Shown: piece after piece, positions 1 to 64,000 of the stretch
Layout of the letters: each line of letters opens with the position of its first letter
Numbering within the stretch: the first letter of the stretch is position 1
Assembly: GCA_016288855.1 (NCBI GenBank)
Contig: JAEELJ010000013.1
Location: 1 to 64,000, forward strand
Origin: Acholeplasmatales bacterium
Lineage (GTDB): Bacteria > Bacillota_I > Bacilli_A > Acholeplasmatales > Anaeroplasmataceae
Direction: 5' to 3'
Length of the DNA: 64,000 nt
Notes under the pieces: model-generated
Database searches by the model: none
What the model was told of the DNA's origin: nothing
What the model saw: only the letters and a program-made list of their open reading frames with translations
Position numbers and translations under genes: made by a program

Positions 1-1
1 A

Positions 2-334
2 ACAGACTTCTATGGTGTTGGCAAAAAGATATATTTTAAATTTGAAGACAGTATTATTAATCACGATAATATAGAAAGTATTTTAGATAAAATAAGTGAT
101 GGTGTAAATACGTCAGATTTTACAAAATATAAATCTGTAATTGTTATAGGTAAATCTGATGAATTATTCAAATCTAAAGAATTACTTTATTTTGATAATA
201 AGAATTGTTTTGTTGTGTTTTACTTAATAAATGAGAAAAATAATACAATTTATTATAATGATTCTTGGATTTTTGCTTTAGGACTAAATTATAGAAAATA
301 CATAAAGAAACTCAACAAAGTTATCAAATTATAA
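2..334 (+). CDS. hypothetical protein, 3' end only
   Basis: The window opens inside this reading frame, which runs without a stop from base 2 to a TAA at 332-334 (110 codons). The visible part is rich in Lys, Asn, Ile, Phe and Tyr, has no hydrophobic stretch long enough for a membrane helix and no motif I recognise. Its frame is the same as that of the first part of the decayed HD-GYP frame downstream, separated by stops at 332-334 and 380-382, so it could be the ruined front end of that protein, but there is no positive evidence for this. Function unknown. Confidence 0.55.
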   Translation, partial: TDFYGVGKKIYFKFEDSIINHDNIESILDKISDGVNTSDFTKYKSVIVIGKSDELFKSKELLYFDNKNCFVVFYLINEKNNTIYYNDSWIFALGLNYRKYIKKLNKVIKL

Positions 335-382
335 AAAAGTTTGATTTATTAATATGTTAGGTAGATATAATGTGTCTTTTAG

Positions 383-806
383 ACAGGATTTAGGCAACTT
401 TATCAGCATTATATCTATGCCGTTATAGTCTCTATAACGATATTAGAAGTTAGAATCTTATGATTTTAATCATGAGAGGTTCAAAAAGGATCATGCGTAT
501 GGTACATATTTGATACTAAGTCAAATAGAAGGCTTAGAAGATATATGCAAGTGGTCATCTAGACACCATGAAAAAATAAATGGTACAGGATATCCATTTA
601 ATCTTAAAGCACATGAATTATCATTTGAGGATCGTCTTTTAGCAGTAATAGATATATTCCAAGCTTTAATTGAAAAAAGAAGTTATAAGAGGGAATTTAG
701 ATTATATGATACATTTGCAATATTAAGGCAAATGGCTACTGATAATTTATTAGATTATAATATTGTAAATGATGTTATAAAGGTATTTAATAATAACATG
801 AACTAG
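383..806 (+). pseudogene. HD-GYP domain phosphodiesterase remnant (frameshifted)
   Basis: Two overlapping frames carry successive parts of an HD-GYP (cyclic-di-GMP phosphodiesterase) domain. The frame opening at 383 contains HYIYAV where intact HD-GYP proteins have HDIGKI, so the metal-binding Asp and the Lys are lost. It must shift near 446-452 into the frame that runs to 806, which carries ERFKKDHAYG, then HHEKINGTGYP (the GYP signature) and a degraded tail with DIFQAL. No in-frame ATG precedes the GYP part; the only candidate start is TTG at 510 without a ribosome binding site. The intact relative at 56597 gives the template. This is a non-catalytic relic. Confidence 0.7.
421..439. repeat. 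perfect 8-bp inverted repeat
   Basis: CGTTATAG, three bases, then CTATAACG, inside the HD-GYP relic. It can form a hairpin but is not followed by a T run, so it is not an intrinsic terminator. It may be chance in AT-rich decaying DNA. Confidence 0.4.
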
Positions 807-851
807 ATTAATTTTAAAAATAATAATTTTATTTTAATACCACTAATAATT

Positions 852-862
852 TGTGATATAAT
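852..862 (+). promoter_or_regulatory. extended -10 promoter element of kduI
   Basis: TGTGATATAAT: a consensus -10 hexamer at 857-862 preceded by a TG one base upstream. No good -35 hexamer is visible, as is common for extended -10 promoters. The expected start is about base 869, 28 bases before the kduI ATG. Confidence 0.6.
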
Positions 863-896
863 AGGTATAGAAATTTTATTGGAGGAAATTATAAAT

Positions 897-1775
897 ATGA
901 AATTAGATGTTAGATATGCAAATCATCCAGATGATTCTAAGAATTATGATACAAAATTATTAAGACATCATTACCTAATTGAAAAGGTATTTGAAGCTGA
1001 TGATATTTTATTAACATATTCTCATCAGGATAGAATTATTGCTGGTGGTATTATGCCAGTTACAAAGGCTTTAAAGCTTGAAGGTTCTTCTGAAATGAGA
1101 GCAAAATACTTCTTAGAAAGAAGAGAATTAGGATTCATCAACATTGGTGGAGATGGCTCTGTTACATTAGATGGTAAGACTTATGATATTATGCATAAGG
1201 ATGGTATGTATGTTGGTTTAGGTGTTAAGGAAATTGAATTTAGATCAAATGATCCAAAGAACCCTGCAAAGTTCTATATGACATCATCTCCTGCACACAA
1301 GACTTATCCAACAGTATATATTGCATATACAAAGGAAAATTTAGCAAAGTTCAAGGGCGATATTAAGGCTGTTGAATGTGTTCACCAAGAATTAGGTGAT
1401 GTTGAACATATGAATAAGAGAACAATTAATAAGTATATCAATACTGCAATCATTGACTCTTGTCAGTTAGCAATGGGTATGACTGCACTTGATAGAGGTT
1501 CTTGCTGGAATACAATGCCTTGTCATACACATGAAAGAAGAATGGAAGTTTATTTCTATTTTGATTTCCCAGAAACAGATAGAGTATTCCATTTAATGGG
1601 AAAGCCAGATGAAACTCGTCATATCGTTATGGCTCCTGAACAGGCTGTTATTTCACCAGCATGGTCAATTCATGCAGCATCTGCAACAATGAATTATACA
1701 TTCATTTGGGGTATGTGTGGTGAAAACCAGGATTATGATGATATGGATCATATCCAAACAAAGGATTTAAAATAA
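897..1775 (+). CDS. kduI: 5-dehydro-4-deoxy-D-glucuronate isomerase (KduI)
   Basis: Cytoplasmic isomerase of pectin and uronate breakdown; it converts 5-keto-4-deoxyuronate to 2,5-diketo-3-deoxygluconate. The 292-residue protein matches KduI along its whole length (E. coli KduI is 278). Blocks such as FLERRELG.INIGG, CHTHERRMEVYFYF and SWSIH/AWSIH are plain, and the zinc ligands correspond to His210, His212, Glu217 and His259. ATG 897 was chosen because GGAGG lies at 881-885; the longer TTG-started frame would overlap this site. The gene stands alone with its own promoter and terminator; no kduD, lyase or uronate transporter is in the window. Confidence 0.95.
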   Translation: MKLDVRYANHPDDSKNYDTKLLRHHYLIEKVFEADDILLTYSHQDRIIAGGIMPVTKALKLEGSSEMRAKYFLERRELGFINIGGDGSVTLDGKTYDIMHKDGMYVGLGVKEIEFRSNDPKNPAKFYMTSSPAHKTYPTVYIAYTKENLAKFKGDIKAVECVHQELGDVEHMNKRTINKYINTAIIDSCQLAMGMTALDRGSCWNTMPCHTHERRMEVYFYFDFPETDRVFHLMGKPDETRHIVMAPEQAVISPAWSIHAASATMNYTFIWGMCGENQDYDDMDHIQTKDLK

Positions 1776-1787
1776 TTTTATGATTTT

Positions 1788-1818
1788 AAAGGCTATGATT
1801 ATTTTCATAGCCTTTTTT
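1788..1818 (+). terminator. intrinsic terminator after kduI
   Basis: AAGGCTATGA, a six-base loop, then TCATAGCCTT followed by a T run. Confidence 0.85.
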
Positions 1819-1872
1819 CCTTGCTAACAAATAGTAATTATTATAAAATATTTATAATAATTGAGGTGTATT

Positions 1873-2436
1873 ATGAAATTATTAGAAATTGAAAAGAAAT
1901 ATGAAGGTAAATTCCTTACATATTATATTGCTAAATATGAGAATGCAGTAGGTGGAATAAAACTATATGAGTTTGTTTCAAGAGATAAGAATTTAACAAT
2001 AGAAACTTTTTGTCATCATGAGCCTCAAGGCGTTGGAATGGTATGTGTAAGTGTAGATAGAACTAAAATTCTTATTCAAGAAGAATTTAGAATGGCTACT
2101 AATGAATGGGTTTATAATTTTCCTGCAGGTTTAATTGATGAAGGTGAAGATGCATTCACTGCTTGTAAAAGAGAATTAAAAGAAGAAACAGGCGTTGATG
2201 TAGTTGAGCTTATTGCAATGCTTCCTCCTTCATATGCGTCTCAAGGAACAAGTGATGAAGAAATGGTAATTTGTTATGTCACTTGTGAAGGTGAAATTAG
2301 ACCTAGTGATAATCCTATGGAAGAAATTAGAGCTAACTGGTTTACTAAGGATGAAGTAAAGAAATTATTAGAAGATAAGGCATTAATGTCTGTTAGAACT
2401 CAAATGTTTTGTTATCAATGGATAAATGAAAAGTAA
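1873..2436 (+). CDS. NUDIX hydrolase, ADP-ribose pyrophosphatase-like
   Basis: A 187-residue NUDIX protein. The NUDIX box G-x5-E-x7-REUxEExGU is complete (GLIDEGEDAF... through RELKEETG), so the metal-dependent cleavage of a nucleoside diphosphate linked to another moiety is expected. The N-terminal beta-rich part (about residues 1-60) and total length resemble ADP-ribose pyrophosphatases (NudF type); the exact substrate is inference. ATG 1873 is preceded by GAGGTG at 1863-1868. It is a single gene converging on the aldolase gene across a shared terminator. Confidence 0.85.
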   Translation: MKLLEIEKKYEGKFLTYYIAKYENAVGGIKLYEFVSRDKNLTIETFCHHEPQGVGMVCVSVDRTKILIQEEFRMATNEWVYNFPAGLIDEGEDAFTACKRELKEETGVDVVELIAMLPPSYASQGTSDEEMVICYVTCEGEIRPSDNPMEEIRANWFTKDEVKKLLEDKALMSVRTQMFCYQWINEK

Positions 2437-2478
2437 AAAAATACCTTAGGCAAGAAAAAATCCTAAGGTAATTTTTTT
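2437..2478. terminator. bidirectional terminator, NUDIX gene / aldolase gene
   Basis: TACCTTAGG (2442-2450) pairs with CCTAAGGTA (2462-2470), flanked by an A run on the left and a T run on the right, so it can serve both converging genes. Confidence 0.8.
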
Positions 2479-2487
2479 GAAATTTGA

Positions 2488-3423
2488 TTAAGCTCTATTA
2501 GAAGAACCTAATACATTACGAATCTTATGTTGTACAGATTTAGTGATATTATCTCTTGCAACACCTAATGGCTTTCTTGGGTCGAAGCAAGAATTATTGT
2601 CTAGTATATATTTTCTCATTGAAGCATAAGATGCTAAACGGATATCTGAGTCAATATTTATCTTACATACAGCCATCTTAGCGGCTTTAGAAAGTAATTC
2701 TTCAGGAACACCAATTGCGTCCTTCATTTCTCCGCCAGATTCCTTAAACATAGATACATATTCCTGTAAAACAGAAGATGCACCATGTAATACGATTGGG
2801 AAACCAGGTAATCTCTTTGAAACTTCTTCTAGAATATCAAATCTAAGCATTGGCTTTGTGCCTGGCTTGAATTTAAATGCACCATGAGAAGTACCGATTG
2901 CGATTGCAAGTGAATCAACACCTGTTCTCTTAACAAAATCTTCAACCATATTTGGATCTGTGTATGAAGAATGTTCAACACTCACTTCATCTTCAACACC
3001 AGCTAAAGTTCCAAGTTCACCTTCAACTGTAACATATGGAACATGATTATGAGCATATTCACATACTCTTCTTGTTAATTCAACATTTTCTTCGTATGGA
3101 AGAGAAGAACCATCAATCATAACTGATGTGAAACCAGAATCAATACAATCTTTACATGTTTCAAATGAGTCACCGTGATCTAGGTGTAGGGCAATAGGTA
3201 AACCAGAATCTAAAACTGCAGCTTCAACCATTGCTTTTAAATAAAGAGGATTAGCATAATTTCTTGCACCTCTTGAAACTTGAAGAATAATTGGAGAACG
3301 TTCTAATTTAGCTGCTTCAACAATACCTTGGATTGTTTCCATGTTGCAAATGTTGAATGCACCTACAGCGTAGCCTTCATCATAGGCCTTTTTTAACATG
3401 TCTAATTCATTTACTAGTGGCAT
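2488..3423 (-). CDS. fba: fructose-bisphosphate aldolase, class II
   Basis: Zinc-dependent aldolase (311 residues) that splits fructose 1,6-bisphosphate into DHAP and glyceraldehyde 3-phosphate in glycolysis, and the reverse. Family hallmarks are HLDHGDSF (Asp82 and zinc ligand His83), the glutamate block TVEGELG, GTSHGAFKFKPG and IVLHGASS, each giving metal or phosphate contacts. Length is usual for the clostridial/bacilli class II enzymes; a tagatose-bisphosphate aldolase is possible but less likely. The start at 3423 has an AGGTCAGG-like site in front; the longer frame to 3468 adds 15 residues absent from the family. Monocistronic, divergent from the GGDEF gene at 3615. Confidence 0.92.
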   Translation of the reverse strand: MPLVNELDMLKKAYDEGYAVGAFNICNMETIQGIVEAAKLERSPIILQVSRGARNYANPLYLKAMVEAAVLDSGLPIALHLDHGDSFETCKDCIDSGFTSVMIDGSSLPYEENVELTRRVCEYAHNHVPYVTVEGELGTLAGVEDEVSVEHSSYTDPNMVEDFVKRTGVDSLAIAIGTSHGAFKFKPGTKPMLRFDILEEVSKRLPGFPIVLHGASSVLQEYVSMFKESGGEMKDAIGVPEELLSKAAKMAVCKINIDSDIRLASYASMRKYILDNNSCFDPRKPLGVARDNITKSVQHKIRNVLGSSNRA

Positions 3424-3500
3424 AATAATACCTGACCTTTCTATAATTGCTAAATCATTATATATCAAAAGTTTGAAAATATAAAGAACAATTTTTAATA

Positions 3501-3521
3501 ATTATTAATGTAATTAATAAT
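3501..3521. repeat. perfect 9-bp inverted repeat between divergent genes
   Basis: ATTATTAAT, GTA, ATTAATAAT. It lies between the aldolase start (3423) and the promoter of the GGDEF gene (3564-3592), a position fit for an operator, but the all-AT composition makes chance plausible. Confidence 0.35.
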
Positions 3522-3563
3522 GTTAAATGTTATAATATAAAAAAGAGATTAATTTGTAAAAAC

Positions 3564-3592
3564 TTGATACTTTTATATAAATTTAGTATAAT
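3564..3592 (+). promoter_or_regulatory. sigma-A type promoter for GGDEF gene
   Basis: TTGATA (3564-3569), a 17-base spacer, and TATAAT (3587-3592). Expected start near 3599, giving a leader of about 16 bases before ATG 3615. Confidence 0.75.
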
Positions 3593-3614
3593 TTAAAAAA
3601 AAGTGGTGATGCTT

Positions 3615-4658
3615 ATGGAAAAAGAATTCCTAAAAAGATTTGAAAAGAACAAGGATGAGTTGACTGGTCTTTATAGAAGAGATGCAATATCATCATATAT
3701 GGATAAATTAATTAGAGACGAAACTCCTTTTTCTTTTGTAATTGTAGATATTGATAATTTTAAAATAATTAATGATTCATATGGCCATGCTGTAGGGGAT
3801 GAAGCATTAAGGCTTGTTGCGCAGTCATTAAAGAAAGCTGTTCAAGATAGTGGGGTAGTAGGTAGATTCGGTGGAGACGAATTTGTTTTTGTGTTCCCTA
3901 ATATTGTTGAATATGACGATATATGGCATGTTTTATTAAACCTTTTACAGTCTGCATATGATATTAAAATACCTGATACAGATGTTTCAATTACATATAC
4001 AGCAGGTTGCTCAAGATATCCTTTAGATACAACAAATATTGATGTAATATTTAATTTAGCAGATAAGGCCTTATATAGAGGTAAAGTAAAAGGAAGAAAT
4101 TGCTTTATCATTTATCTTGCTGAAAAGCATGGAAATATCAATTTACAAACAATAAGAGAAAAGGTTTATGACCCAATTATCTTACATTCAAAAATATTTA
4201 ATATGCTAACAAATGATGATGATACATCTAATAATATTAAAAATGTATTAGATTTTATTGGTGCATACCTTTTAATTGATCATATATGTATGCAAGAGAA
4301 TGGTAGATTATATTTAGATTATTTCCAACCTATTTCTAAGAAAAGAGATTATGAACCATATGCAGAAGAAGCTATAACAGAATTATTTAACAATTGTTCT
4401 GTTTTCTATGAGAATGCCACATTATCATCAAGAGAAAAATTAAAAATCATTGATGAATTAAAAAAGCAAAACATTTATGCATGTTGTTTAGTTGAAATAA
4501 AATGTTATGGTAAATCATTTGGTTTCCTAAGATGTGATATGACAAGTGTTAATACAGGTCGTGTTTGGCAAAATGATGATTTAGTATTAATTGAGACTGT
4601 TGCAAACCAGATTGGATTAGCTTTATATATCGATGGATTAAGAAAGTTAATAGATTAA
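3615..4658 (+). CDS. GGDEF diguanylate cyclase with C-terminal GAF-like domain
   Basis: A 347-residue soluble protein predicted to make cyclic-di-GMP from two GTP. The GGDEF domain (about residues 15-170) has the intact signature RFGGDEF (GGDEF at 86-90) and the substrate block DIDNFKIINDSYGHAVGD. The four residues five positions upstream are QDSG, not RxxD, so the product-inhibition site is absent. Residues about 180-347 look like a GAF sensor domain, ending ETVANQIGLAL. Here the sensor follows the catalytic domain, the reverse of the common order. ATG 3615 is chosen because GGTGAT (3605-3610) precedes it and the promoter leaves no room for much earlier starts. A paralog with the same layout lies at 22736-23815. 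Confidence 0.85.
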   Translation: MEKEFLKRFEKNKDELTGLYRRDAISSYMDKLIRDETPFSFVIVDIDNFKIINDSYGHAVGDEALRLVAQSLKKAVQDSGVVGRFGGDEFVFVFPNIVEYDDIWHVLLNLLQSAYDIKIPDTDVSITYTAGCSRYPLDTTNIDVIFNLADKALYRGKVKGRNCFIIYLAEKHGNINLQTIREKVYDPIILHSKIFNMLTNDDDTSNNIKNVLDFIGAYLLIDHICMQENGRLYLDYFQPISKKRDYEPYAEEAITELFNNCSVFYENATLSSREKLKIIDELKKQNIYACCLVEIKCYGKSFGFLRCDMTSVNTGRVWQNDDLVLIETVANQIGLALYIDGLRKLID

Positions 4659-4665
4659 TATGATT

Positions 4666-4698
4666 AAGCTTTTAAGAGTTATTCTTAGAAGCTTTTTT
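4666..4698 (+). terminator. intrinsic terminator
   Basis: AAGCTTTTAAGA pairs with TCTTAGAAGCTT (one T-G wobble), loop GTTAT, then a T run. Confidence 0.8.
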
Positions 4699-4808
4699 AA
4701 TTTTAATAATATAATTCAAATATATCCCTCCTTTTTTACTATAATATATTTAATTTTATAATTAAATATTATAACAATTTGGTATAATATATTTTGGATG
4801 GTGGTACT

Positions 4809-5558
4809 ATGCTTGAATATTTATTTGGTGGACTTACAACAATAGGTATAGTCGCACAAATATTATCACTTGTTGGTAATATATTATTTACAGGTTCAAG
4901 CTTCTTTAAAAACAAAAAACTTATATTGATATTACAAAGTATCAATCATGTTTTATCTAGTATTGCAGAAATAATTCAAAAACTATATTCAGGTGTTGTT
5001 CAAGAGGCTACATCATTAACAAGAAATATAATTTTGATGTTTGTTAAAGAAGAAAAGAAGATTTTAAAGTTAATAATTATAATTGTTATTACTACACTTG
5101 CGGTAGTAATAGGTGTAATAGTTAATATATTAGGCTCAGGAAATAAATGGCAAGGATATTTGCCTATTAGCGCAACTATAATTTATACAATATTTTTAAT
5201 ATTAGCATTTACAATTAAAGTTGGACCTTTACAAAGTGAAATGCTATTAAAGCTTGGTTTATTCTTATCTTCAATTTGTTGGGCAGTATATGGTGTTGCA
5301 GATGAAGGAAAGCTTTATGCAATAACAGTATTTAATGGTATAACTATAATTTCATGCTTTATCTCATTTATGAGAATTTCAAAAATTCATTATAGAATAA
5401 GAAAGCATGAATTAACATATACTGAAGCAAATGAAATTGAGATTCAAAAGGAAAATGAAAAAAGAGAAAAGATAAAAGAAAAATATCGTAAGAGAAAAGC
5501 TAAAAAAATGAATATTAATAAACAAGATAATCAAGAAATTATCAAAAAAATAGAATAA
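4809..5558 (+). CDS. YgjV-like integral membrane protein
   Basis: A 249-residue membrane protein with about six hydrophobic segments between residues 5 and 195 and a highly charged Lys/Glu/Arg tail of about 45 residues that should be cytoplasmic. The N-terminal block (LSLVGNILFTGSSFF... then a short helix and an Asn/Arg pair at TRNIIL) resembles the YgjV (Imp-YgjV) family, whose function is unknown. ATG 4809 follows GGATGGTGG at 4797-4804; a consensus TATAAT lies at 4783-4788. Single gene between two terminators. The family assignment is by pattern only. Confidence 0.6.
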   Translation: MLEYLFGGLTTIGIVAQILSLVGNILFTGSSFFKNKKLILILQSINHVLSSIAEIIQKLYSGVVQEATSLTRNIILMFVKEEKKILKLIIIIVITTLAVVIGVIVNILGSGNKWQGYLPISATIIYTIFLILAFTIKVGPLQSEMLLKLGLFLSSICWAVYGVADEGKLYAITVFNGITIISCFISFMRISKIHYRIRKHELTYTEANEIEIQKENEKREKIKEKYRKRKAKKMNINKQDNQEIIKKIE

Positions 5559-5573
5559 TTAGTATTAAAAATT

Positions 5574-5602
5574 GGATTTCTTCTAAAGAAATCCTTTTTT
5601 TT
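5574..5602 (+). terminator. intrinsic terminator
   Basis: GGATTTCTT, loop CTA, AAGAAATCC, then eight T. Confidence 0.88.
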
Positions 5603-5609
5603 AGATTAA

Positions 5610-5639
5610 AATTGAAATTTTAACTATTAATTTTCAATT
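5610..5639. repeat. inverted repeat upstream of DAHP synthase gene
   Basis: AATTGAAA (5610-5617) and TTTCAATT (5632-5639) with a 14-base spacer, just upstream of a TATAAT at 5648-5653. The position would suit an operator; no regulator can be named. Confidence 0.35.
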
Positions 5640-5680
5640 AAATAATTTATAATATTGTACAATGAGAGGTATTTATAGTT

Positions 5681-6748
5681 ATGAAAGTTAGAGATGAATT
5701 TAGTAAAAATATGGTGTCAACTCAGGAACTTCCTACTCCTGAAGAAATCAGAAAAATGTATCCATTATCTGATGAATTAAAAGCCATTAAAGAAAATAAT
5801 GATAAAGAAATAAGAGATATTTTTACAGGTAAGAGTGATAAGTTTATTCTTATCATTGGACCATGTAGCGCAGATAGAGAAGATGCAGTATTAGATTATA
5901 TTAAAAGACTAAAGAAAGTAGCTTTAGAAGTTAATGATGTAATTACTATTATCCCAAGAGTTTATACTGGTAAGCCAAGAACAACAGGTGCTGGATATAA
6001 GGGATTAGTTCACCAACCAGATCCAACTGGTCAACCTGATATGCTAAAAGGAATTATTGCAGTAAGAAAGCTACATATGGATGTTTTAAAGGAAACTGGT
6101 TTTTCTGGTGCTGATGAAATGTTATATGCAGAAAATTATGCATATGTTTCAGATTTACTATCATATATTGCAGTAGGTGCAAGATCTGTTGAAGATCAAT
6201 CTCATAGATTACTTGCATCAGGTATGGATGTACCTGTTGGTATGAAAAATCCAACATCAGGTGACCTATCAGTTTTAATGAATTCTATTCAGGCTGGTCA
6301 AAGCGGAACTACATTCATTTATCGTGGATGGGAAGTTGAAACAACTGGTAATGATTTGACTCATGCAGTATTAAGAGGATATGTTGATAAGCGTGGTGTA
6401 AGTCATCCAAATTACCATTATGAGGATTTAGCTACTCTTGCAAAATTATATTTAGAAAAGGGATATAAGAATCCTGCATGTATCGTTGATTGTAACCATT
6501 CAAACTCAGGAAAGCAATATATTGAACAAATTCGTATTGCAAAAGAAGTATTACATGCAACACGCCATAACCCTGAAATATTTAAACTTGTTAAGGGCTT
6601 AATGATTGAATCTTATATTGAAGATGGCAATCAAAAGGTTGATGGTGGATGCTATGGTAAGTCAATTACTGACCCTTGCTTAGGTTGGGAAAAGACTGAA
6701 AAGTTAATTCATGATATTGCTGAATTAAGAAGAGGACATATTTCTTAA
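5681..6748 (+). CDS. 3-deoxy-7-phosphoheptulonate (DAHP) synthase, class I
   Basis: First enzyme of the shikimate pathway; condenses phosphoenolpyruvate with erythrose 4-phosphate. The 355-residue protein matches class I AroF/AroG/AroH enzymes end to end: FILIIGPCSA, PRTTGAGYKGL, the ARSVEDQSHR block, GMKNPTSGD, DCNHSNSGK and a MIESYIEDGNQ... end. The N-terminal extension that carries feedback control in the E. coli isozymes is present in length, but which aromatic amino acid inhibits it cannot be read. Start ATG 5681 follows GAGAGG. Monocistronic; no other shikimate gene is in the window. Confidence 0.93.
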   Translation: MKVRDEFSKNMVSTQELPTPEEIRKMYPLSDELKAIKENNDKEIRDIFTGKSDKFILIIGPCSADREDAVLDYIKRLKKVALEVNDVITIIPRVYTGKPRTTGAGYKGLVHQPDPTGQPDMLKGIIAVRKLHMDVLKETGFSGADEMLYAENYAYVSDLLSYIAVGARSVEDQSHRLLASGMDVPVGMKNPTSGDLSVLMNSIQAGQSGTTFIYRGWEVETTGNDLTHAVLRGYVDKRGVSHPNYHYEDLATLAKLYLEKGYKNPACIVDCNHSNSGKQYIEQIRIAKEVLHATRHNPEIFKLVKGLMIESYIEDGNQKVDGGCYGKSITDPCLGWEKTEKLIHDIAELRRGHIS

Positions 6749-6760
6749 TTAAATAGATTA

Positions 6761-6797
6761 AAAAAGACTATGAAAAATTGAATTCATAGTCTTTTTT
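6761..6797. terminator. bidirectional terminator
   Basis: AAAGACTATGAA (6763-6774) pairs with TTCATAGTCTTT (6783-6794), with an A run before and T run after; serves the DAHP synthase gene and the converging acetyltransferase gene. Confidence 0.85.
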
Positions 6798-6798
6798 G

Positions 6799-7575
6799 TT
6801 AGTTATATAATTTTTCATCTATAGGCTTTAGGTCATCAAATATATGTAAATCTTGTTCTAATAATTTACATGTAAGCTCATAGCATTTTTTTGAATCAAT
6901 AATTATAGAATTTGCATTGCCAAATTTAAAATATTTTGCAATCCCTAAATCAATCATAGGTTTTTCTAACTTTATATAATGCTCAGATAGGTGAGGATTT
7001 AAAGTAGAGTAATGCTTTTTTATATTATATTCTTTTATAATATCACCTTTTTTTGAATAGAATTTATAAGTATGAATTGTAAATCTATTAGGAACATTAT
7101 ATTTTTCTTCAATAGAATGAATAAATGTATTCTTTATTAATGAAGCCCCTAAAAATAAAATTTTAGCATCAATTGTATGAAGCATTCCAAAGCACCCATC
7201 ATAAGGGACTGGTGTCTTAGCATTATCATCATATTTTATATAAGAAGATGCATTTTTACCATATGCAACAATAGAATGAGTTGGATGAAAGCTCCTTATA
7301 AATCCACTTCTTAACGCAAGGTTAGGTAATATTCCTACACATGAATTTTCTTTTGATAAATCTAAGATATCTAAATCATTATTCATAAAGCTCCAGGTGT
7401 GCATAGGAAGCATTATTAGGCCTTCATTAAAATATTCTTTTAAGCATTCTATTAAGCCTAAACCATTTCCTTCAATTTCTCCTATGGATTTAAGTGAGGA
7501 ATGAATCATAATATTATCTGTATTTTTTAATCCTAATTCTTTTAAGGTATCATAAATCATTTTTCTTGTTAACAT
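6799..7575 (-). CDS. AAC(3)-family N-acetyltransferase (YokD-like)
   Basis: A 258-residue member of the aminoglycoside 3-N-acetyltransferase fold family (PF02522). Family blocks are clear: MIHSSLKSIG near the start, LPMHTWSF, the SFHPTHSIVAYG region, VPYDGCFGML and a LFLGASLIKNTFIHSIEE segment holding the acetyl-CoA/substrate histidine. In chromosomes of Bacillota such proteins often act on substrates other than aminoglycosides (for example sugar-amine groups), so resistance should not be assumed. The ATG at 7575 has GGTGAT eight bases in front. Single gene with the shared terminator at its 3' end. Confidence 0.8.
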   Translation of the reverse strand: MLTRKMIYDTLKELGLKNTDNIMIHSSLKSIGEIEGNGLGLIECLKEYFNEGLIMLPMHTWSFMNNDLDILDLSKENSCVGILPNLALRSGFIRSFHPTHSIVAYGKNASSYIKYDDNAKTPVPYDGCFGMLHTIDAKILFLGASLIKNTFIHSIEEKYNVPNRFTIHTYKFYSKKGDIIKEYNIKKHYSTLNPHLSEHYIKLEKPMIDLGIAKYFKFGNANSIIIDSKKCYELTCKLLEQDLHIFDDLKPIDEKLYN

Positions 7576-7650
7576 ATAATCACCAATAAAATTATAACAA
7601 AAAAATACTTTAAATAAAGTATTTAATATACTTTAAAATAATTATATTTT

Positions 7651-7661
7651 TGTGCTAAAAT
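7651..7661 (+). promoter_or_regulatory. extended -10 element upstream of C69 dipeptidase
   Basis: TGTGCTAAAAT, an extended -10 (TAAAAT at 7656-7661) of the same form as several others in the window; start expected near 7668. Confidence 0.5.
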
Positions 7662-7700
7662 ATAGTCACTATATTTTATAAAGAAAGAAGTTGATTATTT

Positions 7701-9170
7701 ATGCCATGTACAACAATTTTAGTTGGTAAAAAAGCGAGCTATGATGGTTCAACAATGATTGCAAGAAATGATGATAATCCATCTGGGCAATTTGCAGAAA
7801 AGGATTTAATAGTTGTAACACCTTCTATGCAACCTCGTAAATATAAATCAAAAATATCTCATGTTGAAATAGATTTAGAGGATAATCCATTAACTTATAC
7901 TTGCTTCCCTAATGTTAAACCTGATGGTGGCATTTGGCCTGCATCAGGTATCAATTCTTATAATGTAGGTATGTCTGCTACTGAAACTATTACGACAAAC
8001 CCAAGAGTTTTAGGTGCTGATCCATATGTAACTTATGTTAAAGAAACTCTAGGACAAAAGGAAGTAATGGGTGGTATTGGTGAAGAGGATTTAGTAGTTT
8101 TAGTTTTACCTTATATTAAAACCGCAAGAGAAGGTGTCCTAAGATTAGGTATGCTTCTTGAAAAGTATGGTACATATGAACCAAATGGTATTGCTTTTAA
8201 TGATGAAAATGAGGTTTGGTTCTTAGAAACTATTGGAGGACACCATTATATTGCTAAACGTGTTCCAGATGATAGATATGTATCAATGCCAAATCAGCTA
8301 GGAATTGATGAATTTGATCTTTTAGATGCATTTGGTGAAAAGAAAAATCATTTATGCTCATCTGATTTAAAAGAATTTATTAAAGATAACCATTTAGATA
8401 TAAATAATAATGGAAAATTTAATCCAAGATTAGTTTTTGGCTCTCATGATGATTCTGATCATATTTATAACACTCCTAGAAGCTGGGCTATTGAGCGTTT
8501 CTTAAACCCAAGAACTTATAAATGGGATGGATGTAATGCTGATTTTACCCCTGAGTCTGATGATATTCCTTGGTCATTAGTACCTGAAAGAAAAATAACT
8601 ATAGAAGATGTTAAATGGTGCTTATCTAATCATTTCCAAGGTACACCTTATGATCCATATTCTAAAGAAAATACTACTTTAAGAAACAAATATCGTTCAA
8701 TTGGTGTAAATAGAACATCTTTATTAGCTTTATGTCAAATTAGAGGATATGAAGAAGATAAATTAAAAGGAATTGTTTGGTTTAGCTTTGCATCTAATGT
8801 ATTTAATCAGCTTGTTCCTTTTTATGCATCTTCTACTAATGTACCAGAATATTTTAGATGTAAGACTACAAGAGTTAATACCGAAAGCTTTTATTGGGCA
8901 AATAGATTATTATCAGCCTTAGCTGATTCTCAGTTTAATAAAACAGCAATATTTATTGAACGTTATCAAAATAAGCTAATGTCTAAATCTCATGAGCTTA
9001 TTAAGAAGTATGATTTATTGTATAAAGAATCAAAGAATATTGATGTTTTAAATAAGGCAATGGATGAAATATCTAAGGTCGCAAAGGATTTAACTGATGA
9101 AGTTTTGGACAAAGTTTTATATATTGTTTCATCTTGTATGAAGAACGCTTACTCTAGAAGTGACAATTAA
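7701..9170 (+). CDS. pepD: C69-family dipeptidase (PepD-like)
   Basis: Ntn-hydrolase-fold dipeptidase of 489 residues, cytoplasmic. The N-terminus MPCTTILVGKKAS...DGSTMIARNDD is the C69 pattern, with Cys3 as the expected nucleophile set free by removal of the first residues. Further family blocks are the GINSYNVGMSATET-like stretch, VWFLETIGGHHYIAKRVPDD, FSPRSWAIER-type segment (NTPRSWAIERFLNP) and SFYWANRLLSAL near the C-terminus. There is no signal peptide, unlike secreted U34 relatives. ATG 7701 follows an AAAGAAG site. Expected role is peptide utilisation. No terminator is evident before the next gene, which has its own -10 (9198-9203). Confidence 0.88.
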   Translation: MPCTTILVGKKASYDGSTMIARNDDNPSGQFAEKDLIVVTPSMQPRKYKSKISHVEIDLEDNPLTYTCFPNVKPDGGIWPASGINSYNVGMSATETITTNPRVLGADPYVTYVKETLGQKEVMGGIGEEDLVVLVLPYIKTAREGVLRLGMLLEKYGTYEPNGIAFNDENEVWFLETIGGHHYIAKRVPDDRYVSMPNQLGIDEFDLLDAFGEKKNHLCSSDLKEFIKDNHLDINNNGKFNPRLVFGSHDDSDHIYNTPRSWAIERFLNPRTYKWDGCNADFTPESDDIPWSLVPERKITIEDVKWCLSNHFQGTPYDPYSKENTTLRNKYRSIGVNRTSLLALCQIRGYEEDKLKGIVWFSFASNVFNQLVPFYASSTNVPEYFRCKTTRVNTESFYWANRLLSALADSQFNKTAIFIERYQNKLMSKSHELIKKYDLLYKESKNIDVLNKAMDEISKVAKDLTDEVLDKVLYIVSSCMKNAYSRSDN

Positions 9171-9239
9171 AACCTTTTATATTTATAAAAAGTGTAGTAT
9201 AATTAAAATATAACAAATCTGTTCTCGGGGGGTTTTTAT

Positions 9240-10274
9240 ATGCAAGATAATAACATGACGAAAGAACAAGAAGAAAAATTAGCTAAGAAAAAAGAGGCTA
9301 AAGAAAAAAGAGATAAGTTCATAAAGGACTATAAAAGATATATTGTAGTAGGTGCAGTGTATATTGTATTTGTTGCAATTATTCTTATATTAATAATTTC
9401 ATCAATGGTTACAGGTCCAAAAAGAATAAAGGATTCTAGAGGTTGGATAAAGTATTCTTATGATGGCAAAAAAGGTGATGAAGTTGTTGTATGGGTAGAT
9501 GAAGGAACAAATCAATGTAGCTTCGAATTTGGTTCTACTGATGGTAATAAAGAAACAATTTATTATTATACTTTAGAAAAAAAGACATCTTTAACTGTTT
9601 ATACTGATGAAGCAAAATCTGATTTCTATGCTTATTTTACAATTGGTAGATTATATGATTTAACACCAGTTGCATATAAGTATTTTACTGAAGAGGTTGC
9701 TGATGTATTAGGATATGAATATAATGCTAATCATCAATTCCATGCAATTGAAGATGAAATTTCAAAAGATTATACTACAAATACAATCACTAAAACTGGC
9801 GAATTAGAAGAAGAAACTGAAGTTGAAATAGAAGTAGATGGTAATGATTACATCATTGAAACACATGACTTATCATCAAGTGAATCTTCTATTACAAATG
9901 AACAATATGTTTTCAATGAAGGCGAAACTGGTATTCCTTATTCTATGCTAAGAAATAAGAATGGTCTACATTCAGCTTATGAATATGTTGATTACAAGAG
10001 CTATAATGATATTATTACTGGTTCTAAGTATAATACAGGCGATGAATACTTCTATAATGTATGTAATGGTTATTTAGTACTATATAGCGCAAATAAGATT
10101 GACAAGAGTGAAACTTATATTGAACAAGATGGTAGTAAGACTATTGAAACAACAATTTATCGTTATTATTTAACTGATGTAACATTCTATAAGATTTTTA
10201 AATTAGAATCAGTTTCAAGTAATTATGATATCCAAAAAGTAGATTTTGTACAATTAACTACTGATGTAGCATAA
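9240..10274 (+). CDS. single-pass membrane protein of unknown function
   Basis: A 344-residue protein I do not recognise. Residues 1-34 are a Lys/Glu-rich, probably coiled, cytoplasmic segment; residues about 36-58 form one membrane helix (YIVVGAVYIVFVAIILILII); the remaining about 285 residues are acidic, rich in Tyr, Thr and Asp, and should be outside the cell (type II topology). No lipobox. The extracytoplasmic part has several YYY/FYY clusters and a repeated pattern of short beta-type stretches. The start at 9240 has a run of six G at 9227-9232 as ribosome binding site, one of the G-rich sites discussed in the findings, and a TATAAT at 9198-9203. It is closed by its own terminator. Confidence 0.7.
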   Translation: MQDNNMTKEQEEKLAKKKEAKEKRDKFIKDYKRYIVVGAVYIVFVAIILILIISSMVTGPKRIKDSRGWIKYSYDGKKGDEVVVWVDEGTNQCSFEFGSTDGNKETIYYYTLEKKTSLTVYTDEAKSDFYAYFTIGRLYDLTPVAYKYFTEEVADVLGYEYNANHQFHAIEDEISKDYTTNTITKTGELEEETEVEIEVDGNDYIIETHDLSSSESSITNEQYVFNEGETGIPYSMLRNKNGLHSAYEYVDYKSYNDIITGSKYNTGDEYFYNVCNGYLVLYSANKIDKSETYIEQDGSKTIETTIYRYYLTDVTFYKIFKLESVSSNYDIQKVDFVQLTTDVA

Positions 10275-10284
10275 CAATAACATT

Positions 10285-10312
10285 AAAGAGTTCCATTAGG
10301 AACTCTTTTTTT
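10285..10312 (+). terminator. intrinsic terminator
   Basis: AAAGAGTTCC, loop ATTA, GGAACTCTTT and more T. Confidence 0.9.
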
Positions 10313-10382
10313 ATTAAAAAAAGTATGTTATAATGAACATAAAGAAGACAAATGTTTAAATTTGAATAGGAGGAGAATAGTT

Positions 10383-11399
10383 ATGGATAATGAAGTTATT
10401 AATAAATTGAGTTGTTTTATAGATTTACATATTCATCTAGATGGTTCATTACCAATGGAGACTGTAAAAAAATTATTGGTTTTAAATAAAATAGAAAAGA
10501 ATTATACAGATGATGATTTAAAAAACATTTTATCAGTTCCAAGAGTCGGTGGAAATTTAAATGATTATTTAAAGAAATTTGATTTTCCTGTTAGCTTACT
10601 TCAAACACCAAAGGCAATTGAAATGGCTGTATATGATTTGAAAGAAAAGCTAAAAGAAGATGGCTTAATTTATGCTGAAATTAGATTTGCTCCTCAAAAG
10701 CATATGCAACGTGGTATGACAATTGAGCAATGTGTTAGAGCAGCAATAAGAGGACAAGAAAAATCAAGTTTAAAATCAGGATTAATACTATGTATGATGC
10801 GTGGTGATGATAACCATGACTTAAATTTAGAAACAATTGAGATTGCAAAAAAATATTTAGGACATGGTGTTTGTGGAATAGATTTAGCTGGCGCAGAAGC
10901 ACAATATCCAACTGAGAATTTTAAAGACTTATTTGATTTAGTTAAGTCTTATGTTATTCCAACAACAATTCATGCAGGGGAGGCAGCAGGACCTAGATCT
11001 GTTGATACAGCAATTTCCTTTGGTGCGAGAAGAATTGGACATGGTGTTAGATCTTTAGAGTCTACACAAACAATTAAAAGTATTAAAGATAATAATATTG
11101 CATTAGAATTATGTCCAACTTCAAATTTAAATACTGGTTTATTTGAAAATATTGAAGAATATCCATTTAAAGGATTATTAAATTACGGATTTAAAATTAC
11201 AATTAATACTGATAATACAACAGTATCTAATACAAGTATTAGAAGAGAATTTAGAATTCTTAATAATGCATTTAATCTAAATACTATTATGGTTAAGAAT
11301 TTAATAATGAATTCAGTACGTGCATCATTTGCTCAACCAAATATTAGAGTATTTTGTGAATCTGAAATAGAAAGACAATTTAAAGAATTGAATTTATAA
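10383..11399 (+). CDS. add: adenosine deaminase
   Basis: Deaminates adenosine (and deoxyadenosine) to inosine in purine salvage. The 338-residue protein has all metal and catalytic blocks in order: DLHIHLDGSL (HxH zinc ligands), GVCGIDLAGAE, TIHAGEAAGP (His zinc ligand and catalytic Glu nearby), RRIGHGVRS, ELCPTSNLNTG and INTDNTTVS (Asp zinc ligand). The TDN form rather than TDD is seen in part of the family. ATG 10383 is preceded by AGGAGGAGA, so the longer TTG-started frame is rejected. Ends in its own terminator. Confidence 0.94.
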   Translation: MDNEVINKLSCFIDLHIHLDGSLPMETVKKLLVLNKIEKNYTDDDLKNILSVPRVGGNLNDYLKKFDFPVSLLQTPKAIEMAVYDLKEKLKEDGLIYAEIRFAPQKHMQRGMTIEQCVRAAIRGQEKSSLKSGLILCMMRGDDNHDLNLETIEIAKKYLGHGVCGIDLAGAEAQYPTENFKDLFDLVKSYVIPTTIHAGEAAGPRSVDTAISFGARRIGHGVRSLESTQTIKSIKDNNIALELCPTSNLNTGLFENIEEYPFKGLLNYGFKITINTDNTTVSNTSIRREFRILNNAFNLNTIMVKNLIMNSVRASFAQPNIRVFCESEIERQFKELNL

Positions 11400-11400
11400 T

Positions 11401-11432
11401 AAAATATGACCCTAAAGTTTAGGGTCATTTTT
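11401..11432 (+). terminator. intrinsic terminator after add
   Basis: ATGACCCTAAA and TTTAGGGTCAT flank a single base, followed by a T run; the functional loop is probably the inner AAAGTTT. Confidence 0.8.
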
Positions 11433-11447
11433 GTAAAAGGAGTATAT

Positions 11448-12236
11448 ATGGTTACTATAAGGAATATTTCAATTGATGATACTAATATTAGATATATTAG
11501 ATTTGGTACTGGTTTAAAAAATTTAATAATAATACCTGGACTATATATATTTGATATAATGAATTCAAAAGATTTTATTGAAGCAGCATTTAGAAGCTTT
11601 GAGGATGAATATACAATATATTTATTTGAAAGAAGAGTAAATATTCCAAATAATTTCTCAATATTAGATTATGCGGATGATTTATATAAATGCATTAATT
11701 ATTTTAGTTTAGATAATATATATCTTTTTGGTGCATCATTAGGTGGTATAATATCAGAAATTATAGGATATAAATATCCTAAAAATATAAAAAAGATTAT
11801 ACTTGCAGGAACTACATCATATGTAGATGATAATGCAAAGGATTTCTTTAATAAATTAATAGACCTTGCAACAAATAATAAAATTGAAGATTTATTAAAT
11901 TTATTCTTAGATAAGCTTTATACAAAAGAATATGCTGATAGTATAAGAACCTCAATTTTAAATCTTAAAAATACAATTACAAGCATTGAATTAACTCATT
12001 TCATTAAAACAGCAAATATGCTATTATCTATTGATATTAGAGAATATATTTCTAATATAAAACCAGAACTTTTCATCTTTGGTGCAAAGGGAGATGAAAT
12101 ATTTGGTGAAAATGCAATTAATGAGATACTAAAATATATAAAGTGTGATACATTTATATACGAGGGTTCTTGTCATGCATTTTATGATGTGGAATCTGAT
12201 TTTAGAACTAGATTAAGGAAAGAGCTTAATAAATAA
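11448..12236 (+). CDS. alpha/beta hydrolase
   Basis: A 262-residue cytoplasmic alpha/beta hydrolase. The nucleophile elbow is FGASLGG (GxSxG form), followed by the acid in FGAKGDEIFG and the histidine in EGSCHAFYD, giving a full Ser-Asp-His triad. The oxyanion region appears as IIIPGLY. The lid region (residues about 130-200) is helical and unremarkable, so the substrate (ester, lactone or other) cannot be read. ATG 11448 has AAAGGAG in front. It is followed after two bases by the methyltransferase gene, so the two are one transcription unit. Confidence 0.8.
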   Translation: MVTIRNISIDDTNIRYIRFGTGLKNLIIIPGLYIFDIMNSKDFIEAAFRSFEDEYTIYLFERRVNIPNNFSILDYADDLYKCINYFSLDNIYLFGASLGGIISEIIGYKYPKNIKKIILAGTTSYVDDNAKDFFNKLIDLATNNKIEDLLNLFLDKLYTKEYADSIRTSILNLKNTITSIELTHFIKTANMLLSIDIREYISNIKPELFIFGAKGDEIFGENAINEILKYIKCDTFIYEGSCHAFYDVESDFRTRLRKELNK

Positions 12237-12238
12237 TT

Positions 12239-12910
12239 ATGATTAGAAAAGATTTCTTACCACACCATGAAGAATTACAAGTTATACAAGATGATGATAT
12301 GTTTTTAATAAATTCTGATACTATGGTATTAGGTGAATTTATTGATTTAAAGCATAAGGATAATGTATGTGACTTTGGTACTAACCAAGGCGCATTACTA
12401 TTATATGCATCTTTATTTAAACCTAAAATGATGACTGGTATTGATATTAATGAAAAAGCATTAGAGCTTGCCAAAAAGAATATGGAATTAAATAATATTA
12501 GTAATGTTAGATTACTAAAAAGAGATATTAAAACATATAAAGAAGAAATTCCTTATGATGTTATAATATGTAATCCTCCATATTTTAAAACAAAAGAAGA
12601 TAATATGGCAGATAATTCATATAAGAATTTAGCTAAGCATGAGCAATCATTAACATTAGATATATTAGTTAAATCAATTTCTAGGAATCTAAGAGATTCA
12701 GGGGTATTATATTTCCTACATATCTCTCCAAGATTAGATGAAGTATTAGAGGAATTAAAAAAGAATAATTTAATACCTAAGGTAATACAATTCGTTTTTG
12801 ATAAGAATAAAGAAAACTCTAATGTTTTTATGGTTAAATGTGTTAAGAATGCTAAAGAAGGAATGAATGTTATAAAACCAATAATTTTAGATAGAGAATC
12901 AAGGGTTTAA
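12239..12910 (+). CDS. TrmN6/YfiC-type tRNA1(Val) adenine-N6 methyltransferase
   Basis: A 223-residue class I SAM methyltransferase. Motif I is VCDFGTNQGAL, the acidic SAM-ribose residue is in TGIDINEKAL, and the catalytic NPPY lies in IICNPPYFKTKEDN, typical of amino-methylating enzymes of the YfiC/TrmN6 group. The N-terminus (PHHEELQVIQDDDMFLINSDTMVLGEFI) also fits that group, in which F.y..DtvLL precedes motif I. Known members methylate A37 of tRNA1(Val); the substrate here is by family. The gene begins two bases after the hydrolase stop with a weak AGGAAAGAG site inside that gene. Confidence 0.8.
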   Translation: MIRKDFLPHHEELQVIQDDDMFLINSDTMVLGEFIDLKHKDNVCDFGTNQGALLLYASLFKPKMMTGIDINEKALELAKKNMELNNISNVRLLKRDIKTYKEEIPYDVIICNPPYFKTKEDNMADNSYKNLAKHEQSLTLDILVKSISRNLRDSGVLYFLHISPRLDEVLEELKKNNLIPKVIQFVFDKNKENSNVFMVKCVKNAKEGMNVIKPIILDRESRV

Positions 12911-12927
12911 TATCCTTGATTTTTTTA
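12897..12927 (+). terminator. intrinsic terminator
   Basis: AATCAAGG ... CCTTGATT followed by a T run; it overlaps the last codons of the methyltransferase gene. Confidence 0.75.
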
Positions 12928-12966
12928 TCTTTTTTTATGTTATAATAATCTTAAGGGAGATAAATT

Positions 12967-13131
12967 ATGCCTAATTCGAAGAAGAAATCATTACTGATAA
13001 GTTTTTTAATAATTTCAATAATTTTATTAAGTGTTTTTACACTTGAAATGTTATTTGGTTTAATTTGGGCTTTTATAGGTCTAATGGTTATGTTATTTTC
13101 TATATTTTTATTTGTTTTCTTTAAGAAATAG
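12967..13131 (+). CDS. small membrane protein, 54 residues
   Basis: Short frame with AGGGAG at 12954-12959 and a TATAAT at 12941-12946. The product starts MPNSKKKS, then consists almost wholly of two hydrophobic helices (about residues 9-30 and 32-51) ending FFKK, so it is a small two-helix membrane peptide with positive ends. It lies directly upstream of the preQ1 riboswitch; no terminator separates them. No family is recognised, and a link to queuosine precursor handling is only positional. Confidence 0.6.
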   Translation: MPNSKKKSLLISFLIISIILLSVFTLEMLFGLIWAFIGLMVMLFSIFLFVFFKK

Positions 13132-13133
13132 TA

Positions 13134-13162
13134 TTGCTTTTGATTTCATTAAGTGTTAAAAT
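13134..13162 (+). promoter_or_regulatory. promoter of the queuosine operon
   Basis: TTGCTT (13134-13139), 17-base spacer, TAAAAT (13157-13162) with TG one base upstream (GTGTTAAAAT). The start would be near 13169, just before the preQ1 aptamer. Confidence 0.55.
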
Positions 13163-13179
13163 AGGCAAGAATTTTTAAT

Positions 13180-13223
13180 AAGACAGTTCGTTTGTACCAT
13201 CCTGTCTTTAAACAAAACCAGGG
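13180..13223 (+). promoter_or_regulatory. preQ1-I riboswitch aptamer
   Basis: The P1 hairpin AAGACAG (13180-13186) / CTGTCTT (13202-13208) encloses a loop starting TTCG and containing ACC, and is followed by the A-rich tail TAAACAAAACCAGG that threads back in the H-type pseudoknot. This is the layout of preQ1-I aptamers; the tail closely resembles the one in the Thermoanaerobacter example. It lies about 80 bases upstream of queD, first gene of a complete preQ1 pathway, and is followed by a terminator, so ligand binding is expected to promote termination. Confidence 0.82.
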
Positions 13224-13249
13224 CTATTAATTATAAAAAGCTTTTTGAT

Positions 13250-13274
13250 GGGACAAAATTGTCCCGTTTTTTTA
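13250..13274 (+). terminator. riboswitch expression-platform terminator
   Basis: GGGACAA, two A, TTGTCCC, then G and seven T, between the preQ1 aptamer and queD. Confidence 0.85.
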
Positions 13275-13304
13275 TTTAATAGTCCTAAAAATGGAGGAAT
13301 TATT

Positions 13305-13703
13305 ATGTATATTGTTTCATCTGAATCAGCATTTGATGCAGCACATTTTTTAACAAATTATGAAGGTAAGTGCAAGAATATCCATGGACATAGATGGAGA
13401 ATTGTTGCCGAAGTAAAAGGTGAATTAAATAATGGAATGCTTATAGATTTTGGTATTTTAAAGAAGGATTTAAAGGATTTATGTGATTATTTTGATCACT
13501 CATTTATTGTAGAAAAGAATTCTTTAAAGGATGAATTATTAAATATGCTAAAAGAGCAATTCCTAATTCGTGAGGTTTCATTCCGTACAACTGCAGAAAA
13601 TTTCTCTAAGTATTTTTTTGAATCATTACAAAAGAAAGGATATGATGTTGTTTCAGTTTCAGTATATGAAACTCCAACAAATAAGGCTGAATATAGAATA
13701 TGA
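13305..13703 (+). CDS. queD: 6-carboxy-5,6,7,8-tetrahydropterin synthase
   Basis: Second step of preQ1 synthesis: converts dihydroneopterin triphosphate to 6-carboxytetrahydropterin. The 132-residue protein carries the zinc histidines in FDAAHFL and NIHGHRW, the catalytic cysteine just before (GKCKN), and the late YETPTNKAEY block, all typical of QueD. Start ATG 13305 has GGAGG at 13293-13297; a frame opening further upstream would begin inside the terminator and is not used. The stop overlaps the queE start (ATGA). First gene of the riboswitch-controlled operon. Confidence 0.93.
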   Translation: MYIVSSESAFDAAHFLTNYEGKCKNIHGHRWRIVAEVKGELNNGMLIDFGILKKDLKDLCDYFDHSFIVEKNSLKDELLNMLKEQFLIREVSFRTTAENFSKYFFESLQKKGYDVVSVSVYETPTNKAEYRI

Positions 13704-14350
13704 AAGTAATAGAAAAGTTTTTATCAATAAATGGTGAAGGACTTAGGAGTGGTGAGCTTGCAGTATTTATTAGATTTCAAGGCTGTAACCTACGTTGCCC
13801 ATATTGTGATACAAAATATTCATATATTAACCCTAAATATCAAGAATTAGAAGTAGAAGAAATTATTGATTATATAAAATCCACTAATGTATACAATGTT
13901 ACTTTAACTGGTGGTGAGCCTTTAATTCAGCCAGACGTTGATAAATTAATTAATGAATTATCTAATCTTGGTTATAGAGTTGAGCTTGAAACAAATGGTT
14001 CAGTAGATATTTCTAAATATGTTGGATTAAATGGTGTTTCTTTTACTCTTGATTACAAAGGACCTTCATCTTTAATGGAAGATAAAATGAATTTAGAAAA
14101 CTATAAATATTTAGGAAAAAATGATGTAGTTAAATTCGTATGTGGTTCTGATCTTGATTTATTAAAAGCAAAAGAAATCATTTTAAAATATCATTTAAAT
14201 GAATATACAAATCCATTCATTTCTCCTATGTTTGGTGAAATTGAATTAGAAAAAATAGTGGATTTTATGAAGGATAATAATCTTAATGGTGTAAGATTAC
14301 AGCTACAAATTCATAAGATTATTTGGGATAAGGATAAAAGAGGTGTATAA
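13700..14350 (+). CDS. queE: 7-carboxy-7-deazaguanine synthase (radical SAM)
   Basis: Radical SAM enzyme that contracts 6-carboxytetrahydropterin to 7-carboxy-7-deazaguanine. The cluster motif is CNLRCPYC (CX3CX2C), with the SAM-binding block [12 protein letters not shown] after it and the N-terminal FLSINGEG typical of QueE. At 216 residues it is of normal size. It overlaps the queD stop by four bases, and folE begins one base after its stop, so translation is coupled. Confidence 0.94.
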
Positions 14351-14351
14351 G

Positions 14352-14900
14352 ATGGTTGATAAGAATAAACTAGAGCACGCTTTTAAAGAAATTTTAGAGG
14401 CTTTGGGTGATAATCCAGAAAGAGAAGGATTAATTGATACTCCAAAGCGTGCTGCAGCTATGTATATGGAAATGTTTATAGGAATGAATTATACAAATGA
14501 TGAAATAATAGATATGTATAATAAAACATTTGATGAGGATTATCTAACTGATTCAAAGAATTTAGTTATCATTAAGGATATAGATATATTCTCTTTTTGT
14601 GAGCATCATATTGCGTTAATGTATGATATGACATGTGATATTGCATATATTCCAAATGGTAAGGTTATTGGATTATCAAAGCTTGCAAGAATTGCTGACA
14701 TGGTTTCTAGAAGATTACAGCTTCAGGAACGTATTACAAATGATGTCTTATATGTTGTAAAGGGCATTACTGGTTCTAATGATGTTGCAGTAAGAATCAG
14801 AGGATCACATTCTTGTGTTACTGCAAGAGGTATTAAAAAGAAGAGTAGAACAGAAACTTTTTCTACAACTGGTTCTTTAACTAGGGAGGTATTTAACTAA
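14352..14900 (+). CDS. folE: GTP cyclohydrolase I
   Basis: Converts GTP to dihydroneopterin triphosphate, the entry step for both preQ1 and folate. The 182-residue protein shows [10 protein letters not shown], the zinc site CEHHIAL with its paired cysteine in SHSCVTARG, and the C-terminal [11 protein letters not shown] block. Its place between queE and queC inside the riboswitch operon suggests that it mainly supplies queuosine synthesis. ATG 14352 follows GAGGTG at 14339-14344. The stop TAA shares its last A with the queC ATG. Confidence 0.94.
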
Positions 14901-15589
14901 TGAAATGCTTAGTTTTATCATCAGGTGGATTAGATTCAACAGTTGCATTAGCACTTGCTGTATCTAAATATGGTAAGGAAAATGTTGTTGCATTATCCAT
15001 ATCTTATGGTCAAAAACATGATAAGGAAATTAAAGCATCAATAGATGTTTGTAATTATTATGGTGTTGAACATTTATTCTTAGATTTAGCAAAAATATTC
15101 CAATATTCAAATTGCTCATTATTAAAGGGGAGTACAGAGGATGTACCAATGGAATCATATGAAGAGCAATTAAAAGAAACTAATGGTAGTCCTGTATCGA
15201 CATATGTACCATTTAGAAATGGTCTATTTTTATCAAGTGCTGCATCAATTGCATTATCTAAGGGATGTAATATTATTTATTACGGAGCACATAAGGATGA
15301 TGCTGCAGGTAACGCATATCCAGATTGCTCTAAGGATTTTACTGATTCTATGGCAAAGGCTATTTATCTAGGTTCTGGTAATGAGCTTAAGGTTGAAGGA
15401 CCTTTTGTTGAAATGAATAAGGCTGGAATTGTAAAATTAGGTCATGAGCTTAATGTACCATTTGAATTAACATGGAGCTGCTATAATGGTAGTGAATGTG
15501 CATGTGGTAAGTGTGGTACATGTATTGATAGAATAAATGCATTTAAATTAAATGGATTAAAAGATCCAATTAAGTATGAGGTGGAATAA
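14900..15589 (+). CDS. queC: 7-cyano-7-deazaguanine synthase
   Basis: ATP-dependent enzyme that turns 7-carboxy-7-deazaguanine into preQ0. The PP-loop SGGLDS is at residues 8-13, and the C-terminal structural zinc site is [15 protein letters not shown]. Length 229 is typical. Overlaps folE by one base and queF by one base, so all five genes are translated from one message. Confidence 0.95.
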
Positions 15590-16071
15590 TGAGAGAAGAG
15601 GAAAATTTAACATTACTTGGAAATAAAAATGTAAAATATGATTTCGATTATAATCCAAATCTTTTAGAAACATTTATTAATAAGCATCAGGATAATGATT
15701 ATTTTGTTAAATTCAACTGTCCTGAATTTACATCATTATGTCCAATTACAGGACAACCTGATTTTGCAACAATATATATTTCATATGTACCTGATGTTAA
15801 AATGGTTGAATCTAAATCATTAAAATTATATTTATTCTCTTTTAGAAATCATGGTGATTTCCATGAGGATTGCGTTAATATCATAATGAAGGATTTAATT
15901 AAGCTTATGGATCCAAGATATATTGAAGTATGGGGCAAATTCTTACCAAGAGGTGGTATTTCTATTGACCCATATTGCAACTATGGTCGTAAGGGCACTA
16001 AGTTTGAAAAAATGGCAGAACAAAGATTATTAATGCATGATTTATATCCTGAAAAAGTAGATAATAGATAA
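15589..16071 (+). CDS. queF: NADPH-dependent preQ0 reductase
   Basis: Reduces the nitrile of preQ0 to the amine preQ1, the riboswitch ligand. The 160-residue single-domain (YkvM-type) protein has the nucleophile Cys in [13 protein letters not shown] and the QueF signature ESKSLKLY. A tight C-terminal block [13 protein letters not shown] is also typical. Last gene of the operon; the following membrane-protein gene starts after a hairpin at 16091. Confidence 0.95.
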
Positions 16072-16090
16072 TTTATTTAATTATATAATT

Positions 16091-16148
16091 AAAAAATCCC
16101 TTAAATATGTTATAATAAATCTAGTTTGTTATGTTAAGGGGTTTTTTT
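16091..16148 (+). promoter_or_regulatory. overlapping terminator hairpin, -10 box and ribosome binding site
   Basis: An A-rich arm ending TCCCTTAA (to 16104) pairs with TTAAGGGG plus a T run (16134-16148), so it can end the que transcript. Its 29-base loop holds TATAAT (16111-16116), and AAGGGG of the right arm is the ribosome binding site for ATG 16149. No strong -35 is seen. Confidence 0.6.
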
Positions 16149-18314
16149 ATGCAATCTTGTTTAGTAAATACAAATGAATTCACAAATGCCAAGGTATCTA
16201 AGATTCTTTGGAAAATATTTCCGTATTTTATAATACTTATTGCATCATGTATTGCAGGAGTATTATTATTCTATGAAGGAACACCTTCAGGAGATGATAT
16301 TGGTTTCCATTATGCTAATATTTATTATATGTTTATAGCTATAAAAAATAAGGAATCATTATTAATCCTAAGCGAAACATTTGGTGGAATAGGCTATGCC
16401 AAGGGAATGTTTTATTCACCTTTATCACACACAAGTGTTGCCCTAACAGGTGTATTATTAGAACCATTTGGCATTTCATTAATGCAATCATTTAAATTAA
16501 TTATTTTCATGACTTTATTCTTATCTGGAGTTTTTATGTATAGATTAAGTATGCATATAACTGAAGGAAAGAAGATGTCATCTATAGTTGTTGCAGTATT
16601 ATTTGTAATAATGCCATATAGATTATTTAACTATTTTGCAAGATTCGCTTTCGCAGAAGGCTTTGCAATATTATTCTTACCATTATTCTTTATGGGCTTA
16701 TATGATTTTACTCATGTTAAGGATGATGAGGATCCAAGTCAATTAATATTCTTAGAGATTATATTTGGCGCAATAGGATTATATCTTTCACATAATATCA
16801 CAGGCTTATTTGGATTCTTATTTGGTATTTTATTTGTTTTATGCTATATTGATAAAATTATTAAAAAATTCTTTAAAGATAAGAGATATTTAATTGCAAC
16901 TATAATAACTATATGTTTAATATTTGGTTTATTATCTTTATCCTTAGTAAGAACATTAACTGCCTTAAATACAGGTATATATAATGTATCTAATACTGAT
17001 AGAATGTGGACTAATTATTCACATGTTGCAAATGATACATCAAGAAGTGCTATATATACTGGATTTGTTAATATGGATTGGTTAAGAAGCAATAATATAT
17101 CTATTTCTGATGTGTTAATTTCTTTTGTTTCTTATTTAATCTCTGTAACCTTATATATTTTAGCAAATTTTTTATTATCTAAGGTTGATTATAAAAAGTT
17201 CAAATGGTTTGCACCATTAATTGCTTTAGTATTCTATGTATTAATATCTTTCGCATTTAATCAAAGAATTGAATTTATTTATTCAATGGTTATAACTGCA
17301 TCACTTGTAACATTTATTTCTTACGCAAGATTATTTATGAAAGAAGATAATCATCCTGGTGCTATTTATAAGGATAGATTCTTATATGTTTCTATTGGAT
17401 TATTAGTATTTGCATTATTACTATTAACTCAAGCTCAAGCTTGGAAAATTATGCCAGAAATATTCTATACAGCACAATTTGCTTGGAGAATTAATTCTAT
17501 TATTTCTATATTAGTTCCTATGCTTTTAGCTTTTGTTTTAAAATATTATGCAAAAGAATTATTAGTTTTATCTGCATGTGTAATTGGTATTATTCCTTTA
17601 TATACTCAAGTTACAATTGAAAAGAGAATCACATATGAATATGTAAAAAATCAAGAAAAACAAAATGGTTCATATGATTACAATAGTAAAAATTCATCAT
17701 GGAGAATGAATATTGATGGCGAATTAAATGATTGGTATTATTACCAAGTAGGATTCAACATGGAATATTTCCCATACCTATATGGATATTTCAATGATGG
17801 ATATTCACCTAAATATAGTAATTCATTATATGATTTTGTATGGTGGAGTGTTGGTACACACTATACTGGATATATCGGTAATTATTCAAAGGCAGAAGGA
17901 AGAAGTGCTGTATTAACTGGTAGTGCAACAGTTGATACGGATACATTAGTTTATAATGCACCAACAACTTCATTTGATGTAACAGTTACTGAGGTTGATC
18001 CTGAAACTAATACAGCAATTATTCAGGTTGCAGTTATTTATTATCCTGGTTATTATGTAACAATTACTAATAAGGATACAGGAGAAGTTACTAAAACTAA
18101 GCCTTATAATCCTGAAGAGGTTGATTATTTATTAGCAGTAGAATTAACTGAAGGAAATTATTCAGTAGTATTTAATTATGAAGGTACTCCTTTAATGAAA
18201 TTATCTACAGTAGTATATTATTTATCTATTGTTAGTGTATTTGGATGCTTATTAATTGATACAATGTATATGATGAATAAGAAGAAAAAAGAAGGAATTA
18301 TTTTAAAATATTAA
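16149..18314 (+). CDS. large polytopic membrane protein, GT-C/PTPS-related type
   Basis: A 721-residue protein with about 12 membrane helices in residues 20-500, then an extracytoplasmic beta-rich region (about 505-690) and one last helix near the C-terminus. The first outside loop carries GDDIGFHYANI, an acidic pair placed as in GT-C glycosyltransferases, and RLFNYFARFAFAEGFA follows in a later loop. This pattern resembles the 6-pyruvoyl-tetrahydropterin-synthase-related membrane family (PF10131) and YfhO-like proteins, none with a settled function; lipid-linked sugar transfer to envelope polymers is my inference. ATG 16149 uses AAGGGG at 16136-16141. Downstream of queF but separated by a hairpin. 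Confidence 0.65.
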   Translation: MQSCLVNTNEFTNAKVSKILWKIFPYFIILIASCIAGVLLFYEGTPSGDDIGFHYANIYYMFIAIKNKESLLILSETFGGIGYAKGMFYSPLSHTSVALTGVLLEPFGISLMQSFKLIIFMTLFLSGVFMYRLSMHITEGKKMSSIVVAVLFVIMPYRLFNYFARFAFAEGFAILFLPLFFMGLYDFTHVKDDEDPSQLIFLEIIFGAIGLYLSHNITGLFGFLFGILFVLCYIDKIIKKFFKDKRYLIATIITICLIFGLLSLSLVRTLTALNTGIYNVSNTDRMWTNYSHVANDTSRSAIYTGFVNMDWLRSNNISISDVLISFVSYLISVTLYILANFLLSKVDYKKFKWFAPLIALVFYVLISFAFNQRIEFIYSMVITASLVTFISYARLFMKEDNHPGAIYKDRFLYVSIGLLVFALLLLTQAQAWKIMPEIFYTAQFAWRINSIISILVPMLLAFVLKYYAKELLVLSACVIGIIPLYTQVTIEKRITYEYVKNQEKQNGSYDYNSKNSSWRMNIDGELNDWYYYQVGFNMEYFPYLYGYFNDGYSPKYSNSLYDFVWWSVGTHYTGYIGNYSKAEGRSAVLTGSATVDTDTLVYNAPTTSFDVTVTEVDPETNTAIIQVAVIYYPGYYVTITNKDTGEVTKTKPYNPEEVDYLLAVELTEGNYSVVFNYEGTPLMKLSTVVYYLSIVSVFGCLLIDTMYMMNKKKKEGIILKY

Positions 18315-18322
18315 TTTAAAAG

Positions 18323-18355
18323 TGTTAGAGGCAATTATGCTTCTAACATTTTTTT
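18323..18355 (+). terminator. intrinsic terminator
   Basis: TGTTAGAGGC, six-base loop, GCTTCTAACA (one G-T wobble), then seven T. Confidence 0.88.
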
Positions 18356-18375
18356 ATATATCAAAATATATAAAA

Positions 18376-18386
18376 TGTGATATAAT
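18376..18386 (+). promoter_or_regulatory. extended -10 of the P-type ATPase gene
   Basis: TGTGATATAAT (hexamer at 18381-18386); start near 18393. Confidence 0.55.
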
Positions 18387-18416
18387 CATATTAAAATTTG
18401 TATATGGGGTATTAAT

Positions 18417-20999
18417 ATGAAAGAAGAAAAGAAAGAAGTTTTAAGACTAGACCCAGATATTGATAAAGGCTTATCAACTGATGAAGTTAATGAAAGAATT
18501 ACAACAGGTAATATTAATAAAACTAATAAAAAAGTTGGAAAAAGCTATGCTCAAATAATTAAAGATAATACATTATCTGTATTTAATATAGTATTTTTTA
18601 TAATCGCAATAGTATTTATTGTTTTCATGGTGCTTCTTCATCACTTTGGTTTTGATAAGGAAGCAAGGAATTATTTTGGTATTTCTAAATTTGTATTTTT
18701 AATACCAGTAATTTTAAATATGATTATAGGAATTGTCCAAGAAATCAGATGTAAAAAAGCTTTAGAAAAGATGAAGCTTGTTACTGAATCACATTCTTTA
18801 GTAATTAGAAATTCAAAGGAAGAAACAATACTATCTAGAAATTTAGTATTAGATGATATTGTAAGAATTAATGCTGGTGAACAGGCTCAAGCTGATTTAA
18901 TAGTAAAAAAAGGAAAGATGAGTGTAGATGAATCTTTCCTAACAGGTGAATCTGATCTTGTTGAAAAAGAGGTTGGAGATACTATTTACCAAGGATCTAT
19001 GATTATTGTTGGTGGTGGTTATGCAAGATGTATTCATGTTGGAGATGAGACATATACATCAAAGCTTCAATCAAATGTTAAATCTATAGAGCAGCACAAG
19101 AGCGAATTATTAACAGATATAAATAAGATAATACATTGGTTATCAATTCTTTTATGTGTAATAATTGTCGTTTGTATTTCAACATTATGCTATAAGATTA
19201 TGAGATGGGGTAATGATGGTACTATTTGGGGTAACGCAAATGGTGAAATGACATTATCGTTAGATAACCCTGTAACATGGGGAAGAATAATTGTTGCAAC
19301 ATCCGCATTTGCAGTAGGAGTAATTCCTTCTGGTTTGGTTCTTATGACATCTATTACACTTGCAATATCAATTATTAAATTATCTAAAGAAAATACTTTA
19401 ATACAGGAATTATATTCTTTAGAAAATTTATCAAGAGTAGATACTATTTGCTTAGATAAAACTGGTACATTAACAGATGGAACAATGAGAGTTGTTGATG
19501 TTAAATATTTTAAGGACAATGGAGAGGTTACAGAGCATATAAGAAATCTTTTAGGCTCTCAGGAATCTATTAATCAAACATCAAAGGCTTTAATTGAAAA
19601 ATTTGATAAGAATAGTAATGTTCATTTTAAGGAGCTTATTCCATTCTCATCTAAGATTAAATCATCAGGTCTTATATATCAAAATGGTGAAAAGCTATTA
19701 TTAGGTGCACCAGAATATATTTCTAAGGGTGTAGAAGAAGACTACATTAATGAAATGACTTCAAAAGGCTATAGAATTCTTTCTTTAGTCTTAGATAATG
19801 AGCTTTTAGCATTATATGTTTTAGAGGATGTAATAAGACCTACTGCAAAATCAACAATTGAATTCTTTTATGAAAATCATGTAGATGTAAGAATTATATC
19901 TGGAGATAATATTAAAACTGTTTCTAAAATAAGTGAGTTATGTGGTGTTAAAGATACTAATAAAGCAATTTCTTTAGAAGGTGTAGCGCTAGATGAATTA
20001 GAAGAAATTGTACCAAATTATACAATATTTGGTCGTGTATCACCTGAGCAAAAACAAAAAATAATAGAAGTACTACAAAAAAGTGGTAGAAAGGTTGCGA
20101 TGACAGGAGATGGTGTTAATGATATATTAGCATTAAGAACAGCAAATGCATCAATAACATTTGAAAAAGCAACTGATGCAGCTAAGAGCTGTAGTGATGT
20201 TATTTTATTAGATAATGATTTTTCTCATTTAAAGGAAGTTGTTAAGCAAGGAAGAAGAGTTGTTAATAATATAACTAGATCATCAGTATTATTCTTAATG
20301 AAAACAATCGCGATAGCATTATTATCATTCTTCTTAATATTTACTAAAAAAGGTCAAATGTGGTATTCATTAGAAAACATATACTTACTTGAAACAGCAG
20401 TAATTGCATTAGGTGGCCTATTACTATCACTTGAAATGAGCCATGAGCCTATAAAAGGTAAATTTAGAATAAATGTTTTATCTAAAGCATTACCATCAGG
20501 ACTTTTGATACTTATTGCAGCAATACTTCCTGTTGCTTTAAATGCAATACCAAAATTCTTTGGATTTAATCCAATTGTTTCAAATGATAATGTAGGTGCT
20601 CTAATATCTGTTTTAACTGTTACTGCAGGGCTTGCAGTTACTGCATCCATGTGTAGACCATTTAATAAATATCGTTTAATAGTATTTATTACAGTATTAT
20701 TATTTGTAATATTCTTGGCATTAGCATTCCCAACATCATTCATTGGAGGTAAGCCAACATCAGTACAAATGATATCTGATGGAACATTCTTTAAAGAGTT
20801 CTTTAAGCCTTGGAAGGCAGAAGCATTTTTAACTTTTAATAATGAAAAGCAATGCTATTTAATATTTGGAATATTTATGGTTGTATCAATTCCACTATAT
20901 TTCTTATTAATTAGATTTGTTAATAAAGCATTATTAAAATATGCTTTAAAGCTAGATTCCAAGCTAGAAGAGCAAGAAAAAAAGCTTAATATTAAATAA
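18417..20999 (+). CDS. P-type cation ATPase, CtpE-like
   Basis: An 860-residue E1-E2 ATPase in the cytoplasmic membrane. It has TGES at 176-179 (actuator), the phosphorylated Asp347 in DKTGTLTDG, and TGDGVND in the hinge. The helix before the phosphorylation site reads AFAVGVIPSGLVLM, and ELYSLENLSRVD precedes DKTGT, both close to the CtpE-like group of which characterised members move calcium. There are no N-terminal metal-binding CxxC domains, arguing against copper or zinc export. Ten helices are expected. Ribosome binding site GGGG about 10 bases before ATG 18417. Calcium specificity is by family resemblance only. Confidence 0.85.
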   Translation: MKEEKKEVLRLDPDIDKGLSTDEVNERITTGNINKTNKKVGKSYAQIIKDNTLSVFNIVFFIIAIVFIVFMVLLHHFGFDKEARNYFGISKFVFLIPVILNMIIGIVQEIRCKKALEKMKLVTESHSLVIRNSKEETILSRNLVLDDIVRINAGEQAQADLIVKKGKMSVDESFLTGESDLVEKEVGDTIYQGSMIIVGGGYARCIHVGDETYTSKLQSNVKSIEQHKSELLTDINKIIHWLSILLCVIIVVCISTLCYKIMRWGNDGTIWGNANGEMTLSLDNPVTWGRIIVATSAFAVGVIPSGLVLMTSITLAISIIKLSKENTLIQELYSLENLSRVDTICLDKTGTLTDGTMRVVDVKYFKDNGEVTEHIRNLLGSQESINQTSKALIEKFDKNSNVHFKELIPFSSKIKSSGLIYQNGEKLLLGAPEYISKGVEEDYINEMTSKGYRILSLVLDNELLALYVLEDVIRPTAKSTIEFFYENHVDVRIISGDNIKTVSKISELCGVKDTNKAISLEGVALDELEEIVPNYTIFGRVSPEQKQKIIEVLQKSGRKVAMTGDGVNDILALRTANASITFEKATDAAKSCSDVILLDNDFSHLKEVVKQGRRVVNNITRSSVLFLMKTIAIALLSFFLIFTKKGQMWYSLENIYLLETAVIALGGLLLSLEMSHEPIKGKFRINVLSKALPSGLLILIAAILPVALNAIPKFFGFNPIVSNDNVGALISVLTVTAGLAVTASMCRPFNKYRLIVFITVLLFVIFLALAFPTSFIGGKPTSVQMISDGTFFKEFFKPWKAEAFLTFNNEKQCYLIFGIFMVVSIPLYFLLIRFVNKALLKYALKLDSKLEEQEKKLNIK

Positions 21000-21003
21000 T
21001 GTA

Positions 21004-21031
21004 TTGAAATAAATCCCCAAAGCGTTATAAT
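21004..21031 (+). promoter_or_regulatory. promoter of the ArsB/NhaD-type gene
   Basis: TTGAAA (21004-21009), 16-base spacer, TATAAT (21026-21031). Start expected near 21038, only about 18 bases before ATG 21056. The -10 box lies in the loop of the hairpin at 21015-21047. Confidence 0.75.
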
Positions 21032-21054
21032 TTATACAGCTTTGGGGGTTTTCT
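21015..21054 (+). terminator. hairpin ending the ATPase message, shared with next ribosome binding site
   Basis: CCCCAAAGC (21015-21023) pairs with GCTTTGGGG (21039-21047), followed by GTTTTCTT. The right arm includes the GGGGG ribosome binding site of the next gene. The T run is interrupted, so termination may be partial. Confidence 0.6.
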
Positions 21055-21055
21055 T

Positions 21056-22360
21056 ATGGCTATTTATATTATTTCAATTATTGCAATATTACTAATGCTT
21101 ATATGTATAATTTTTAAGCCTATTTTAAAAATAGGTGATAAATCATTCTCTACATTTTATCTACCAGTATTATTTGCAGCATTATTATTAATAATATTAC
21201 CTTTATTTGATAAGAAGATATTAATAGATTCTTTTACATCAAATAGTTCAATTAATCCTATTAAAATATTGGTTTTATTTATATCAATATCTATGATATC
21301 AATAACTCTTGATGAATCTGGATTCTTTTCATTTCTTGCATCTAAATTTATTACAAGATTTAAGAGTTCACAAATCAAATTATTTTTCTCATTATATTTA
21401 TTGATATCACTTATTACTATATTTACATCAAATGATATTGTAATATTAACATTTACACCATTTATCCTATATCTTGCAAGAAGAGGTAATATTTCTGCAA
21501 TTCCATATTTAGTATTAGAATTTATTGCAGGAAATACCTACTCAATATTACTAGAAATAGGTAATCCAACAAATATATATTTATCACAAGCCTTTGAGAT
21601 TCCTTTCTTTAATTATTTATGTGTAATGATAATACCTACAATCCTAATTGGATTATCATCAGTATTAGTATTATATTTAATGTTTAGAAAAGAATTAAAA
21701 AAAGAAATAAGTGATTTTGAATTCTATGGTACTGAAATAAAGGATAAGATATTATTATATGTATCATTATCACATTTAATTTTAGTAATTATTCTTATGG
21801 CTTTATCAAATATTATTGGTTTTGAAATGTGGCTTATAACATTAATATTTGCAGGAAGCTTAACTATATTCTTAATAGCTTATAGTATTATAAAAAGAAA
21901 AGATTTTATATTAGTAACATATAAAAGATTACCTTATAATTTAATACCATTTATTTTATCAATGTTTGTTATAATAATGGCACTTACAACAACTCCTTTA
22001 TTTACTAATATTTCATCATCAATAGATAAAGTAGGTAATAGCTATTTAGAAGGTGTAATTTATTTCTTTAGTGCATTTATTTCATGCAATGTAATAAATA
22101 ATATCCCAATGACTATTGCATATTCTAATATTTTAGATGGTAGTAGCTTATTAAATATTTATTCAGTAATAATAGCATCTAACCTAGGTGCAATACTTTT
22201 ACCTGTAGGCGCACTTGCTGGTATTATGTGGATGAAAATATTAAAGGATAATGAAATAAAATATAGCTTTTTAGATTTTTTTAAGAATGGTGTTAAGATT
22301 ACTTTAGCTTTAATTCCATCTGTATTATTATCACTATTAATTATTTCTTTAATTTTGTAA
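21056..22360 (+). CDS. ArsB/NhaD-type (SLC13-like) membrane transporter
   Basis: A 434-residue ion transporter with about 11-12 membrane helices. Two re-entrant signatures of the ion-transporter superfamily are visible: ITIFTSNDIVILTFTPFI in the first half and EIGNPTNIYLSQ, with CNVINNIPMTIAYSN in the second half. This fits ArsB/NhaD/CitM-like proteins; whether it moves arsenite, sodium or an organic anion cannot be read. No arsR or arsenate reductase is nearby, which argues against a dedicated arsenic operon. ATG 21056 uses GGGGG at 21044-21048. Confidence 0.78.
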   Translation: MAIYIISIIAILLMLICIIFKPILKIGDKSFSTFYLPVLFAALLLIILPLFDKKILIDSFTSNSSINPIKILVLFISISMISITLDESGFFSFLASKFITRFKSSQIKLFFSLYLLISLITIFTSNDIVILTFTPFILYLARRGNISAIPYLVLEFIAGNTYSILLEIGNPTNIYLSQAFEIPFFNYLCVMIIPTILIGLSSVLVLYLMFRKELKKEISDFEFYGTEIKDKILLYVSLSHLILVIILMALSNIIGFEMWLITLIFAGSLTIFLIAYSIIKRKDFILVTYKRLPYNLIPFILSMFVIIMALTTTPLFTNISSSIDKVGNSYLEGVIYFFSAFISCNVINNIPMTIAYSNILDGSSLLNIYSVIIASNLGAILLPVGALAGIMWMKILKDNEIKYSFLDFFKNGVKITLALIPSVLLSLLIISLIL

Positions 22361-22391
22361 ATAAACTATGGAAAAAGTATAGATTTTTTAG

Positions 22392-22397
22392 TATAAT
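22392..22397 (+). promoter_or_regulatory. -10 box upstream of small membrane protein gene
   Basis: TATAAT at 22392-22397, 32 bases before ATG 22429; no clear -35. Confidence 0.45.
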
Positions 22398-22428
22398 AAT
22401 CCGTGTGTTTTGTGTTAAGAGGATTACT

Positions 22429-22719
22429 ATGAAGACTAAGAGATTGATGACTTTATTATCCGGACTTTGTGTACTTACAATGGTTGTTGGATGTTTATTA
22501 TTGACAATAGAAGGAAATGTTTATTTTATTGCGGCAACAATAGATATTTTATTATATATAATCATCATGATTGCATCTATTATCATCATGATAAAAGATA
22601 GCAATTTATATATACCTAAACAAAATGAAACTTTATCATCTGCAAGAATGGTTTTACTTGTAACAACACTTGCAATCGTAGTTTTAATTGTTACAGTTTT
22701 TGTAAGTATTTTTAGATAG
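22429..22719 (+). CDS. small membrane protein, 96 residues
   Basis: Three hydrophobic segments (about residues 8-28, 33-58 and 73-95) with a short polar loop KDSNLYIPKQNETLSS between the second and third. No recognised family. ATG 22429 follows AAGAGG at 22415-22420; a GTG-started longer frame has no better site. It may be expressed alone, since a -10 box precedes it and a terminator follows. Confidence 0.65.
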   Translation: MKTKRLMTLLSGLCVLTMVVGCLLLTIEGNVYFIAATIDILLYIIIMIASIIIMIKDSNLYIPKQNETLSSARMVLLVTTLAIVVLIVTVFVSIFR

Positions 22720-22720
22720 T

Positions 22721-22748
22721 AAAAAGGGCTAATTTTTAGCCCTTTTTG
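22721..22748. terminator. bidirectional terminator
   Basis: AAAAAGGGCTAA, loop TTT, TTAGCCCTTTTT. The stop codon of the converging GGDEF gene (22736-22738) lies inside the hairpin. Confidence 0.88.
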
Positions 22749-23815
22749 TTTTCTTCAATATAATATGTTTCTGCAATTAATCTTGCTAATGAAACTAGAA
22801 TAGCTTTATGCTGTGATTCCCAAATTCTATGTTCTCTAGTTTCTGCAAACATTATTGCTCCATATGATGTGTCAAATATATCTATTCTTATCATCAATAA
22901 TGACTTTAAAGAATTTTTAGCAGTAATATCACCAAGTGATGGTGCAACCCTTGTTATATCATTATTTACACCTGTAATAAATATTTGATCCTTATCGAGA
23001 ATCTTTAATAACTTTTTATCAGTTTCTTTATTTAAAAAGCCTAATAATTTATCTCCAGTTACATCAAATATTCTATCAGTTTTTGAATCAATAAATAGCA
23101 TCTTAGTAACTCTTAAATTTTTAATTAAAAATTCTGATGATTGCATAATTTTAGTTTTAAGACTTTCTTTTGAATCAAATATATTTTTTAATGTTATTGA
23201 TAATTCAAATAAATCAATTGGTCTAATATTAGAAACATCAAGATTTTGATGCTTTTCTTTTACATAAATGATAAAGCAATTTCTACCCTTTTGCTTACCA
23301 CGATATAATGTTTTGTCACTCATTTTAAATAAATCAGTATAATTATCAGCATCCTTTGGGAAGGAAGCAGAACCAATTGTACCAGTTATAAAAGGAGATA
23401 CCGTAGATGTTTTAATAATTCGTCTTAAAACAATACTACCATGATATAATCCATTATAAAATTCATGTAAATTAGCATAATCAGAAGAACCAAAATATAA
23501 GAAAATAAATTCATCTCCACCATATCTACCCGCAATACCTAAATCGCCTAGATATGTTTTTAATGATTCAGCTACTGATTTTATTACTATATCTCCAACA
23601 TCATGACCATAGTTATCATTTATTTGCTTAAAAAAATCTAGGTCTAATATTGCCATAGTAAATTCTTTTTTATCCTTGATTAATTCAGCAATGAAATCAA
23701 TAATATATTGACGTTGTACAAGACCAGTTAATGAATCTAATAAGTATTCAATTTTATTAATCTTTAAAAGTTCTTTAAAGTAATCGTATTTTTCTAATTC
23801 TTCAATACTGTACAT
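22736..23815 (-). CDS. GGDEF diguanylate cyclase with C-terminal GAF-like domain
   Basis: A 359-residue paralog of the protein at 3615-4658. The GGDEF domain (about residues 25-185) has DLDFFKQINDNYGHDVGD and RYGGDEF (GGDEF 99-103); the tail of the domain, RGKQKGRNCFIIYVKEKH, is nearly the same as in the paralog. No RxxD inhibitory site is found before GGDEF. Residues about 200-359 look GAF-like. ATG 23815 is preceded by AGGAGGTG, which decides the start over a GTG three codons upstream. Soluble; no signal or membrane segment, so an internal ligand or partner must set activity. Confidence 0.85.
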   Translation of the reverse strand: MYSIEELEKYDYFKELLKINKIEYLLDSLTGLVQRQYIIDFIAELIKDKKEFTMAILDLDFFKQINDNYGHDVGDIVIKSVAESLKTYLGDLGIAGRYGGDEFIFLYFGSSDYANLHEFYNGLYHGSIVLRRIIKTSTVSPFITGTIGSASFPKDADNYTDLFKMSDKTLYRGKQKGRNCFIIYVKEKHQNLDVSNIRPIDLFELSITLKNIFDSKESLKTKIMQSSEFLIKNLRVTKMLFIDSKTDRIFDVTGDKLLGFLNKETDKKLLKILDKDQIFITGVNNDITRVAPSLGDITAKNSLKSLLMIRIDIFDTSYGAIMFAETREHRIWESQHKAILVSLARLIAETYYIEENKKG

Positions 23816-23901
23816 ATAAAGCACCTCCTATTACATTTAATAATCATTATATTAATATTATTTTACTATAAAATATTAAATTATTCAAATTAATGGTTTT
23901 A

Positions 23902-23936
23902 TTTATATAAAAATGCTGGATTAAAATCCAGCATAG
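23902..23936 (-). terminator. terminator of the ABC exporter operon
   Basis: ATGCTGGAT (23913-23921), four bases, ATCCAGCAT (23926-23934); on the minus strand it is followed by a T-rich run. Confidence 0.8.
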
Positions 23937-23938
23937 TC

Positions 23939-25738
23939 TTATCTATCATATTGAGATATAAATAGATTATAATATCTTCCTTTTTTATCCATTAGCTCCT
24001 TATGAGTTCCTGTTTCAATAACATCACCATTGTCTAAAAGAAGAATGATATCAGCATTTTTAATTGTTGATAATCTATGTGCTATTATAAATGAGGTTTT
24101 ACCTTCCATAAGTTTATTCATAGCATCCTGAATATCCATTTCTGTTTTAGTATCAACATTGGATGTTGCTTCATCTAAAATTAATATACTAGATTTTAAT
24201 AGCATAGCTCTTGCGATAGTCAAAAGCTGTTTTTGACCTTTTGAAATATTGCCACCATTTTCCTTCAATATAGTAGAATAACCATTAGGTAATTGCATAA
24301 TAAATGAATGAATATGTGCCTTTTTACAAGCATCTATTACATCATCTTGTGTTACTAAAGGATTACCATATGATAGGTTTTCAAAAACAGAGCCCTCAAA
24401 TAACCAAGTGTCTTGTAATACCATTGCAAATTGATGACGAAGGGATGATCTTGTTATTTCCTTTGTGTTAATACCATCTAAGCTTATAGTACCATTTTTA
24501 ATATCATAGAATCTCATTAAGATATTAATGATTGTAGTTTTACCTGCGCCAGTCTTACCAACTATTGCAACCTTTTTACCACTTTTAACATCTAAAGAGA
24601 AGTCCTTTAATACAATATTATCAGTATAACCAAATTTAACATGATCAAAATTAATCTCACCTGAAGAAGTATCAATTTCTTTGGCATCCTTGTTATCATT
24701 AATATCTTCAGGATTTTCATCAATTAAATAGAAGACTCTTTCAGCTGCAGCAAGTGCACTTCCTATGTCTGTTGCAATATTTGCCATTTCGTTTATAGGA
24801 CCTGCAAATTTTCTTGAGTATTGTGTGAATGCTGAAATATATCCATAAGAGAATCCCTCATAAATACATAAAAGAGCACCAACAACACAAATAAGTGCCA
24901 AAGTGAACTGGTTAATAAAGTTCATAGATGGTCCCATAACGCATCCATGGTAATCAGCTTCATACATTGCATCTGCAGCCTCTTTATTAACAACCATATA
25001 TTTTTCTAATGTATATTTCTCTTTAGAATAAGATTTTATTGTTTTAATACCAGTTATCATTTCTTCACTATATCCGTTCATAACACCTAATTTAATAGAA
25101 CGCTTGCGGAATAGTGGGTGTAATCTTTTTAGCATAATTCTAGAAAATAAGATAGTAATTGGTAATGTGAACGCAAATACTAAGCATAATTTCCATGATA
25201 TTGATATCATTAGAATTAATGAACCAACTATTTGAATGAATGAAGAGAATAAGGTTACAACATCATTAGATAATGATGTAGATACTGTATCAATGTCATA
25301 AGACATTACTGATATAATATCTCCAATTTGATTATGATCAAAATAAGATACACTCATTTTAGATAATGAATCAAATGAGTCATGTCTTAGTGTTGTAACT
25401 ATTTTTTTAGATACTCTAGTAATAATTAAATTTCCAATATATGTTAGAACAAATGATAATGTGAATATAATTATCATATTAATTATATATCCTAATACAA
25501 TATCATAATTGATAGAAGAATCAGTATCTAATTGCTCTTTAATATAATCTAATAAGTATCCTTGCATAATAGGAGTAAGTAGATTTAAGACATTATATAT
25601 AATTGTTATTAGAATCGCAAATATAATTAATCCCTTATATTTTCCAAGATATTTAAATAATCTTAATAAGGTTTTTTTCTTATCCTTTGCGTGTTCAACT
25701 TTACCAGATGGTTTACGCATTCCACCGACCTTAGCCAT
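23939..25738 (-). CDS. heterodimeric ABC exporter, subunit with the consensus catalytic Glu
   Basis: A 599-residue half-transporter: six membrane helices (about residues 38-320) and an ATPase domain. Walker A is GKTGAGKTT, Walker B LILDEATSN with catalytic Glu523, and the switch His554 in IAHRLS. The signature reads ISKGQKQ instead of LSGGQ, as is usual for the second member of BmrCD/YheIH-type pairs. The start ATG 25738 overlaps the upstream partner's stop by eight bases and has GGGAGATGA in front. With the partner it should form an asymmetric multidrug or lipid exporter; the substrate is unknown. Confidence 0.9.
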   Translation of the reverse strand: MAKVGGMRKPSGKVEHAKDKKKTLLRLFKYLGKYKGLIIFAILITIIYNVLNLLTPIMQGYLLDYIKEQLDTDSSINYDIVLGYIINMIIIFTLSFVLTYIGNLIITRVSKKIVTTLRHDSFDSLSKMSVSYFDHNQIGDIISVMSYDIDTVSTSLSNDVVTLFSSFIQIVGSLILMISISWKLCLVFAFTLPITILFSRIMLKRLHPLFRKRSIKLGVMNGYSEEMITGIKTIKSYSKEKYTLEKYMVVNKEAADAMYEADYHGCVMGPSMNFINQFTLALICVVGALLCIYEGFSYGYISAFTQYSRKFAGPINEMANIATDIGSALAAAERVFYLIDENPEDINDNKDAKEIDTSSGEINFDHVKFGYTDNIVLKDFSLDVKSGKKVAIVGKTGAGKTTIINILMRFYDIKNGTISLDGINTKEITRSSLRHQFAMVLQDTWLFEGSVFENLSYGNPLVTQDDVIDACKKAHIHSFIMQLPNGYSTILKENGGNISKGQKQLLTIARAMLLKSSILILDEATSNVDTKTEMDIQDAMNKLMEGKTSFIIAHRLSTIKNADIILLLDNGDVIETGTHKELMDKKGRYYNLFISQYDR

Positions 25739-27467
25739 TTGAATCATCTCCCATCTGTACATCATATATTAATTTATATTCCTTACATGTTTCTAATAAT
25801 TTTTCATGTGTACCATATCCAATTTCTATACCATCATCCATAACTATAATCTTTGATTGATTCATTACAGATGATACTCTTTGTGCAACAATAATAGTAG
25901 TAACATCATATTTTTTAATGTTTTTTCTGATTATTGCATCAGTCTTATAATCTAATGCACTTGAAGAGTCGTCTAGAATTAAAATTTTAGATTTTTGTAA
26001 TATCGCACGAGCTATTAATAATCTTTGCTTCTGACCACCAGAAAGGTCATTTCCCTTAGATGCAATAATATGATTTAATCCATCAGGGAATCTACTTATA
26101 AATTCATAAGCGTCAGTGTCCTTTAATACCTCAATTATTTCATCATCACTAATATCTCTATCAAATACTAAATTTTCTCTTATAGATTGATTGAATAAGA
26201 TATCTGATTGTAATACTGATGAGGATGATTCAGCAATATCCTTTAAAGAAAGTGATTTAATATCTTGATTTAATATATAAACCTCACCACTATAATAGTC
26301 ATAAAAGCCCATAATTAAATTTAGAATTGTTGATTTACCACTACCTGTAGAACCAATAATACCTAATGTTTCACCCTTATTTATTTTGAAATTAATGTCA
26401 TTAATTGCATTTTCTCCATTCTTATTGTATGAGAATGTAACATTTTTAAATTCAATAAAAGCATCTGAATATTTGGGCTCAATAGTTTCTCTTTCGATTT
26501 TTATATCTAATACATATCTCATTCTAATTGATGAAGTATATCCCTTTGATAATTGTTCAAATATTCTAGAAATAGAAACAATTGAATTAGATATTATAGT
26601 GAAATAGGAAATAAATGCGATTAGTGTTGCAACATCAAGATTTGTTTTATTGATTTCATATGCACCAATAAGTAATACACTACACATTGCAAGATTTAGA
26701 ATATAATTTATTATTGGATTTAATAATGTCATGGCATAAGAGGATTTGATTTCCAAATCAAATACCTCTTTATTTAATTTATTATATCTTCCTCTTTCAT
26801 AATCCTCTTTAGATAGTGCTTTAATTACTCTTGCACCACTAATATTTTCTCTTACAACTCTAACTAAGGAGTCACCTTTATTTTGTATTTTTGTAAAAAA
26901 TTTAATACCAATTTTTGAAATAATAAATATTAAAAGAAGTATTATTGGAGCTAAAACATAGAATACTAAAGTAAGCTTAATATTTAGGAATGAACAAACA
27001 ATTATTCCACCTATAAATAAGAAAGTAGATCTTATACCTAATCTTTGTAATGTGTTTAATGAATTATAAAGATGATATGTATCAGTAGATAATCTAGATA
27101 CTAGGGATGGTATTGTAATATCATCAATATCCTTAAGCTTTAATGACATTATTTTTTTATATAATTTATTTCTTTCACATTCTACAATTAAAGTAGAGGT
27201 TTTAGAAGCCATTCTATTCGCAATAACGTTAAATAATACGAACATTAAAGCGCTCAATACCATTAAAGATCCATAAAGTATTACAGGTGTAATATTATAA
27301 TTACCATTAATATCTGGATTATTCATTACATCTGGAATAACTGTTTTTAAAATATATGCTAAAATTAAGGGTATTACTAATTCTGTTAATGTACCTATTA
27401 TTTTGATTATTGTTGTGAAAAATAGTCTAAGCTTGTAATTTTTAAAATAAGATAACAATATAAACAT
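25731..27467 (-). CDS. heterodimeric ABC exporter, subunit with degenerate ATP site
   Basis: A 578-residue half-transporter, first gene of the pair. Six helices (about 15-300), Walker A GSTGSGKST, canonical signature DLSGGQKQRL, but Walker B is LILDDSS with Asp500 where the catalytic Glu belongs, and Gln529 (IVAQRVSS) replaces the switch His. Together with the partner's altered signature this predicts one degenerate and one hydrolytic site, as in BmrC/BmrD and TM287/288. Start ATG 27467 follows AAGTGAT. The 213 bases upstream to the next gene hold AT-rich DNA without a clear operator. Confidence 0.9.
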   Translation of the reverse strand: MFILLSYFKNYKLRLFFTTIIKIIGTLTELVIPLILAYILKTVIPDVMNNPDINGNYNITPVILYGSLMVLSALMFVLFNVIANRMASKTSTLIVECERNKLYKKIMSLKLKDIDDITIPSLVSRLSTDTYHLYNSLNTLQRLGIRSTFLFIGGIIVCSFLNIKLTLVFYVLAPIILLLIFIISKIGIKFFTKIQNKGDSLVRVVRENISGARVIKALSKEDYERGRYNKLNKEVFDLEIKSSYAMTLLNPIINYILNLAMCSVLLIGAYEINKTNLDVATLIAFISYFTIISNSIVSISRIFEQLSKGYTSSIRMRYVLDIKIERETIEPKYSDAFIEFKNVTFSYNKNGENAINDINFKINKGETLGIIGSTGSGKSTILNLIMGFYDYYSGEVYILNQDIKSLSLKDIAESSSSVLQSDILFNQSIRENLVFDRDISDDEIIEVLKDTDAYEFISRFPDGLNHIIASKGNDLSGGQKQRLLIARAILQKSKILILDDSSSALDYKTDAIIRKNIKKYDVTTIIVAQRVSSVMNQSKIIVMDDGIEIGYGTHEKLLETCKEYKLIYDVQMGDDSNG

Positions 27468-27680
27468 ATAATCACTTAATCAAAATAAATCATTTAATAT
27501 CTTTTTGATTTTATCCTTTCTATTCATATCAAAGATAAATGATGTGAATTTATACTTAAATTATATAATAGATTTATTAAATTTTTTAGGAAAAATTATA
27601 ACAAATAGTTAGTAATACTATTAATTTAGATATATTTGAGTTATAATAATATTATATTTTAAGTTGGAGGAGAATTTATT

Positions 27681-28031
27681 ATGAAATGTGTTAGTTGCGG
27701 TAAACAAGACTTCTTTAAGGCTCAAATGAAGTCAAAGGAATTTGATATGCTAATTTGCTTAAATTGTGGTTATGTAAATTTTTATCTACCAGAGGATAAG
27801 CTAAAGGCACAGCAAAAATATTTTAAGGAATTAAGAGAAAAGGAAGAAAAAATTGCAGATTTAGAAAAGCAGCAAAAGACTGTTTTATCTTTAATTGAAT
27901 CTCAAGAAATTATTGCCGAAAATTCAAATAATTCTAATAAGGCTATCAAGGAAGCAGAAGAAAAGATTGAAAAGCTAAATGATCAATTAGATCAAATTGT
28001 TCAACAATTAAAGGAATTAAAAGAAAACTAA
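27681..28031 (+). CDS. zinc-ribbon coiled-coil protein, 116 residues
   Basis: Residues 1-32 carry two CxxC pairs (MKCVSCGK and ICLNCGY), a minimal zinc ribbon; residues about 45-116 form a Glu/Lys/Gln-rich coiled coil with heptad hydrophobics, interrupted once by an Asn/Ser stretch. No catalytic motif; likely an adaptor or oligomeric nucleic-acid/protein-binding factor, but this is inference. ATG 27681 has GGAGGAG in front and a TATAAT at 27642-27647. It is upstream of plsX, separated by a hairpin with no T run. Confidence 0.7.
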   Translation: MKCVSCGKQDFFKAQMKSKEFDMLICLNCGYVNFYLPEDKLKAQQKYFKELREKEEKIADLEKQQKTVLSLIESQEIIAENSNNSNKAIKEAEEKIEKLNDQLDQIVQQLKELKEN

Positions 28032-28032
28032 T

Positions 28033-28057
28033 TTTAAGGGGAGGAAATCCCCTTAAA
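28033..28057 (+). terminator. hairpin between zinc-ribbon gene and plsX
   Basis: TTTAAGGGG, seven bases, CCCCTTAAA, without a proper T run (TTATTTATAT follows). Might be a weak terminator or a processing/stability hairpin. Confidence 0.45.
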
Positions 28058-28080
28058 TTATTTATATAAAGGAGTTTTTT

Positions 28081-29070
28081 ATGATAAAGGTTGTTTGTGA
28101 TTTAATGGGCGCAGATAATAAGCCTATAGATTTAATTTCAGGTGTTATTGATGCAATAAATAATAATCCTGATGTATTTTGTTATGTTTTAGCACCATTA
28201 AATGATATTAAAGAAAAGCTAGATTCTATGTCTTACAATAAGAATCAATTGGAAGTTATAGATTGTAATGTAGAAATTACAAATTATGATATACCTACTA
28301 AAGCATTCCGTGAAAAGAAGGATTCGAGCTTAGTTAAGGGACTTAATTTATGTCGAGATAATGATGATATAAGTGCATTTTTATCTTGTGGATCTACAGG
28401 TGCGGTTTTAGTTTCATCAGTATTCATTTTAAAAACAGTTACACATATTCGTCCTGCCTTATCTCCAATTATTGCAGGTAAGAAGGAATTTTGTATTGTG
28501 GATTGTGGTGCAAACGTTGATTGTAGAGTAGATCAATTATTAGATTTTGCAAAAATGGGTGTAGCTTATATGGAAGCTAGAGGTGTTTTAACGCCTAAGG
28601 TTGGATTGCTTTCAAATGGAGCTGAAGAAAAGAAAGGTAATGATGTTATAAAAGAAGCTCACCAGGAACTTAAAAAAATCATGCCTAATAATTTTATTGG
28701 CAATGTTGAAGGCAAAAATATTTTATATAGTGATTCAGATGTAATTGTTTGCGATGGCTTAATGGGAAATATCGCATTAAAGACAATTGAGGGTACTGCA
28801 GGAGTTGTTGCAAAAGAAATTTTAGAAATGTCTAAGAATGAATCCTTAGAGGTTCAAAAATCTATTTCAAAAATGCTACTTAACTTAAGAAGTAAATTCG
28901 ATTATAATACTCAAGGTGGCGCAGTATTATTAGGCGTTAATAAAATAGTTATTAAGGCTCATGGTGCTGGAGTTGCAGAAACTTTTACATCAATTATCAA
29001 TCAAGCATATACCTTAGCTAAGGGTGACCTTGTTGGTAAAATAAAAAAGAATTTAGGAGTAGAGGAATAA
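28081..29070 (+). CDS. plsX: phosphate acyltransferase PlsX
   Basis: Makes acyl-phosphate from acyl-ACP for the PlsY step of phospholipid synthesis; peripheral membrane enzyme. The 329-residue protein matches PlsX: VVCDLMGADNKP at the start, LSCGSTGAVLVSSVF, VDCGANVDCR, GNVEGKNILYSDSDVIVCDGLMGNIALK and GGAVLLGVNKIVIKAHGAG near the end. ATG 28081 follows AAAGGAG. plsX is usually followed by fabD/fabG or acpP; here peptide deformylase follows after four bases, an unusual neighbour. No FapR-type operator was found upstream. Confidence 0.93.
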   Translation: MIKVVCDLMGADNKPIDLISGVIDAINNNPDVFCYVLAPLNDIKEKLDSMSYNKNQLEVIDCNVEITNYDIPTKAFREKKDSSLVKGLNLCRDNDDISAFLSCGSTGAVLVSSVFILKTVTHIRPALSPIIAGKKEFCIVDCGANVDCRVDQLLDFAKMGVAYMEARGVLTPKVGLLSNGAEEKKGNDVIKEAHQELKKIMPNNFIGNVEGKNILYSDSDVIVCDGLMGNIALKTIEGTAGVVAKEILEMSKNESLEVQKSISKMLLNLRSKFDYNTQGGAVLLGVNKIVIKAHGAGVAETFTSIINQAYTLAKGDLVGKIKKNLGVEE

Positions 29071-29074
29071 GACT

Positions 29075-29488
29075 ATGGTAAAAGATATAATTAAAGGTGA
29101 ACATATATTCTTAAAGGCAGAGGATATGACTGCAATGGATATGAATGTTATTACAGATTTAGAAGATACTTTTAAGGCTAATAGAAAAGATTGCGTTGGC
29201 CTTGCAGCTAATATGATTGGTTATAACAAAAGAGCAATCATTTTAGAAGACCAAGAAGAAAAGAAGACTATTGTAATGATTAACCCAGTTATTACTAAGG
29301 CTGAATTCCCATATAATGTTGCAGAAGGCTGCCTTTCTTTAGATGAGATGCATCCTATAAAACGTTATAGAAGAATTAAGGTTGAATACTATGATAAGAA
29401 CTTCAAATTAAAGAAGAAAAGCTTCTCTGGATTTACTGCAGAAGTTATTCAGCATGAAATTGATCATACTAATGGTATTATTATTTAA
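29075..29488 (+). CDS. def: peptide deformylase, short atypical form
   Basis: A 137-residue deformylase-fold protein expected to remove formyl from N-terminal Met of new proteins. Motif II EGCLS (metal Cys86) and motif III HEIDH (His127, Glu128, His131) are intact. Motif I, normally GxGxAAxQ, reads VGLAANMIG: the oxyanion Gln is replaced by Met47. Similar GLAANMIG proteins occur widely in anaerobic Bacillota and are annotated as deformylases, but their activity is less certain. It lies four bases after plsX and is closed by a terminator. No second deformylase gene is in the window. Confidence 0.8.
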   Translation: MVKDIIKGEHIFLKAEDMTAMDMNVITDLEDTFKANRKDCVGLAANMIGYNKRAIILEDQEEKKTIVMINPVITKAEFPYNVAEGCLSLDEMHPIKRYRRIKVEYYDKNFKLKKKSFSGFTAEVIQHEIDHTNGIII

Positions 29489-29495
29489 TTGTACG

Positions 29496-29526
29496 AAAAA
29501 GATTCAGGTTTCCTGGGTCTTTTTTA
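29496..29526 (+). terminator. intrinsic terminator
   Basis: AAAAAGATTCAGG, loop TTT, CCTGGGTCTTTTT (two T-G wobbles), then T run. Confidence 0.8.
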
Positions 29527-29563
29527 TTTTGGAACTAAAATGCTCTTAAAATTTAAATTTTAA

Positions 29564-29574
29564 TGTGATATAAT
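29564..29574 (+). promoter_or_regulatory. extended -10 of the cytidylate-kinase-like gene
   Basis: TGTGATATAAT (hexamer 29569-29574); start near 29581, 14 bases before ATG 29595. Confidence 0.55.
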
Positions 29575-29594
29575 ATCATTAGAGGTGATACTAT

Positions 29595-30248
29595 ATGAAA
29601 TTTATTATAACAATCGGTAGAGAATATGGATCTGGAGGAAGATTCATCGCAAAAAAAGTTGCTGAGAAAATGGGGATTAAATTTTATGATAATGAATTAT
29701 TAACAGAAGCTGCAAAGAAATCAGGCTTAAGTGAAGCTGTATTCAAGGCTTATGATGAAAAGAAAGATTCATTCTTTGGTTCAGCTGTAGGAATGTATTC
29801 ATATGATATGTCTTTAGGCCAAAAGGTTTTCTTAGCACAATTTGATGCAATTAAGAAAATTGCTGATGAACCAGAATCATGCGTAATCGTTGGTAGATGT
29901 GCAGATTATGTTTTAAGAGATAGAAAGGATTTAGTAAATATCTTTATTTGTGCACCATTCGATGAAAGATGCTATAGAGCTATTACTTATTATCATATTC
30001 CATCTAATAAGGTTAATGCACATGTAAGAAAGATGGATAAGAAGAGAAAGGCTTATTATAATTTCTATACAGATGAAAGAGAATGGGGTAAGGCTGATAA
30101 CTACGATTTATGTATTAATTCTAAGGTTGGCGTAGATCAGTGTGTTGATGCTATTATTCGTTATACTAAGGCTAGATTTGCAATTGATGAATATGCATTA
30201 CCTGAAAATGCATGTAATGTATGTACAAGATCTGATGAAGATAAATAA
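29595..30248 (+). CDS. cytidylate-kinase-like family protein
   Basis: A 217-residue P-loop NMP-kinase-like protein of the cytidylate kinase-2 type (PF13189). The nucleotide site is TIGREYGSGGRFIAK, followed by FYDNELL and SCVIVGRCADYVL, all typical. Compared with Cmk the lid and CMP-binding parts are short, and the true phosphate acceptor in this family is uncertain. The C-terminus ends with Cys-containing CNVCTRSDEDK. GAGGTGA lies before ATG 29595. Its last 14 bases overlap the next gene. Confidence 0.8.
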   Translation: MKFIITIGREYGSGGRFIAKKVAEKMGIKFYDNELLTEAAKKSGLSEAVFKAYDEKKDSFFGSAVGMYSYDMSLGQKVFLAQFDAIKKIADEPESCVIVGRCADYVLRDRKDLVNIFICAPFDERCYRAITYYHIPSNKVNAHVRKMDKKRKAYYNFYTDEREWGKADNYDLCINSKVGVDQCVDAIIRYTKARFAIDEYALPENACNVCTRSDEDK

Positions 30249-31320
30249 TCAAATAAAGGATTATTTCAAATACTGCATAGAAAAAGGAATTAACATTGAA
30301 AAGGATGATTATGTTGAGGTTGTTGCCTCAACATCAATCATCTCTTTTATTTCAATTTTAATTGAAGTATTAAAGGAATATACAAATAATATTTATATTT
30401 CTTATAATGACGGGGAAGATTTGGAATTAGAAATAAATCATGATTGGGAATATTATCTAAATAATAAAATTAAAAATTATAAAACATTAATTTTAAAGAA
30501 ATTTAAAAGAATAAGAATAATATCTCCATTTACAATGCCAATTACTAGAACAGATGCAGTTGAAAGATATTTATCTAATACATATAGATTAAGATTTTTA
30601 CAGGATTATTTCTTATATAATCCTCATACTACAATTGCAGTGCCAAATCAAATATGGGCTTTAAAACTTAACTTATCTATGGATGAGTTATGGGAAAAGA
30701 TATTTGAATTATCTTATAAGGAGTCACCAATATTTAAATATAAAAATTTATTAAATTCACTTAATATTAAATACTTAAATTTTAAAACATCCTTAGGAAC
30801 TAATATTACCTTTGGTATGAATAAGAATTTTAAGTTTTTAGATAGATATTTAGATGGTAAGCCATATCAAGCAAATATACCTTGCCTTGAATTATTTACA
30901 TCGCCTAATAAATATGATGTTAATGGAACTATTATATCCTCAAAGCCACTTTATTATAAAGGAAGTAAAATAGATAGCTACATGCTTATTTTTAAGGATG
31001 GTAGGATTGTTTATAACGAAGGATTAGAAAATATAGTAGGTATTGATAAAACATTACAATATATAGGTGAGGTTTCTATTGTTGATGGATTTAATCCATT
31101 TATATTTTATTCAACATTATTAGATGAGAATGCAGGATGTCATATAGCGTTAGGTGAAGGCTTTAAAAACACTAGTAATGATACTGAAAATATTAATGAG
31201 TCATTAAACCATATTGATTTAGTATTTGGTTATTATGATACTGAATGTAGTGCATTACTAGAAGATGGTAGAGAAATAGAAATAATGAAGAATGGTAATT
31301 TTGTTTTTAAAGGATTATAA
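30235..31320 (+). CDS. M29-family metallo-aminopeptidase, short form
   Basis: A 361-residue protein with the layout of AmpS/AmpT aminopeptidases: N-terminal domain starting INNQIKDYFKYCIEKGINI, then NIPCLELFTSP, GRIVYNEG, the metal block LDENAGCHIALGEGF and a C-terminal HIDLVFG. Usual members have about 410 residues and a TEEVF metal motif; here CLELF keeps one of the two Glu. ATG 30235 is chosen because it gives the family N-terminus and lies in the end of the kinase-like gene; frames opening further upstream encode shadow sequence. Cytoplasmic; two divalent metals expected. Activity is plausible but the changed motif leaves doubt. Confidence 0.75.
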   Translation: MKINNQIKDYFKYCIEKGINIEKDDYVEVVASTSIISFISILIEVLKEYTNNIYISYNDGEDLELEINHDWEYYLNNKIKNYKTLILKKFKRIRIISPFTMPITRTDAVERYLSNTYRLRFLQDYFLYNPHTTIAVPNQIWALKLNLSMDELWEKIFELSYKESPIFKYKNLLNSLNIKYLNFKTSLGTNITFGMNKNFKFLDRYLDGKPYQANIPCLELFTSPNKYDVNGTIISSKPLYYKGSKIDSYMLIFKDGRIVYNEGLENIVGIDKTLQYIGEVSIVDGFNPFIFYSTLLDENAGCHIALGEGFKNTSNDTENINESLNHIDLVFGYYDTECSALLEDGREIEIMKNGNFVFKGL

Positions 31321-31322
31321 TA

Positions 31323-31652
31323 ATGTATATAATTGATATTCATTCAAATAAAGAAACTATAGAAATTGCAAAATATGAGCTTGATCAAGGTATTATAATA
31401 GCAAGAAAAGATAAAGATAAATTACTATGTGCCATAGTAGGGTATGGTTCATCATCAAATAAGCATAGAATTAAAACAGCTATATTAGAATACCTTAGTG
31501 AATTAAAAGATAAGAATTATATTAAAGATTATATCCTAGGGTCTGATTTAGATATTTTTTCTTCTAAGTATCAATCATTTAAATATGGTTTTAGGATACC
31601 AGAAGAAGAAAAAAAGACTAAAAATCCTGGTGCAATTTATGTGATTTTATAA
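31323..31652 (+). CDS. Smr-like domain protein, 109 residues
   Basis: Starts MYIIDIHSNKETIEIAKYEL, like the DLHG...A opening of Smr domains, and continues LLCAIVGYGSSSNKHRIKTAILEYL, like the IHGxG...lr.av..yL core. The rest, with a late NPGAIYVIL, closes as a small alpha/beta domain. Smr domains are RNA/DNA nucleases or binders; the usual His of IHG is replaced by Val-Gly here, so catalytic function is unsure. Begins two bases after the aminopeptidase stop and is the last gene of that unit. Confidence 0.5.
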   Translation: MYIIDIHSNKETIEIAKYELDQGIIIARKDKDKLLCAIVGYGSSSNKHRIKTAILEYLSELKDKNYIKDYILGSDLDIFSSKYQSFKYGFRIPEEEKKTKNPGAIYVIL

Positions 31653-31669
31653 CAGAAAAAAATAAAACG

Positions 31670-31709
31670 TTTTCACGGAATTGAATTATATTTTAATTAT
31701 TTGTGAAAA
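31670..31709. repeat. inverted repeat upstream of the ilv-leu promoter
   Basis: TTTTCAC (31670-31676) and GTGAAAA (31703-31709), about 107 bases upstream of the -35 box. It lies in a 286-base gene-free stretch (31653-31938) that otherwise holds only the promoter and an AT-rich leader. No T-box or leader peptide was found. Confidence 0.35.
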
Positions 31710-31815
31710 AAAGATTTTCATTGAATAAAATTAGAAGTATAAAAATAGAAACTAAATTTTATTTCAATAATATAAAAAATGTAAAAATTCTATACGAAAA
31801 CAGGTCATAATTTCG

Positions 31816-31844
31816 TTGACATAAAATTTTAAATCATTTATAAT
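31816..31844 (+). promoter_or_regulatory. consensus promoter of the ilv-leu operon
   Basis: TTGACA (31816-31821), 17 bases, TATAAT (31839-31844): a perfect sigma-A type promoter. The leader of about 88 bases can fold TTATAAG/CTTATAA but has no terminator. Confidence 0.85.
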
Positions 31845-31938
31845 TACAAACGTATATTAAAAAAATGCCTAGAAATTATAAGCTATTTTTATACTTTATA
31901 ACTTATAAGAGTATATACATTTGAAAGGGGGCTATATA

Positions 31939-32448
31939 GTGGCAAGACACACATTATCAGTATTAGTAAATAATCATATGGGCGTTTTATCTAGAGTATC
32001 TGGATTGTTCTCAAGACGTGGTTTCTCTATTGAAAGTATTGTATCAGGTACTACTGAGGATAGAGAACTAGCAAGAATGACTATCGTAGTTGAATGCGAT
32101 GATGTTGAATTTGAACAAATTAAGCATCAGTTAGCAAAACTTATGGATGTACAAGCCATTTCTGAGTGCTTTGAAGATAATTCAGTACAACGCGAGCTTG
32201 CTCTTGTAAAGGTTGATTGCCCAGCTAAAAAGAGAACTGAAGTATTAGAAATTGCTAATATATTTAGAGCTCACGTCATAGATGTTACTAGTAGCACAGT
32301 TATTTTTGAAGTAACAGGTGACAGAGGCAAAATCACTGCTATGATTAAGATGCTAGATGAATTTGGTATCAAAGAAGTCATTAGAACAGGTACAGTTGCC
32401 TTAGACCGTGGTTTAGGTCAACTTAAAAAGTATAATTTAGAAAACTAA
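31939..32448 (+). CDS. ilvN: acetolactate synthase small (regulatory) subunit
   Basis: Regulatory subunit of acetohydroxyacid synthase, which binds valine through an N-terminal ACT domain (residues 4-78: HTLSVLVNNHMGVLSRVSGL, FSIESIVSG) and a C-terminal domain (about 80-165). 169 residues, normal size. The start is GTG 31939, set by AAAGGGGG at 31924-31931; the TTG upstream overlaps that site. Unusually the small subunit leads the operon while the catalytic subunit ilvB is last, 7.4 kb away. Confidence 0.92.
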   Translation: MARHTLSVLVNNHMGVLSRVSGLFSRRGFSIESIVSGTTEDRELARMTIVVECDDVEFEQIKHQLAKLMDVQAISECFEDNSVQRELALVKVDCPAKKRTEVLEIANIFRAHVIDVTSSTVIFEVTGDRGKITAMIKMLDEFGIKEVIRTGTVALDRGLGQLKKYNLEN

Positions 32449-32469
32449 TAAAAAATTTAAGGAGAATGA

Positions 32470-33531
<1,062 letters not shown>

Positions 33532-33561
33532 TCTATAATTATTAATTTAACTAATAGTGAG

Positions 33562-33600
33562 AAAGTGGAAGCCATATAAAAAGGCTTGCCACTTTTCTTG
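33562..33600 (+). terminator. hairpin between ilvC and cimA
   Basis: AAAGTGGAAGCC pairs with GGCTTGCCACTTT (one A-G mismatch), followed by TTTTCTTG. A weak internal terminator or a stability hairpin that may set the ratio of ilvC to the downstream genes. Confidence 0.55.
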
Positions 33601-33621
33601 CATAAAAAAGGGGTGTATTTC

Positions 33622-35193
33622 ATGAAGGAAATCAGTATATTTGATTCGACTTTAAGAGATGGTGCCCAAGCAGAAGGAATAAGCTTTTCGGTTACTGATA
33701 AAATTAAAATTGCAAAAGCTTTAGATGAATTAGGTATATCATTTATTGAAGCTGGTAACCCTGGTTCTAATAAAAAGGACCTTGAATTTTTTAAAGAAGC
33801 TAAAAGCATTAATTTTAAAAATTCAAAGCTTGTTGCATTTGGTAGTACTAGAAGAGCAGGACAGGATGTAAGTAAGGATGCTAATTTATTAGCTTTACTT
33901 GAGGCTGATACTGAATATGTTTGTATATTTGGTAAATCTAGCGATTTCCATGTTACTGAGATTATTAATACAACCAAAGAAGAAAATTTAAATATGATTT
34001 TTGATACCATTACCTTTTTGAAGTCAAAGGGTAAGAAAGTATTTTATGACGCAGAGCATTTCTTTGATGGTTATAAGTCAAATAGAGAATATGCTTTAGA
34101 AACATTAAAGACAGCTTGTAAAGCAGGAGCTTTATGCTTAATTTTGTGTGATACAAATGGTGGAACTTTCCCAACAGAATTATTAGAAATTATTAATGAT
34201 GTAAAGGAAAATGTTTCATGTCCAATTGGAATTCATGCACATAATGATGGTGGTATGGCAGTTGCCTTATCTCTTCTTGCTATAGAGGCTGGATGTATTC
34301 AGGTTCAGGGTACCTTACTCGGATATGGTGAAAGATGTGGTAATGCGAATCTTTCCACAATTATAGCCAATTTAGAGTTAAAGCGTGGTTATAAATGTTT
34401 ACCAGAAGGTAATATAAAGGAATTAACATCAATTTCAAGAGAAGTTGCAGAAATATCTAATTTCTCACTTGATGGTGGTATGCCTTTTGTTGGTGCACAT
34501 TCATTTGCTCACAAGGCTGGTATGCATGTGGATGGAGTTTATAAAAATCCGAAATCATTTGAACATATTAATCCTGAAGCTGTTGGCAACGAAAGAAGAT
34601 TTTTAATTAGTGAGGTTGCAGGTAAGTCAACTGTCCTTGCTAAGATTAATAAAATATATCCTGATATTACAAAGGATGATCCTAGACTTACTGAAATAAT
34701 TAAAACTATAAAGGATTTAGAATATGGTGGATATCAGTTTGAAGGTGCAGATGCATCATTTGCTTTAATTGTGCATAAAGCATTTGGTGATTTTAGTCCA
34801 TATTTTAAAGTAAATAACTTTAAAACAATTGGAGAAGGACCTTTAATTAATGACAAATTATCTGCTTCTGCAATTATCAATGTAACAGTTGGTGATAAAG
34901 AAGAGGTAACTGGAGCAAACGGTAATGGTCCAGTAGATGCCTTAAATAAGGCATTAAGAAAAGCTATTGGTACATTCTATCCTGTCTTAAATGATGTACA
35001 TCTATCAGATTACAAGGTTAGAATTTTAGATGGAAAAGAATCAGCTACAGCTGCAAAGACTAGAGTTATTATTGAATTTACAGATGGTAAAATGACTTGG
35101 TCTACAGTTGGTGTATCAAGAGATATTATTGAAGCATCATTTAAGGCTTTAACTGATGCTATTGAGTATAAATTATATAAGGAGAATAAATAA
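33622..35193 (+). CDS. cimA: (R)-citramalate synthase
   Basis: Condenses pyruvate with acetyl-CoA to citramalate, opening the threonine-independent route to isoleucine. 523 residues: TIM-barrel domain with [36 protein letters not shown] and [10 protein letters not shown] metal histidines, then a C-terminal LeuA-dimer-type regulatory domain (about 390-520). The IEAGNPGSN block separates the CimA group from isopropylmalate synthases, and a separate leuA exists at 47021-48691. ATG 33622 follows AAAGGGGTG. No threonine deaminase gene is in the window, which fits the citramalate route. Confidence 0.88.
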
Positions 35194-35195
35194 CT

Positions 35196-36470
35196 ATGGG
35201 AATGACAATGACACAGAAGATTCTAGCAGCACATGCTGGCTTAGATTCTGTAAAAGCTGGTCAGTTAATTATTTGTGACCTTGATTTAGTTCATGGTAAC
35301 GATATTACTACACCAGTTGCAGTAAAAGTATTTAACAATATTGGTAAAGAAGAAGTATTCGATAAGGAAAAGATTTCAATTGTTCCTGACCACTTTGTTC
35401 CAAACAAGGATATTAAGTCTGCTGAACAATGCAAATTTATTAGAGAATTTGCTCGTGAAAAGGGAGTTGTTAACTTCTTTGAAGTTGGTCAAATGGGTAT
35501 CGAACATGCATTATTACCTGAAAAGGGCTTAGTAGTTGCAGGTGATGTCGTTATCGGTGCGGATTCTCATACTTGTACATATGGTGCATTAGGTGCATTC
35601 TCAACAGGTGTAGGTTCTACAGATATGGCTGCTGGTATGGCAACAGGTAAGGCTTGGTTTAAAGTACCTTCAGCATTAAAGTTTAATTTAACAGGTAAGT
35701 TAAATAAGGATGTTTCAGGTAAGGATGTAATTTTACACATCATTGGTATGATTGGTGTAGATGGTGCCTTATATAAGTCAATGGAATTCTCAGGACCTGG
35801 TCTTAAGAATTTATCTATGGACTCTCGTTTATCAATGGCAAATATGGCAATTGAAGCAGGTGCTAAAAATGGTATTTTTGCAGTTGATGAATTAACATTA
35901 GATTATATTAAGAATCATTCAAAGAAGACTCCAGTAGTATATGAAGCAGATGCTGATGCAGAATATGATGAAGTTTATGATATTGATTTATCAAAGATTC
36001 GTCCAACTGTTGCATTCCCTCATCTACCTGAAAATACTCGTACAGTTGATGAAATTGGTGAAAAAGAAGTAAAGATTGACCAAGTAGTTATCGGTTCATG
36101 TACAAATGGTCGTATGGAAGATTTAAGAATTGCACATTCTATTATTAAAGGTAAGAAAGTTTCAAAGGATATAAGAGTTATTATTATTCCTGGTACACAA
36201 AAGATTTATTTACAAGCAATTGCAGAAGGAATCATCCAGGATTTAGTAGAAGCAGGTTGTGCAATTTCAACTCCAACATGTGGACCATGCTTAGGTGGTT
36301 ATATGGGTATCTTAGCTGCAGGCGAAAGATGTGTATCAACAACTAACCGTAACTTCGTAGGTCGTATGGGTCATGTTGATTCAGAGGTTTATCTTGCATC
36401 TCCTTCTACAGCAGCTGCAAGTGCATTAACAGGTTATATTACTAACCCTGACAAGTATATGGAGGATTAA
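35196..36470 (+). CDS. leuC: 3-isopropylmalate/citramalate isomerase large subunit
   Basis: Aconitase-family subunit holding a [4Fe-4S] cluster. The 424-residue form is the shorter LeuC type of archaea and clostridia. Cluster cysteines are in [10 protein letters not shown] and [31 protein letters not shown] binds substrate. With LeuD it should isomerise both isopropylmalate (leucine) and citramalate (isoleucine) intermediates, as the neighbour cimA implies. The start lies two bases past the cimA stop with AGGAG at 35179-35183. Confidence 0.94.
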
Positions 36471-36472
36471 TC

Positions 36473-36991
36473 ATGGAAAAGGCAAAAGGAAAAGTAATTT
36501 GCTATGGTGCTGACATCGATACAGATGTTATCATTCCAGCAAGATATTTAAATACATCAGATCCATTAGAGCTTGCAAAGCACTGTATGGAAGATTCAAA
36601 AGAAGATATTAACGCAGGTAAGAAGCCTTTCGCTCAAAGAGTTGAAAAAGGTAATATCATGGTTGCAGATAAGAATTTCGGTTGTGGTTCATCAAGAGAA
36701 CATGCACCTGTCGCTATTAAGGCATCTGGTATTTCTTGCGTAATTGCAAAGACATTTGCTCGTATTTTCTATAGAAATTCAATTAATATCGGACTTCCAA
36801 TTTTGGAATGTCCTGATGCAGTTGAGGATATTAAGGATGGAGATATTGTTGAAGTAGATTTTGATAATGGTGTTATTATCAATGAATCAACTGGACATAA
36901 GTTCCAGGCAGCTCCATTCCCACCATTTATGCAAAAGATTATTGCAAATGGCGGATTAGTTAACACAATTAAAAAAGGAGAATTTAAGTAA
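36473..36991 (+). CDS. leuD: 3-isopropylmalate/citramalate isomerase small subunit
   Basis: Swivel-domain partner of LeuC, 172 residues. It opens [21 protein letters not shown] and has [14 protein letters not shown], the substrate-recognition loop, and [11 protein letters not shown]. The short length matches the archaeal-type LeuC it accompanies. Two bases separate it from leuC and one base from leuB. Confidence 0.95.
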
Positions 36992-36992
36992 A

Positions 36993-38099
36993 ATGAGTAA
37001 GAAGACTTTTAATATTGTTACATTACCTGGTGATGGTATCGGTCCAGATATCGTTGGTGAAGCTGTTAAGGTAATGAAGAGAATTGGTGAAATCTATGGA
37101 TATGAATTCAATATCATCGAAAAGAGAATGGGTGGTATTGCAATTGATGTTGATGGAACTTCACTTCCTCAAGATACAATTGATGCTGCATTAGCATCTG
37201 ATGCAGTTTTATTAGGAGCAGTTGGTGGTCCTAAGTGGGATCATTTAACTAATGGTGACCGTCCTGAAAAGGGATTATTAGGAATCCGTGGTGCATTAAA
37301 GCTATATGCTAACTTAAGACCAGCTGTATTATATCCACAGCTAAAGCATACTTCTCCATTAAAAGAAGAAATCATTGGTGATGGCTTAGATATCTTAGTT
37401 GTAAGAGAATTAACTGGTGGTATGTACTTTGGTGAAAAGGCTAATTCACCTGCATATGATACTACAAAGCCTGATACTTGGGCTTCAGATTTAGAAAAGT
37501 ATTCTGTATTTGAAGTAGAAAGAATCTTAAGAAAGGGCTTTGAAGCTGCAAGAAAGCGTAATAAGAAGCTTTGCTGCGTACATAAGGCAAACGTACTTGA
37601 ATCTTCTAGATTATGGAGATCAGTATTTGAAAGAGTTAAATTAGAATATACTGATGTTGAAACATCTGAATTATATGTAGATAATGCTGCAATGCAGTTA
37701 GTTAGAAATCCTCGTCAATTTGATGTAATCGTTACATCTAACATTTTCGGTGATATTTTAACTGATGAAGCATCTCAGGTTGCAGGTTCAATTGGTATGT
37801 TAGCATCTGCATCACTTGGTGATGGTACATTAGGTTTATATGAACCTATTCATGGCTCTGCACCAGATATTGCTGGTAAGAATCTTGCTAACCCACTTGC
37901 AACTATCTTATCAGTACCAATGTTATTTAGATATTCATTAGGTCTAGATAAGGAAGCTAAGGCTATTGAAGATGCAGTTAATGAAGTATTAAATGCCGGA
38001 TATAGAACTGGTGACATTTTCAATAAGGAAAAGGATGATCCATCTAAGAAGGTTGGAACTAAGGAAATGGGCGCATTAGTTGTTGCTGCTTTAAAGTAA
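36993..38099 (+). CDS. leuB: 3-isopropylmalate dehydrogenase
   Basis: NAD-dependent oxidative decarboxylation in leucine synthesis; in a citramalate pathway it also handles 3-methylmalate. 368 residues with TLPGDGIGPDIV, RPAVLYPQLK, VVRELTGGMYFGE, CCVHKANVLE, DVIVTSNIFGDILTDEAS and the NAD block GLYEPIHGSAPDIAGKN. GLYEPIHGSAPD marks an NAD (not NADP) enzyme. Ends 52 bases before ilvD. Confidence 0.95.
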   Translation: MSKKTFNIVTLPGDGIGPDIVGEAVKVMKRIGEIYGYEFNIIEKRMGGIAIDVDGTSLPQDTIDAALASDAVLLGAVGGPKWDHLTNGDRPEKGLLGIRGALKLYANLRPAVLYPQLKHTSPLKEEIIGDGLDILVVRELTGGMYFGEKANSPAYDTTKPDTWASDLEKYSVFEVERILRKGFEAARKRNKKLCCVHKANVLESSRLWRSVFERVKLEYTDVETSELYVDNAAMQLVRNPRQFDVIVTSNIFGDILTDEASQVAGSIGMLASASLGDGTLGLYEPIHGSAPDIAGKNLANPLATILSVPMLFRYSLGLDKEAKAIEDAVNEVLNAGYRTGDIFNKEKDDPSKKVGTKEMGALVVAALK

Positions 38100-38151
38100 T
38101 TTAAAGAAAGCTTAGTTATTAAATAAGATTAAATTTTGGAGGTACAAATAA

Positions 38152-39819
38152 ATGAAGAGTGATATTGTAAAAAAGAGACCAGAAATGGTTCCAAACCGTT
38201 CTCTTTTTAAAGCATTAGGATTTACAGATGAAGAAATCGAAAGACCACTAATCGGAGTTGTCTGCGCTAAGTCAGATATTGTCCCAGGTCATCAGCAGCT
38301 AGATAGAATTGCAGAAGCTGTTAAAACTGGTATTCTTATGAATGGTGGTACTCCAATTGTTGTACCTGCAATCGGTGTTTGTGACGGTATCGCAATGGGC
38401 CACGAAGGTATGAAATATTCTTTAGTAACTCGTGAGCTTATTGCTGATTCAGTTGAATGTATGGCTAAGGCTCATGCATTTGATGGTTTAGTTTTAATCC
38501 CTAACTGTGACAAAATTGTTCCAGGTATGTTAATGGGCGCATGTAGATTAAATCTTCCTACAATTGTTTGCTCAGGCGGACCTATGCTTGCTGGTCATGT
38601 TAATGGTAAGAAAACAAGCTTATCATCAACATTTGAAGCAGTAGGTAAGTATTTATCTGGACAAATCACTGAAGAAGAATTAAGAGAATATGAAGATCAT
38701 TCATGTCCAGGATGTGGTTCATGCTCTGGTATGTATACAGCAAATTCAATGAACTGTATGTGTGAATCATTAGGTATTGCATTACCTGGTCATGGTACTA
38801 TACCTGCAGTTTATGCGGATAGAACACGTCTTGCTAAGAAATCCGGAATGAAAATTATGGATTTAGTAAGAGACAATGTTAGAATTAGAGACATCATTAA
38901 TGAAAAGTCATTTAGAAATGCATTAGCAATGGATATGGCTTTAGGATGCTCTACTAATACAATGCTTCATTTACCAGCAATTGCTCATGAAGCAGGTGTT
39001 AAGATTAATTTAGAAATGGCAAATGAAATTTCTTATAAGACACCAAATTTATGTCATTTAGCTCCAGCTGGACATACTTATATGGAAGAGTTAAATGAAG
39101 CAGGTGGTATTTCTGCAGTAATGAAGGAATTATCAAATATTCCTGGTGCACTAAATCTAGATTTACCAACTGTTACAGGAAAAACTATTAGAGAAAATAT
39201 AAAACTTTCTAGAAATAAGAATCCTGAAATTATCCGTCCAATAGATAATCCATTCTCAAAGACAGGTGGAATTGCAGTATTAAAGGGTAATTTAGCACCA
39301 GATGGATGCGTTGTTAAGCGTGGTGCTGTTGATCCTAATATGTTAGTTCACACTTGTACAGCTAAATGCTTTAATTCAGAAGAAGAAGCAATTGCTGCAA
39401 TTGATGGTGGTAAGATTTCTAAGGGAGATATTGTTGTTATTCGTTATGAAGGCCCTAAGGGTGGACCTGGTATGAGAGAAATGCTTGCTCCTACATCTCG
39501 TCTTGCTGGTATGGGACTTGATAAGGATGTTGCATTAATTACAGATGGTCGTTTCTCAGGTGCAACACGTGGTGCATCAATTGGCCACGTATCTCCAGAA
39601 GCTGCTGAAGGTGGATTAATTGGTTTAGTTGAAGACGGAGACCAAATTCATATTGATATGATAAAATGTACAATTGAATTATTAGTTTCAGATGAAGTAA
39701 TTAATGAAAGACGTAAGAACTTTAAAATGGTATTAAAGCCAGTAACTGGTTATCTAAAGCGTTATAGAAAGCTTGTAACATCAGCTGCTAGCGGCGCAAT
39801 CTTCTCAGATGAAGATTAA
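38152..39819 (+). CDS. ilvD: dihydroxy-acid dehydratase
   Basis: Fe-S dehydratase giving the 2-keto acids of valine and isoleucine. 555 residues with [30 protein letters not shown] (cluster cysteines), [14 protein letters not shown] and [25 protein letters not shown] precedes ATG 38152. Sensitive to oxygen in the [4Fe-4S] form, suited to an anaerobe. Confidence 0.95.
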
Positions 39820-39843
39820 TAATGAATTAAAGAGGTGAAAGTT

Positions 39844-41511
39844 ATGAAGCTTAATGGTTCACAGATTCTTATTGAGTGTCTTGTTGAACAGGGTGTAGAT
39901 ACTATATTTGGTTACCCAGGTGGAGCTATATTAAATATCTATGATGAGTTATACAAGAATCAAGATAGAATTACTCATATATTAACAAGCCATGAGCAGG
40001 GTGCATCTCACGCTGCAGATGGTTACGCAAGATCTACAGGTAAGACTGGTGTATGCCTTGCAACTTCAGGACCTGGTGCAACAAATCTTGTTACTGGTAT
40101 TGCAACAGCATATATGGATTCAGTTCCTATGGTTGCAATCACAGGAAATGTAGGTACAAGTTCTTTAGGTAAGGATTCATTTCAGGAAGTAGATATTGCA
40201 GGCATTACAATGCCTATTACAAAGCATAATTACATTGTAAAAGATGTAAAGAAGCTTGCTGATACTATCCGTGAAGCATTCGAAATTGCTAGATCTGGTC
40301 GTCCAGGTCCAGTATTAATCGATATTCCAAAGGATATTACAGCAGCAGTTACTGAATTTACTCCAAAGAAGATAGATTTTGAAAAGCAAGTAAAGCCAGT
40401 AAAGGAAGTCTCAGAAGATAAGATTAAGGAAGTAGCAGAGCTTATTAATAACGCAAAGAAGCCATTCATTTATGCAGGTGGAGGAGTTATTAGAAGTAAT
40501 GCAGCAAAAGAATTAACAGAATTTGCAGAAATGATGGATATCCCAACATCTACATCATTAATGGGTATTGGTGCATTTGACCAAACAAGCCCATTATCAA
40601 CAGGGCTAATTGGTATGCACGGTACAGTTGCATCTAATAAGAGTGTTGTTGAATGTGATTTATTATTAGCATTTGGTGTTAGATTTAGTGATCGTGTATT
40701 ATCAAATCATAGACATTTTGCAGAAAATGCAAAAATTGTACATGTTGATATTGATTTAGCAGAAATTGATAAGAATATTAAGGATGATTATCCATTAGTT
40801 ATGGATATGAAGGAATTCTTAGTTAGAGTTAAAAAATATTTATTACCAAAGAAGAATCCTCAATGGTTAGCTTTAGTTGGTACATGGAAGAATATTTTTA
40901 AGGATAACCAAGTATCTGATCAATTAAAGCCTAGATATTTCATGGAAGCTATTTATGAAGTTACTAAGGGTGATTGCTTTATTGCAACAGAAGTAGGACA
41001 ACATCAATTATGGGCTTGTCAATATTTCACTTATACTAAGCCACATCGTTTAATTACATCCGGTGGTCTTGGTACAATGGGATATGGCTTAGGTGCTGCA
41101 ATTGGTACACAAATTGGTAACCCTGATGCAATTGTATTTAATATTGCTGGTGATGGTTCATTCCGTATGAATTGTAATGAATTATTAACTGTTTCAAGAA
41201 ACAACCTACCTATTATTGAAGTTATTGCAAACAATAATGTTTTAGGTATGGTTAGACAATGGCAAACTGCATTCTATGGAAAGAGATATTCTCAAACAAC
41301 ATTAGATAACAATCTTGATTATGAAGCATTATGTAAGGCATTTAAGATTGATTATTATGAAGCAAAAACAAAAGAAGAATATAAGCATGCAGTAGAATTA
41401 GCTGTTAAGAACAGACGTCCTGCACTTATCAATGCATATGTTTTAACAGATGAAAAGGTATTACCAATGGTTGCTCCTGGCAAGCCAATTGATGACATTA
41501 TGTTAAAGTAA
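39844..41511 (+). CDS. ilvB: acetolactate synthase large (catalytic) subunit
   Basis: ThDP- and FAD-dependent enzyme forming acetolactate or acetohydroxybutyrate. 555 residues with FGYPGGAILNIYDEL (catalytic Glu in HEQGASHAADGYAR follows), GPGATNLVTGIATAYMDSVPM, DIPKDI and the ThDP motif NIAGDGSFRMN...NNNVLGMVRQW. ATG 39844 has GAGGTGA in front, so the GTG three codons upstream is rejected. Last gene of the operon, before a strong terminator; its regulatory partner ilvN opens the operon. Confidence 0.95.
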   Translation: MKLNGSQILIECLVEQGVDTIFGYPGGAILNIYDELYKNQDRITHILTSHEQGASHAADGYARSTGKTGVCLATSGPGATNLVTGIATAYMDSVPMVAITGNVGTSSLGKDSFQEVDIAGITMPITKHNYIVKDVKKLADTIREAFEIARSGRPGPVLIDIPKDITAAVTEFTPKKIDFEKQVKPVKEVSEDKIKEVAELINNAKKPFIYAGGGVIRSNAAKELTEFAEMMDIPTSTSLMGIGAFDQTSPLSTGLIGMHGTVASNKSVVECDLLLAFGVRFSDRVLSNHRHFAENAKIVHVDIDLAEIDKNIKDDYPLVMDMKEFLVRVKKYLLPKKNPQWLALVGTWKNIFKDNQVSDQLKPRYFMEAIYEVTKGDCFIATEVGQHQLWACQYFTYTKPHRLITSGGLGTMGYGLGAAIGTQIGNPDAIVFNIAGDGSFRMNCNELLTVSRNNLPIIEVIANNNVLGMVRQWQTAFYGKRYSQTTLDNNLDYEALCKAFKIDYYEAKTKEEYKHAVELAVKNRRPALINAYVLTDEKVLPMVAPGKPIDDIMLK

Positions 41512-41515
41512 ATTT

Positions 41516-41542
41516 ATGGTGGATTAATTCCACCATTTTTTT
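41516..41542 (+). terminator. terminator of the ilv-leu operon
   Basis: ATGGTGG, seven bases, CCACCAT and a T run. Confidence 0.88.
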
Positions 41543-41554
41543 ATTTTATTTACC

Positions 41555-41582
41555 TTGACATAATAGAAAAAAGTATTATAAT
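41555..41582 (+). promoter_or_regulatory. consensus promoter of the DUF3793-flavodoxin unit
   Basis: TTGACA (41555-41560), 16 bases, TATAAT (41577-41582); start near 41589, right at the first operator. Confidence 0.82.
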
Positions 41583-41590
41583 TTAATTAG

Positions 41591-41606
41591 GTTAGTTAAT
41601 ACTAAC
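41591..41606. promoter_or_regulatory. operator 1, GTTAG-N6-CTAAC (DtxR-like)
   Basis: GTTAG, TTAATA, CTAAC at the expected transcription start. The TTAG-N6-CTAA form resembles half of DtxR/IdeR-family metal-repressor boxes. Confidence 0.55.
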
Positions 41607-41628
41607 TTATTATTTTTAAAAAAAGTAG

Positions 41629-41642
41629 TTAGCTATAACTAA
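41629..41642. promoter_or_regulatory. operator 2, TTAG-N6-CTAA
   Basis: TTAG, CTATAA, CTAA, 37 bases after operator 1, in the leader and just before the ribosome binding site of the DUF3793 gene. Confidence 0.55.
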
Positions 41643-41658
41643 TTAAGGAGTTGTAATA

Positions 41659-42210
41659 ATGAGTAAAAATCTTGAGCGTGAATTTGCATTACATTGTTCA
41701 CCAGCATTATGTGGAATTAAACCTTCCAATTTAGTTAGTCTTTCTATAAGAGATTTTGATATTGAAAAAGAAGTTTTAGAATTAAATAAGAAGTTTGGTC
41801 CAAGAATATGTTTTAGAATTATGAAAAAAGAAGAAGATAGGTGTTTAATACTAATTTATAGAACAAAGCTCTTGGAGAAAACACTATTTAATGAAGACAC
41901 TATGATGTTTTTAAAGAAAGAAGGGTATCCTTACATTAAGGATATAGACACATTGCTAGATTGTTTGGAAATAAGAATGATAACTAAACAAGAGTTTCCA
42001 CATGAAATTGGTGTATTTTTAGGATATGATTTATCTGATGTACTACATTTCATTAATAAAGATAAGAGATGCATTCATACAGGATATTGGAAGGTGTATT
42101 CTAATTTAGAACTTAAGCTTGAGATTTTTAATCGTTATACAAAATGCCGTGATTGCGTTATTAGGCTTCTAAATAGAGGCTACTCAATTGAGAATTTTAT
42201 GAGGGTATAG
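41659..42210 (+). CDS. DUF3793 family protein
   Basis: A 183-residue soluble protein of the DUF3793 family (PF12672), recognised by HCSPALCGIKPSNLVSL near the start and EFPHEIGVFLGYDLSDV in the middle. Function unknown. It has three late cysteines or Cys pairs (KRCIHTGYW and TKCRDC) that might bind metal or haem. In many anaerobes the gene neighbours flavodoxins, as here (flavodoxin 12 bases downstream), which points to iron-limited conditions. AAGGAG precedes ATG 41659. Confidence 0.85.
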   Translation: MSKNLEREFALHCSPALCGIKPSNLVSLSIRDFDIEKEVLELNKKFGPRICFRIMKKEEDRCLILIYRTKLLEKTLFNEDTMMFLKKEGYPYIKDIDTLLDCLEIRMITKQEFPHEIGVFLGYDLSDVLHFINKDKRCIHTGYWKVYSNLELKLEIFNRYTKCRDCVIRLLNRGYSIENFMRV

Positions 42211-42222
42211 AGGAGGATTATG

Positions 42223-42624
42223 ATGAACGCAGTAGTTATTTATTGGTCAGCTACAGGTAATACTGAAGCAATTGCAGAAAAAATTTCTAATACATTAGGT
42301 GTTGAAGCAAAAAAGGTATCTGATGTAACTGTTGATGAGGCTTTAAAGTATGATACTTTAATTCTAGGTTGTCCTGCGATGGGAGCTGAAGAATTAGAAG
42401 ATACAGAATTTAGACCTTTCTATGATGAATTAGTGTCTAAGGGTCAAGATAAGAAATATGCATTCTTCGGTGCATACGGCTGGGGCGGCGGAGAATGGAT
42501 GAACAATTGGTTAAGTGAAGCATCAAGCCAAGGCTTAAATGTTTTAGGTTCTATTATTTCATCTGGTGGTGCTGATGAAATTGAAGGAGATTTCGACAGC
42601 TTTATTAGTGCAATTAAAGCATAA
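42223..42624 (+). CDS. flavodoxin
   Basis: A 133-residue short-chain flavodoxin, an FMN electron carrier that replaces ferredoxin when iron is scarce. The FMN phosphate loop is WSATGNT (residues 8-14), and the two isoalloxazine loops are GCPAMGAEE and AYGWGGGEW. Of two adjacent ATG codons, 42223 is six bases from AGGAGG (42211-42216) and is preferred to 42220. Second gene after DUF3793 behind the TTAG-N6-CTAA operators. Confidence 0.92.
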   Translation: MNAVVIYWSATGNTEAIAEKISNTLGVEAKKVSDVTVDEALKYDTLILGCPAMGAEELEDTEFRPFYDELVSKGQDKKYAFFGAYGWGGGEWMNNWLSEASSQGLNVLGSIISSGGADEIEGDFDSFISAIKA

Positions 42625-42636
42625 AAAAATTAATGT

Positions 42637-42660
42637 AGGATGAGTTAAACTCATCCTTTA
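42637..42660 (+). terminator. hairpin after flavodoxin
   Basis: AGGATGAGT, TAA, ACTCATCCT with only three T after it; a weak terminator, so some read-through into the ZIP gene is likely. Confidence 0.55.
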
Positions 42661-42724
42661 AAATAAGCAATAATTCAATAATTGATAAACTATTCAATTA
42701 ATAAATGATGAAAGGAGTGATAAT

Positions 42725-43519
42725 ATGTTTTTTGAATTTATATTATCTTGGAAATTAGTATTGGCTTTAGTAATTCCATTTTTAGGAACTATGCTAGGTT
42801 CAGCAATGGTATTTTTATTAAAAAAAGAATTAAATACTAAATTATTAAAAGTTTTATTGGGATTTGCATCAGGAGTTATGATTGCTGCATCAATATGGAG
42901 TCTTTTAGAACCAGCTATTAATTCATTTGGTGATAACGACTACTTAAAGTGGCTAGCACCATCAATTGGATTTATTGTTGGAATCTTATTCTTATTATTC
43001 TTAGATGTAGTAACTCCACATACACATTTAGATGCTACAGAAGAAGGACCTAATAAAGCAAAATTAAGTAAAACTTCAAAAATGCTACTTGCGGTAACTA
43101 TTCATAATATTCCAGAAGGCTTAGCAGTAGGTGTATTACTTGCTGGTGTAATCTCAGGTACTATTTCAGAAGGTGCAGCACTAACTTTAGCAATTGGTAT
43201 TGCAATTCAAAATTTCCCTGAGGGTGCTATTATTTCAATGCCTTTAAAGGAAACTGGCGTATCAAAATTAAAAGCGTTCGCTTTAGGAACATTATCAGGA
43301 GCAGTAGAACCTGTTGCATCATTACTTGCAATTCTTTTAACATCATTCACTCAATTCATTCTTCCTTATACATTATCTTTTGCCGCAGGTGCTATGATTT
43401 ATGTTGTATCAGAAGAATTAATACCTGAATATAATGAAGGAGAACATTCAAACTTAGGTACAATAGGCTTAGCAATAGGATTTGTTGTTATGATGTCACT
43501 AGATATTGCTTTAGGATAA
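42725..43519 (+). CDS. ZIP-family divalent metal transporter
   Basis: A 264-residue ZIP (GufA/ZupT-like) transporter with eight helices. Metal-binding helices IV and V carry HNIPEGLAVG and QNFPEGAIIS; EELIPE appears in helix VII; the variable loop has PHTHLD. Likely imports zinc, iron or manganese. AAAGGAGTGA precedes ATG 42725. Upstream, AATTGA/TCAATT (42680-42699) forms an inverted repeat with an eight-base spacer that might be an operator, while the weak terminator before it allows co-expression with the flavodoxin unit. Confidence 0.88.
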   Translation: MFFEFILSWKLVLALVIPFLGTMLGSAMVFLLKKELNTKLLKVLLGFASGVMIAASIWSLLEPAINSFGDNDYLKWLAPSIGFIVGILFLLFLDVVTPHTHLDATEEGPNKAKLSKTSKMLLAVTIHNIPEGLAVGVLLAGVISGTISEGAALTLAIGIAIQNFPEGAIISMPLKETGVSKLKAFALGTLSGAVEPVASLLAILLTSFTQFILPYTLSFAAGAMIYVVSEELIPEYNEGEHSNLGTIGLAIGFVVMMSLDIALG

Positions 43520-43520
43520 A

Positions 43521-43552
43521 AAAAGACTAAAATCTTTTGATTTTAGCCTTTT
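43521..43552. terminator. bidirectional terminator, ZIP gene / tetR-like gene
   Basis: AAAAGACTAAAATC, loop TTTT, GATTTTAGCCTTTT (one A-C mismatch). Confidence 0.75.
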
Positions 43553-43556
43553 GATT

Positions 43557-44093
43557 CTATAAGCTGAAATTTGGTGCAGCCTTTAAAGAATTACATAATG
43601 CTTTAATAATATCGTCGATTGAATCTTTACAATCGTCTTTAATCCACATTATTGCAAGACTATATAATGCACCTGCATAGATATGTGCCATAATCTTATA
43701 TTCTTGATTAGATTTATCTTCAATAGAATCTAAGAAAGTAGTAGTTATAATATCAAGATATAATTGTTCCATATGATTATTTATTAAAGCTTGCATCTTT
43801 TCTTTATTAGATCTTAAATTTTCTAATGTTCTTGTAGTAACTGTTCTAAAAATGTTAACATCATTTAAATCTAATTCATTAAACTGAGCTTTAAAGAATT
43901 CTTCATTAGCTTTAAAATATCCATTAATAATATCAGTTTTTGTTTTAAAATATTTATAAAAAGTTACTCTTGAAACACCAGCCTTTGCGCAAACCTCAAG
44001 AATTGTAATTTTATCAACTGATTTGGTTTTTAGAATAATAAAGAATGCTTCTATAATATATTCTTTAGAAGAGTGTAATGTTTTTGTTTCCAT
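43557..44093 (-). CDS. TetR-family transcriptional regulator
   Basis: A 178-residue repressor. The helix-turn-helix (about residues 28-50) reads ITILEVCAKAGVSRVTFYKYF, a textbook TetR form; the C-terminal ligand domain contains many aromatic residues and ends with a TetR_C-like AHIYAGALYSLAIMWI helix. AAGGAGGTCA precedes the ATG at 44093. It is divergent from an aldo/keto reductase and a flavin-reductase-like protein and has palindromes in its own promoter, so control of that oxidoreductase pair plus itself is the natural reading. The inducer is unknown. Confidence 0.88.
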   Translation of the reverse strand: METKTLHSSKEYIIEAFFIILKTKSVDKITILEVCAKAGVSRVTFYKYFKTKTDIINGYFKANEEFFKAQFNELDLNDVNIFRTVTTRTLENLRSNKEKMQALINNHMEQLYLDIITTTFLDSIEDKSNQEYKIMAHIYAGALYSLAIMWIKDDCKDSIDDIIKALCNSLKAAPNFSL

Positions 44094-44122
44094 AAATTTG
44101 ACCTCCTTATTTAATTAACAAT

Positions 44123-44134
44123 TGTAAACTTACA
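44123..44134. promoter_or_regulatory. TetR operator candidate 1
   Basis: TGTAAACTTACA, a perfect palindrome around AC, located just past the start of the tetR-like transcript. Confidence 0.6.
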
Positions 44135-44140
44135 TCTATT

Positions 44141-44169
44141 ATTATAGTGTAAATACAAAATTATGTCAA
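44141..44169 (-). promoter_or_regulatory. consensus promoter of the tetR-like gene
   Basis: Reading on the minus strand: TTGACA (44169-44164), 17 bases, TATAAT (44146-44141). Confidence 0.8.
44148..44157. promoter_or_regulatory. TetR operator candidate 2 in the promoter spacer
   Basis: TGTAAATACA, palindrome of TGTA/TACA, inside the spacer of the tetR-like promoter. It shares TGTAAA with candidate 1. Confidence 0.55.
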
Positions 44170-44248
44170 TATTTTTTGACTATATTAATAATAACATCTT
44201 TTTTAATAAATTAAATAATATTATAATAATAAATAGAGGTGAACGATT

Positions 44249-45100
44249 TTGGAATTCAAATTAAATAATGGAGTTATTATACCTGAGATTGGCTTTGGAA
44301 CATGGATGATTGATGACAAAGAAGTCAAAGATATTGTTAAAAATGCAATAGATTTAGGATATAATTTAATAGATACTGCAGAAGCCTATGGAAATGAAAA
44401 AGGTGTTGGTGCAGCAATAAGAGATTCTGGATACCCTAGAAATTATATTTTTGTTACAACAAAATTAGATGGTAATGTAAAAAATATTAAAGATGCTAAA
44501 AAATGTTTCCAGGATTCTTATAAAAAGCTAGATATTGGTGCAATAGACCTAATGCTTATACATTCTCCACAACCTTGGGGTGAATGGAAGGATAAGAATA
44601 AGAGATATTTTAAAGAAAATCTTGAAATATGGGGTATGCTTGAAGAAGAATACCTATATGGACGCGTTAGAGCAATAGGAGTTTCTAATTTCATGATTGA
44701 TGATTTAGAAAATATCTTAAATAATTGTAATGTTAAACCAATGGTTAATCAAATATTAGCTCATATTGGTAATATGCCTTTTGATTTAATTAATTATTGC
44801 AAGAAGAATGGAATTATTGTTGAAGCATATTCTCCATTTGGACATGGGCCAATTTTAAATAATAAAGAAATAATTAAAATGGCAGATTGGTATGGTGTTA
44901 AGCCTACAAATATTTGTATAAAATATCTAATGCAGCACGGATTAATTCCACTACCTAAGGCTACAAGCAATGAACATATAAAAGATAATTTAAATCTAGA
45001 TTTTACAATATCAGATGATGATATGAAAAAATTAGATAATATTAAAGATAATGATTATAAGGAATATTCTAAATTCCCAGTATTTTCAAATAAGGAGTAA
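44249..45100 (+). CDS. aldo/keto reductase
   Basis: A 283-residue NADPH-dependent AKR barrel protein. The catalytic tetrad sits in DTAEAYGNE (Asp, Tyr), FVTTKLDG (Lys) and MLIHSPQPWG (His); GVSNF and the cofactor segment IPLPKATSNEHIKDNL are standard. The start is TTG 44249, seven bases after GAGGTG; no ATG lies before the conserved N-terminal strand. First gene of a pair controlled presumably by the divergent TetR. Broad aldehyde or ketone reduction expected. Confidence 0.9.
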   Translation: MEFKLNNGVIIPEIGFGTWMIDDKEVKDIVKNAIDLGYNLIDTAEAYGNEKGVGAAIRDSGYPRNYIFVTTKLDGNVKNIKDAKKCFQDSYKKLDIGAIDLMLIHSPQPWGEWKDKNKRYFKENLEIWGMLEEEYLYGRVRAIGVSNFMIDDLENILNNCNVKPMVNQILAHIGNMPFDLINYCKKNGIIVEAYSPFGHGPILNNKEIIKMADWYGVKPTNICIKYLMQHGLIPLPKATSNEHIKDNLNLDFTISDDDMKKLDNIKDNDYKEYSKFPVFSNKE

Positions 45101-45105
45101 ATAAA

Positions 45106-45660
45106 ATGAAAGAATTTAAAAAGAACACATGGTTTTATCCATTACCTGTAACAATAATTGGAACATATGATGAAAATATGAACGCTAACGCAATGAATGC
45201 TGCTTGGGCAACGATTTATGATTATAATACAGTAATATTAAACTTAGGCCATCATAAAACAACAGATAATTTAGAATTAAATAAAGCATTCACTTTAGCT
45301 TTCGCAACTAAAGATACATTAGAAGCATCAGATTATGTTGGCTTAGTATCTTTTGAAAAAGAACCTAATAAAATAAAGAATGCAGGACTTACACCAATGA
45401 AAGCTCCTAATGTAAATGCACCTTTATTTAAGGAATATCCATTAACATTAGAATGTAAGGTAAGAAGTATTGATGAGGATTACCATGTCATTGGTGATAT
45501 AGTTGCAATACAAGCAGATGAAAAAATTTTAACAGATGGAAATGTTGATCCAAAGAAGTTAAATGCGATATCTTTTGACCCAATCAACCATAATTATCTA
45601 CTATTAAGTGGTGAAATTGCAGGAGAAGCATTCAAAGCTGGATTAAAGTACAAAAAATAA
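45106..45660 (+). CDS. flavin-reductase-like FMN-binding protein
   Basis: A 184-residue protein of the flavin reductase/flavoredoxin-like fold. It opens NTWFYPLPVTIIGTYDENMNANAMNAAWAT, the usual FMN-binding strand and loop, and continues with LNLGHHKTTDNLELNKAFTLAF. It may act as an FMN-bound electron carrier or repair enzyme rather than a free flavin reductase. Five bases after the aldo/keto reductase stop, so co-expressed with it. Confidence 0.8.
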   Translation: MKEFKKNTWFYPLPVTIIGTYDENMNANAMNAAWATIYDYNTVILNLGHHKTTDNLELNKAFTLAFATKDTLEASDYVGLVSFEKEPNKIKNAGLTPMKAPNVNAPLFKEYPLTLECKVRSIDEDYHVIGDIVAIQADEKILTDGNVDPKKLNAISFDPINHNYLLLSGEIAGEAFKAGLKYKK

Positions 45661-45701
45661 TTTAAAAAAGCGTAAATTTGTCCTACATTTGTCTACATTT
45701 T

Positions 45702-45712
45702 TGTGATATAAT
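45702..45712 (+). promoter_or_regulatory. extended -10 promoter of the small-RNA candidate
   Basis: TGTGATATAAT (hexamer 45707-45712), start expected near 45719. Confidence 0.6.
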
Positions 45713-45718
45713 AATTGA

Positions 45719-45870
45719 TGAATTAGATAGGTAATGTAAATATTTAGATTATGTATTCCCCCAAATTTCATAAGTACTAAAATACATTATTCTACCTAAT
45801 TTAAAACAAACAATCTCTTAATGAAGTCCTCGTTTCTGTCCCCCAATAGGAACGAGGATTTCACTTTTTT
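45719..45870 (+). ncRNA. candidate small RNA with two exposed TCCCCCAA motifs
   Basis: A gene-free interval between a finished operon (45660) and the TrkA_C protein gene (45948) holds an extended -10 promoter, a first stem in which AATTAG (45721-45726) pairs with CTAATT (45796-45801), TAG with CTA and TAATGTA (45732-45738) with TACATTA (45783-45789), then a 14-bp terminator stem (45823-45836 with 45849-45862) and six T. The identical octamer TCCCCCAA lies in the large loop of the first stem (45757-45764) and again in the loop of the terminator (45839-45846). Paired, exposed C-rich loops are typical of Gram-positive regulatory RNAs such as RsaE/RoxS that bind G-rich ribosome binding sites. A transcribed leader of the next gene with an attenuator is the alternative. 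Confidence 0.6.
45823..45870 (+). terminator. strong 14-bp terminator hairpin
   Basis: Arms 45823-45836 and 45849-45862 pair along 14 positions with two wobbles, 12-base loop, then ACTTTTTT. Confidence 0.88.
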
Positions 45871-45947
45871 ATAAGCTTTTTTATGTATTTACTTTTAATT
45901 TTATTAAAAAATTTATATAATTAATTTGTATGGAGGAATAATTAATT

Positions 45948-46979
45948 ATGGAATTAGTTTCTGCAATAATTTTAATATTAGGTGTATTCTTAATATATTT
46001 GATAGCAATGGAATTATATACAATATTATTTAGAATGACTGGATTAACAAAAGAAAAAGCTAAGTTTCAAGTTATTTCTATGATCACAACAGCCGGATTT
46101 ACTACAAGTGAGTCCGAAATAATTACATCTTCAAGAATAAGAAGAAGAATTGCTTCTGCAGCAATGATTACTGGTACATTATTCTCAGTTGTAATTATCT
46201 CATTAATAATTAACCTATTTACTAAATTACAAAATACAGATGCTAATTACTTAGAGCATGCAAAGTGGATTGGAGTTTCATTCGCAGCATTCTTTTTAAT
46301 TTTAATATTATTTAAATTACCTATAACAACAAAATTATTTGAAAAGTTTGTTGAATGGGTTGCAAACACATTCTTCCATGTTAATTCAACTAATAATGTT
46401 ATTACACAATTAGATGCATATGGTTCTGATGCAATTGAAGAAGTAACAATTAATATTGTTCCTGAAGAATTAGTAGGTAAAACATTAGCTCAATCAAACC
46501 TAAAAGCAAGATATCATTTAAATATAATGATGCTACAAAGAAATAAAAGAACAATAATTATTACTAAAGATACTGTTATTCAAAAGAAGGATGTTATATT
46601 AGTTTTTGGACCTAAAAAATTAATTGAAGATTTCTTTGATGTTACAAAGAATGTAAGTGAAGAAGATGACCTATCAATTAAGAATTCAATTACTGTAATT
46701 GATAATTATGGTGATGATGCAATTACTGAAATTGAGGTTAATATTGTACCAAATGAATTAGTAAATACACCACTTATTAAATCTGGTATTAAAAATGTTT
46801 ATGATTTAAATGTATTAACAATTAAACGTGGCGATACTTCAATTAAGGTTGATAAGGATACAGTAATTTTAGAAAATGATATTGTAGTCGTATTTGGTGC
46901 CTATAAAAACATGGAAAAATTATTTATTGAAAGTGTTATAACAACTAAAGATGAAAAAGAAGAAGCACATATCGGCTGA
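45948..46979 (+). CDS. membrane protein with two TrkA_C (RCK_C) domains
   Basis: A 343-residue protein: a helix at residues 3-28, a re-entrant-looking MITTAGFTTSESE stretch, helices at about 68-90 and 105-128, then two TrkA_C domains (about 155-240 and 250-335), each with the pattern E.tinIVPEELVGKTL...T.I...DVILVFG. No nucleotide-binding RCK_N domain is present. Soluble TrkA_C domains sense ligands in potassium and other ion channels, in some cases cyclic-di-AMP, so a small regulated transporter or regulator is inferred. GGAGG (45932-45936) lies 11 bases before the ATG. Its last codons form part of the terminator. Confidence 0.75.
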   Translation: MELVSAIILILGVFLIYLIAMELYTILFRMTGLTKEKAKFQVISMITTAGFTTSESEIITSSRIRRRIASAAMITGTLFSVVIISLIINLFTKLQNTDANYLEHAKWIGVSFAAFFLILILFKLPITTKLFEKFVEWVANTFFHVNSTNNVITQLDAYGSDAIEEVTINIVPEELVGKTLAQSNLKARYHLNIMMLQRNKRTIIITKDTVIQKKDVILVFGPKKLIEDFFDVTKNVSEEDDLSIKNSITVIDNYGDDAITEIEVNIVPNELVNTPLIKSGIKNVYDLNVLTIKRGDTSIKVDKDTVILENDIVVVFGAYKNMEKLFIESVITTKDEKEEAHIG

Positions 46980-46994
46980 TATGTGCTATTTTTT
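46965..46994 (+). terminator. terminator overlapping the end of the TrkA_C protein gene
   Basis: GCACATATC, GGCT, GATATGTGC, then TATTTTTT; the TGA stop (46977-46979) is in the hairpin. Confidence 0.82.
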
Positions 46995-46995
46995 A

Positions 46996-47027
46996 TAAAA
47001 AAAAATAACTAACCATAAGGTTAGTCA
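46996..47027 (-). terminator. terminator of leuA
   Basis: On the minus strand TGACTAACC, TTAT, GGTTAGTTA, then a long T run. It includes the leuA stop. Confidence 0.82.
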
Positions 47028-48691
47028 TTTTTATGATTGAAATAATTATTAATTGCAGAAATTAATGCAAGAATAGATGCTGCAATAATATCATCTTGAA
47101 TACCAGTACCCCAATATTCCTTATCTCCAAATTTAACTGAAACATAAGCTGCAGCTTCACTCTTAGAAGTTGATTCTAATGAATGCTCTGAATAATTAGT
47201 TAGTACATAATCTAGGTTATAGCATGCTTTTATTGCGTTAGATACAGCATCTAATCTACCATTACCTTCAGCTAATGTATTATCTTGCTTACCATTCATT
47301 AATGTTGAAAGCATTACTTTAAATGTCTTATCTTCACGAATGAAATGATATTCATTTAATGCAAGTGGAGCTTTTAGGTTAACGAAGTTATCTAAGAATA
47401 TAGAATTTACATCGTTAGGTGTTAATTCAGTGTGATTCTTATCAGATACATCTTTTACTAAATAACCAACAGTTTCTCTCATCTTTGTAGGGATTTCAAG
47501 ACCAAAGTTAGTTTCTAGTATATAGCAAATACCACCTTTACCTGATTGAGAATTAATTCTAATTACATCAGCACTATATTCTCTTGAAATATCAGATGGA
47601 TCAAGTGGAAGATATGGAACATTCCATTCATTAATCTTATTTGCTTTACGATACTTCATACCCTTAGAAATAGCATCTTGGTGTGAACCAGAGAAAGCAG
47701 CAAATACGAACTTTCCAGAATATGGTTGTCTTTCATAAACCTTCATTTCAGTAACTGATTCATATAATTTAACAATTGCAGGCATATCATGGAAATCTAG
47801 GATCGGATCAACACCATGAGTATACATATTTAATGCAAGAGTAATAATATCTACATTACCAGTTCTTTCACCATTACCAAATAATGTACCTTCAATTCTA
47901 TCTCCACCAGCAAGAAGACCTAGTTCAGCATCTGCAACACCAGTTCCGCGGTCATTATGTGGGTGAAGTGAGATTAATACATTTTCTCTTTCATGTAAAT
48001 TCTTAGAGAAGAATTCAATTTGTTGAGCATATACATGAGGTAAAGACATTTCAACAGTAGCAGGAAGATTGATTATAACCTTTTTATCCTTTGTTGGTTT
48101 AAATACATCAATTACTGCATTACATACTTCTAAAGCATAATCAACTTCAGTACCTGTAAATGATTCAGGTGAATATTCATATAAGAAATTACCATTTGTT
48201 TCAGCAGCAAGCTCAACTAGCATTTTAGCTCCTTCAACAGCTAATTCCTTAATTTCTTCCTTAGATTTTTTAAATACCTGTTCTCTTTGAGCAACTGAAG
48301 TAGAATTGTATAAATGTACAATTGCTTGCTTGCAACCTTCAAGAGCCTTAAATGTTTTCTTAATGATATGAGGTCTTGCCTGTGTTAAAACTTGAATTGT
48401 AACATCATCTGGAATCATATCACCATCAATTAATGTTCTTAAGAATTCATATTCAGTTTCAGAAGCAGCAGGGAAGCCAACTTCAATTTGCTTGAAACCA
48501 ATTTTAACTAACAGTTTAAAAAATTCTACCTTTTGATCTAATGACATTGGCTTTACTAATGCCTGATTGCCATCTCTTAAATCAACACTACACCAAATAG
48601 GTGCATGATCAATATAATCCTTTTTTACCCAATCATTACATGAAACGGGTGGAAGGAAATAACCTTTAGAATATTTTTCAAAACCTTTCAT
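47021..48691 (-). CDS. leuA: 2-isopropylmalate synthase, LeuA2 type
   Basis: Commits 2-ketoisovalerate to leucine by condensation with acetyl-CoA. The 556-residue protein is the long, fungal/mycobacterial-type enzyme (N-terminal YFLPPVSCNDWVKKDYI region, CSVDLRDGNQALVKPM, GFKQIEVGFPAAS, SLHPHNDRGTG metal His, EGTLFGNGERTGNVD) with a C-terminal regulatory domain. It stands alone and away from leuCDB, while the operon carries cimA. The ATG at 48691 follows GGAGG. Divergent from chrA, with its own promoter. Confidence 0.94.
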   Translation of the reverse strand: MKGFEKYSKGYFLPPVSCNDWVKKDYIDHAPIWCSVDLRDGNQALVKPMSLDQKVEFFKLLVKIGFKQIEVGFPAASETEYEFLRTLIDGDMIPDDVTIQVLTQARPHIIKKTFKALEGCKQAIVHLYNSTSVAQREQVFKKSKEEIKELAVEGAKMLVELAAETNGNFLYEYSPESFTGTEVDYALEVCNAVIDVFKPTKDKKVIINLPATVEMSLPHVYAQQIEFFSKNLHERENVLISLHPHNDRGTGVADAELGLLAGGDRIEGTLFGNGERTGNVDIITLALNMYTHGVDPILDFHDMPAIVKLYESVTEMKVYERQPYSGKFVFAAFSGSHQDAISKGMKYRKANKINEWNVPYLPLDPSDISREYSADVIRINSQSGKGGICYILETNFGLEIPTKMRETVGYLVKDVSDKNHTELTPNDVNSIFLDNFVNLKAPLALNEYHFIREDKTFKVMLSTLMNGKQDNTLAEGNGRLDAVSNAIKACYNLDYVLTNYSEHSLESTSKSEAAAYVSVKFGDKEYWGTGIQDDIIAASILALISAINNYFNHKND

Positions 48692-48746
48692 AATTTTGTA
48701 CCTCCATTTATTGGTTGTTATTCGTACAAAGCCAATAGATATTGTT

Positions 48747-48776
48747 ATTATATCACATAAATAAAAAACTAGTCAA
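48747..48776 (-). promoter_or_regulatory. promoter of leuA
   Basis: On the minus strand TTGACT (48776-48771), 18 bases, TATAAT (48752-48747), with the upstream TGTGA of an extended -10. The leader can fold TATTGG with CCAATA just before the ribosome binding site. Confidence 0.75.
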
Positions 48777-48932
48777 ATAATATATGTATATATTATAGTT
48801 TTATTGAATAATATATTTAAAATAGAATATATAGTAAGCGTTATAATATTATTTAACCTTTATTAATTGGGCATTTTATGATATATTAAATAGGGTGTTT
48901 TTTTTAAAAATGAACTAGATGGAGGTCTTTAT

Positions 48933-50618
48933 ATGGAAAATAATATCAATATAAAAAATCCTAAATATGACTTACAAAGAGTTTCATATGTTAAAAAGAT
49001 AATAATGCTTTTTGCTTTATTTTTTAAGCTTGGTGTAGTTAATTTTGGTGGTGGCTATGCTTTATTACCATTATTAACAAGAGAATTATGTGATAAAAGA
49101 GGTTGGGCAACTGAAGAAGAGCTAGCAAATTATTATGCAGTAGGACAGTGTACACCTGGTGCAATCGCAGTAAATGTTTCTACTTTTATTGGCTATAAGA
49201 TTGCAGGAATGCTAGGTGGTATTGTTGCTACATTAGGTTTCGTGTTCCCAGCTTTTATAATAATTTTTATTATTGCTTCACTTTTAACAAATTTTAGTGA
49301 AAATCCTTTTGTAAAAAATGCAATTGCTGGTGTTAATGTCGTAGTTGTTGTATTAATTTTATCTGCGATAATTAAATTATCTAAGAAATCAATTGTTGAT
49401 AAATGGGGCGTTTTAATTGCAACATTTGTAGCTTTAATGTCAATTATTTTTAATATAATTCCTTTATATGTATATGTTATTTTAGCTGCTTTTTATGGAA
49501 TTTTAGTTTCATTTTTAAAGGAAAAAAATGAAAAGAAGAAAGTAGAAAATATAAAACCTATTGATGATGGAAAGACTATTAATCCTGAAGAAAAAGAATA
49601 TTATGAAAATAATAAAATTGAAGAAGATATAGTTAAGGACTATCAAGAAGAAACTAAAACTACTAATTTAGTTAAGGATGATACAGTAATTTTTTCTTCA
49701 AAAGAAGAAAAAAAGAAAAATATTCTTTCTTTTATATCTGGTTTTGTTGTTGGTGCATTAGTTGGTGTATTAGGATATATTTCATTTATATTTGTTAAAA
49801 ATAAGAAATATAGAGAAGGTATGTTTGCAACATCATTCTTATGGTTAATAATGTTTGCATGTACATTTGTTTTAATAACTACATCATCTCCAGTATTCTT
49901 TGATATTTATTTTAATTTCTTTAGAATTGGCTTCTGTGCATTCGGTGGTGGACTTGCAACATTCCCATTCCTACAAGAGCTTGGTGTATCAACTGGTTGG
50001 TTTACTCAAACTGAGCTTTCAACAATGCTTGCAGTTTCAGAATCAACTCCAGGTGCAATGGGAATTAATATGTCTACATATGTTGGATATAATGTTTGTA
50101 TTGACCTTGAAACATTTGATAATATGAATATAGTTTTAAAATACATATTATCATTCTTTGGTTCAATGATTTCTACATTAGGTCTTGTTACTCCATCAAT
50201 TATTGTTATTATCATTATTTCATTATTCTTAGAAAAGTTTAATAACAATAAGTATGTTAAATGGATATTCTATGGACTTCGTGCTGCATCAATTGGCTTA
50301 ATTATAAAAGCTGGTTATTCAGTATTAGAAGAAGCTATATTTACTAACGCATTAGAAGGTACATCTAAGACTATTTGTAATGGTGTATTTAATAATTTAA
50401 GAATTATACAGGTATTTAATCAGGTAAAGGATATTGAGGGATTAAATTTCTTTAATGCATTAGCAAGCTATTTTGAAATATTAATTGATTATAAGTGCTT
50501 GGCTTTTGGGGCAGTTATGACAATTTTAGTATTTAAATTTAAAAAGCATCCAGTATTATACATTGCGATTGGTGCTTTAGCAGGTATCATTTTCCAAATG
50601 GGAAATGTTTCATTATAA
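48933..50618 (+). CDS. chrA: two-domain chromate transporter family protein (ChrA)
   Basis: A 561-residue CHR-family anion transporter with both homologous halves in one chain. Each half has the glycine block and entry signature: KLGVVNFGGGYALLP...GWATEEELANYYAVGQCTPGA and FFRIGFCAFGGGLATFP...GWFTQTELSTMLAVSESTPGA. Between them, residues about 196-265 form a strongly charged cytoplasmic linker followed by two helices, which makes it longer than the usual roughly 400-residue ChrA. Transport of chromate or sulfate-like anions is by family. GGAGG lies before ATG 48933. Closely followed by the ABC-F gene. Confidence 0.88.
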   Translation: MENNINIKNPKYDLQRVSYVKKIIMLFALFFKLGVVNFGGGYALLPLLTRELCDKRGWATEEELANYYAVGQCTPGAIAVNVSTFIGYKIAGMLGGIVATLGFVFPAFIIIFIIASLLTNFSENPFVKNAIAGVNVVVVVLILSAIIKLSKKSIVDKWGVLIATFVALMSIIFNIIPLYVYVILAAFYGILVSFLKEKNEKKKVENIKPIDDGKTINPEEKEYYENNKIEEDIVKDYQEETKTTNLVKDDTVIFSSKEEKKKNILSFISGFVVGALVGVLGYISFIFVKNKKYREGMFATSFLWLIMFACTFVLITTSSPVFFDIYFNFFRIGFCAFGGGLATFPFLQELGVSTGWFTQTELSTMLAVSESTPGAMGINMSTYVGYNVCIDLETFDNMNIVLKYILSFFGSMISTLGLVTPSIIVIIIISLFLEKFNNNKYVKWIFYGLRAASIGLIIKAGYSVLEEAIFTNALEGTSKTICNGVFNNLRIIQVFNQVKDIEGLNFFNALASYFEILIDYKCLAFGAVMTILVFKFKKHPVLYIAIGALAGIIFQMGNVSL

Positions 50619-50643
50619 AAATATTAATTAATATAGGTGAATT

Positions 50644-52200
50644 ATGAGTGTTTTAAAATGCGAACATGTCTCATTTTCGTTTGGAAATAGAGATATATTA
50701 GAAGATGCTTCATTTGTTATGAATAAGGGTGAGCATATTGGTTTAATAGGTTTAAATGGTGAAGGTAAATCTACATTCATTAAAATGATTACTGGTGAAT
50801 TAACACCAGATGATGGAAAGATTGAATGGCAAAAGAATATTACTACAGGCTATTTAGATCAGTATACTACTTTATCTAAAGGTAAAACTATAAGAGAAGT
50901 TTTAAGAGAAGCATTCGAGCATGATTTCGAGCTTGAAAGACAAATGAACGAAATGTATGAAAAAATGGCTACTGCATCTGATGAAGAGATGAATGATTTA
51001 ATGGAACAAACAGGTGAAATTCAATCTACATTAGAAGCATCTGGATTCTATGATTTAGATACAAGAATTGAAGATACAGCAAATGGTTTAGGTTTAGGTG
51101 AGGTTGGTCTTGATAAGGATGTTACTATGTTATCAGGAGGACAAAGAAGTAAGGTTTTATTAACTAAATTAATCTTACAGCAACCAACTATTTTAATCCT
51201 AGATGAACCTACTAACTTCTTGGATGTAGAACAAATTGAATGGTTAAAGAATTTCTTAATTAATTATGAAAATGCATTCTTACTTGTATCACATGATGTT
51301 CCTTTCTTAAATTCAGTTGTTAATGTTATTTATCATATGGAAGATGCATCTTTTACAAGATATACAGGTAATTATGATGATTACATGAGAATGTATGAAA
51401 TTGAAAAGAGAAATCAAAATGTTGCATATGAACGTCAACAAAAAGAAATTAAAGCAATGAAGGAATTCATTAATAAAAATAAGGCAAGAGTTGCAACAAC
51501 AGACTTAGCTAAATCAAGACAAAGAAGACTTGATAAAATGGAAATTATTGATAAGGCAAAGGAAGTTATTAAGCCTACATTTAAATTCCAGGAATGTGGC
51601 GCATCAGGTAAATTCGTTGTTTCATGCGACAATTTAGTTGTTGGCTATAATGAAGCTTTATGTAAGCCAATTAACTTAGTTATTGAAAGAGGAGAAAGAG
51701 TTGCTATTCGTGGTGCGAATGGTATAGGTAAATCAACTCTTTTAAAGACAATGCTAGGCTTATTAAAGCCAATTAGTGGTAAGGTTGATTTAGATTACAA
51801 TATCCACTATGGATATTTCCAACAGGAAGAAGAAGCTTCATCTAAAAATACTGCATTAGAAGAGGTTTGGAATATGTATCCTTCTATGACTAACGCAGAA
51901 GTTAGAGCTGCACTTGCATCTTGTGGACTTACAAAAGAAAAAATAGAATCTAAAATGGTAGTTTTATCAGGTGGTGAAGCTGCAAAGGTTAGATTATGTA
52001 AAATAATGCTTCAAAAGTGTAATACACTAATTCTAGATGAACCTACAAACCACTTAGATGTATATGCTAAAGAATCATTACATGATGCTATTAAGAACTT
52101 TAAAGGAACAGTTATTTTAGTTTCACATGAGCCTGATTTCTATTCTGATTTAATTACAAGAGAAATAAACGCAGAAGAGTGGACACTAAAGATTTTATAA
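50644..52200 (+). CDS. ABC-F ATPase (YbiT-like)
   Basis: A 518-residue soluble protein with two ABC ATPase domains and no membrane part: Walker A GLNGEGKST and GANGIGKST, signatures LSGGQRSKV and LSGGEAAKV, Walker B ILDEPTNFLD and ILDEPTNHLD. The linker (about 235-310, rich in Lys/Gln/Arg) is the P-site-tRNA-interacting helical segment. ABC-F proteins of this class act on ribosomes during stalling or antibiotic stress. Starts 25 bases after chrA with AGGTGA in front, and the methyltransferase gene follows after 13 bases. Confidence 0.9.
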   Translation: MSVLKCEHVSFSFGNRDILEDASFVMNKGEHIGLIGLNGEGKSTFIKMITGELTPDDGKIEWQKNITTGYLDQYTTLSKGKTIREVLREAFEHDFELERQMNEMYEKMATASDEEMNDLMEQTGEIQSTLEASGFYDLDTRIEDTANGLGLGEVGLDKDVTMLSGGQRSKVLLTKLILQQPTILILDEPTNFLDVEQIEWLKNFLINYENAFLLVSHDVPFLNSVVNVIYHMEDASFTRYTGNYDDYMRMYEIEKRNQNVAYERQQKEIKAMKEFINKNKARVATTDLAKSRQRRLDKMEIIDKAKEVIKPTFKFQECGASGKFVVSCDNLVVGYNEALCKPINLVIERGERVAIRGANGIGKSTLLKTMLGLLKPISGKVDLDYNIHYGYFQQEEEASSKNTALEEVWNMYPSMTNAEVRAALASCGLTKEKIESKMVVLSGGEAAKVRLCKIMLQKCNTLILDEPTNHLDVYAKESLHDAIKNFKGTVILVSHEPDFYSDLITREINAEEWTLKIL

Positions 52201-52213
52201 TCAGGAGGTCTTT

Positions 52214-53653
52214 ATGAAAGATCCAATTTTTAAGGATATTAGGGTATCTTATATCCCTGATACAAAAGTAGAAATTAATAAAAAAACTTATTTAATTCAT
52301 AATGTAATTGATGGAGAGGATATAACAGTTGATACAACTAAAAAATATCCTGAATTAAAAGAGGTTATAAAACCTAGTCCATATAGAATTCCATACCATA
52401 TGGAAGAATGTGGTGGATGTAATTTTCAGCATGTAACTTATGAATATGAGCAAAAGCTTAAAAGAGATTATTTAAATGAATTATTTAAGCCTTTTAAAAT
52501 AAAAGGTGGAATTAATCTTACTCCAATGGAAGATTATATGAATTATAGAAATAAGTCTATCATGACTTATAAGCTATCTAAGCAAAAGAAGATTACATGT
52601 GGTCTTTATGAAGAATATTCGCATAATATTGTTGCTGCAAACAATAATATATTACAAGCTAAGAAAACTAATGAGGTAATATTACAATTAAATAAGATTT
52701 TAACAAAGCATAAAATCCAAATTTATGATGAAAAAACAAGAACAGGTGTATTAAGACATGTCTATATTAGATATGGATTTAATTCGAATGAATTAATGAT
52801 TACATTTGTTACAAATGGTGAAAATTTCCCTGGAAGAAATAATGTAATTACTGATATTAAAAAAGCAAATTTAGGTATTACAACAATTGTTCAAAATATT
52901 AACCAAAGAGATACATCAATTGTATTAGGTGATAAAGAAAGAATCTTATATGGCCCAGGATTTATTTATGAAAATGTAGGTGAATATAAATTTAAAATTT
53001 CACCTAAATCATTCTTCCAAGTAAATACAAAGGGAATGGAAATATTATATAAGAAAGCCTTAGAAAACTCAGGAATCACTAAAAATGACCTTGTAATTGA
53101 TGCATATTGTGGTGTTGGTACAATATCAATTTATGCATCAAAATATGCAAAGCATGTTTATGGTGTTGAATTAAATAAAAATGCAATAATGGATGCAAAT
53201 ATTAATAAAAAGATAAATAATATTGAAAATATTACATTTATTGCAGATGATGCAACAAATTACATGACTCACCTTGCAAAAGATAGAAAACATGTAGATG
53301 TTGTAATTATGGACCCACCAAGAGAAGGCTCAACAAAGGCCTTCATTAATGCAATAAAGTATCTTGGCGCAAGAAAGGTAATATACATATCTTGTGGACC
53401 TGAAACTTTAAAAAGAGACTTATATCAATTCAGTGAAAATGGATACCAAATTAAGTCTATTGAAGGTGTTGATATGTTCCCAAGAACTATCCATTGTGAG
53501 GTCATTGCGGTTTTAGAACTTGCTGAACAAAAGAAAACATCAAAACCTAAAACTAAGATTATTTATGAAGATGATGACGATGATGAAATTAAGGAGTTAG
53601 AAGAGCTTGTAAGAAAGTATGGAACTCCAGATCCAAAACCTCATAAAAAATAA
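52214..53653 (+). CDS. RlmD/TrmA-type rRNA/tRNA uracil-C5 methyltransferase
   Basis: A 479-residue class I methyltransferase of the TrmA/RlmC/RlmD family. It has ECGGCNFQHVTYEYEQKLK (cluster/TRAM-linker region), SFFQVNTKGMEILY, SAM motif VIDAYCGVGTISIYA, PPREGSTKAF and the catalytic cysteine in YISCGPETLKRDL. The Fe-S cysteine set is incomplete compared with RlmD, so which uridine (rRNA U1939, U747 or tRNA U54) is methylated cannot be decided. The charged tail after residue 430 (Asp-rich DDDDDEI) is unusual. AGGAGG precedes ATG 52214. Ends the chrA-ABC-F-methyltransferase run. Confidence 0.85.
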   Translation: MKDPIFKDIRVSYIPDTKVEINKKTYLIHNVIDGEDITVDTTKKYPELKEVIKPSPYRIPYHMEECGGCNFQHVTYEYEQKLKRDYLNELFKPFKIKGGINLTPMEDYMNYRNKSIMTYKLSKQKKITCGLYEEYSHNIVAANNNILQAKKTNEVILQLNKILTKHKIQIYDEKTRTGVLRHVYIRYGFNSNELMITFVTNGENFPGRNNVITDIKKANLGITTIVQNINQRDTSIVLGDKERILYGPGFIYENVGEYKFKISPKSFFQVNTKGMEILYKKALENSGITKNDLVIDAYCGVGTISIYASKYAKHVYGVELNKNAIMDANINKKINNIENITFIADDATNYMTHLAKDRKHVDVVIMDPPREGSTKAFINAIKYLGARKVIYISCGPETLKRDLYQFSENGYQIKSIEGVDMFPRTIHCEVIAVLELAEQKKTSKPKTKIIYEDDDDDEIKELEELVRKYGTPDPKPHKK

Positions 53654-53659
53654 TATTTA

Positions 53660-53691
53660 AGGCTACTCATAATTTTTTGAGTAGCTTTTTT
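53660..53691 (+). terminator. intrinsic terminator
   Basis: GCTACTCA (53662-53669) pairs with TGAGTAGC (53678-53685), then a T run. Confidence 0.82.
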
Positions 53692-53693
53692 AA

Positions 53694-53888
53694 CATTTTT
53701 TTGCAAGAATGATTTGTGTTGCAGATTCATTTGATGCAATGAATTCGAGCCGTGTTTATAGAAAGAAGCTTTCTAAAGAATATATTTTACAAGAATTAGT
53801 TGATAATAAGGGTAAGCAATTTGATCCAAAGATTGTAGATATAATGCTTAAGCTTATTAAAAAAGGTAAAATTAAATTAGAAGATTAA
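53694..53888 (+). pseudogene. HD-GYP domain C-terminal fragment
   Basis: The frame open from 53694 encodes ARMICVADSFDAMNSSRVYRKKLSKE...QFDPKIVDIML, which is the C-terminal quarter of an HD-GYP domain (compare ARIICVADAFDAMTSDRPYRKAL in typical members). Everything upstream, including the HD and GYP motifs, is missing, replaced by the terminator of the methyltransferase gene. A start could be ATG 53709 but there is no ribosome binding site. A 3' relic, the second in this window. Confidence 0.75.
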
Positions 53889-53895
53889 AATAAGA

Positions 53896-53933
53896 AGTAA
53901 TCACTGTGAATTTTTAATGGTGATTACTTTTTT
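53896..53933 (+). terminator. terminator after the HD-GYP fragment
   Basis: AGTAATCAC, 15-base loop, GTGATTACT, then T run. Its survival suggests the relic is recent. Confidence 0.75.
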
Positions 53934-54005
53934 CTATTTATAAAATGTGCTAAAATAATAACGTATAATTAACAAATATAAATTAAATACTTACTGGAGA
54001 GAAAT

Positions 54006-54074
54006 ATGGAAGTAATGAGATGCCACAAAGGACATATTTTGAGTGAAACAAAATCTGTTTTTCTATGTAAATAA
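54006..54074 (+). CDS. possible 22-residue peptide or broken zinc-ribbon
   Basis: ATG 54006 has GGAGAG in front and encodes MEVMRCHKGHILSETKSV..., ending at TAA 54072. The same frame beyond the stop continues with YKKYKCECRG, which would supply a second CxC pair, so this looks like a small Cys/His zinc-ribbon protein broken by a nonsense codon, or a leader peptide for the SDR gene. A TATAAT lies at 53964-53969. Low confidence. Confidence 0.3.
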   Translation: MEVMRCHKGHILSETKSVFLCK

Positions 54075-54118
54075 GGTGTTTATAAAAAATATAAGTGTGA
54101 ATGTAGGGGGATGATAAT

Positions 54119-54931
54119 ATGTCATGTGTTGTTATTACAGGTTCTGCAAGAGGCTTTGGATTTTGCCAAGCTAAAAAATTTAAAGAATTAGGATATAACG
54201 TAGTTATATCAGATATTAATGAATCTAATTTAGAAAAAGCATTATTAGAATTAAATAATATTAATGGTAATAATACTAAAGCAATTAGTGTTTTATGTAA
54301 TGTTACTAAAAAGGACGATTTAGAAAAATTATATTTTAAAGCTAAAGAAGAATTTGGTGGAGTTGAAATTTGGATTAATAACGCAGGTGTTAATTCACCA
54401 GATAAGCCAGTGTATGAGATTACTGAAAAAGAAGTAGAATTTATTATATCAGTTGATCTACTTGGTACAATTTATGGTTCTCAGGTTGCATTTAAGCATA
54501 TGCTAGAACAAGGATATGGAAAAATATATAATGTTGAAGGATACGGCTCAAATGATGCAATGATGATGGGATTAACTATGTATGGTACCTCAAAAAGAGC
54601 GGTAACTTATTTTACTCGCTCACTTGCGAAGGAATCTAATGAATTATCAGGTGGTAAGGTTAATGTTTGTAGACTTGCTCCTGGTATTATGATTACAGAT
54701 TTTATTACTCATGCAAATGGTGATAAAACTAAAATTGAATTACCTGAAAAAACTAAAAAAATCTACAATATTTTAGGAGATTATCCTGAAACAATTGTAG
54801 ATTATGTTGTTCCTAAAATGATTAAAAATAATAAGAATGATAAACAAATTATATGGTTAACAAATAGAAGAGCGTTCACTAGATTTTTAACATTTGGTTT
54901 TAAAAAAAGAGATTTTTTCAAAGAAAAGTAA
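54119..54931 (+). CDS. short-chain dehydrogenase/reductase
   Basis: A 270-residue classical SDR. The NAD(P) motif is TGSARGFGF (TGxxxGxG), NNAG is present, and the catalytic Tyr/Lys lie in YGTSKRA; the catalytic Ser position in NVEGYGSND is unclear, since the usual serine is replaced by a Glu/Gly context with a Ser further on. Acidic Asp after the second strand (ISDIN) suggests NAD preference. GGGGG (54106-54110) serves ATG 54119. Substrate unknown. Ends in a strong terminator. Confidence 0.85.
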   Translation: MSCVVITGSARGFGFCQAKKFKELGYNVVISDINESNLEKALLELNNINGNNTKAISVLCNVTKKDDLEKLYFKAKEEFGGVEIWINNAGVNSPDKPVYEITEKEVEFIISVDLLGTIYGSQVAFKHMLEQGYGKIYNVEGYGSNDAMMMGLTMYGTSKRAVTYFTRSLAKESNELSGGKVNVCRLAPGIMITDFITHANGDKTKIELPEKTKKIYNILGDYPETIVDYVVPKMIKNNKNDKQIIWLTNRRAFTRFLTFGFKKRDFFKEK

Positions 54932-54934
54932 TGG

Positions 54935-54964
54935 AATACCCTAGATTGGTCTAGGGTATTTTTA
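54935..54964. terminator. bidirectional terminator
   Basis: AATACCCTAGA, TTGG, TCTAGGGTATT and T; lies between the SDR gene and the converging PreA-like gene. Confidence 0.82.
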
Positions 54965-54968
54965 ATCT

Positions 54969-56429
54969 TTATTTACTTACTTTTTTATCACTAGGTGTAA
55001 TTGATGATGTAGGACATACTAATACACATAAGTGACATCCTACACATTTATTAGGATTTAATTTTGGTTTTCTATCTATAAATTCTAAAGCCTGATGTCC
55101 ACCATCTCTACAAGATATATAACATCTACCACATGAAACACAAGTACTTCGATTGATTTTAGGATAGATAATAAAATCTCTTTTTAAAGCCTTTGTTTCT
55201 ACTACATATTTATTATTAATTTTATATAAATCTTTCATTTGAAGATTATTTTTAGATAGATATAATGATAATCCTTCTAATAGATCATCAATAATTCTAT
55301 AGCCATATTCCATAACAGCAGTAGTAATTTGTAATGATTTTGCACCAAGTGATAAGAACATTAAAGCATCCTTGTAATTATAAATACCACCCATTGCTGA
55401 AATATGCATATTATCTAATTTTTCATTATGTGATAATTCTGATATAAATCTTAACGCAATTGGTTTAACCGAAGCACCACTTAAACCACCTACTGAGATA
55501 TATTTAGGATCATCTTTATTAGTAATGTTTTCTAAGATTCGATCTTCAGTAATAGACTTTATGGTATTTATTGCTGCTATACCTAAAGCACCACCTCTTA
55601 ATGCAGCCTCTGCAGCCTCAGACATTGTTTTGACATTAGGTGTTAATTTTGCAATAACTGGAATAGAAACAGAAGATGTAACTACCTTTGTATATCTTTC
55701 AACTAGCGCTGGTACTTGACCTATATCACTTCCTGTTTCTTCGGCAGTCATATTTGGACAACTGAAGTTTAATTCTAATGCATCAGCTCCAGCATCCATA
55801 CATCTTTTAGCTATATATGCCCATTCATTATCATCTCTACCCATGATTGATGCTAGAATGAATTTATTAGGAAATTCATGCTTAAGCTTAGTTATTATTT
55901 CCATATTTTCATCGACTGATTTTTCGCTTAATTGTTCAATGTTTTTAAAAGCAGTAAAGGTATTATTACCTTTAATTGCATTATATCTTGGTGAAGCCTC
56001 TTCCATATCAATCATAGATATAGTTTTTAAAGAACATCCTGCCCATCCCATTTCAAATGCTCTTTTAATCATTTCATAGTTAGATGAAACAACAGAAGAA
56101 GATAATAGGAATGGATTTTCTAATTCTATACCACATATGTCAGTTTTAAGTGAAGAATTATTATATTTTTCATTACTTTTATTCTTTAATAAATCTGTAA
56201 TAATATTTTTAATTTCAACACTGCCTTTAATAACACAATTATCAATACATGGTGCATTACAATCTATACAGCATTCACTTGCTCTTAAAGCTGCACCTAA
56301 GTTGTTTTCAAATCTTAATGCTCTAATAATTCTTGCTGGATCAACACCATTTTTACATGCCTTAGTACATAATGCATCATGACATAAAAGACAGCTATTT
56401 AATCCTTGCTTTAATGTATTAAATTCCAT
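54969..56429 (-). CDS. PreA-like dihydropyrimidine dehydrogenase fused to an N-terminal Fe-S domain
   Basis: A 486-residue Fe-S flavoprotein. Residues 1-80 carry Cys13, 16, 21 and 25 and a second Cys set (ECCIDCNAPCIDNC), like the N-terminal cluster domain of GltD/PreT. Residues about 95-400 are a DHOD-type barrel with the active-site loop ELNFSCPNMT. Residues about 430-486 hold two [4Fe-4S] ferredoxin motifs (CVSCGRCYISC and CVGCHLCVLVC). In E. coli and mammals the N-terminal clusters sit on a different chain region (PreT/DPYD), so this is an unusual two-part fusion without the FAD/NADPH module. It may reduce or oxidise pyrimidine bases with electrons from ferredoxin. AAAGGGGG precedes the ATG at 56429. 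Confidence 0.8.
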   Translation of the reverse strand: MEFNTLKQGLNSCLLCHDALCTKACKNGVDPARIIRALRFENNLGAALRASECCIDCNAPCIDNCVIKGSVEIKNIITDLLKNKSNEKYNNSSLKTDICGIELENPFLLSSSVVSSNYEMIKRAFEMGWAGCSLKTISMIDMEEASPRYNAIKGNNTFTAFKNIEQLSEKSVDENMEIITKLKHEFPNKFILASIMGRDDNEWAYIAKRCMDAGADALELNFSCPNMTAEETGSDIGQVPALVERYTKVVTSSVSIPVIAKLTPNVKTMSEAAEAALRGGALGIAAINTIKSITEDRILENITNKDDPKYISVGGLSGASVKPIALRFISELSHNEKLDNMHISAMGGIYNYKDALMFLSLGAKSLQITTAVMEYGYRIIDDLLEGLSLYLSKNNLQMKDLYKINNKYVVETKALKRDFIIYPKINRSTCVSCGRCYISCRDGGHQALEFIDRKPKLNPNKCVGCHLCVLVCPTSSITPSDKKVSK

Positions 56430-56530
56430 ATCGAATACCCCCTTTATAGGTTTTATCTAATTTAATTATAACATGAACTTTTATTATATAAGAAAATTTT
56501 GTACTATATTTAATAAAATATTTATATTAA

Positions 56531-56559
56531 TTGAAAATTAATCTAAATAAAAGTATAAT
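56531..56559 (+). promoter_or_regulatory. promoter of the HD-GYP gene
   Basis: TTGAAA (56531-56536), 17 bases, TATAAT (56554-56559). Confidence 0.7.
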
Positions 56560-56596
56560 TAATTTGGTATTTAAATTTGTATAGATTGGGGTTGAA

Positions 56597-57916
56597 ATGG
56601 TGAATAATGATTCTTTATTTAGTAATGCTGAAAAGAAAGCAAATAAATTTAATCTTTACTGTTTAGTTGTTATAACTATACTTTCATTTTTTGCTATTGT
56701 TTTACATTTCATTGGCATATTTAACCTTGAAAGAGAAACATTTGTGCCAGCAATGCTACAATTAGCCATTTATAGTGCAATACCAGTTATTATATATTTA
56801 TTTATCTATTATGTGAAAAAGAATAAGAATGTTTTAGAAGAAAAATATTTTAAATTTATCATTTTATTATTTGCATATGTTAGTGTCCTAGATTTATGTA
56901 TTTCACTATCATATCACTCTGTCTTACTTTTTGCAGTACCACCATTGATGGTTGCACAGTATAAAAATAATAAATTATTATCAATTGTTACTTTTATTGC
57001 ATCTATATTGTTAGTTATTATTGCAACATATGGTTCATATATTTTTGGTCAATATGATGCTAATTTATTAAAACCATTAACTAGTGAAGAAGCAAGTGAT
57101 ATTAGAAATAGATTAAATGTTTTAACTTTTAATAGAGCAATAGCTGTTTTTTCACATTATATTTTGCCAAGAACATTAGCTATTTCAGTTGTTGATGTTA
57201 TTGCTTTAACAATTTCAAAAAGAAATAGTGAAATGATTGATGAGCAAATTAAATTAAGTAATAAGATTCAAGAAGAGATTATTGCAAAATCTAATATGCA
57301 AAATGGTGTAATTGAACACTTAGCAGATATTATTGAATCAAGAGATATTGAGACAGGAGAGCATATTAAAAGAACTAAAAAATATGTGACTATCTTAGTA
57401 GAAAAAATGAAAGAAAAGGATCAATATAAGGACTATCTTACTCCTCAAATGTGTGAATATATCATTCACGCAGCTCCATTACATGATATTGGTAAAATTG
57501 CAGTAAGTGATTTGATTTTATGTAAGCCTGGAAAACTAACTGATGAAGAATTTGATAAAATGAAAATTCATACTGTTAAGGGTGGAGAAATCATTACTAA
57601 CATATTAAATGATTTAGGAGATAAAGAATTCTTAAATGTTGCATATGATGTTGCAATCTCTCACCATGAGAAATGGAATGGTAAGGGATATCCTTATGGA
57701 ATTAAGGAAGAAGAAATTCCATTTCCAGGAAGAATAATGGCAATTGCTGATGTATTTGATGCATTAGTTGCTAAAAGAGTTTATAAGGATCCTATGCCAG
57801 TAGATAAGGCAATTGATATTATTATTAATGATGCAGGATCACATTTTGATCCAAATATTGTTGAAGTATTTAAAGAAGTTATAGATGATTTCAAAAAGAC
57901 TGCAACAGAAGAATAA
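56597..57916 (+). CDS. membrane HD-GYP cyclic-di-GMP phosphodiesterase
   Basis: A 439-residue protein with about six membrane helices (residues 18-215, a possible sensor module of 5-6 segments) and an intact HD-GYP domain (about 230-430). The HD is in APLHDIGKIA (His296, Asp297); HHEKWNGKGYP (His356, His357) is the GYP signature; IADVFDALVAKRVYK closes it. It should hydrolyse cyclic-di-GMP to GMP, opposing the two GGDEF proteins in this window. ATG 56597 follows GGGG at 56588-56591. A hairpin ATTGAAAA/TTTTCAAT (57916-57941) lies after it, without a good T run. Confidence 0.9.
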   Translation: MVNNDSLFSNAEKKANKFNLYCLVVITILSFFAIVLHFIGIFNLERETFVPAMLQLAIYSAIPVIIYLFIYYVKKNKNVLEEKYFKFIILLFAYVSVLDLCISLSYHSVLLFAVPPLMVAQYKNNKLLSIVTFIASILLVIIATYGSYIFGQYDANLLKPLTSEEASDIRNRLNVLTFNRAIAVFSHYILPRTLAISVVDVIALTISKRNSEMIDEQIKLSNKIQEEIIAKSNMQNGVIEHLADIIESRDIETGEHIKRTKKYVTILVEKMKEKDQYKDYLTPQMCEYIIHAAPLHDIGKIAVSDLILCKPGKLTDEEFDKMKIHTVKGGEIITNILNDLGDKEFLNVAYDVAISHHEKWNGKGYPYGIKEEEIPFPGRIMAIADVFDALVAKRVYKDPMPVDKAIDIIINDAGSHFDPNIVEVFKEVIDDFKKTATEE

Positions 57917-57962
57917 TTGAAAAATATTTTATGTTTTCAATTTGTAGTATTAGGTGGTAAAA

Positions 57963-59492
57963 ATGTTTAAGGAAATATTAATAGAGATTAAGAAGTCTTC
58001 ATTTTCAGTGCTTCCAATCTATTTTTTAATTTTATTATTACTATTATTAAAAGTAATTGATTTATCTGGATACGAGATACTTTCATTCTCTTTAGCTACT
58101 ATTTTATTAATAGTAGGTATTGCACTATTTAATTATGGTGCAGATAATGCGATGACCCCTATTGGTAAAAAAATAGGTAGAGGTCTTACTAAGCAAGGTA
58201 AAATATGGGTTTTATTCTTAGCTGTATTTGTATTTGGATTTTTAATTACAATTGCTGAACCTGATCTATCAGTTTTAGCTCAGCAAACTAAATCAGTTTT
58301 TGAAAAGCCTCTTTTAGTTATATCTATTTCAGTATCAGTTGGTTTCTTTATGTTACTAGCGATATTAAAAATAATAAAGAAAGTAAATTTAATAAGAATA
58401 TTAAGCTTACTTTATATGATTTCATTTGCCCTTGTTGCAATGATAGCATATCAAGGAAAAGAACAAATGGTTGCTTTAGCATTTGATTCAGGTGGAGTTA
58501 CAACAGGACCTATGACAGTACCATTTTTGATGGCTTTAGGTGCCGGCGTTGCATCAATTCTAGCTCAAAAGAGTGAAAAGGATGCATCATTTGGATTTAT
58601 AGCATTCTCATCAATTGGACCAGTTATCATAATGCTTTTATTATCACTTATGTCTAGTGGTAATATGACATATGAGCTTGCAGATTATTCATTATCAGAT
58701 AATTTCTTTATGAATTATATGCATTACATTTTAGAAAAATTAAAGGATGTAGGATTATCAATTGGTTTGATATTGATTTCATTCTTAGTAGTTAATTTCA
58801 TATTCTTACATTCAACTAAAAAACAATTATTATATTTAGTAAGAGGATTATTATTTGCATATATTGGTTTAGTAATATTCCTTGCAGCAGTTGATGCAAC
58901 ATATATGGGAATTGGTTATAAGATTGGTACTTTACTTGCAGATGCAGATAATTCATTAATATTATTAATTGCATTTATTATTGGTGCTTTAACAGTACTT
59001 GCAGAACCTGCGATTAAGATATTAGTTATCCAAGTAGAAGATATTACAAATGGTTTAATTAAAAGAAGAAATATGCTAATTGCTTTAGCAATTGGTGTTG
59101 GTAGTGCAATTGTATTAGCATTTACTAGAATCATTTTTAAATATTCTATCCTATATATTATTATTCCAGGATATATAACATGCTTTATCCTAGCTTTCTT
59201 TGTTCCAAAAATCTATACGGCTATCGCATTTGATGCAGGTGGAGTTGCATCAGGACCTTTAACATCAAGCTTTATTTTACCAATGGCATTAGGCTTATGC
59301 GCAGGCTTAAATGGACCTGATTCAATTCTTGCATATGGATTTGGTATTGTTTCACTTGTTGCCTTAAGTCCTCTATTATCAATTGAAATACTAGGTGTAT
59401 TCAGTGTTTTCAGTAATAGATATAAGATGAATAAAGCAATTAAAAATGTTTTAAAGGAAGACGATAAGATAATTATCTCTTTTGGTGAATAA
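57963..59492 (+). CDS. DUF1538 membrane protein, two-repeat permease
   Basis: A 509-residue polytopic protein (about 14 helices) of DUF1538 (PF07556). It is an internal duplication: E99-P (AEPDLSVL) and F174-D (FDSGGVTTGPMT) in the first half recur as E348-P (AEPAIKIL) and F423-D (FDAGGVASGPLT) in the second, with the same 75-residue spacing. Such buried acid and glycine signatures suggest an ion or small-solute transporter. ATG 57963 follows AGGTGG; the frame from GTG 57954 is longer by three residues without a site. Two PII-like genes follow at one- and two-base distances, so regulation by PII proteins is very likely. Confidence 0.82.
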   Translation: MFKEILIEIKKSSFSVLPIYFLILLLLLLKVIDLSGYEILSFSLATILLIVGIALFNYGADNAMTPIGKKIGRGLTKQGKIWVLFLAVFVFGFLITIAEPDLSVLAQQTKSVFEKPLLVISISVSVGFFMLLAILKIIKKVNLIRILSLLYMISFALVAMIAYQGKEQMVALAFDSGGVTTGPMTVPFLMALGAGVASILAQKSEKDASFGFIAFSSIGPVIIMLLLSLMSSGNMTYELADYSLSDNFFMNYMHYILEKLKDVGLSIGLILISFLVVNFIFLHSTKKQLLYLVRGLLFAYIGLVIFLAAVDATYMGIGYKIGTLLADADNSLILLIAFIIGALTVLAEPAIKILVIQVEDITNGLIKRRNMLIALAIGVGSAIVLAFTRIIFKYSILYIIIPGYITCFILAFFVPKIYTAIAFDAGGVASGPLTSSFILPMALGLCAGLNGPDSILAYGFGIVSLVALSPLLSIEILGVFSVFSNRYKMNKAIKNVLKEDDKIIISFGE

Positions 59493-59493
59493 T

Positions 59494-59814
59494 ATGAAAA
59501 ATAAAAATCTATCTAAATTATTTTTAATGGTTATAACTTTACCAAAGGGTAAAAAAGAAATTATTGGAGATATGCTTGAACGTTTTGATGTTACAGCATA
59601 TATCTCAACCTACGCAAAGGGTTCTTTAGGTAATGGTACCTCAAAGGAATTAATGTTTTGTGTAATAAAAGAGGAATTTGTTAAGGATGCTATTTTAAAG
59701 ATAGAAGATAAGTTCAATACATTTAGAAACAATGTTTCTATGATATATACAATTCCTTTATCATCAGTAATTGGTGTATCTAATTATATGATGCTATCTA
59801 ATGGAGGTAAGTAA
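59494..59814 (+). CDS. PII-like signal protein A
   Basis: A 106-residue protein with the GlnB/PII ferredoxin-like fold pattern: KLFLMVITLPKGKKEIIGDMLERFDV, a central strand FCVIKEEFVKDAILKIEDKF and a closing VSMIYTIPLSSVIGVS. The ATP-binding and T-loop motifs are not obvious (no GFG or uridylylated Tyr), so it is a divergent PII-like member. ATG 59494 is one base past the DUF1538 stop and follows GGTGAAT; the TTG-started longer frame overlaps this site. Likely binds the DUF1538 protein. Confidence 0.7.
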   Translation: MKNKNLSKLFLMVITLPKGKKEIIGDMLERFDVTAYISTYAKGSLGNGTSKELMFCVIKEEFVKDAILKIEDKFNTFRNNVSMIYTIPLSSVIGVSNYMMLSNGGK

Positions 59815-59816
59815 TA

Positions 59817-60152
59817 ATGGATATTAAATTATATAATATTGTTGCTATAGTAAATGAAGGCTATAGTGATATAGTTATATCAGTTGCTAAAGATAATGGT
59901 GCAAGAGGCGCAACAATTATTCCTGGTAACTCTAGTGTAACTGGAGATGCAATGAAACTATATGGAATTGGTGTTAAACCAGAAAAAGAAATAATATTAA
60001 TTCTTGTAAATGAAGATATTGTTGAAAATATTCTAAGTAGCTTATATGATAAGGCAGGAAGTAACACTGATGCTATGGGTGTATTCTTCACATTACCTGT
60101 AGCTCATGCATCTGAAAATATATTAAATCAATATAAGCAAAAGAAGAATTAA
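59817..60152 (+). CDS. PII-like signal protein B
   Basis: A 111-residue PII-family protein closer to the classical form than its neighbour: YNIVAIVNEGYSDIVISVAKDNGARGATIIPG (PII strand 1 and helix 1), EKEIILILVNEDIVENILSSLYDKAG (helix 2 pattern with LVNED) and VFFTLPVAHASEN (FVLPV). Begins two bases after protein A with GGAGG in its end. A second PII with a different T-loop beside a membrane protein recalls the AmtB-GlnK and SbtA-SbtB pairs, but with two paralogs on one permease. Confidence 0.8.
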   Translation: MDIKLYNIVAIVNEGYSDIVISVAKDNGARGATIIPGNSSVTGDAMKLYGIGVKPEKEIILILVNEDIVENILSSLYDKAGSNTDAMGVFFTLPVAHASENILNQYKQKKN

Positions 60153-60158
60153 AATATA

Positions 60159-60323
60159 ATGGATGAAAAGAATAAAGATATATCTAAAGATAAAATAAAA
60201 AATAATACAAAAACTTACTTAAATAATAAAATCAGATATATACCAAAAGCGGATATTGAAATGATGAGAGAAGATAATTATGAAGTAAGTGGTATAAAAA
60301 CAAAAAAGAAATATAAATATTGA
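60159..60323 (+). CDS. small basic protein, 54 residues
   Basis: Open frame starting six bases after the PII B stop with weak AGAAG in front. The product is Lys/Asn/Tyr-rich (MDEKNKDISKDKIKNN..., ending KTKKKYKY), without membrane segments or Cys. It sits between the PII genes and a terminator, so it is probably part of that transcript if real. The codon pattern matches the neighbours. Function unknown. Confidence 0.45.
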   Translation: MDEKNKDISKDKIKNNTKTYLNNKIRYIPKADIEMMREDNYEVSGIKTKKKYKY

Positions 60324-60348
60324 TACCAAGTCTTTGACTTGGTATTTA
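60323..60348 (+). terminator. hairpin terminator of the DUF1538-PII unit
   Basis: ATACCAAGTC, TTT, GACTTGGTAT (60323-60345) with a modest T tract after it. Confidence 0.65.
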
Positions 60349-60353
60349 TTATA

Positions 60354-60364
60354 TGTGATAAAAT
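60354..60364 (+). promoter_or_regulatory. extended -10 of the SAM-fold protein gene
   Basis: TGTGATAAAAT (hexamer 60359-60364). A start near 60371 rules out ATG 60369 and supports TTG 60384 as the translation start. Confidence 0.5.
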
Positions 60365-60383
60365 AAATATGAAGGTGATTTCT

Positions 60384-61190
60384 TTGAATAACGAGCTTTT
60401 ATCAAGGTTAAGTAAATATTTAAATGATAATCCAAATGCTATTACAATAAACCAGGTCAATAAAGTTATTAAGGCAGGAGTAGATGAAAAATACGCATTA
60501 AAGGTATTACTTGATGAATACTTAGAATATAGATATGACTATACAAGTATTTTATTTAAAGAGGATATAAATAAATATTTATCTAATCCATATTATAAAA
60601 ATATTAGTTTTAATAATAAAAGAAAAGGTAATTGGCAATTAAAAATAAGTGAATATAAGCCTTATGAATTATTTGTTTCTGATAATTTCTTTATTAAGGA
60701 TGAAGAAGTATTACCACATATAGGCTATTTTAATAAACCATTTAAATATCAAAGTGTTTATCAAAACAATAGATTATGGATGTCTATTACTCCTAATGAA
60801 ATAAATACAATGGAAAAGGATATTAATGATGCTAAAGGAAATATATTAGTTGTTGGCTTAGGCTTAGGATATTTCCAATATATGACTAGTTTAAAAAGTG
60901 ATGTTTTATCTATAGATGTCGTTGAAGTTGATAAAGATATCATCAAATTATTTAAAAATCAAATATTACCTCAATTTGATAACAAATATAAGGTAAATAT
61001 TATTAATGATGATGTTTATAATTATTTTAATAATAATGATTTATCTAAATATGATTATATTTATATAGATATATGGCATGATGTATCTGATGGATTAACG
61101 CACTATTTAAAATTGAAGAAGTTTGAAGAAAAATATCAAAATACTATATTTAGATATTGGATATATGATTCAATAAAATATTATTTATAG
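60384..61190 (+). CDS. SAM-dependent methyltransferase/spermidine synthase-like protein
   Basis: A 268-residue protein. Residues about 145-235 form a class I SAM-type Rossmann core: NILVVGLGLGYFQYM (motif I), DVVEVDKDIIKLF (acidic ribose residue) and YDYIYIDIWHD (motif IV). The N-terminal about 130 residues are all-helical and not recognised. No NPPY or spermidine-synthase gate motif, so substrate is unknown. The start is TTG 60384, with AAGGTGA at 60372-60378; the in-frame ATG 60369 would lie upstream of the expected transcript start. Single gene with a shared terminator. Confidence 0.65.
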   Translation: MNNELLSRLSKYLNDNPNAITINQVNKVIKAGVDEKYALKVLLDEYLEYRYDYTSILFKEDINKYLSNPYYKNISFNNKRKGNWQLKISEYKPYELFVSDNFFIKDEEVLPHIGYFNKPFKYQSVYQNNRLWMSITPNEINTMEKDINDAKGNILVVGLGLGYFQYMTSLKSDVLSIDVVEVDKDIIKLFKNQILPQFDNKYKVNIINDDVYNYFNNNDLSKYDYIYIDIWHDVSDGLTHYLKLKKFEEKYQNTIFRYWIYDSIKYYL

Positions 61191-61233
61191 AAAAAGAACC
61201 AGAATTTGCATAAGCATTTTCTGGTTCTTTTTA
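61191..61233. terminator. bidirectional terminator
   Basis: AAAAAGAACCAGAA (61191-61204) pairs with TTCTGGTTCTTTTT (61219-61232); between SAM-fold gene and the converging antiporter gene. Confidence 0.88.
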
Positions 61234-62781
61234 TTAATAAATATCGTCTGGATATTCATCATAGTATGAGGATGTTTCTGATATGCTTGGCGCATTATCA
61301 TAATCACCTTCACTATAATCCATTAAGTTTTCTATTGACTCTTCTCTATCTTGATATGACATTTGTAAATTCTTAGTAGAAGTAATACCATCGATATTTA
61401 CAATATGAGAAGATTTTTCTTCTTCAATTTCCTTTTTATAAGAAGCCTTTAAGATTAAAGGTACAGTAAATGATGTAACAATAATCAAAATAATTAAGAA
61501 TATTTGAATTTTTGAATCAACTAATCCAGCATCAATACCCTTAGATGCTGAAACTAAGCATACCTCAGCACGTACAGTCATCGCGGCACCACATCTAAGT
61601 GAATCCTTAGTTGTATTACCTGTAATCCTTGATCCGACTGATGCACCAATAAACTTACCTAATATTGCAGCAACAACTAAGCACATACCTACACCAAAGA
61701 ATTGTAGGAAGCCTTTAGCATATTCAGCTGTGAATTCAATATCCTCTAGAGTAGTTAAGCCTATCTTTGCAAAGAACACTGGTGTGAATAGGATATAAGA
61801 AATAATATCTGTTCTACGTCCTATATATTGAGTTGATGACATATTAGCTAAAATTAAACCAGCGAAATATGCACCAGTAATATCAGCGATTCCAAACATC
61901 CACTCACTGAAATATGCAATCAAGAAGCAAAATGCTAAAGAATAAATTGGAATTCTTCTATGATGAGGATTCTTTCTTTCAATCTTCTTAAAAATTCTTT
62001 TAACAACGAATCCTAATCCAAGGATGAATACGAAGAATAATAATGTAGATAATATTACTCCAAATACACCCATAAATGAGAATGCGTTAACTAAAATACC
62101 ATTGCCGTTGAATAAGTCTATTGTAGAAGAAGTACCATCACCCTTTTTAGCAAGAGATAATACTATTGATAAAATAATAACACCAATAACATCATCTAGG
62201 ATAGCAGCAGATACAATAGTTGTACCAATTTTAGAATTAAGCTTGCCTAATTCTTTCATTGTTTGTACAGTAACTGATACTGATGTTGCAGTAAGAATAG
62301 TACCATAGAAAATCCAGCTCCAGTAATTCTTTATATATAAAGGATTACCATTTGCATCATCTATGAATGCAACCTCACCCTGCCATTCGAATTTATTGAA
62401 TGCAGCAACAACAAATACTCCTAACACCAAAACTAATAAAACATCTAAAACTGTTATAACAAGTGCGGATATACCAGTTCTTTTAACTTGATTTAAATCA
62501 GTTCCTAAGCCTGCACTAAATAGTATTAAAACAACACCAATTTCAGCAACGAATTTAACTCCAGAAACACCAGAATTTGTTAAGAAATTATCTGATACTT
62601 GAGGTATAAATCTAAGTCCACCTAAAATTAATCCTGTTAATAATAATGCAACTACCTGGGGTAAGCCTATTTTTTTAGCACCTAGCCCCATAAGTTTTGA
62701 CATACCTAGTATTAAAGCTAAGAAGATTAAAATGTCTACAACCTTAAAAGAAGAGGTTTCTAAGAAAGTCAAAAAAGACAT
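61234..62781 (-). CDS. CPA2-family cation:proton antiporter
   Basis: A 515-residue KefB/GerN-like antiporter with 12-13 helices (residues about 15-440) and a soluble acidic tail (about 445-515) without RCK domains. Family marks are GLPQVVALLLTGLILG, IGVVLILFSAGLGTDL, AILDDVIGVIILS with the essential acid pair and a late FIGASVGSRITG and MTVRAEVCLVSASKG. It should exchange sodium or potassium for protons. GGAGATGA precedes the ATG at 62781. It is divergent from the two-component system and might be under its control; no TrkA_N domain protein is adjacent. Confidence 0.88.
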   Translation of the reverse strand: MSFLTFLETSSFKVVDILIFLALILGMSKLMGLGAKKIGLPQVVALLLTGLILGGLRFIPQVSDNFLTNSGVSGVKFVAEIGVVLILFSAGLGTDLNQVKRTGISALVITVLDVLLVLVLGVFVVAAFNKFEWQGEVAFIDDANGNPLYIKNYWSWIFYGTILTATSVSVTVQTMKELGKLNSKIGTTIVSAAILDDVIGVIILSIVLSLAKKGDGTSSTIDLFNGNGILVNAFSFMGVFGVILSTLLFFVFILGLGFVVKRIFKKIERKNPHHRRIPIYSLAFCFLIAYFSEWMFGIADITGAYFAGLILANMSSTQYIGRRTDIISYILFTPVFFAKIGLTTLEDIEFTAEYAKGFLQFFGVGMCLVVAAILGKFIGASVGSRITGNTTKDSLRCGAAMTVRAEVCLVSASKGIDAGLVDSKIQIFLIILIIVTSFTVPLILKASYKKEIEEEKSSHIVNIDGITSTKNLQMSYQDREESIENLMDYSEGDYDNAPSISETSSYYDEYPDDIY

Positions 62782-62955
62782 ATTTTTTCATCTCCAAATA
62801 TAAAATTTACAAATATTGTTATATCACTTATAAGTCATATCTTCAAGAAAAAAGCGCTTTAAAATTAATAAAACTAAAATATTTATAATTTAAGTATAAT
62901 TTAAGTTTGTATATTATTCTACTAATGCAATTAACTTTAATTTATATTAAATAAA

Positions 62956-62964
62956 TGATATAAT
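62956..62964 (+). promoter_or_regulatory. extended -10 upstream of the response regulator gene
   Basis: TGATATAAT (hexamer 62959-62964), 52 bases before ATG 63016; -35 region is weak. Confidence 0.5.
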
Positions 62965-63015
62965 TAAATAAATGTACGAACGGGTATGTATTGCTAAAAA
63001 TAGGAGGTTTTATAT

Positions 63016-63681
63016 ATGAAACTTTTATTAGTTGAAGATGATTTAGAATTATCACAGGTTGTAACAAAAATATTAAAGCATGATAATTATGATGTTGATA
63101 ATGCTTATGATGGTTCTGAGGCATTAGATTATGTAAAAAATTATAAATATGATGCAATCATAATGGATGTAATGATGCCTAAAATGAATGGATTTGATGC
63201 AACAAAGAAAATGAGAGCATTAGGTATTCCAACTCCTATTTTGCTACTTACTGCAAAATCACTAACAGACGATAAGGTATCAGGCCTTGATGCAGGTGCT
63301 GATGATTATTTAACAAAGCCATTCCAAATGAAGGAATTACTTGCAAGAATTAGAGCTTTATTAAGAAGAGGTAATTTAGTTAAAAGTGAAGGATTTGGTG
63401 ATTTTAAATTAGATCCAAACACTTTTGAAATATCACATGAAGATAAAAGCTATCGTTTAACAGGTAAAGAATATAAGTTAATGGAATTATTCATTAGAAA
63501 TGCTAATATATTTTTATCTACAGAAAGAATATTAGAAACTATTTGGGAATATGATAGTGATGTTGATGTATCTGTAGTTTGGGTATTTATTTCATCATTA
63601 AGAAAGCATCTTGAAAAGATTGGTTCTAATGTAACAATTAAGGTTTCAAGAGGCGTTGGATATAGACTAGAGGAAAAATAA
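63016..63681 (+). CDS. OmpR/PhoB-family response regulator
   Basis: A 221-residue two-domain regulator. The receiver (residues 1-118) has the acidic pair VEDD, the phosphorylated Asp51 in IIMDVMMPKMNG, the Thr/Lys switch (LLLTAKS, LTKPFQ). The C-terminal winged helix (about 128-220) has YRLTGKEYKLMELF, SVVWVFISSLRKHLEKIG and the RGVGYRL wing. AGGAGG precedes ATG 63016. Its stop is followed after one base by a sensor kinase gene, so it forms a standard two-component pair. The signal cannot be read from the visible part of the kinase. Confidence 0.92.
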   Translation: MKLLLVEDDLELSQVVTKILKHDNYDVDNAYDGSEALDYVKNYKYDAIIMDVMMPKMNGFDATKKMRALGIPTPILLLTAKSLTDDKVSGLDAGADDYLTKPFQMKELLARIRALLRRGNLVKSEGFGDFKLDPNTFEISHEDKSYRLTGKEYKLMELFIRNANIFLSTERILETIWEYDSDVDVSVVWVFISSLRKHLEKIGSNVTIKVSRGVGYRLEEK

Positions 63682-63682
63682 T

Positions 63683-64000
63683 ATGATTAAAAGGTTACGA
63701 ATTAAGTTCATAATAATAGCTTTTTCAGCTGTATTATTAATATTAGGCTTGATTGTAACAATTATGAATGTATCAAATTATTCTAGAGTTAGAGATGATG
63801 CTGATTCTAAGCTTCAAGAATTATATAACGCTGGTGGTTCTTATTTTCTAAAGAATCGTTGGAGTGTTATTAATGAAGATACTGGACTAGCTAATGGACA
63901 AGAAATTAACAATAGAATGATGAAAACCTTAATTAATTATCAAGGTGATGATTCAATGGATCAAAGACCAGGTGATGATTTCCCAGATCCATTTGCTGAC
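63683..64000 (+). CDS. sensor histidine kinase, N-terminal part
   Basis: Runs off the window end after 106 codons. It starts MIKRLRIKFIIIAFSAVLLILGLIVTIMNV, a first membrane helix, then an extracytoplasmic sensor segment with charged residues and Gly/Asp clusters (GDDSMDQRPGDD). No catalytic domains are reached. Its place one base after the response-regulator stop makes a histidine kinase near certain. Confidence 0.8.
   Translation, partial: MIKRLRIKFIIIAFSAVLLILGLIVTIMNVSNYSRVRDDADSKLQELYNAGGSYFLKNRWSVINEDTGLANGQEINNRMMKTLINYQGDDSMDQRPGDDFPDPFAD

Follow-up and report, generated by a model that had tools for sequence, protein, structure and literature searches.

PII proteins are textbook homotrimers. 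A dedicated PII beside a membrane transporter is already known from AmtB–GlnK and SbtA–SbtB, and the pairing of two PIIs with a DUF1538 transporter described here is a variant of that arrangement. Two unlike PIIs that act together are found in NifI1–NifI2. PotN, CPII and PII-NG are likewise PII-like proteins tied to transporters or carbon uptake; each is a lone PII gene that goes with a transporter of another family. NifI1–NifI2 and GlnB/GlnK differ from our locus in their targets, which are nitrogenase or nitrogen enzymes and not an antiporter, and we know of no three-domain chain for either. In AmtB–GlnK the PII also adjoins or is fused to its transporter, but it is a canonical PII with intact ATP-site residues, a type present as a separate Amt–PII fusion in the genome studied here. 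In SbtA–SbtB the T-loop of the homotrimeric SbtB enters the transporter (PMC8352866). That system resembles ours in that a transporter gene and a dedicated PII-like gene share an operon and in that the PIIa fold matches SbtB; it differs in that a bicarbonate transporter is served by one homotrimeric PII, whereas the DUF1538 cassette has two PIIs. Unlike PIIs can share a ring, as in the E. coli GlnB–GlnK heterotrimers that are cited in PMC5448240. A preliminary description of the present DNA called its transporter uncharacterised, but an activity has been measured in the same family: UmpAB of Halomonas zhaodongensis is a DUF1538 pair that forms a heterodimer with Na+(Li+,K+)/H+ antiport activity at pH 6.5–9.5, in a paper that does not mention PII (PMC5484666).

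The window, by which we mean the whole analysed stretch of 64,000 nucleotides, comes from a 1.77 Mb genome of an Acholeplasmatales bacterium. It encodes on its + strand a two-repeat DUF1538 transporter of 509 aa (57963..59492; ATG at 57963, stop at 59492), recognized from PF07556, an AlphaFold2 model and its charge pattern. PIIa (106 aa, 59494..59814, +) begins 1 base after DUF1538, and PIIb (111 aa, 59817..60152, +) 2 bases after PIIa, which confirms the frames and spacing given in the preliminary description. That description also counted a small basic protein in the unit. This 54-aa ORF (60159-60323, +) has no homologue in relatives, the sister genome included, and was ruled out as a cassette member because it is not conserved. 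A terminator-like hairpin of 11 pairs follows it (60322..60346, +; 3 sites versus 0.8 expected, weak evidence alone) and would end the transcript after the small ORF. Upstream, a membrane protein with an HD_5/HD domain (56597-57916, same strand) ends 46 bases before DUF1538; it could be co-transcribed with the cassette, and it does not recur as a neighbour among the relatives. Further along the window lies a gene for a CPA2-type Na+/H+ or K+/H+ exchanger on the opposite strand (61234-62781, -).

PF07556 matched both halves of the transporter in two stretches (E 6.5e-113; 375.7 bits against a Pfam gathering score of 22.6), and by these matches the protein is a fused UmpA–UmpB-like chain. It shares its Pfam family with UmpAB, together with two homologous 7-helix units and conserved acidic residues, but UmpA and UmpB are separate proteins. 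The NCBIfam models UmpA (NF041627) and UmpB (NF041628) matched the first and second half at 142.4 versus a cut-off of 490 and at 102.8 versus a cut-off of 500, respectively. Both scores are far under the cut-offs and place the protein outside the UmpA/UmpB equivalogs, so we only infer its substrate and function: by analogy, it would be an UmpAB-type monovalent cation/proton antiporter. The closest relative in a named record is from Anaeroplasma sp. SUG234 (72% identity), which makes an Anaeroplasma-like bacterium the probable host. No relatives were found in the viral contigs searched. Long ORFs in two relatives, L107 and L110, were discarded as spurious N-terminal extensions.

The AlphaFold2 model of the transporter (pLDDT 86, pTM 0.85) contains 14 predicted helices. 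Its charge pattern suggests an inverted 7+7 repeat and favours a cytoplasmic location for both termini. Each half carries an EP and an FD(S/A)GGV(T/A)(T/S)GP motif. These duplicated motifs, previously described as lying about 75 residues apart, proved exact, with an E-to-D spacing of 76 in each half, and they are invariant and located at helix breaks of the model. In half 1 they are E99–P100 (58257..58262, +), a candidate ion site that is invariant in 59 relatives with a model break at 98–99, and FDSGGVTTGP (residues 174–183; 58482..58511, +), in which D175 and TTG are invariant and the model breaks after 179. Their half-2 counterparts are E348–P349 (59004..59009, +; invariant, helix break at 348) and FDAGGVASGP (residues 423–432; 59229..59258, +; D424, G426, G427 and G431 invariant, break after 425). 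Across the 59 aligned relatives, E99, P100, D175, E348, P349 and D424 are all unchanged. Invariant motifs at predicted helix breaks are consistent with paired ion sites. A Foldseek search of the PDB with the transporter model gave no match at E <= 0.001, and the family profile matched no PDB sequences. VIA-align paired the model with CLC exchangers at Z 7.3 over 147 residues, which is within the chance range for helical bundles. Neither the Foldseek nor the VIA-align result makes the transporter fold new.

We assessed the two PII proteins by profile, model and loop comparison. As single sequences, both fall below the Pfam P-II gathering score of 25 (PIIa, E 0.098, 13.5 bits; PIIb, E 0.0013, 19.4 bits), a cut-off passed by the PIIs of many relatives, and automatic annotation would therefore probably miss both. 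Profile–profile alignment of the PIIa and PIIb families gave 98.3% probability (E 2e-14), and a PDB search with the PIIb profile recovered GlnK among other P-II chains. Ubiquitin rows at the top of the PIIb single-sequence PDB search were dismissed as artefacts caused by weak matches that repeat. The PIIa model (pLDDT 87) matched PII, SbtB, CPII and PstA structures in Foldseek (E about 1e-5, probability 1.0) and CutA/PII-like chains at Z 10–12, with PotN and CPII as close fold matches. These data indicate that both proteins are real PII-fold members, PIIa having a ferredoxin-like PII fold as modelled.

The two T-loops are dissimilar, as the preliminary description had proposed. PIIa is the divergent member, with a short T-loop and its B-loop glycines lost; its T-loop region (59608..59646, +) spans 13 residues in the window and in the sister Anaeroplasma sp., compared to 20–24 (usually 22) elsewhere. 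The "GKGIAF" B-loop is absent from PIIa of the same two genomes, and in this lineage PIIa thus appears to be without sensing loops. PIIb, the PII type present in nearly all cassettes and identified by Pfam and linkage, has a full-length T-loop, with a span of 19 residues in 116 of 119 sequences. Both PIIs lack the canonical GlnB/GlnK features (T-loop tyrosine, B-loop GDGK, C-loop RxR), and the C-terminus of neither holds a cysteine motif like the CGPxGC redox loop that some SbtB proteins carry. The B- and C-loop residues are present in E. coli GlnK and in the Amt–PII fusion of the same genome. Since the B-loop Lys and C-loop Arg of the ATP site are missing in both, nucleotide binding cannot be assumed. 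The Amt–PII fusion is a 602-aa Amt ammonium transporter joined to a canonical PII domain (G000:C24; L176:331-2139 -), and its presence elsewhere in the genome argues against PIIa and PIIb as general nitrogen regulators. In the PII tree, which has few columns and some long branches and whose finer forks were left unused, a branch with 99/95 support splits PIIa from PIIb, as expected for ancient paralogues.

The preliminary description had named a lack of conserved DUF1538–PII linkage as a result that would refute it, and the outcome strongly favoured linkage. Among 55 genomes of the host family, DUF1538 is present in 44 (one a fragment at a contig end), PIIb in 43 and neither in 11. PIIb adjoins DUF1538 in all 43 genomes that have it and never occurs apart from DUF1538 in the 55. 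Two PII domains lie directly downstream at 131 of 135 DUF1538 loci (119 separate, 12 fused), and the remaining 4 are cut by contig ends. These 135 loci were drawn from the host family, its phylum and 80 genome-collection matches; they are biased to the window's relatives, include repeats of one place (e.g. L001 and L002) and are not fully independent. Antisense frames of the trio aside, no other flanking family recurs in more than 9 of 80 loci. The cassette also occurs on Clostridia plasmids and in genomes labelled Fibrobacterota and Bacteroidota, phylum labels that come from metagenome bins and may be wrong. In the PII tree the Fibrobacter cassette nests among Bacillota, a placement that fits transfer. 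RefSeq labels some DUF1538 neighbours "P-II family nitrogen regulator", and the pairing of DUF1538 with PII was not found in titles or abstracts of the open literature. Such linkage is evidence of functional coupling rather than of direct binding.

The number and fusion of PII domains vary among the cassettes. A single PII is found with split DUF1538 genes on the alphaproteobacterial plasmids of Methylocystis and Chelativorans, and also at L181. Most cassettes have two separate PIIs. Where the pair is fused, the order is a–b without exception, and PII fusions sit at more than one place in the PII tree. One locus (L192, G060:C31) has three separate PIIs in the order b–a–b; a further cassette in that genome, L193, carries a pair of PIIs. 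At L177–L180, L182, L183 and L186, three PII domains form one chain of about 376–406 aa, and the DUF1538 proteins beside these chains are longer (550–708 aa). The three domains matched PII profiles at 95.3, 98.7 and 96.5%, compared to 0.1–0.4% for reversed controls, and in L183 each was matched directly (E 7e-13, 4e-15 and 1e-8). These chains are possibly natural single-chain PII trimers, and they speak indirectly for a trimeric assembly. In L184 (G359), split DUF1538 genes have two PII genes upstream rather than downstream.

The transporter ends in an acidic tail, EDDKIIISFGE (residues 499–509; 59457..59489, +), in which I505 and F507 are invariant. The family consensus, DDxxIIxF, was found at 113 of 117 two-PII loci, at all 14 Fibrobacter-set loci and in 6 of 7 clade-2 fusions. 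It occurs at 0 of 10 loci of an early-branching group, whose members have one PII or two, and at 0 of 7 triple-PII loci, and clade-1 fusions are in effect without it. A tail match in one clade-1 fusion, L054, lies inside the last helix and was rejected as not a real tail. The tail-less L034 and L027 bear the two longest PIIa branches. The tail appears to follow one PIIa clade, and its distribution mainly reflects a single lineage and not many independent events. Together with the two invariant residues, this distribution makes the tail a candidate docking peptide for PII, as a lead and not as proof.

We propose, with confidence that is evenly balanced between belief and doubt, that the cassette encodes an antiporter of monovalent cations and protons, and that PIIa and PIIb gate it as a hetero-oligomeric complex. 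The dedicated PII complex would sit on the cytoplasmic face of the antiporter and set its activity. PIIa and PIIb would act jointly, most likely in one hetero-oligomeric ring, with PIIb as the subunit with the full-length T-loop and PIIa mainly anchoring the ring to the transporter, perhaps via the acidic C-terminal tail. The ring would shift its seating on binding a small molecule, probably an adenine nucleotide, and the antiporter would open or close in response, as in GlnK–AmtB and SbtB–SbtA. A c-di-AMP cyclase domain is encoded in the genome, which makes c-di-AMP a candidate ligand and no more. A heteromeric PII had been suggested in the preliminary description; the a–b fusions, the three-PII chains and the b–a–b gene trio favour it. 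More tentatively, and with doubt prevailing, the ring could be obligately hetero-oligomeric, with PIIb as sensor and PIIa docked on the tail, in a series that ends with the single-chain PII trimers.

PIIa and PIIb might instead form two separate homotrimers, whose rings relay two independent signals to one antiporter. Homotrimers are the default assembly of known PIIs, the two proteins are ancient paralogues with unlike loops, and linked stacked trimers (3+3) could equally give a–b fusions. Recurrent a–b fusions together with three-domain chains suit one mixed ring better, however, and we consider two homotrimers unlikely. It is also unlikely, in our judgement very unlikely, that the PIIs act on other targets, such as enzymes or regulators, and have only the operon in common with the transporter: multiple targets are common among PII proteins, but PIIb keeps to DUF1538 throughout the 55 genomes and the linkage persists through fusion, splitting and several phyla.

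The transported substrate could likewise be something other than Na+ or K+, such as bicarbonate, another anion or an organic acid, with PII coupling its transport to carbon or nitrogen status. Cation antiport in the DUF1538 family rests on only one study, which was heterologous, and the low UmpA/UmpB equivalog scores, the lack of a clear PDB match and the weak resemblance to CLC Cl-/H+ exchangers would all fit another substrate. On the other hand, the CLC match lies within the chance range for helical bundles, the paired helix breaks carry invariant acidic residues that suit cation or proton binding, and the ions with which UmpAB showed activity were Na+, Li+ and K+. A substrate of this other kind therefore seems improbable to us.

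In conclusion, a cation/proton antiporter gated by PIIa and PIIb would, if true, show how a symmetric PII sensor ring turns asymmetric, from one PII to two, to fused, to three and to a single chain. Monovalent cation/proton antiport would then join the PII-controlled processes in rumen and gut bacteria, and a transporter family that has hardly been studied would gain partners open to testing.
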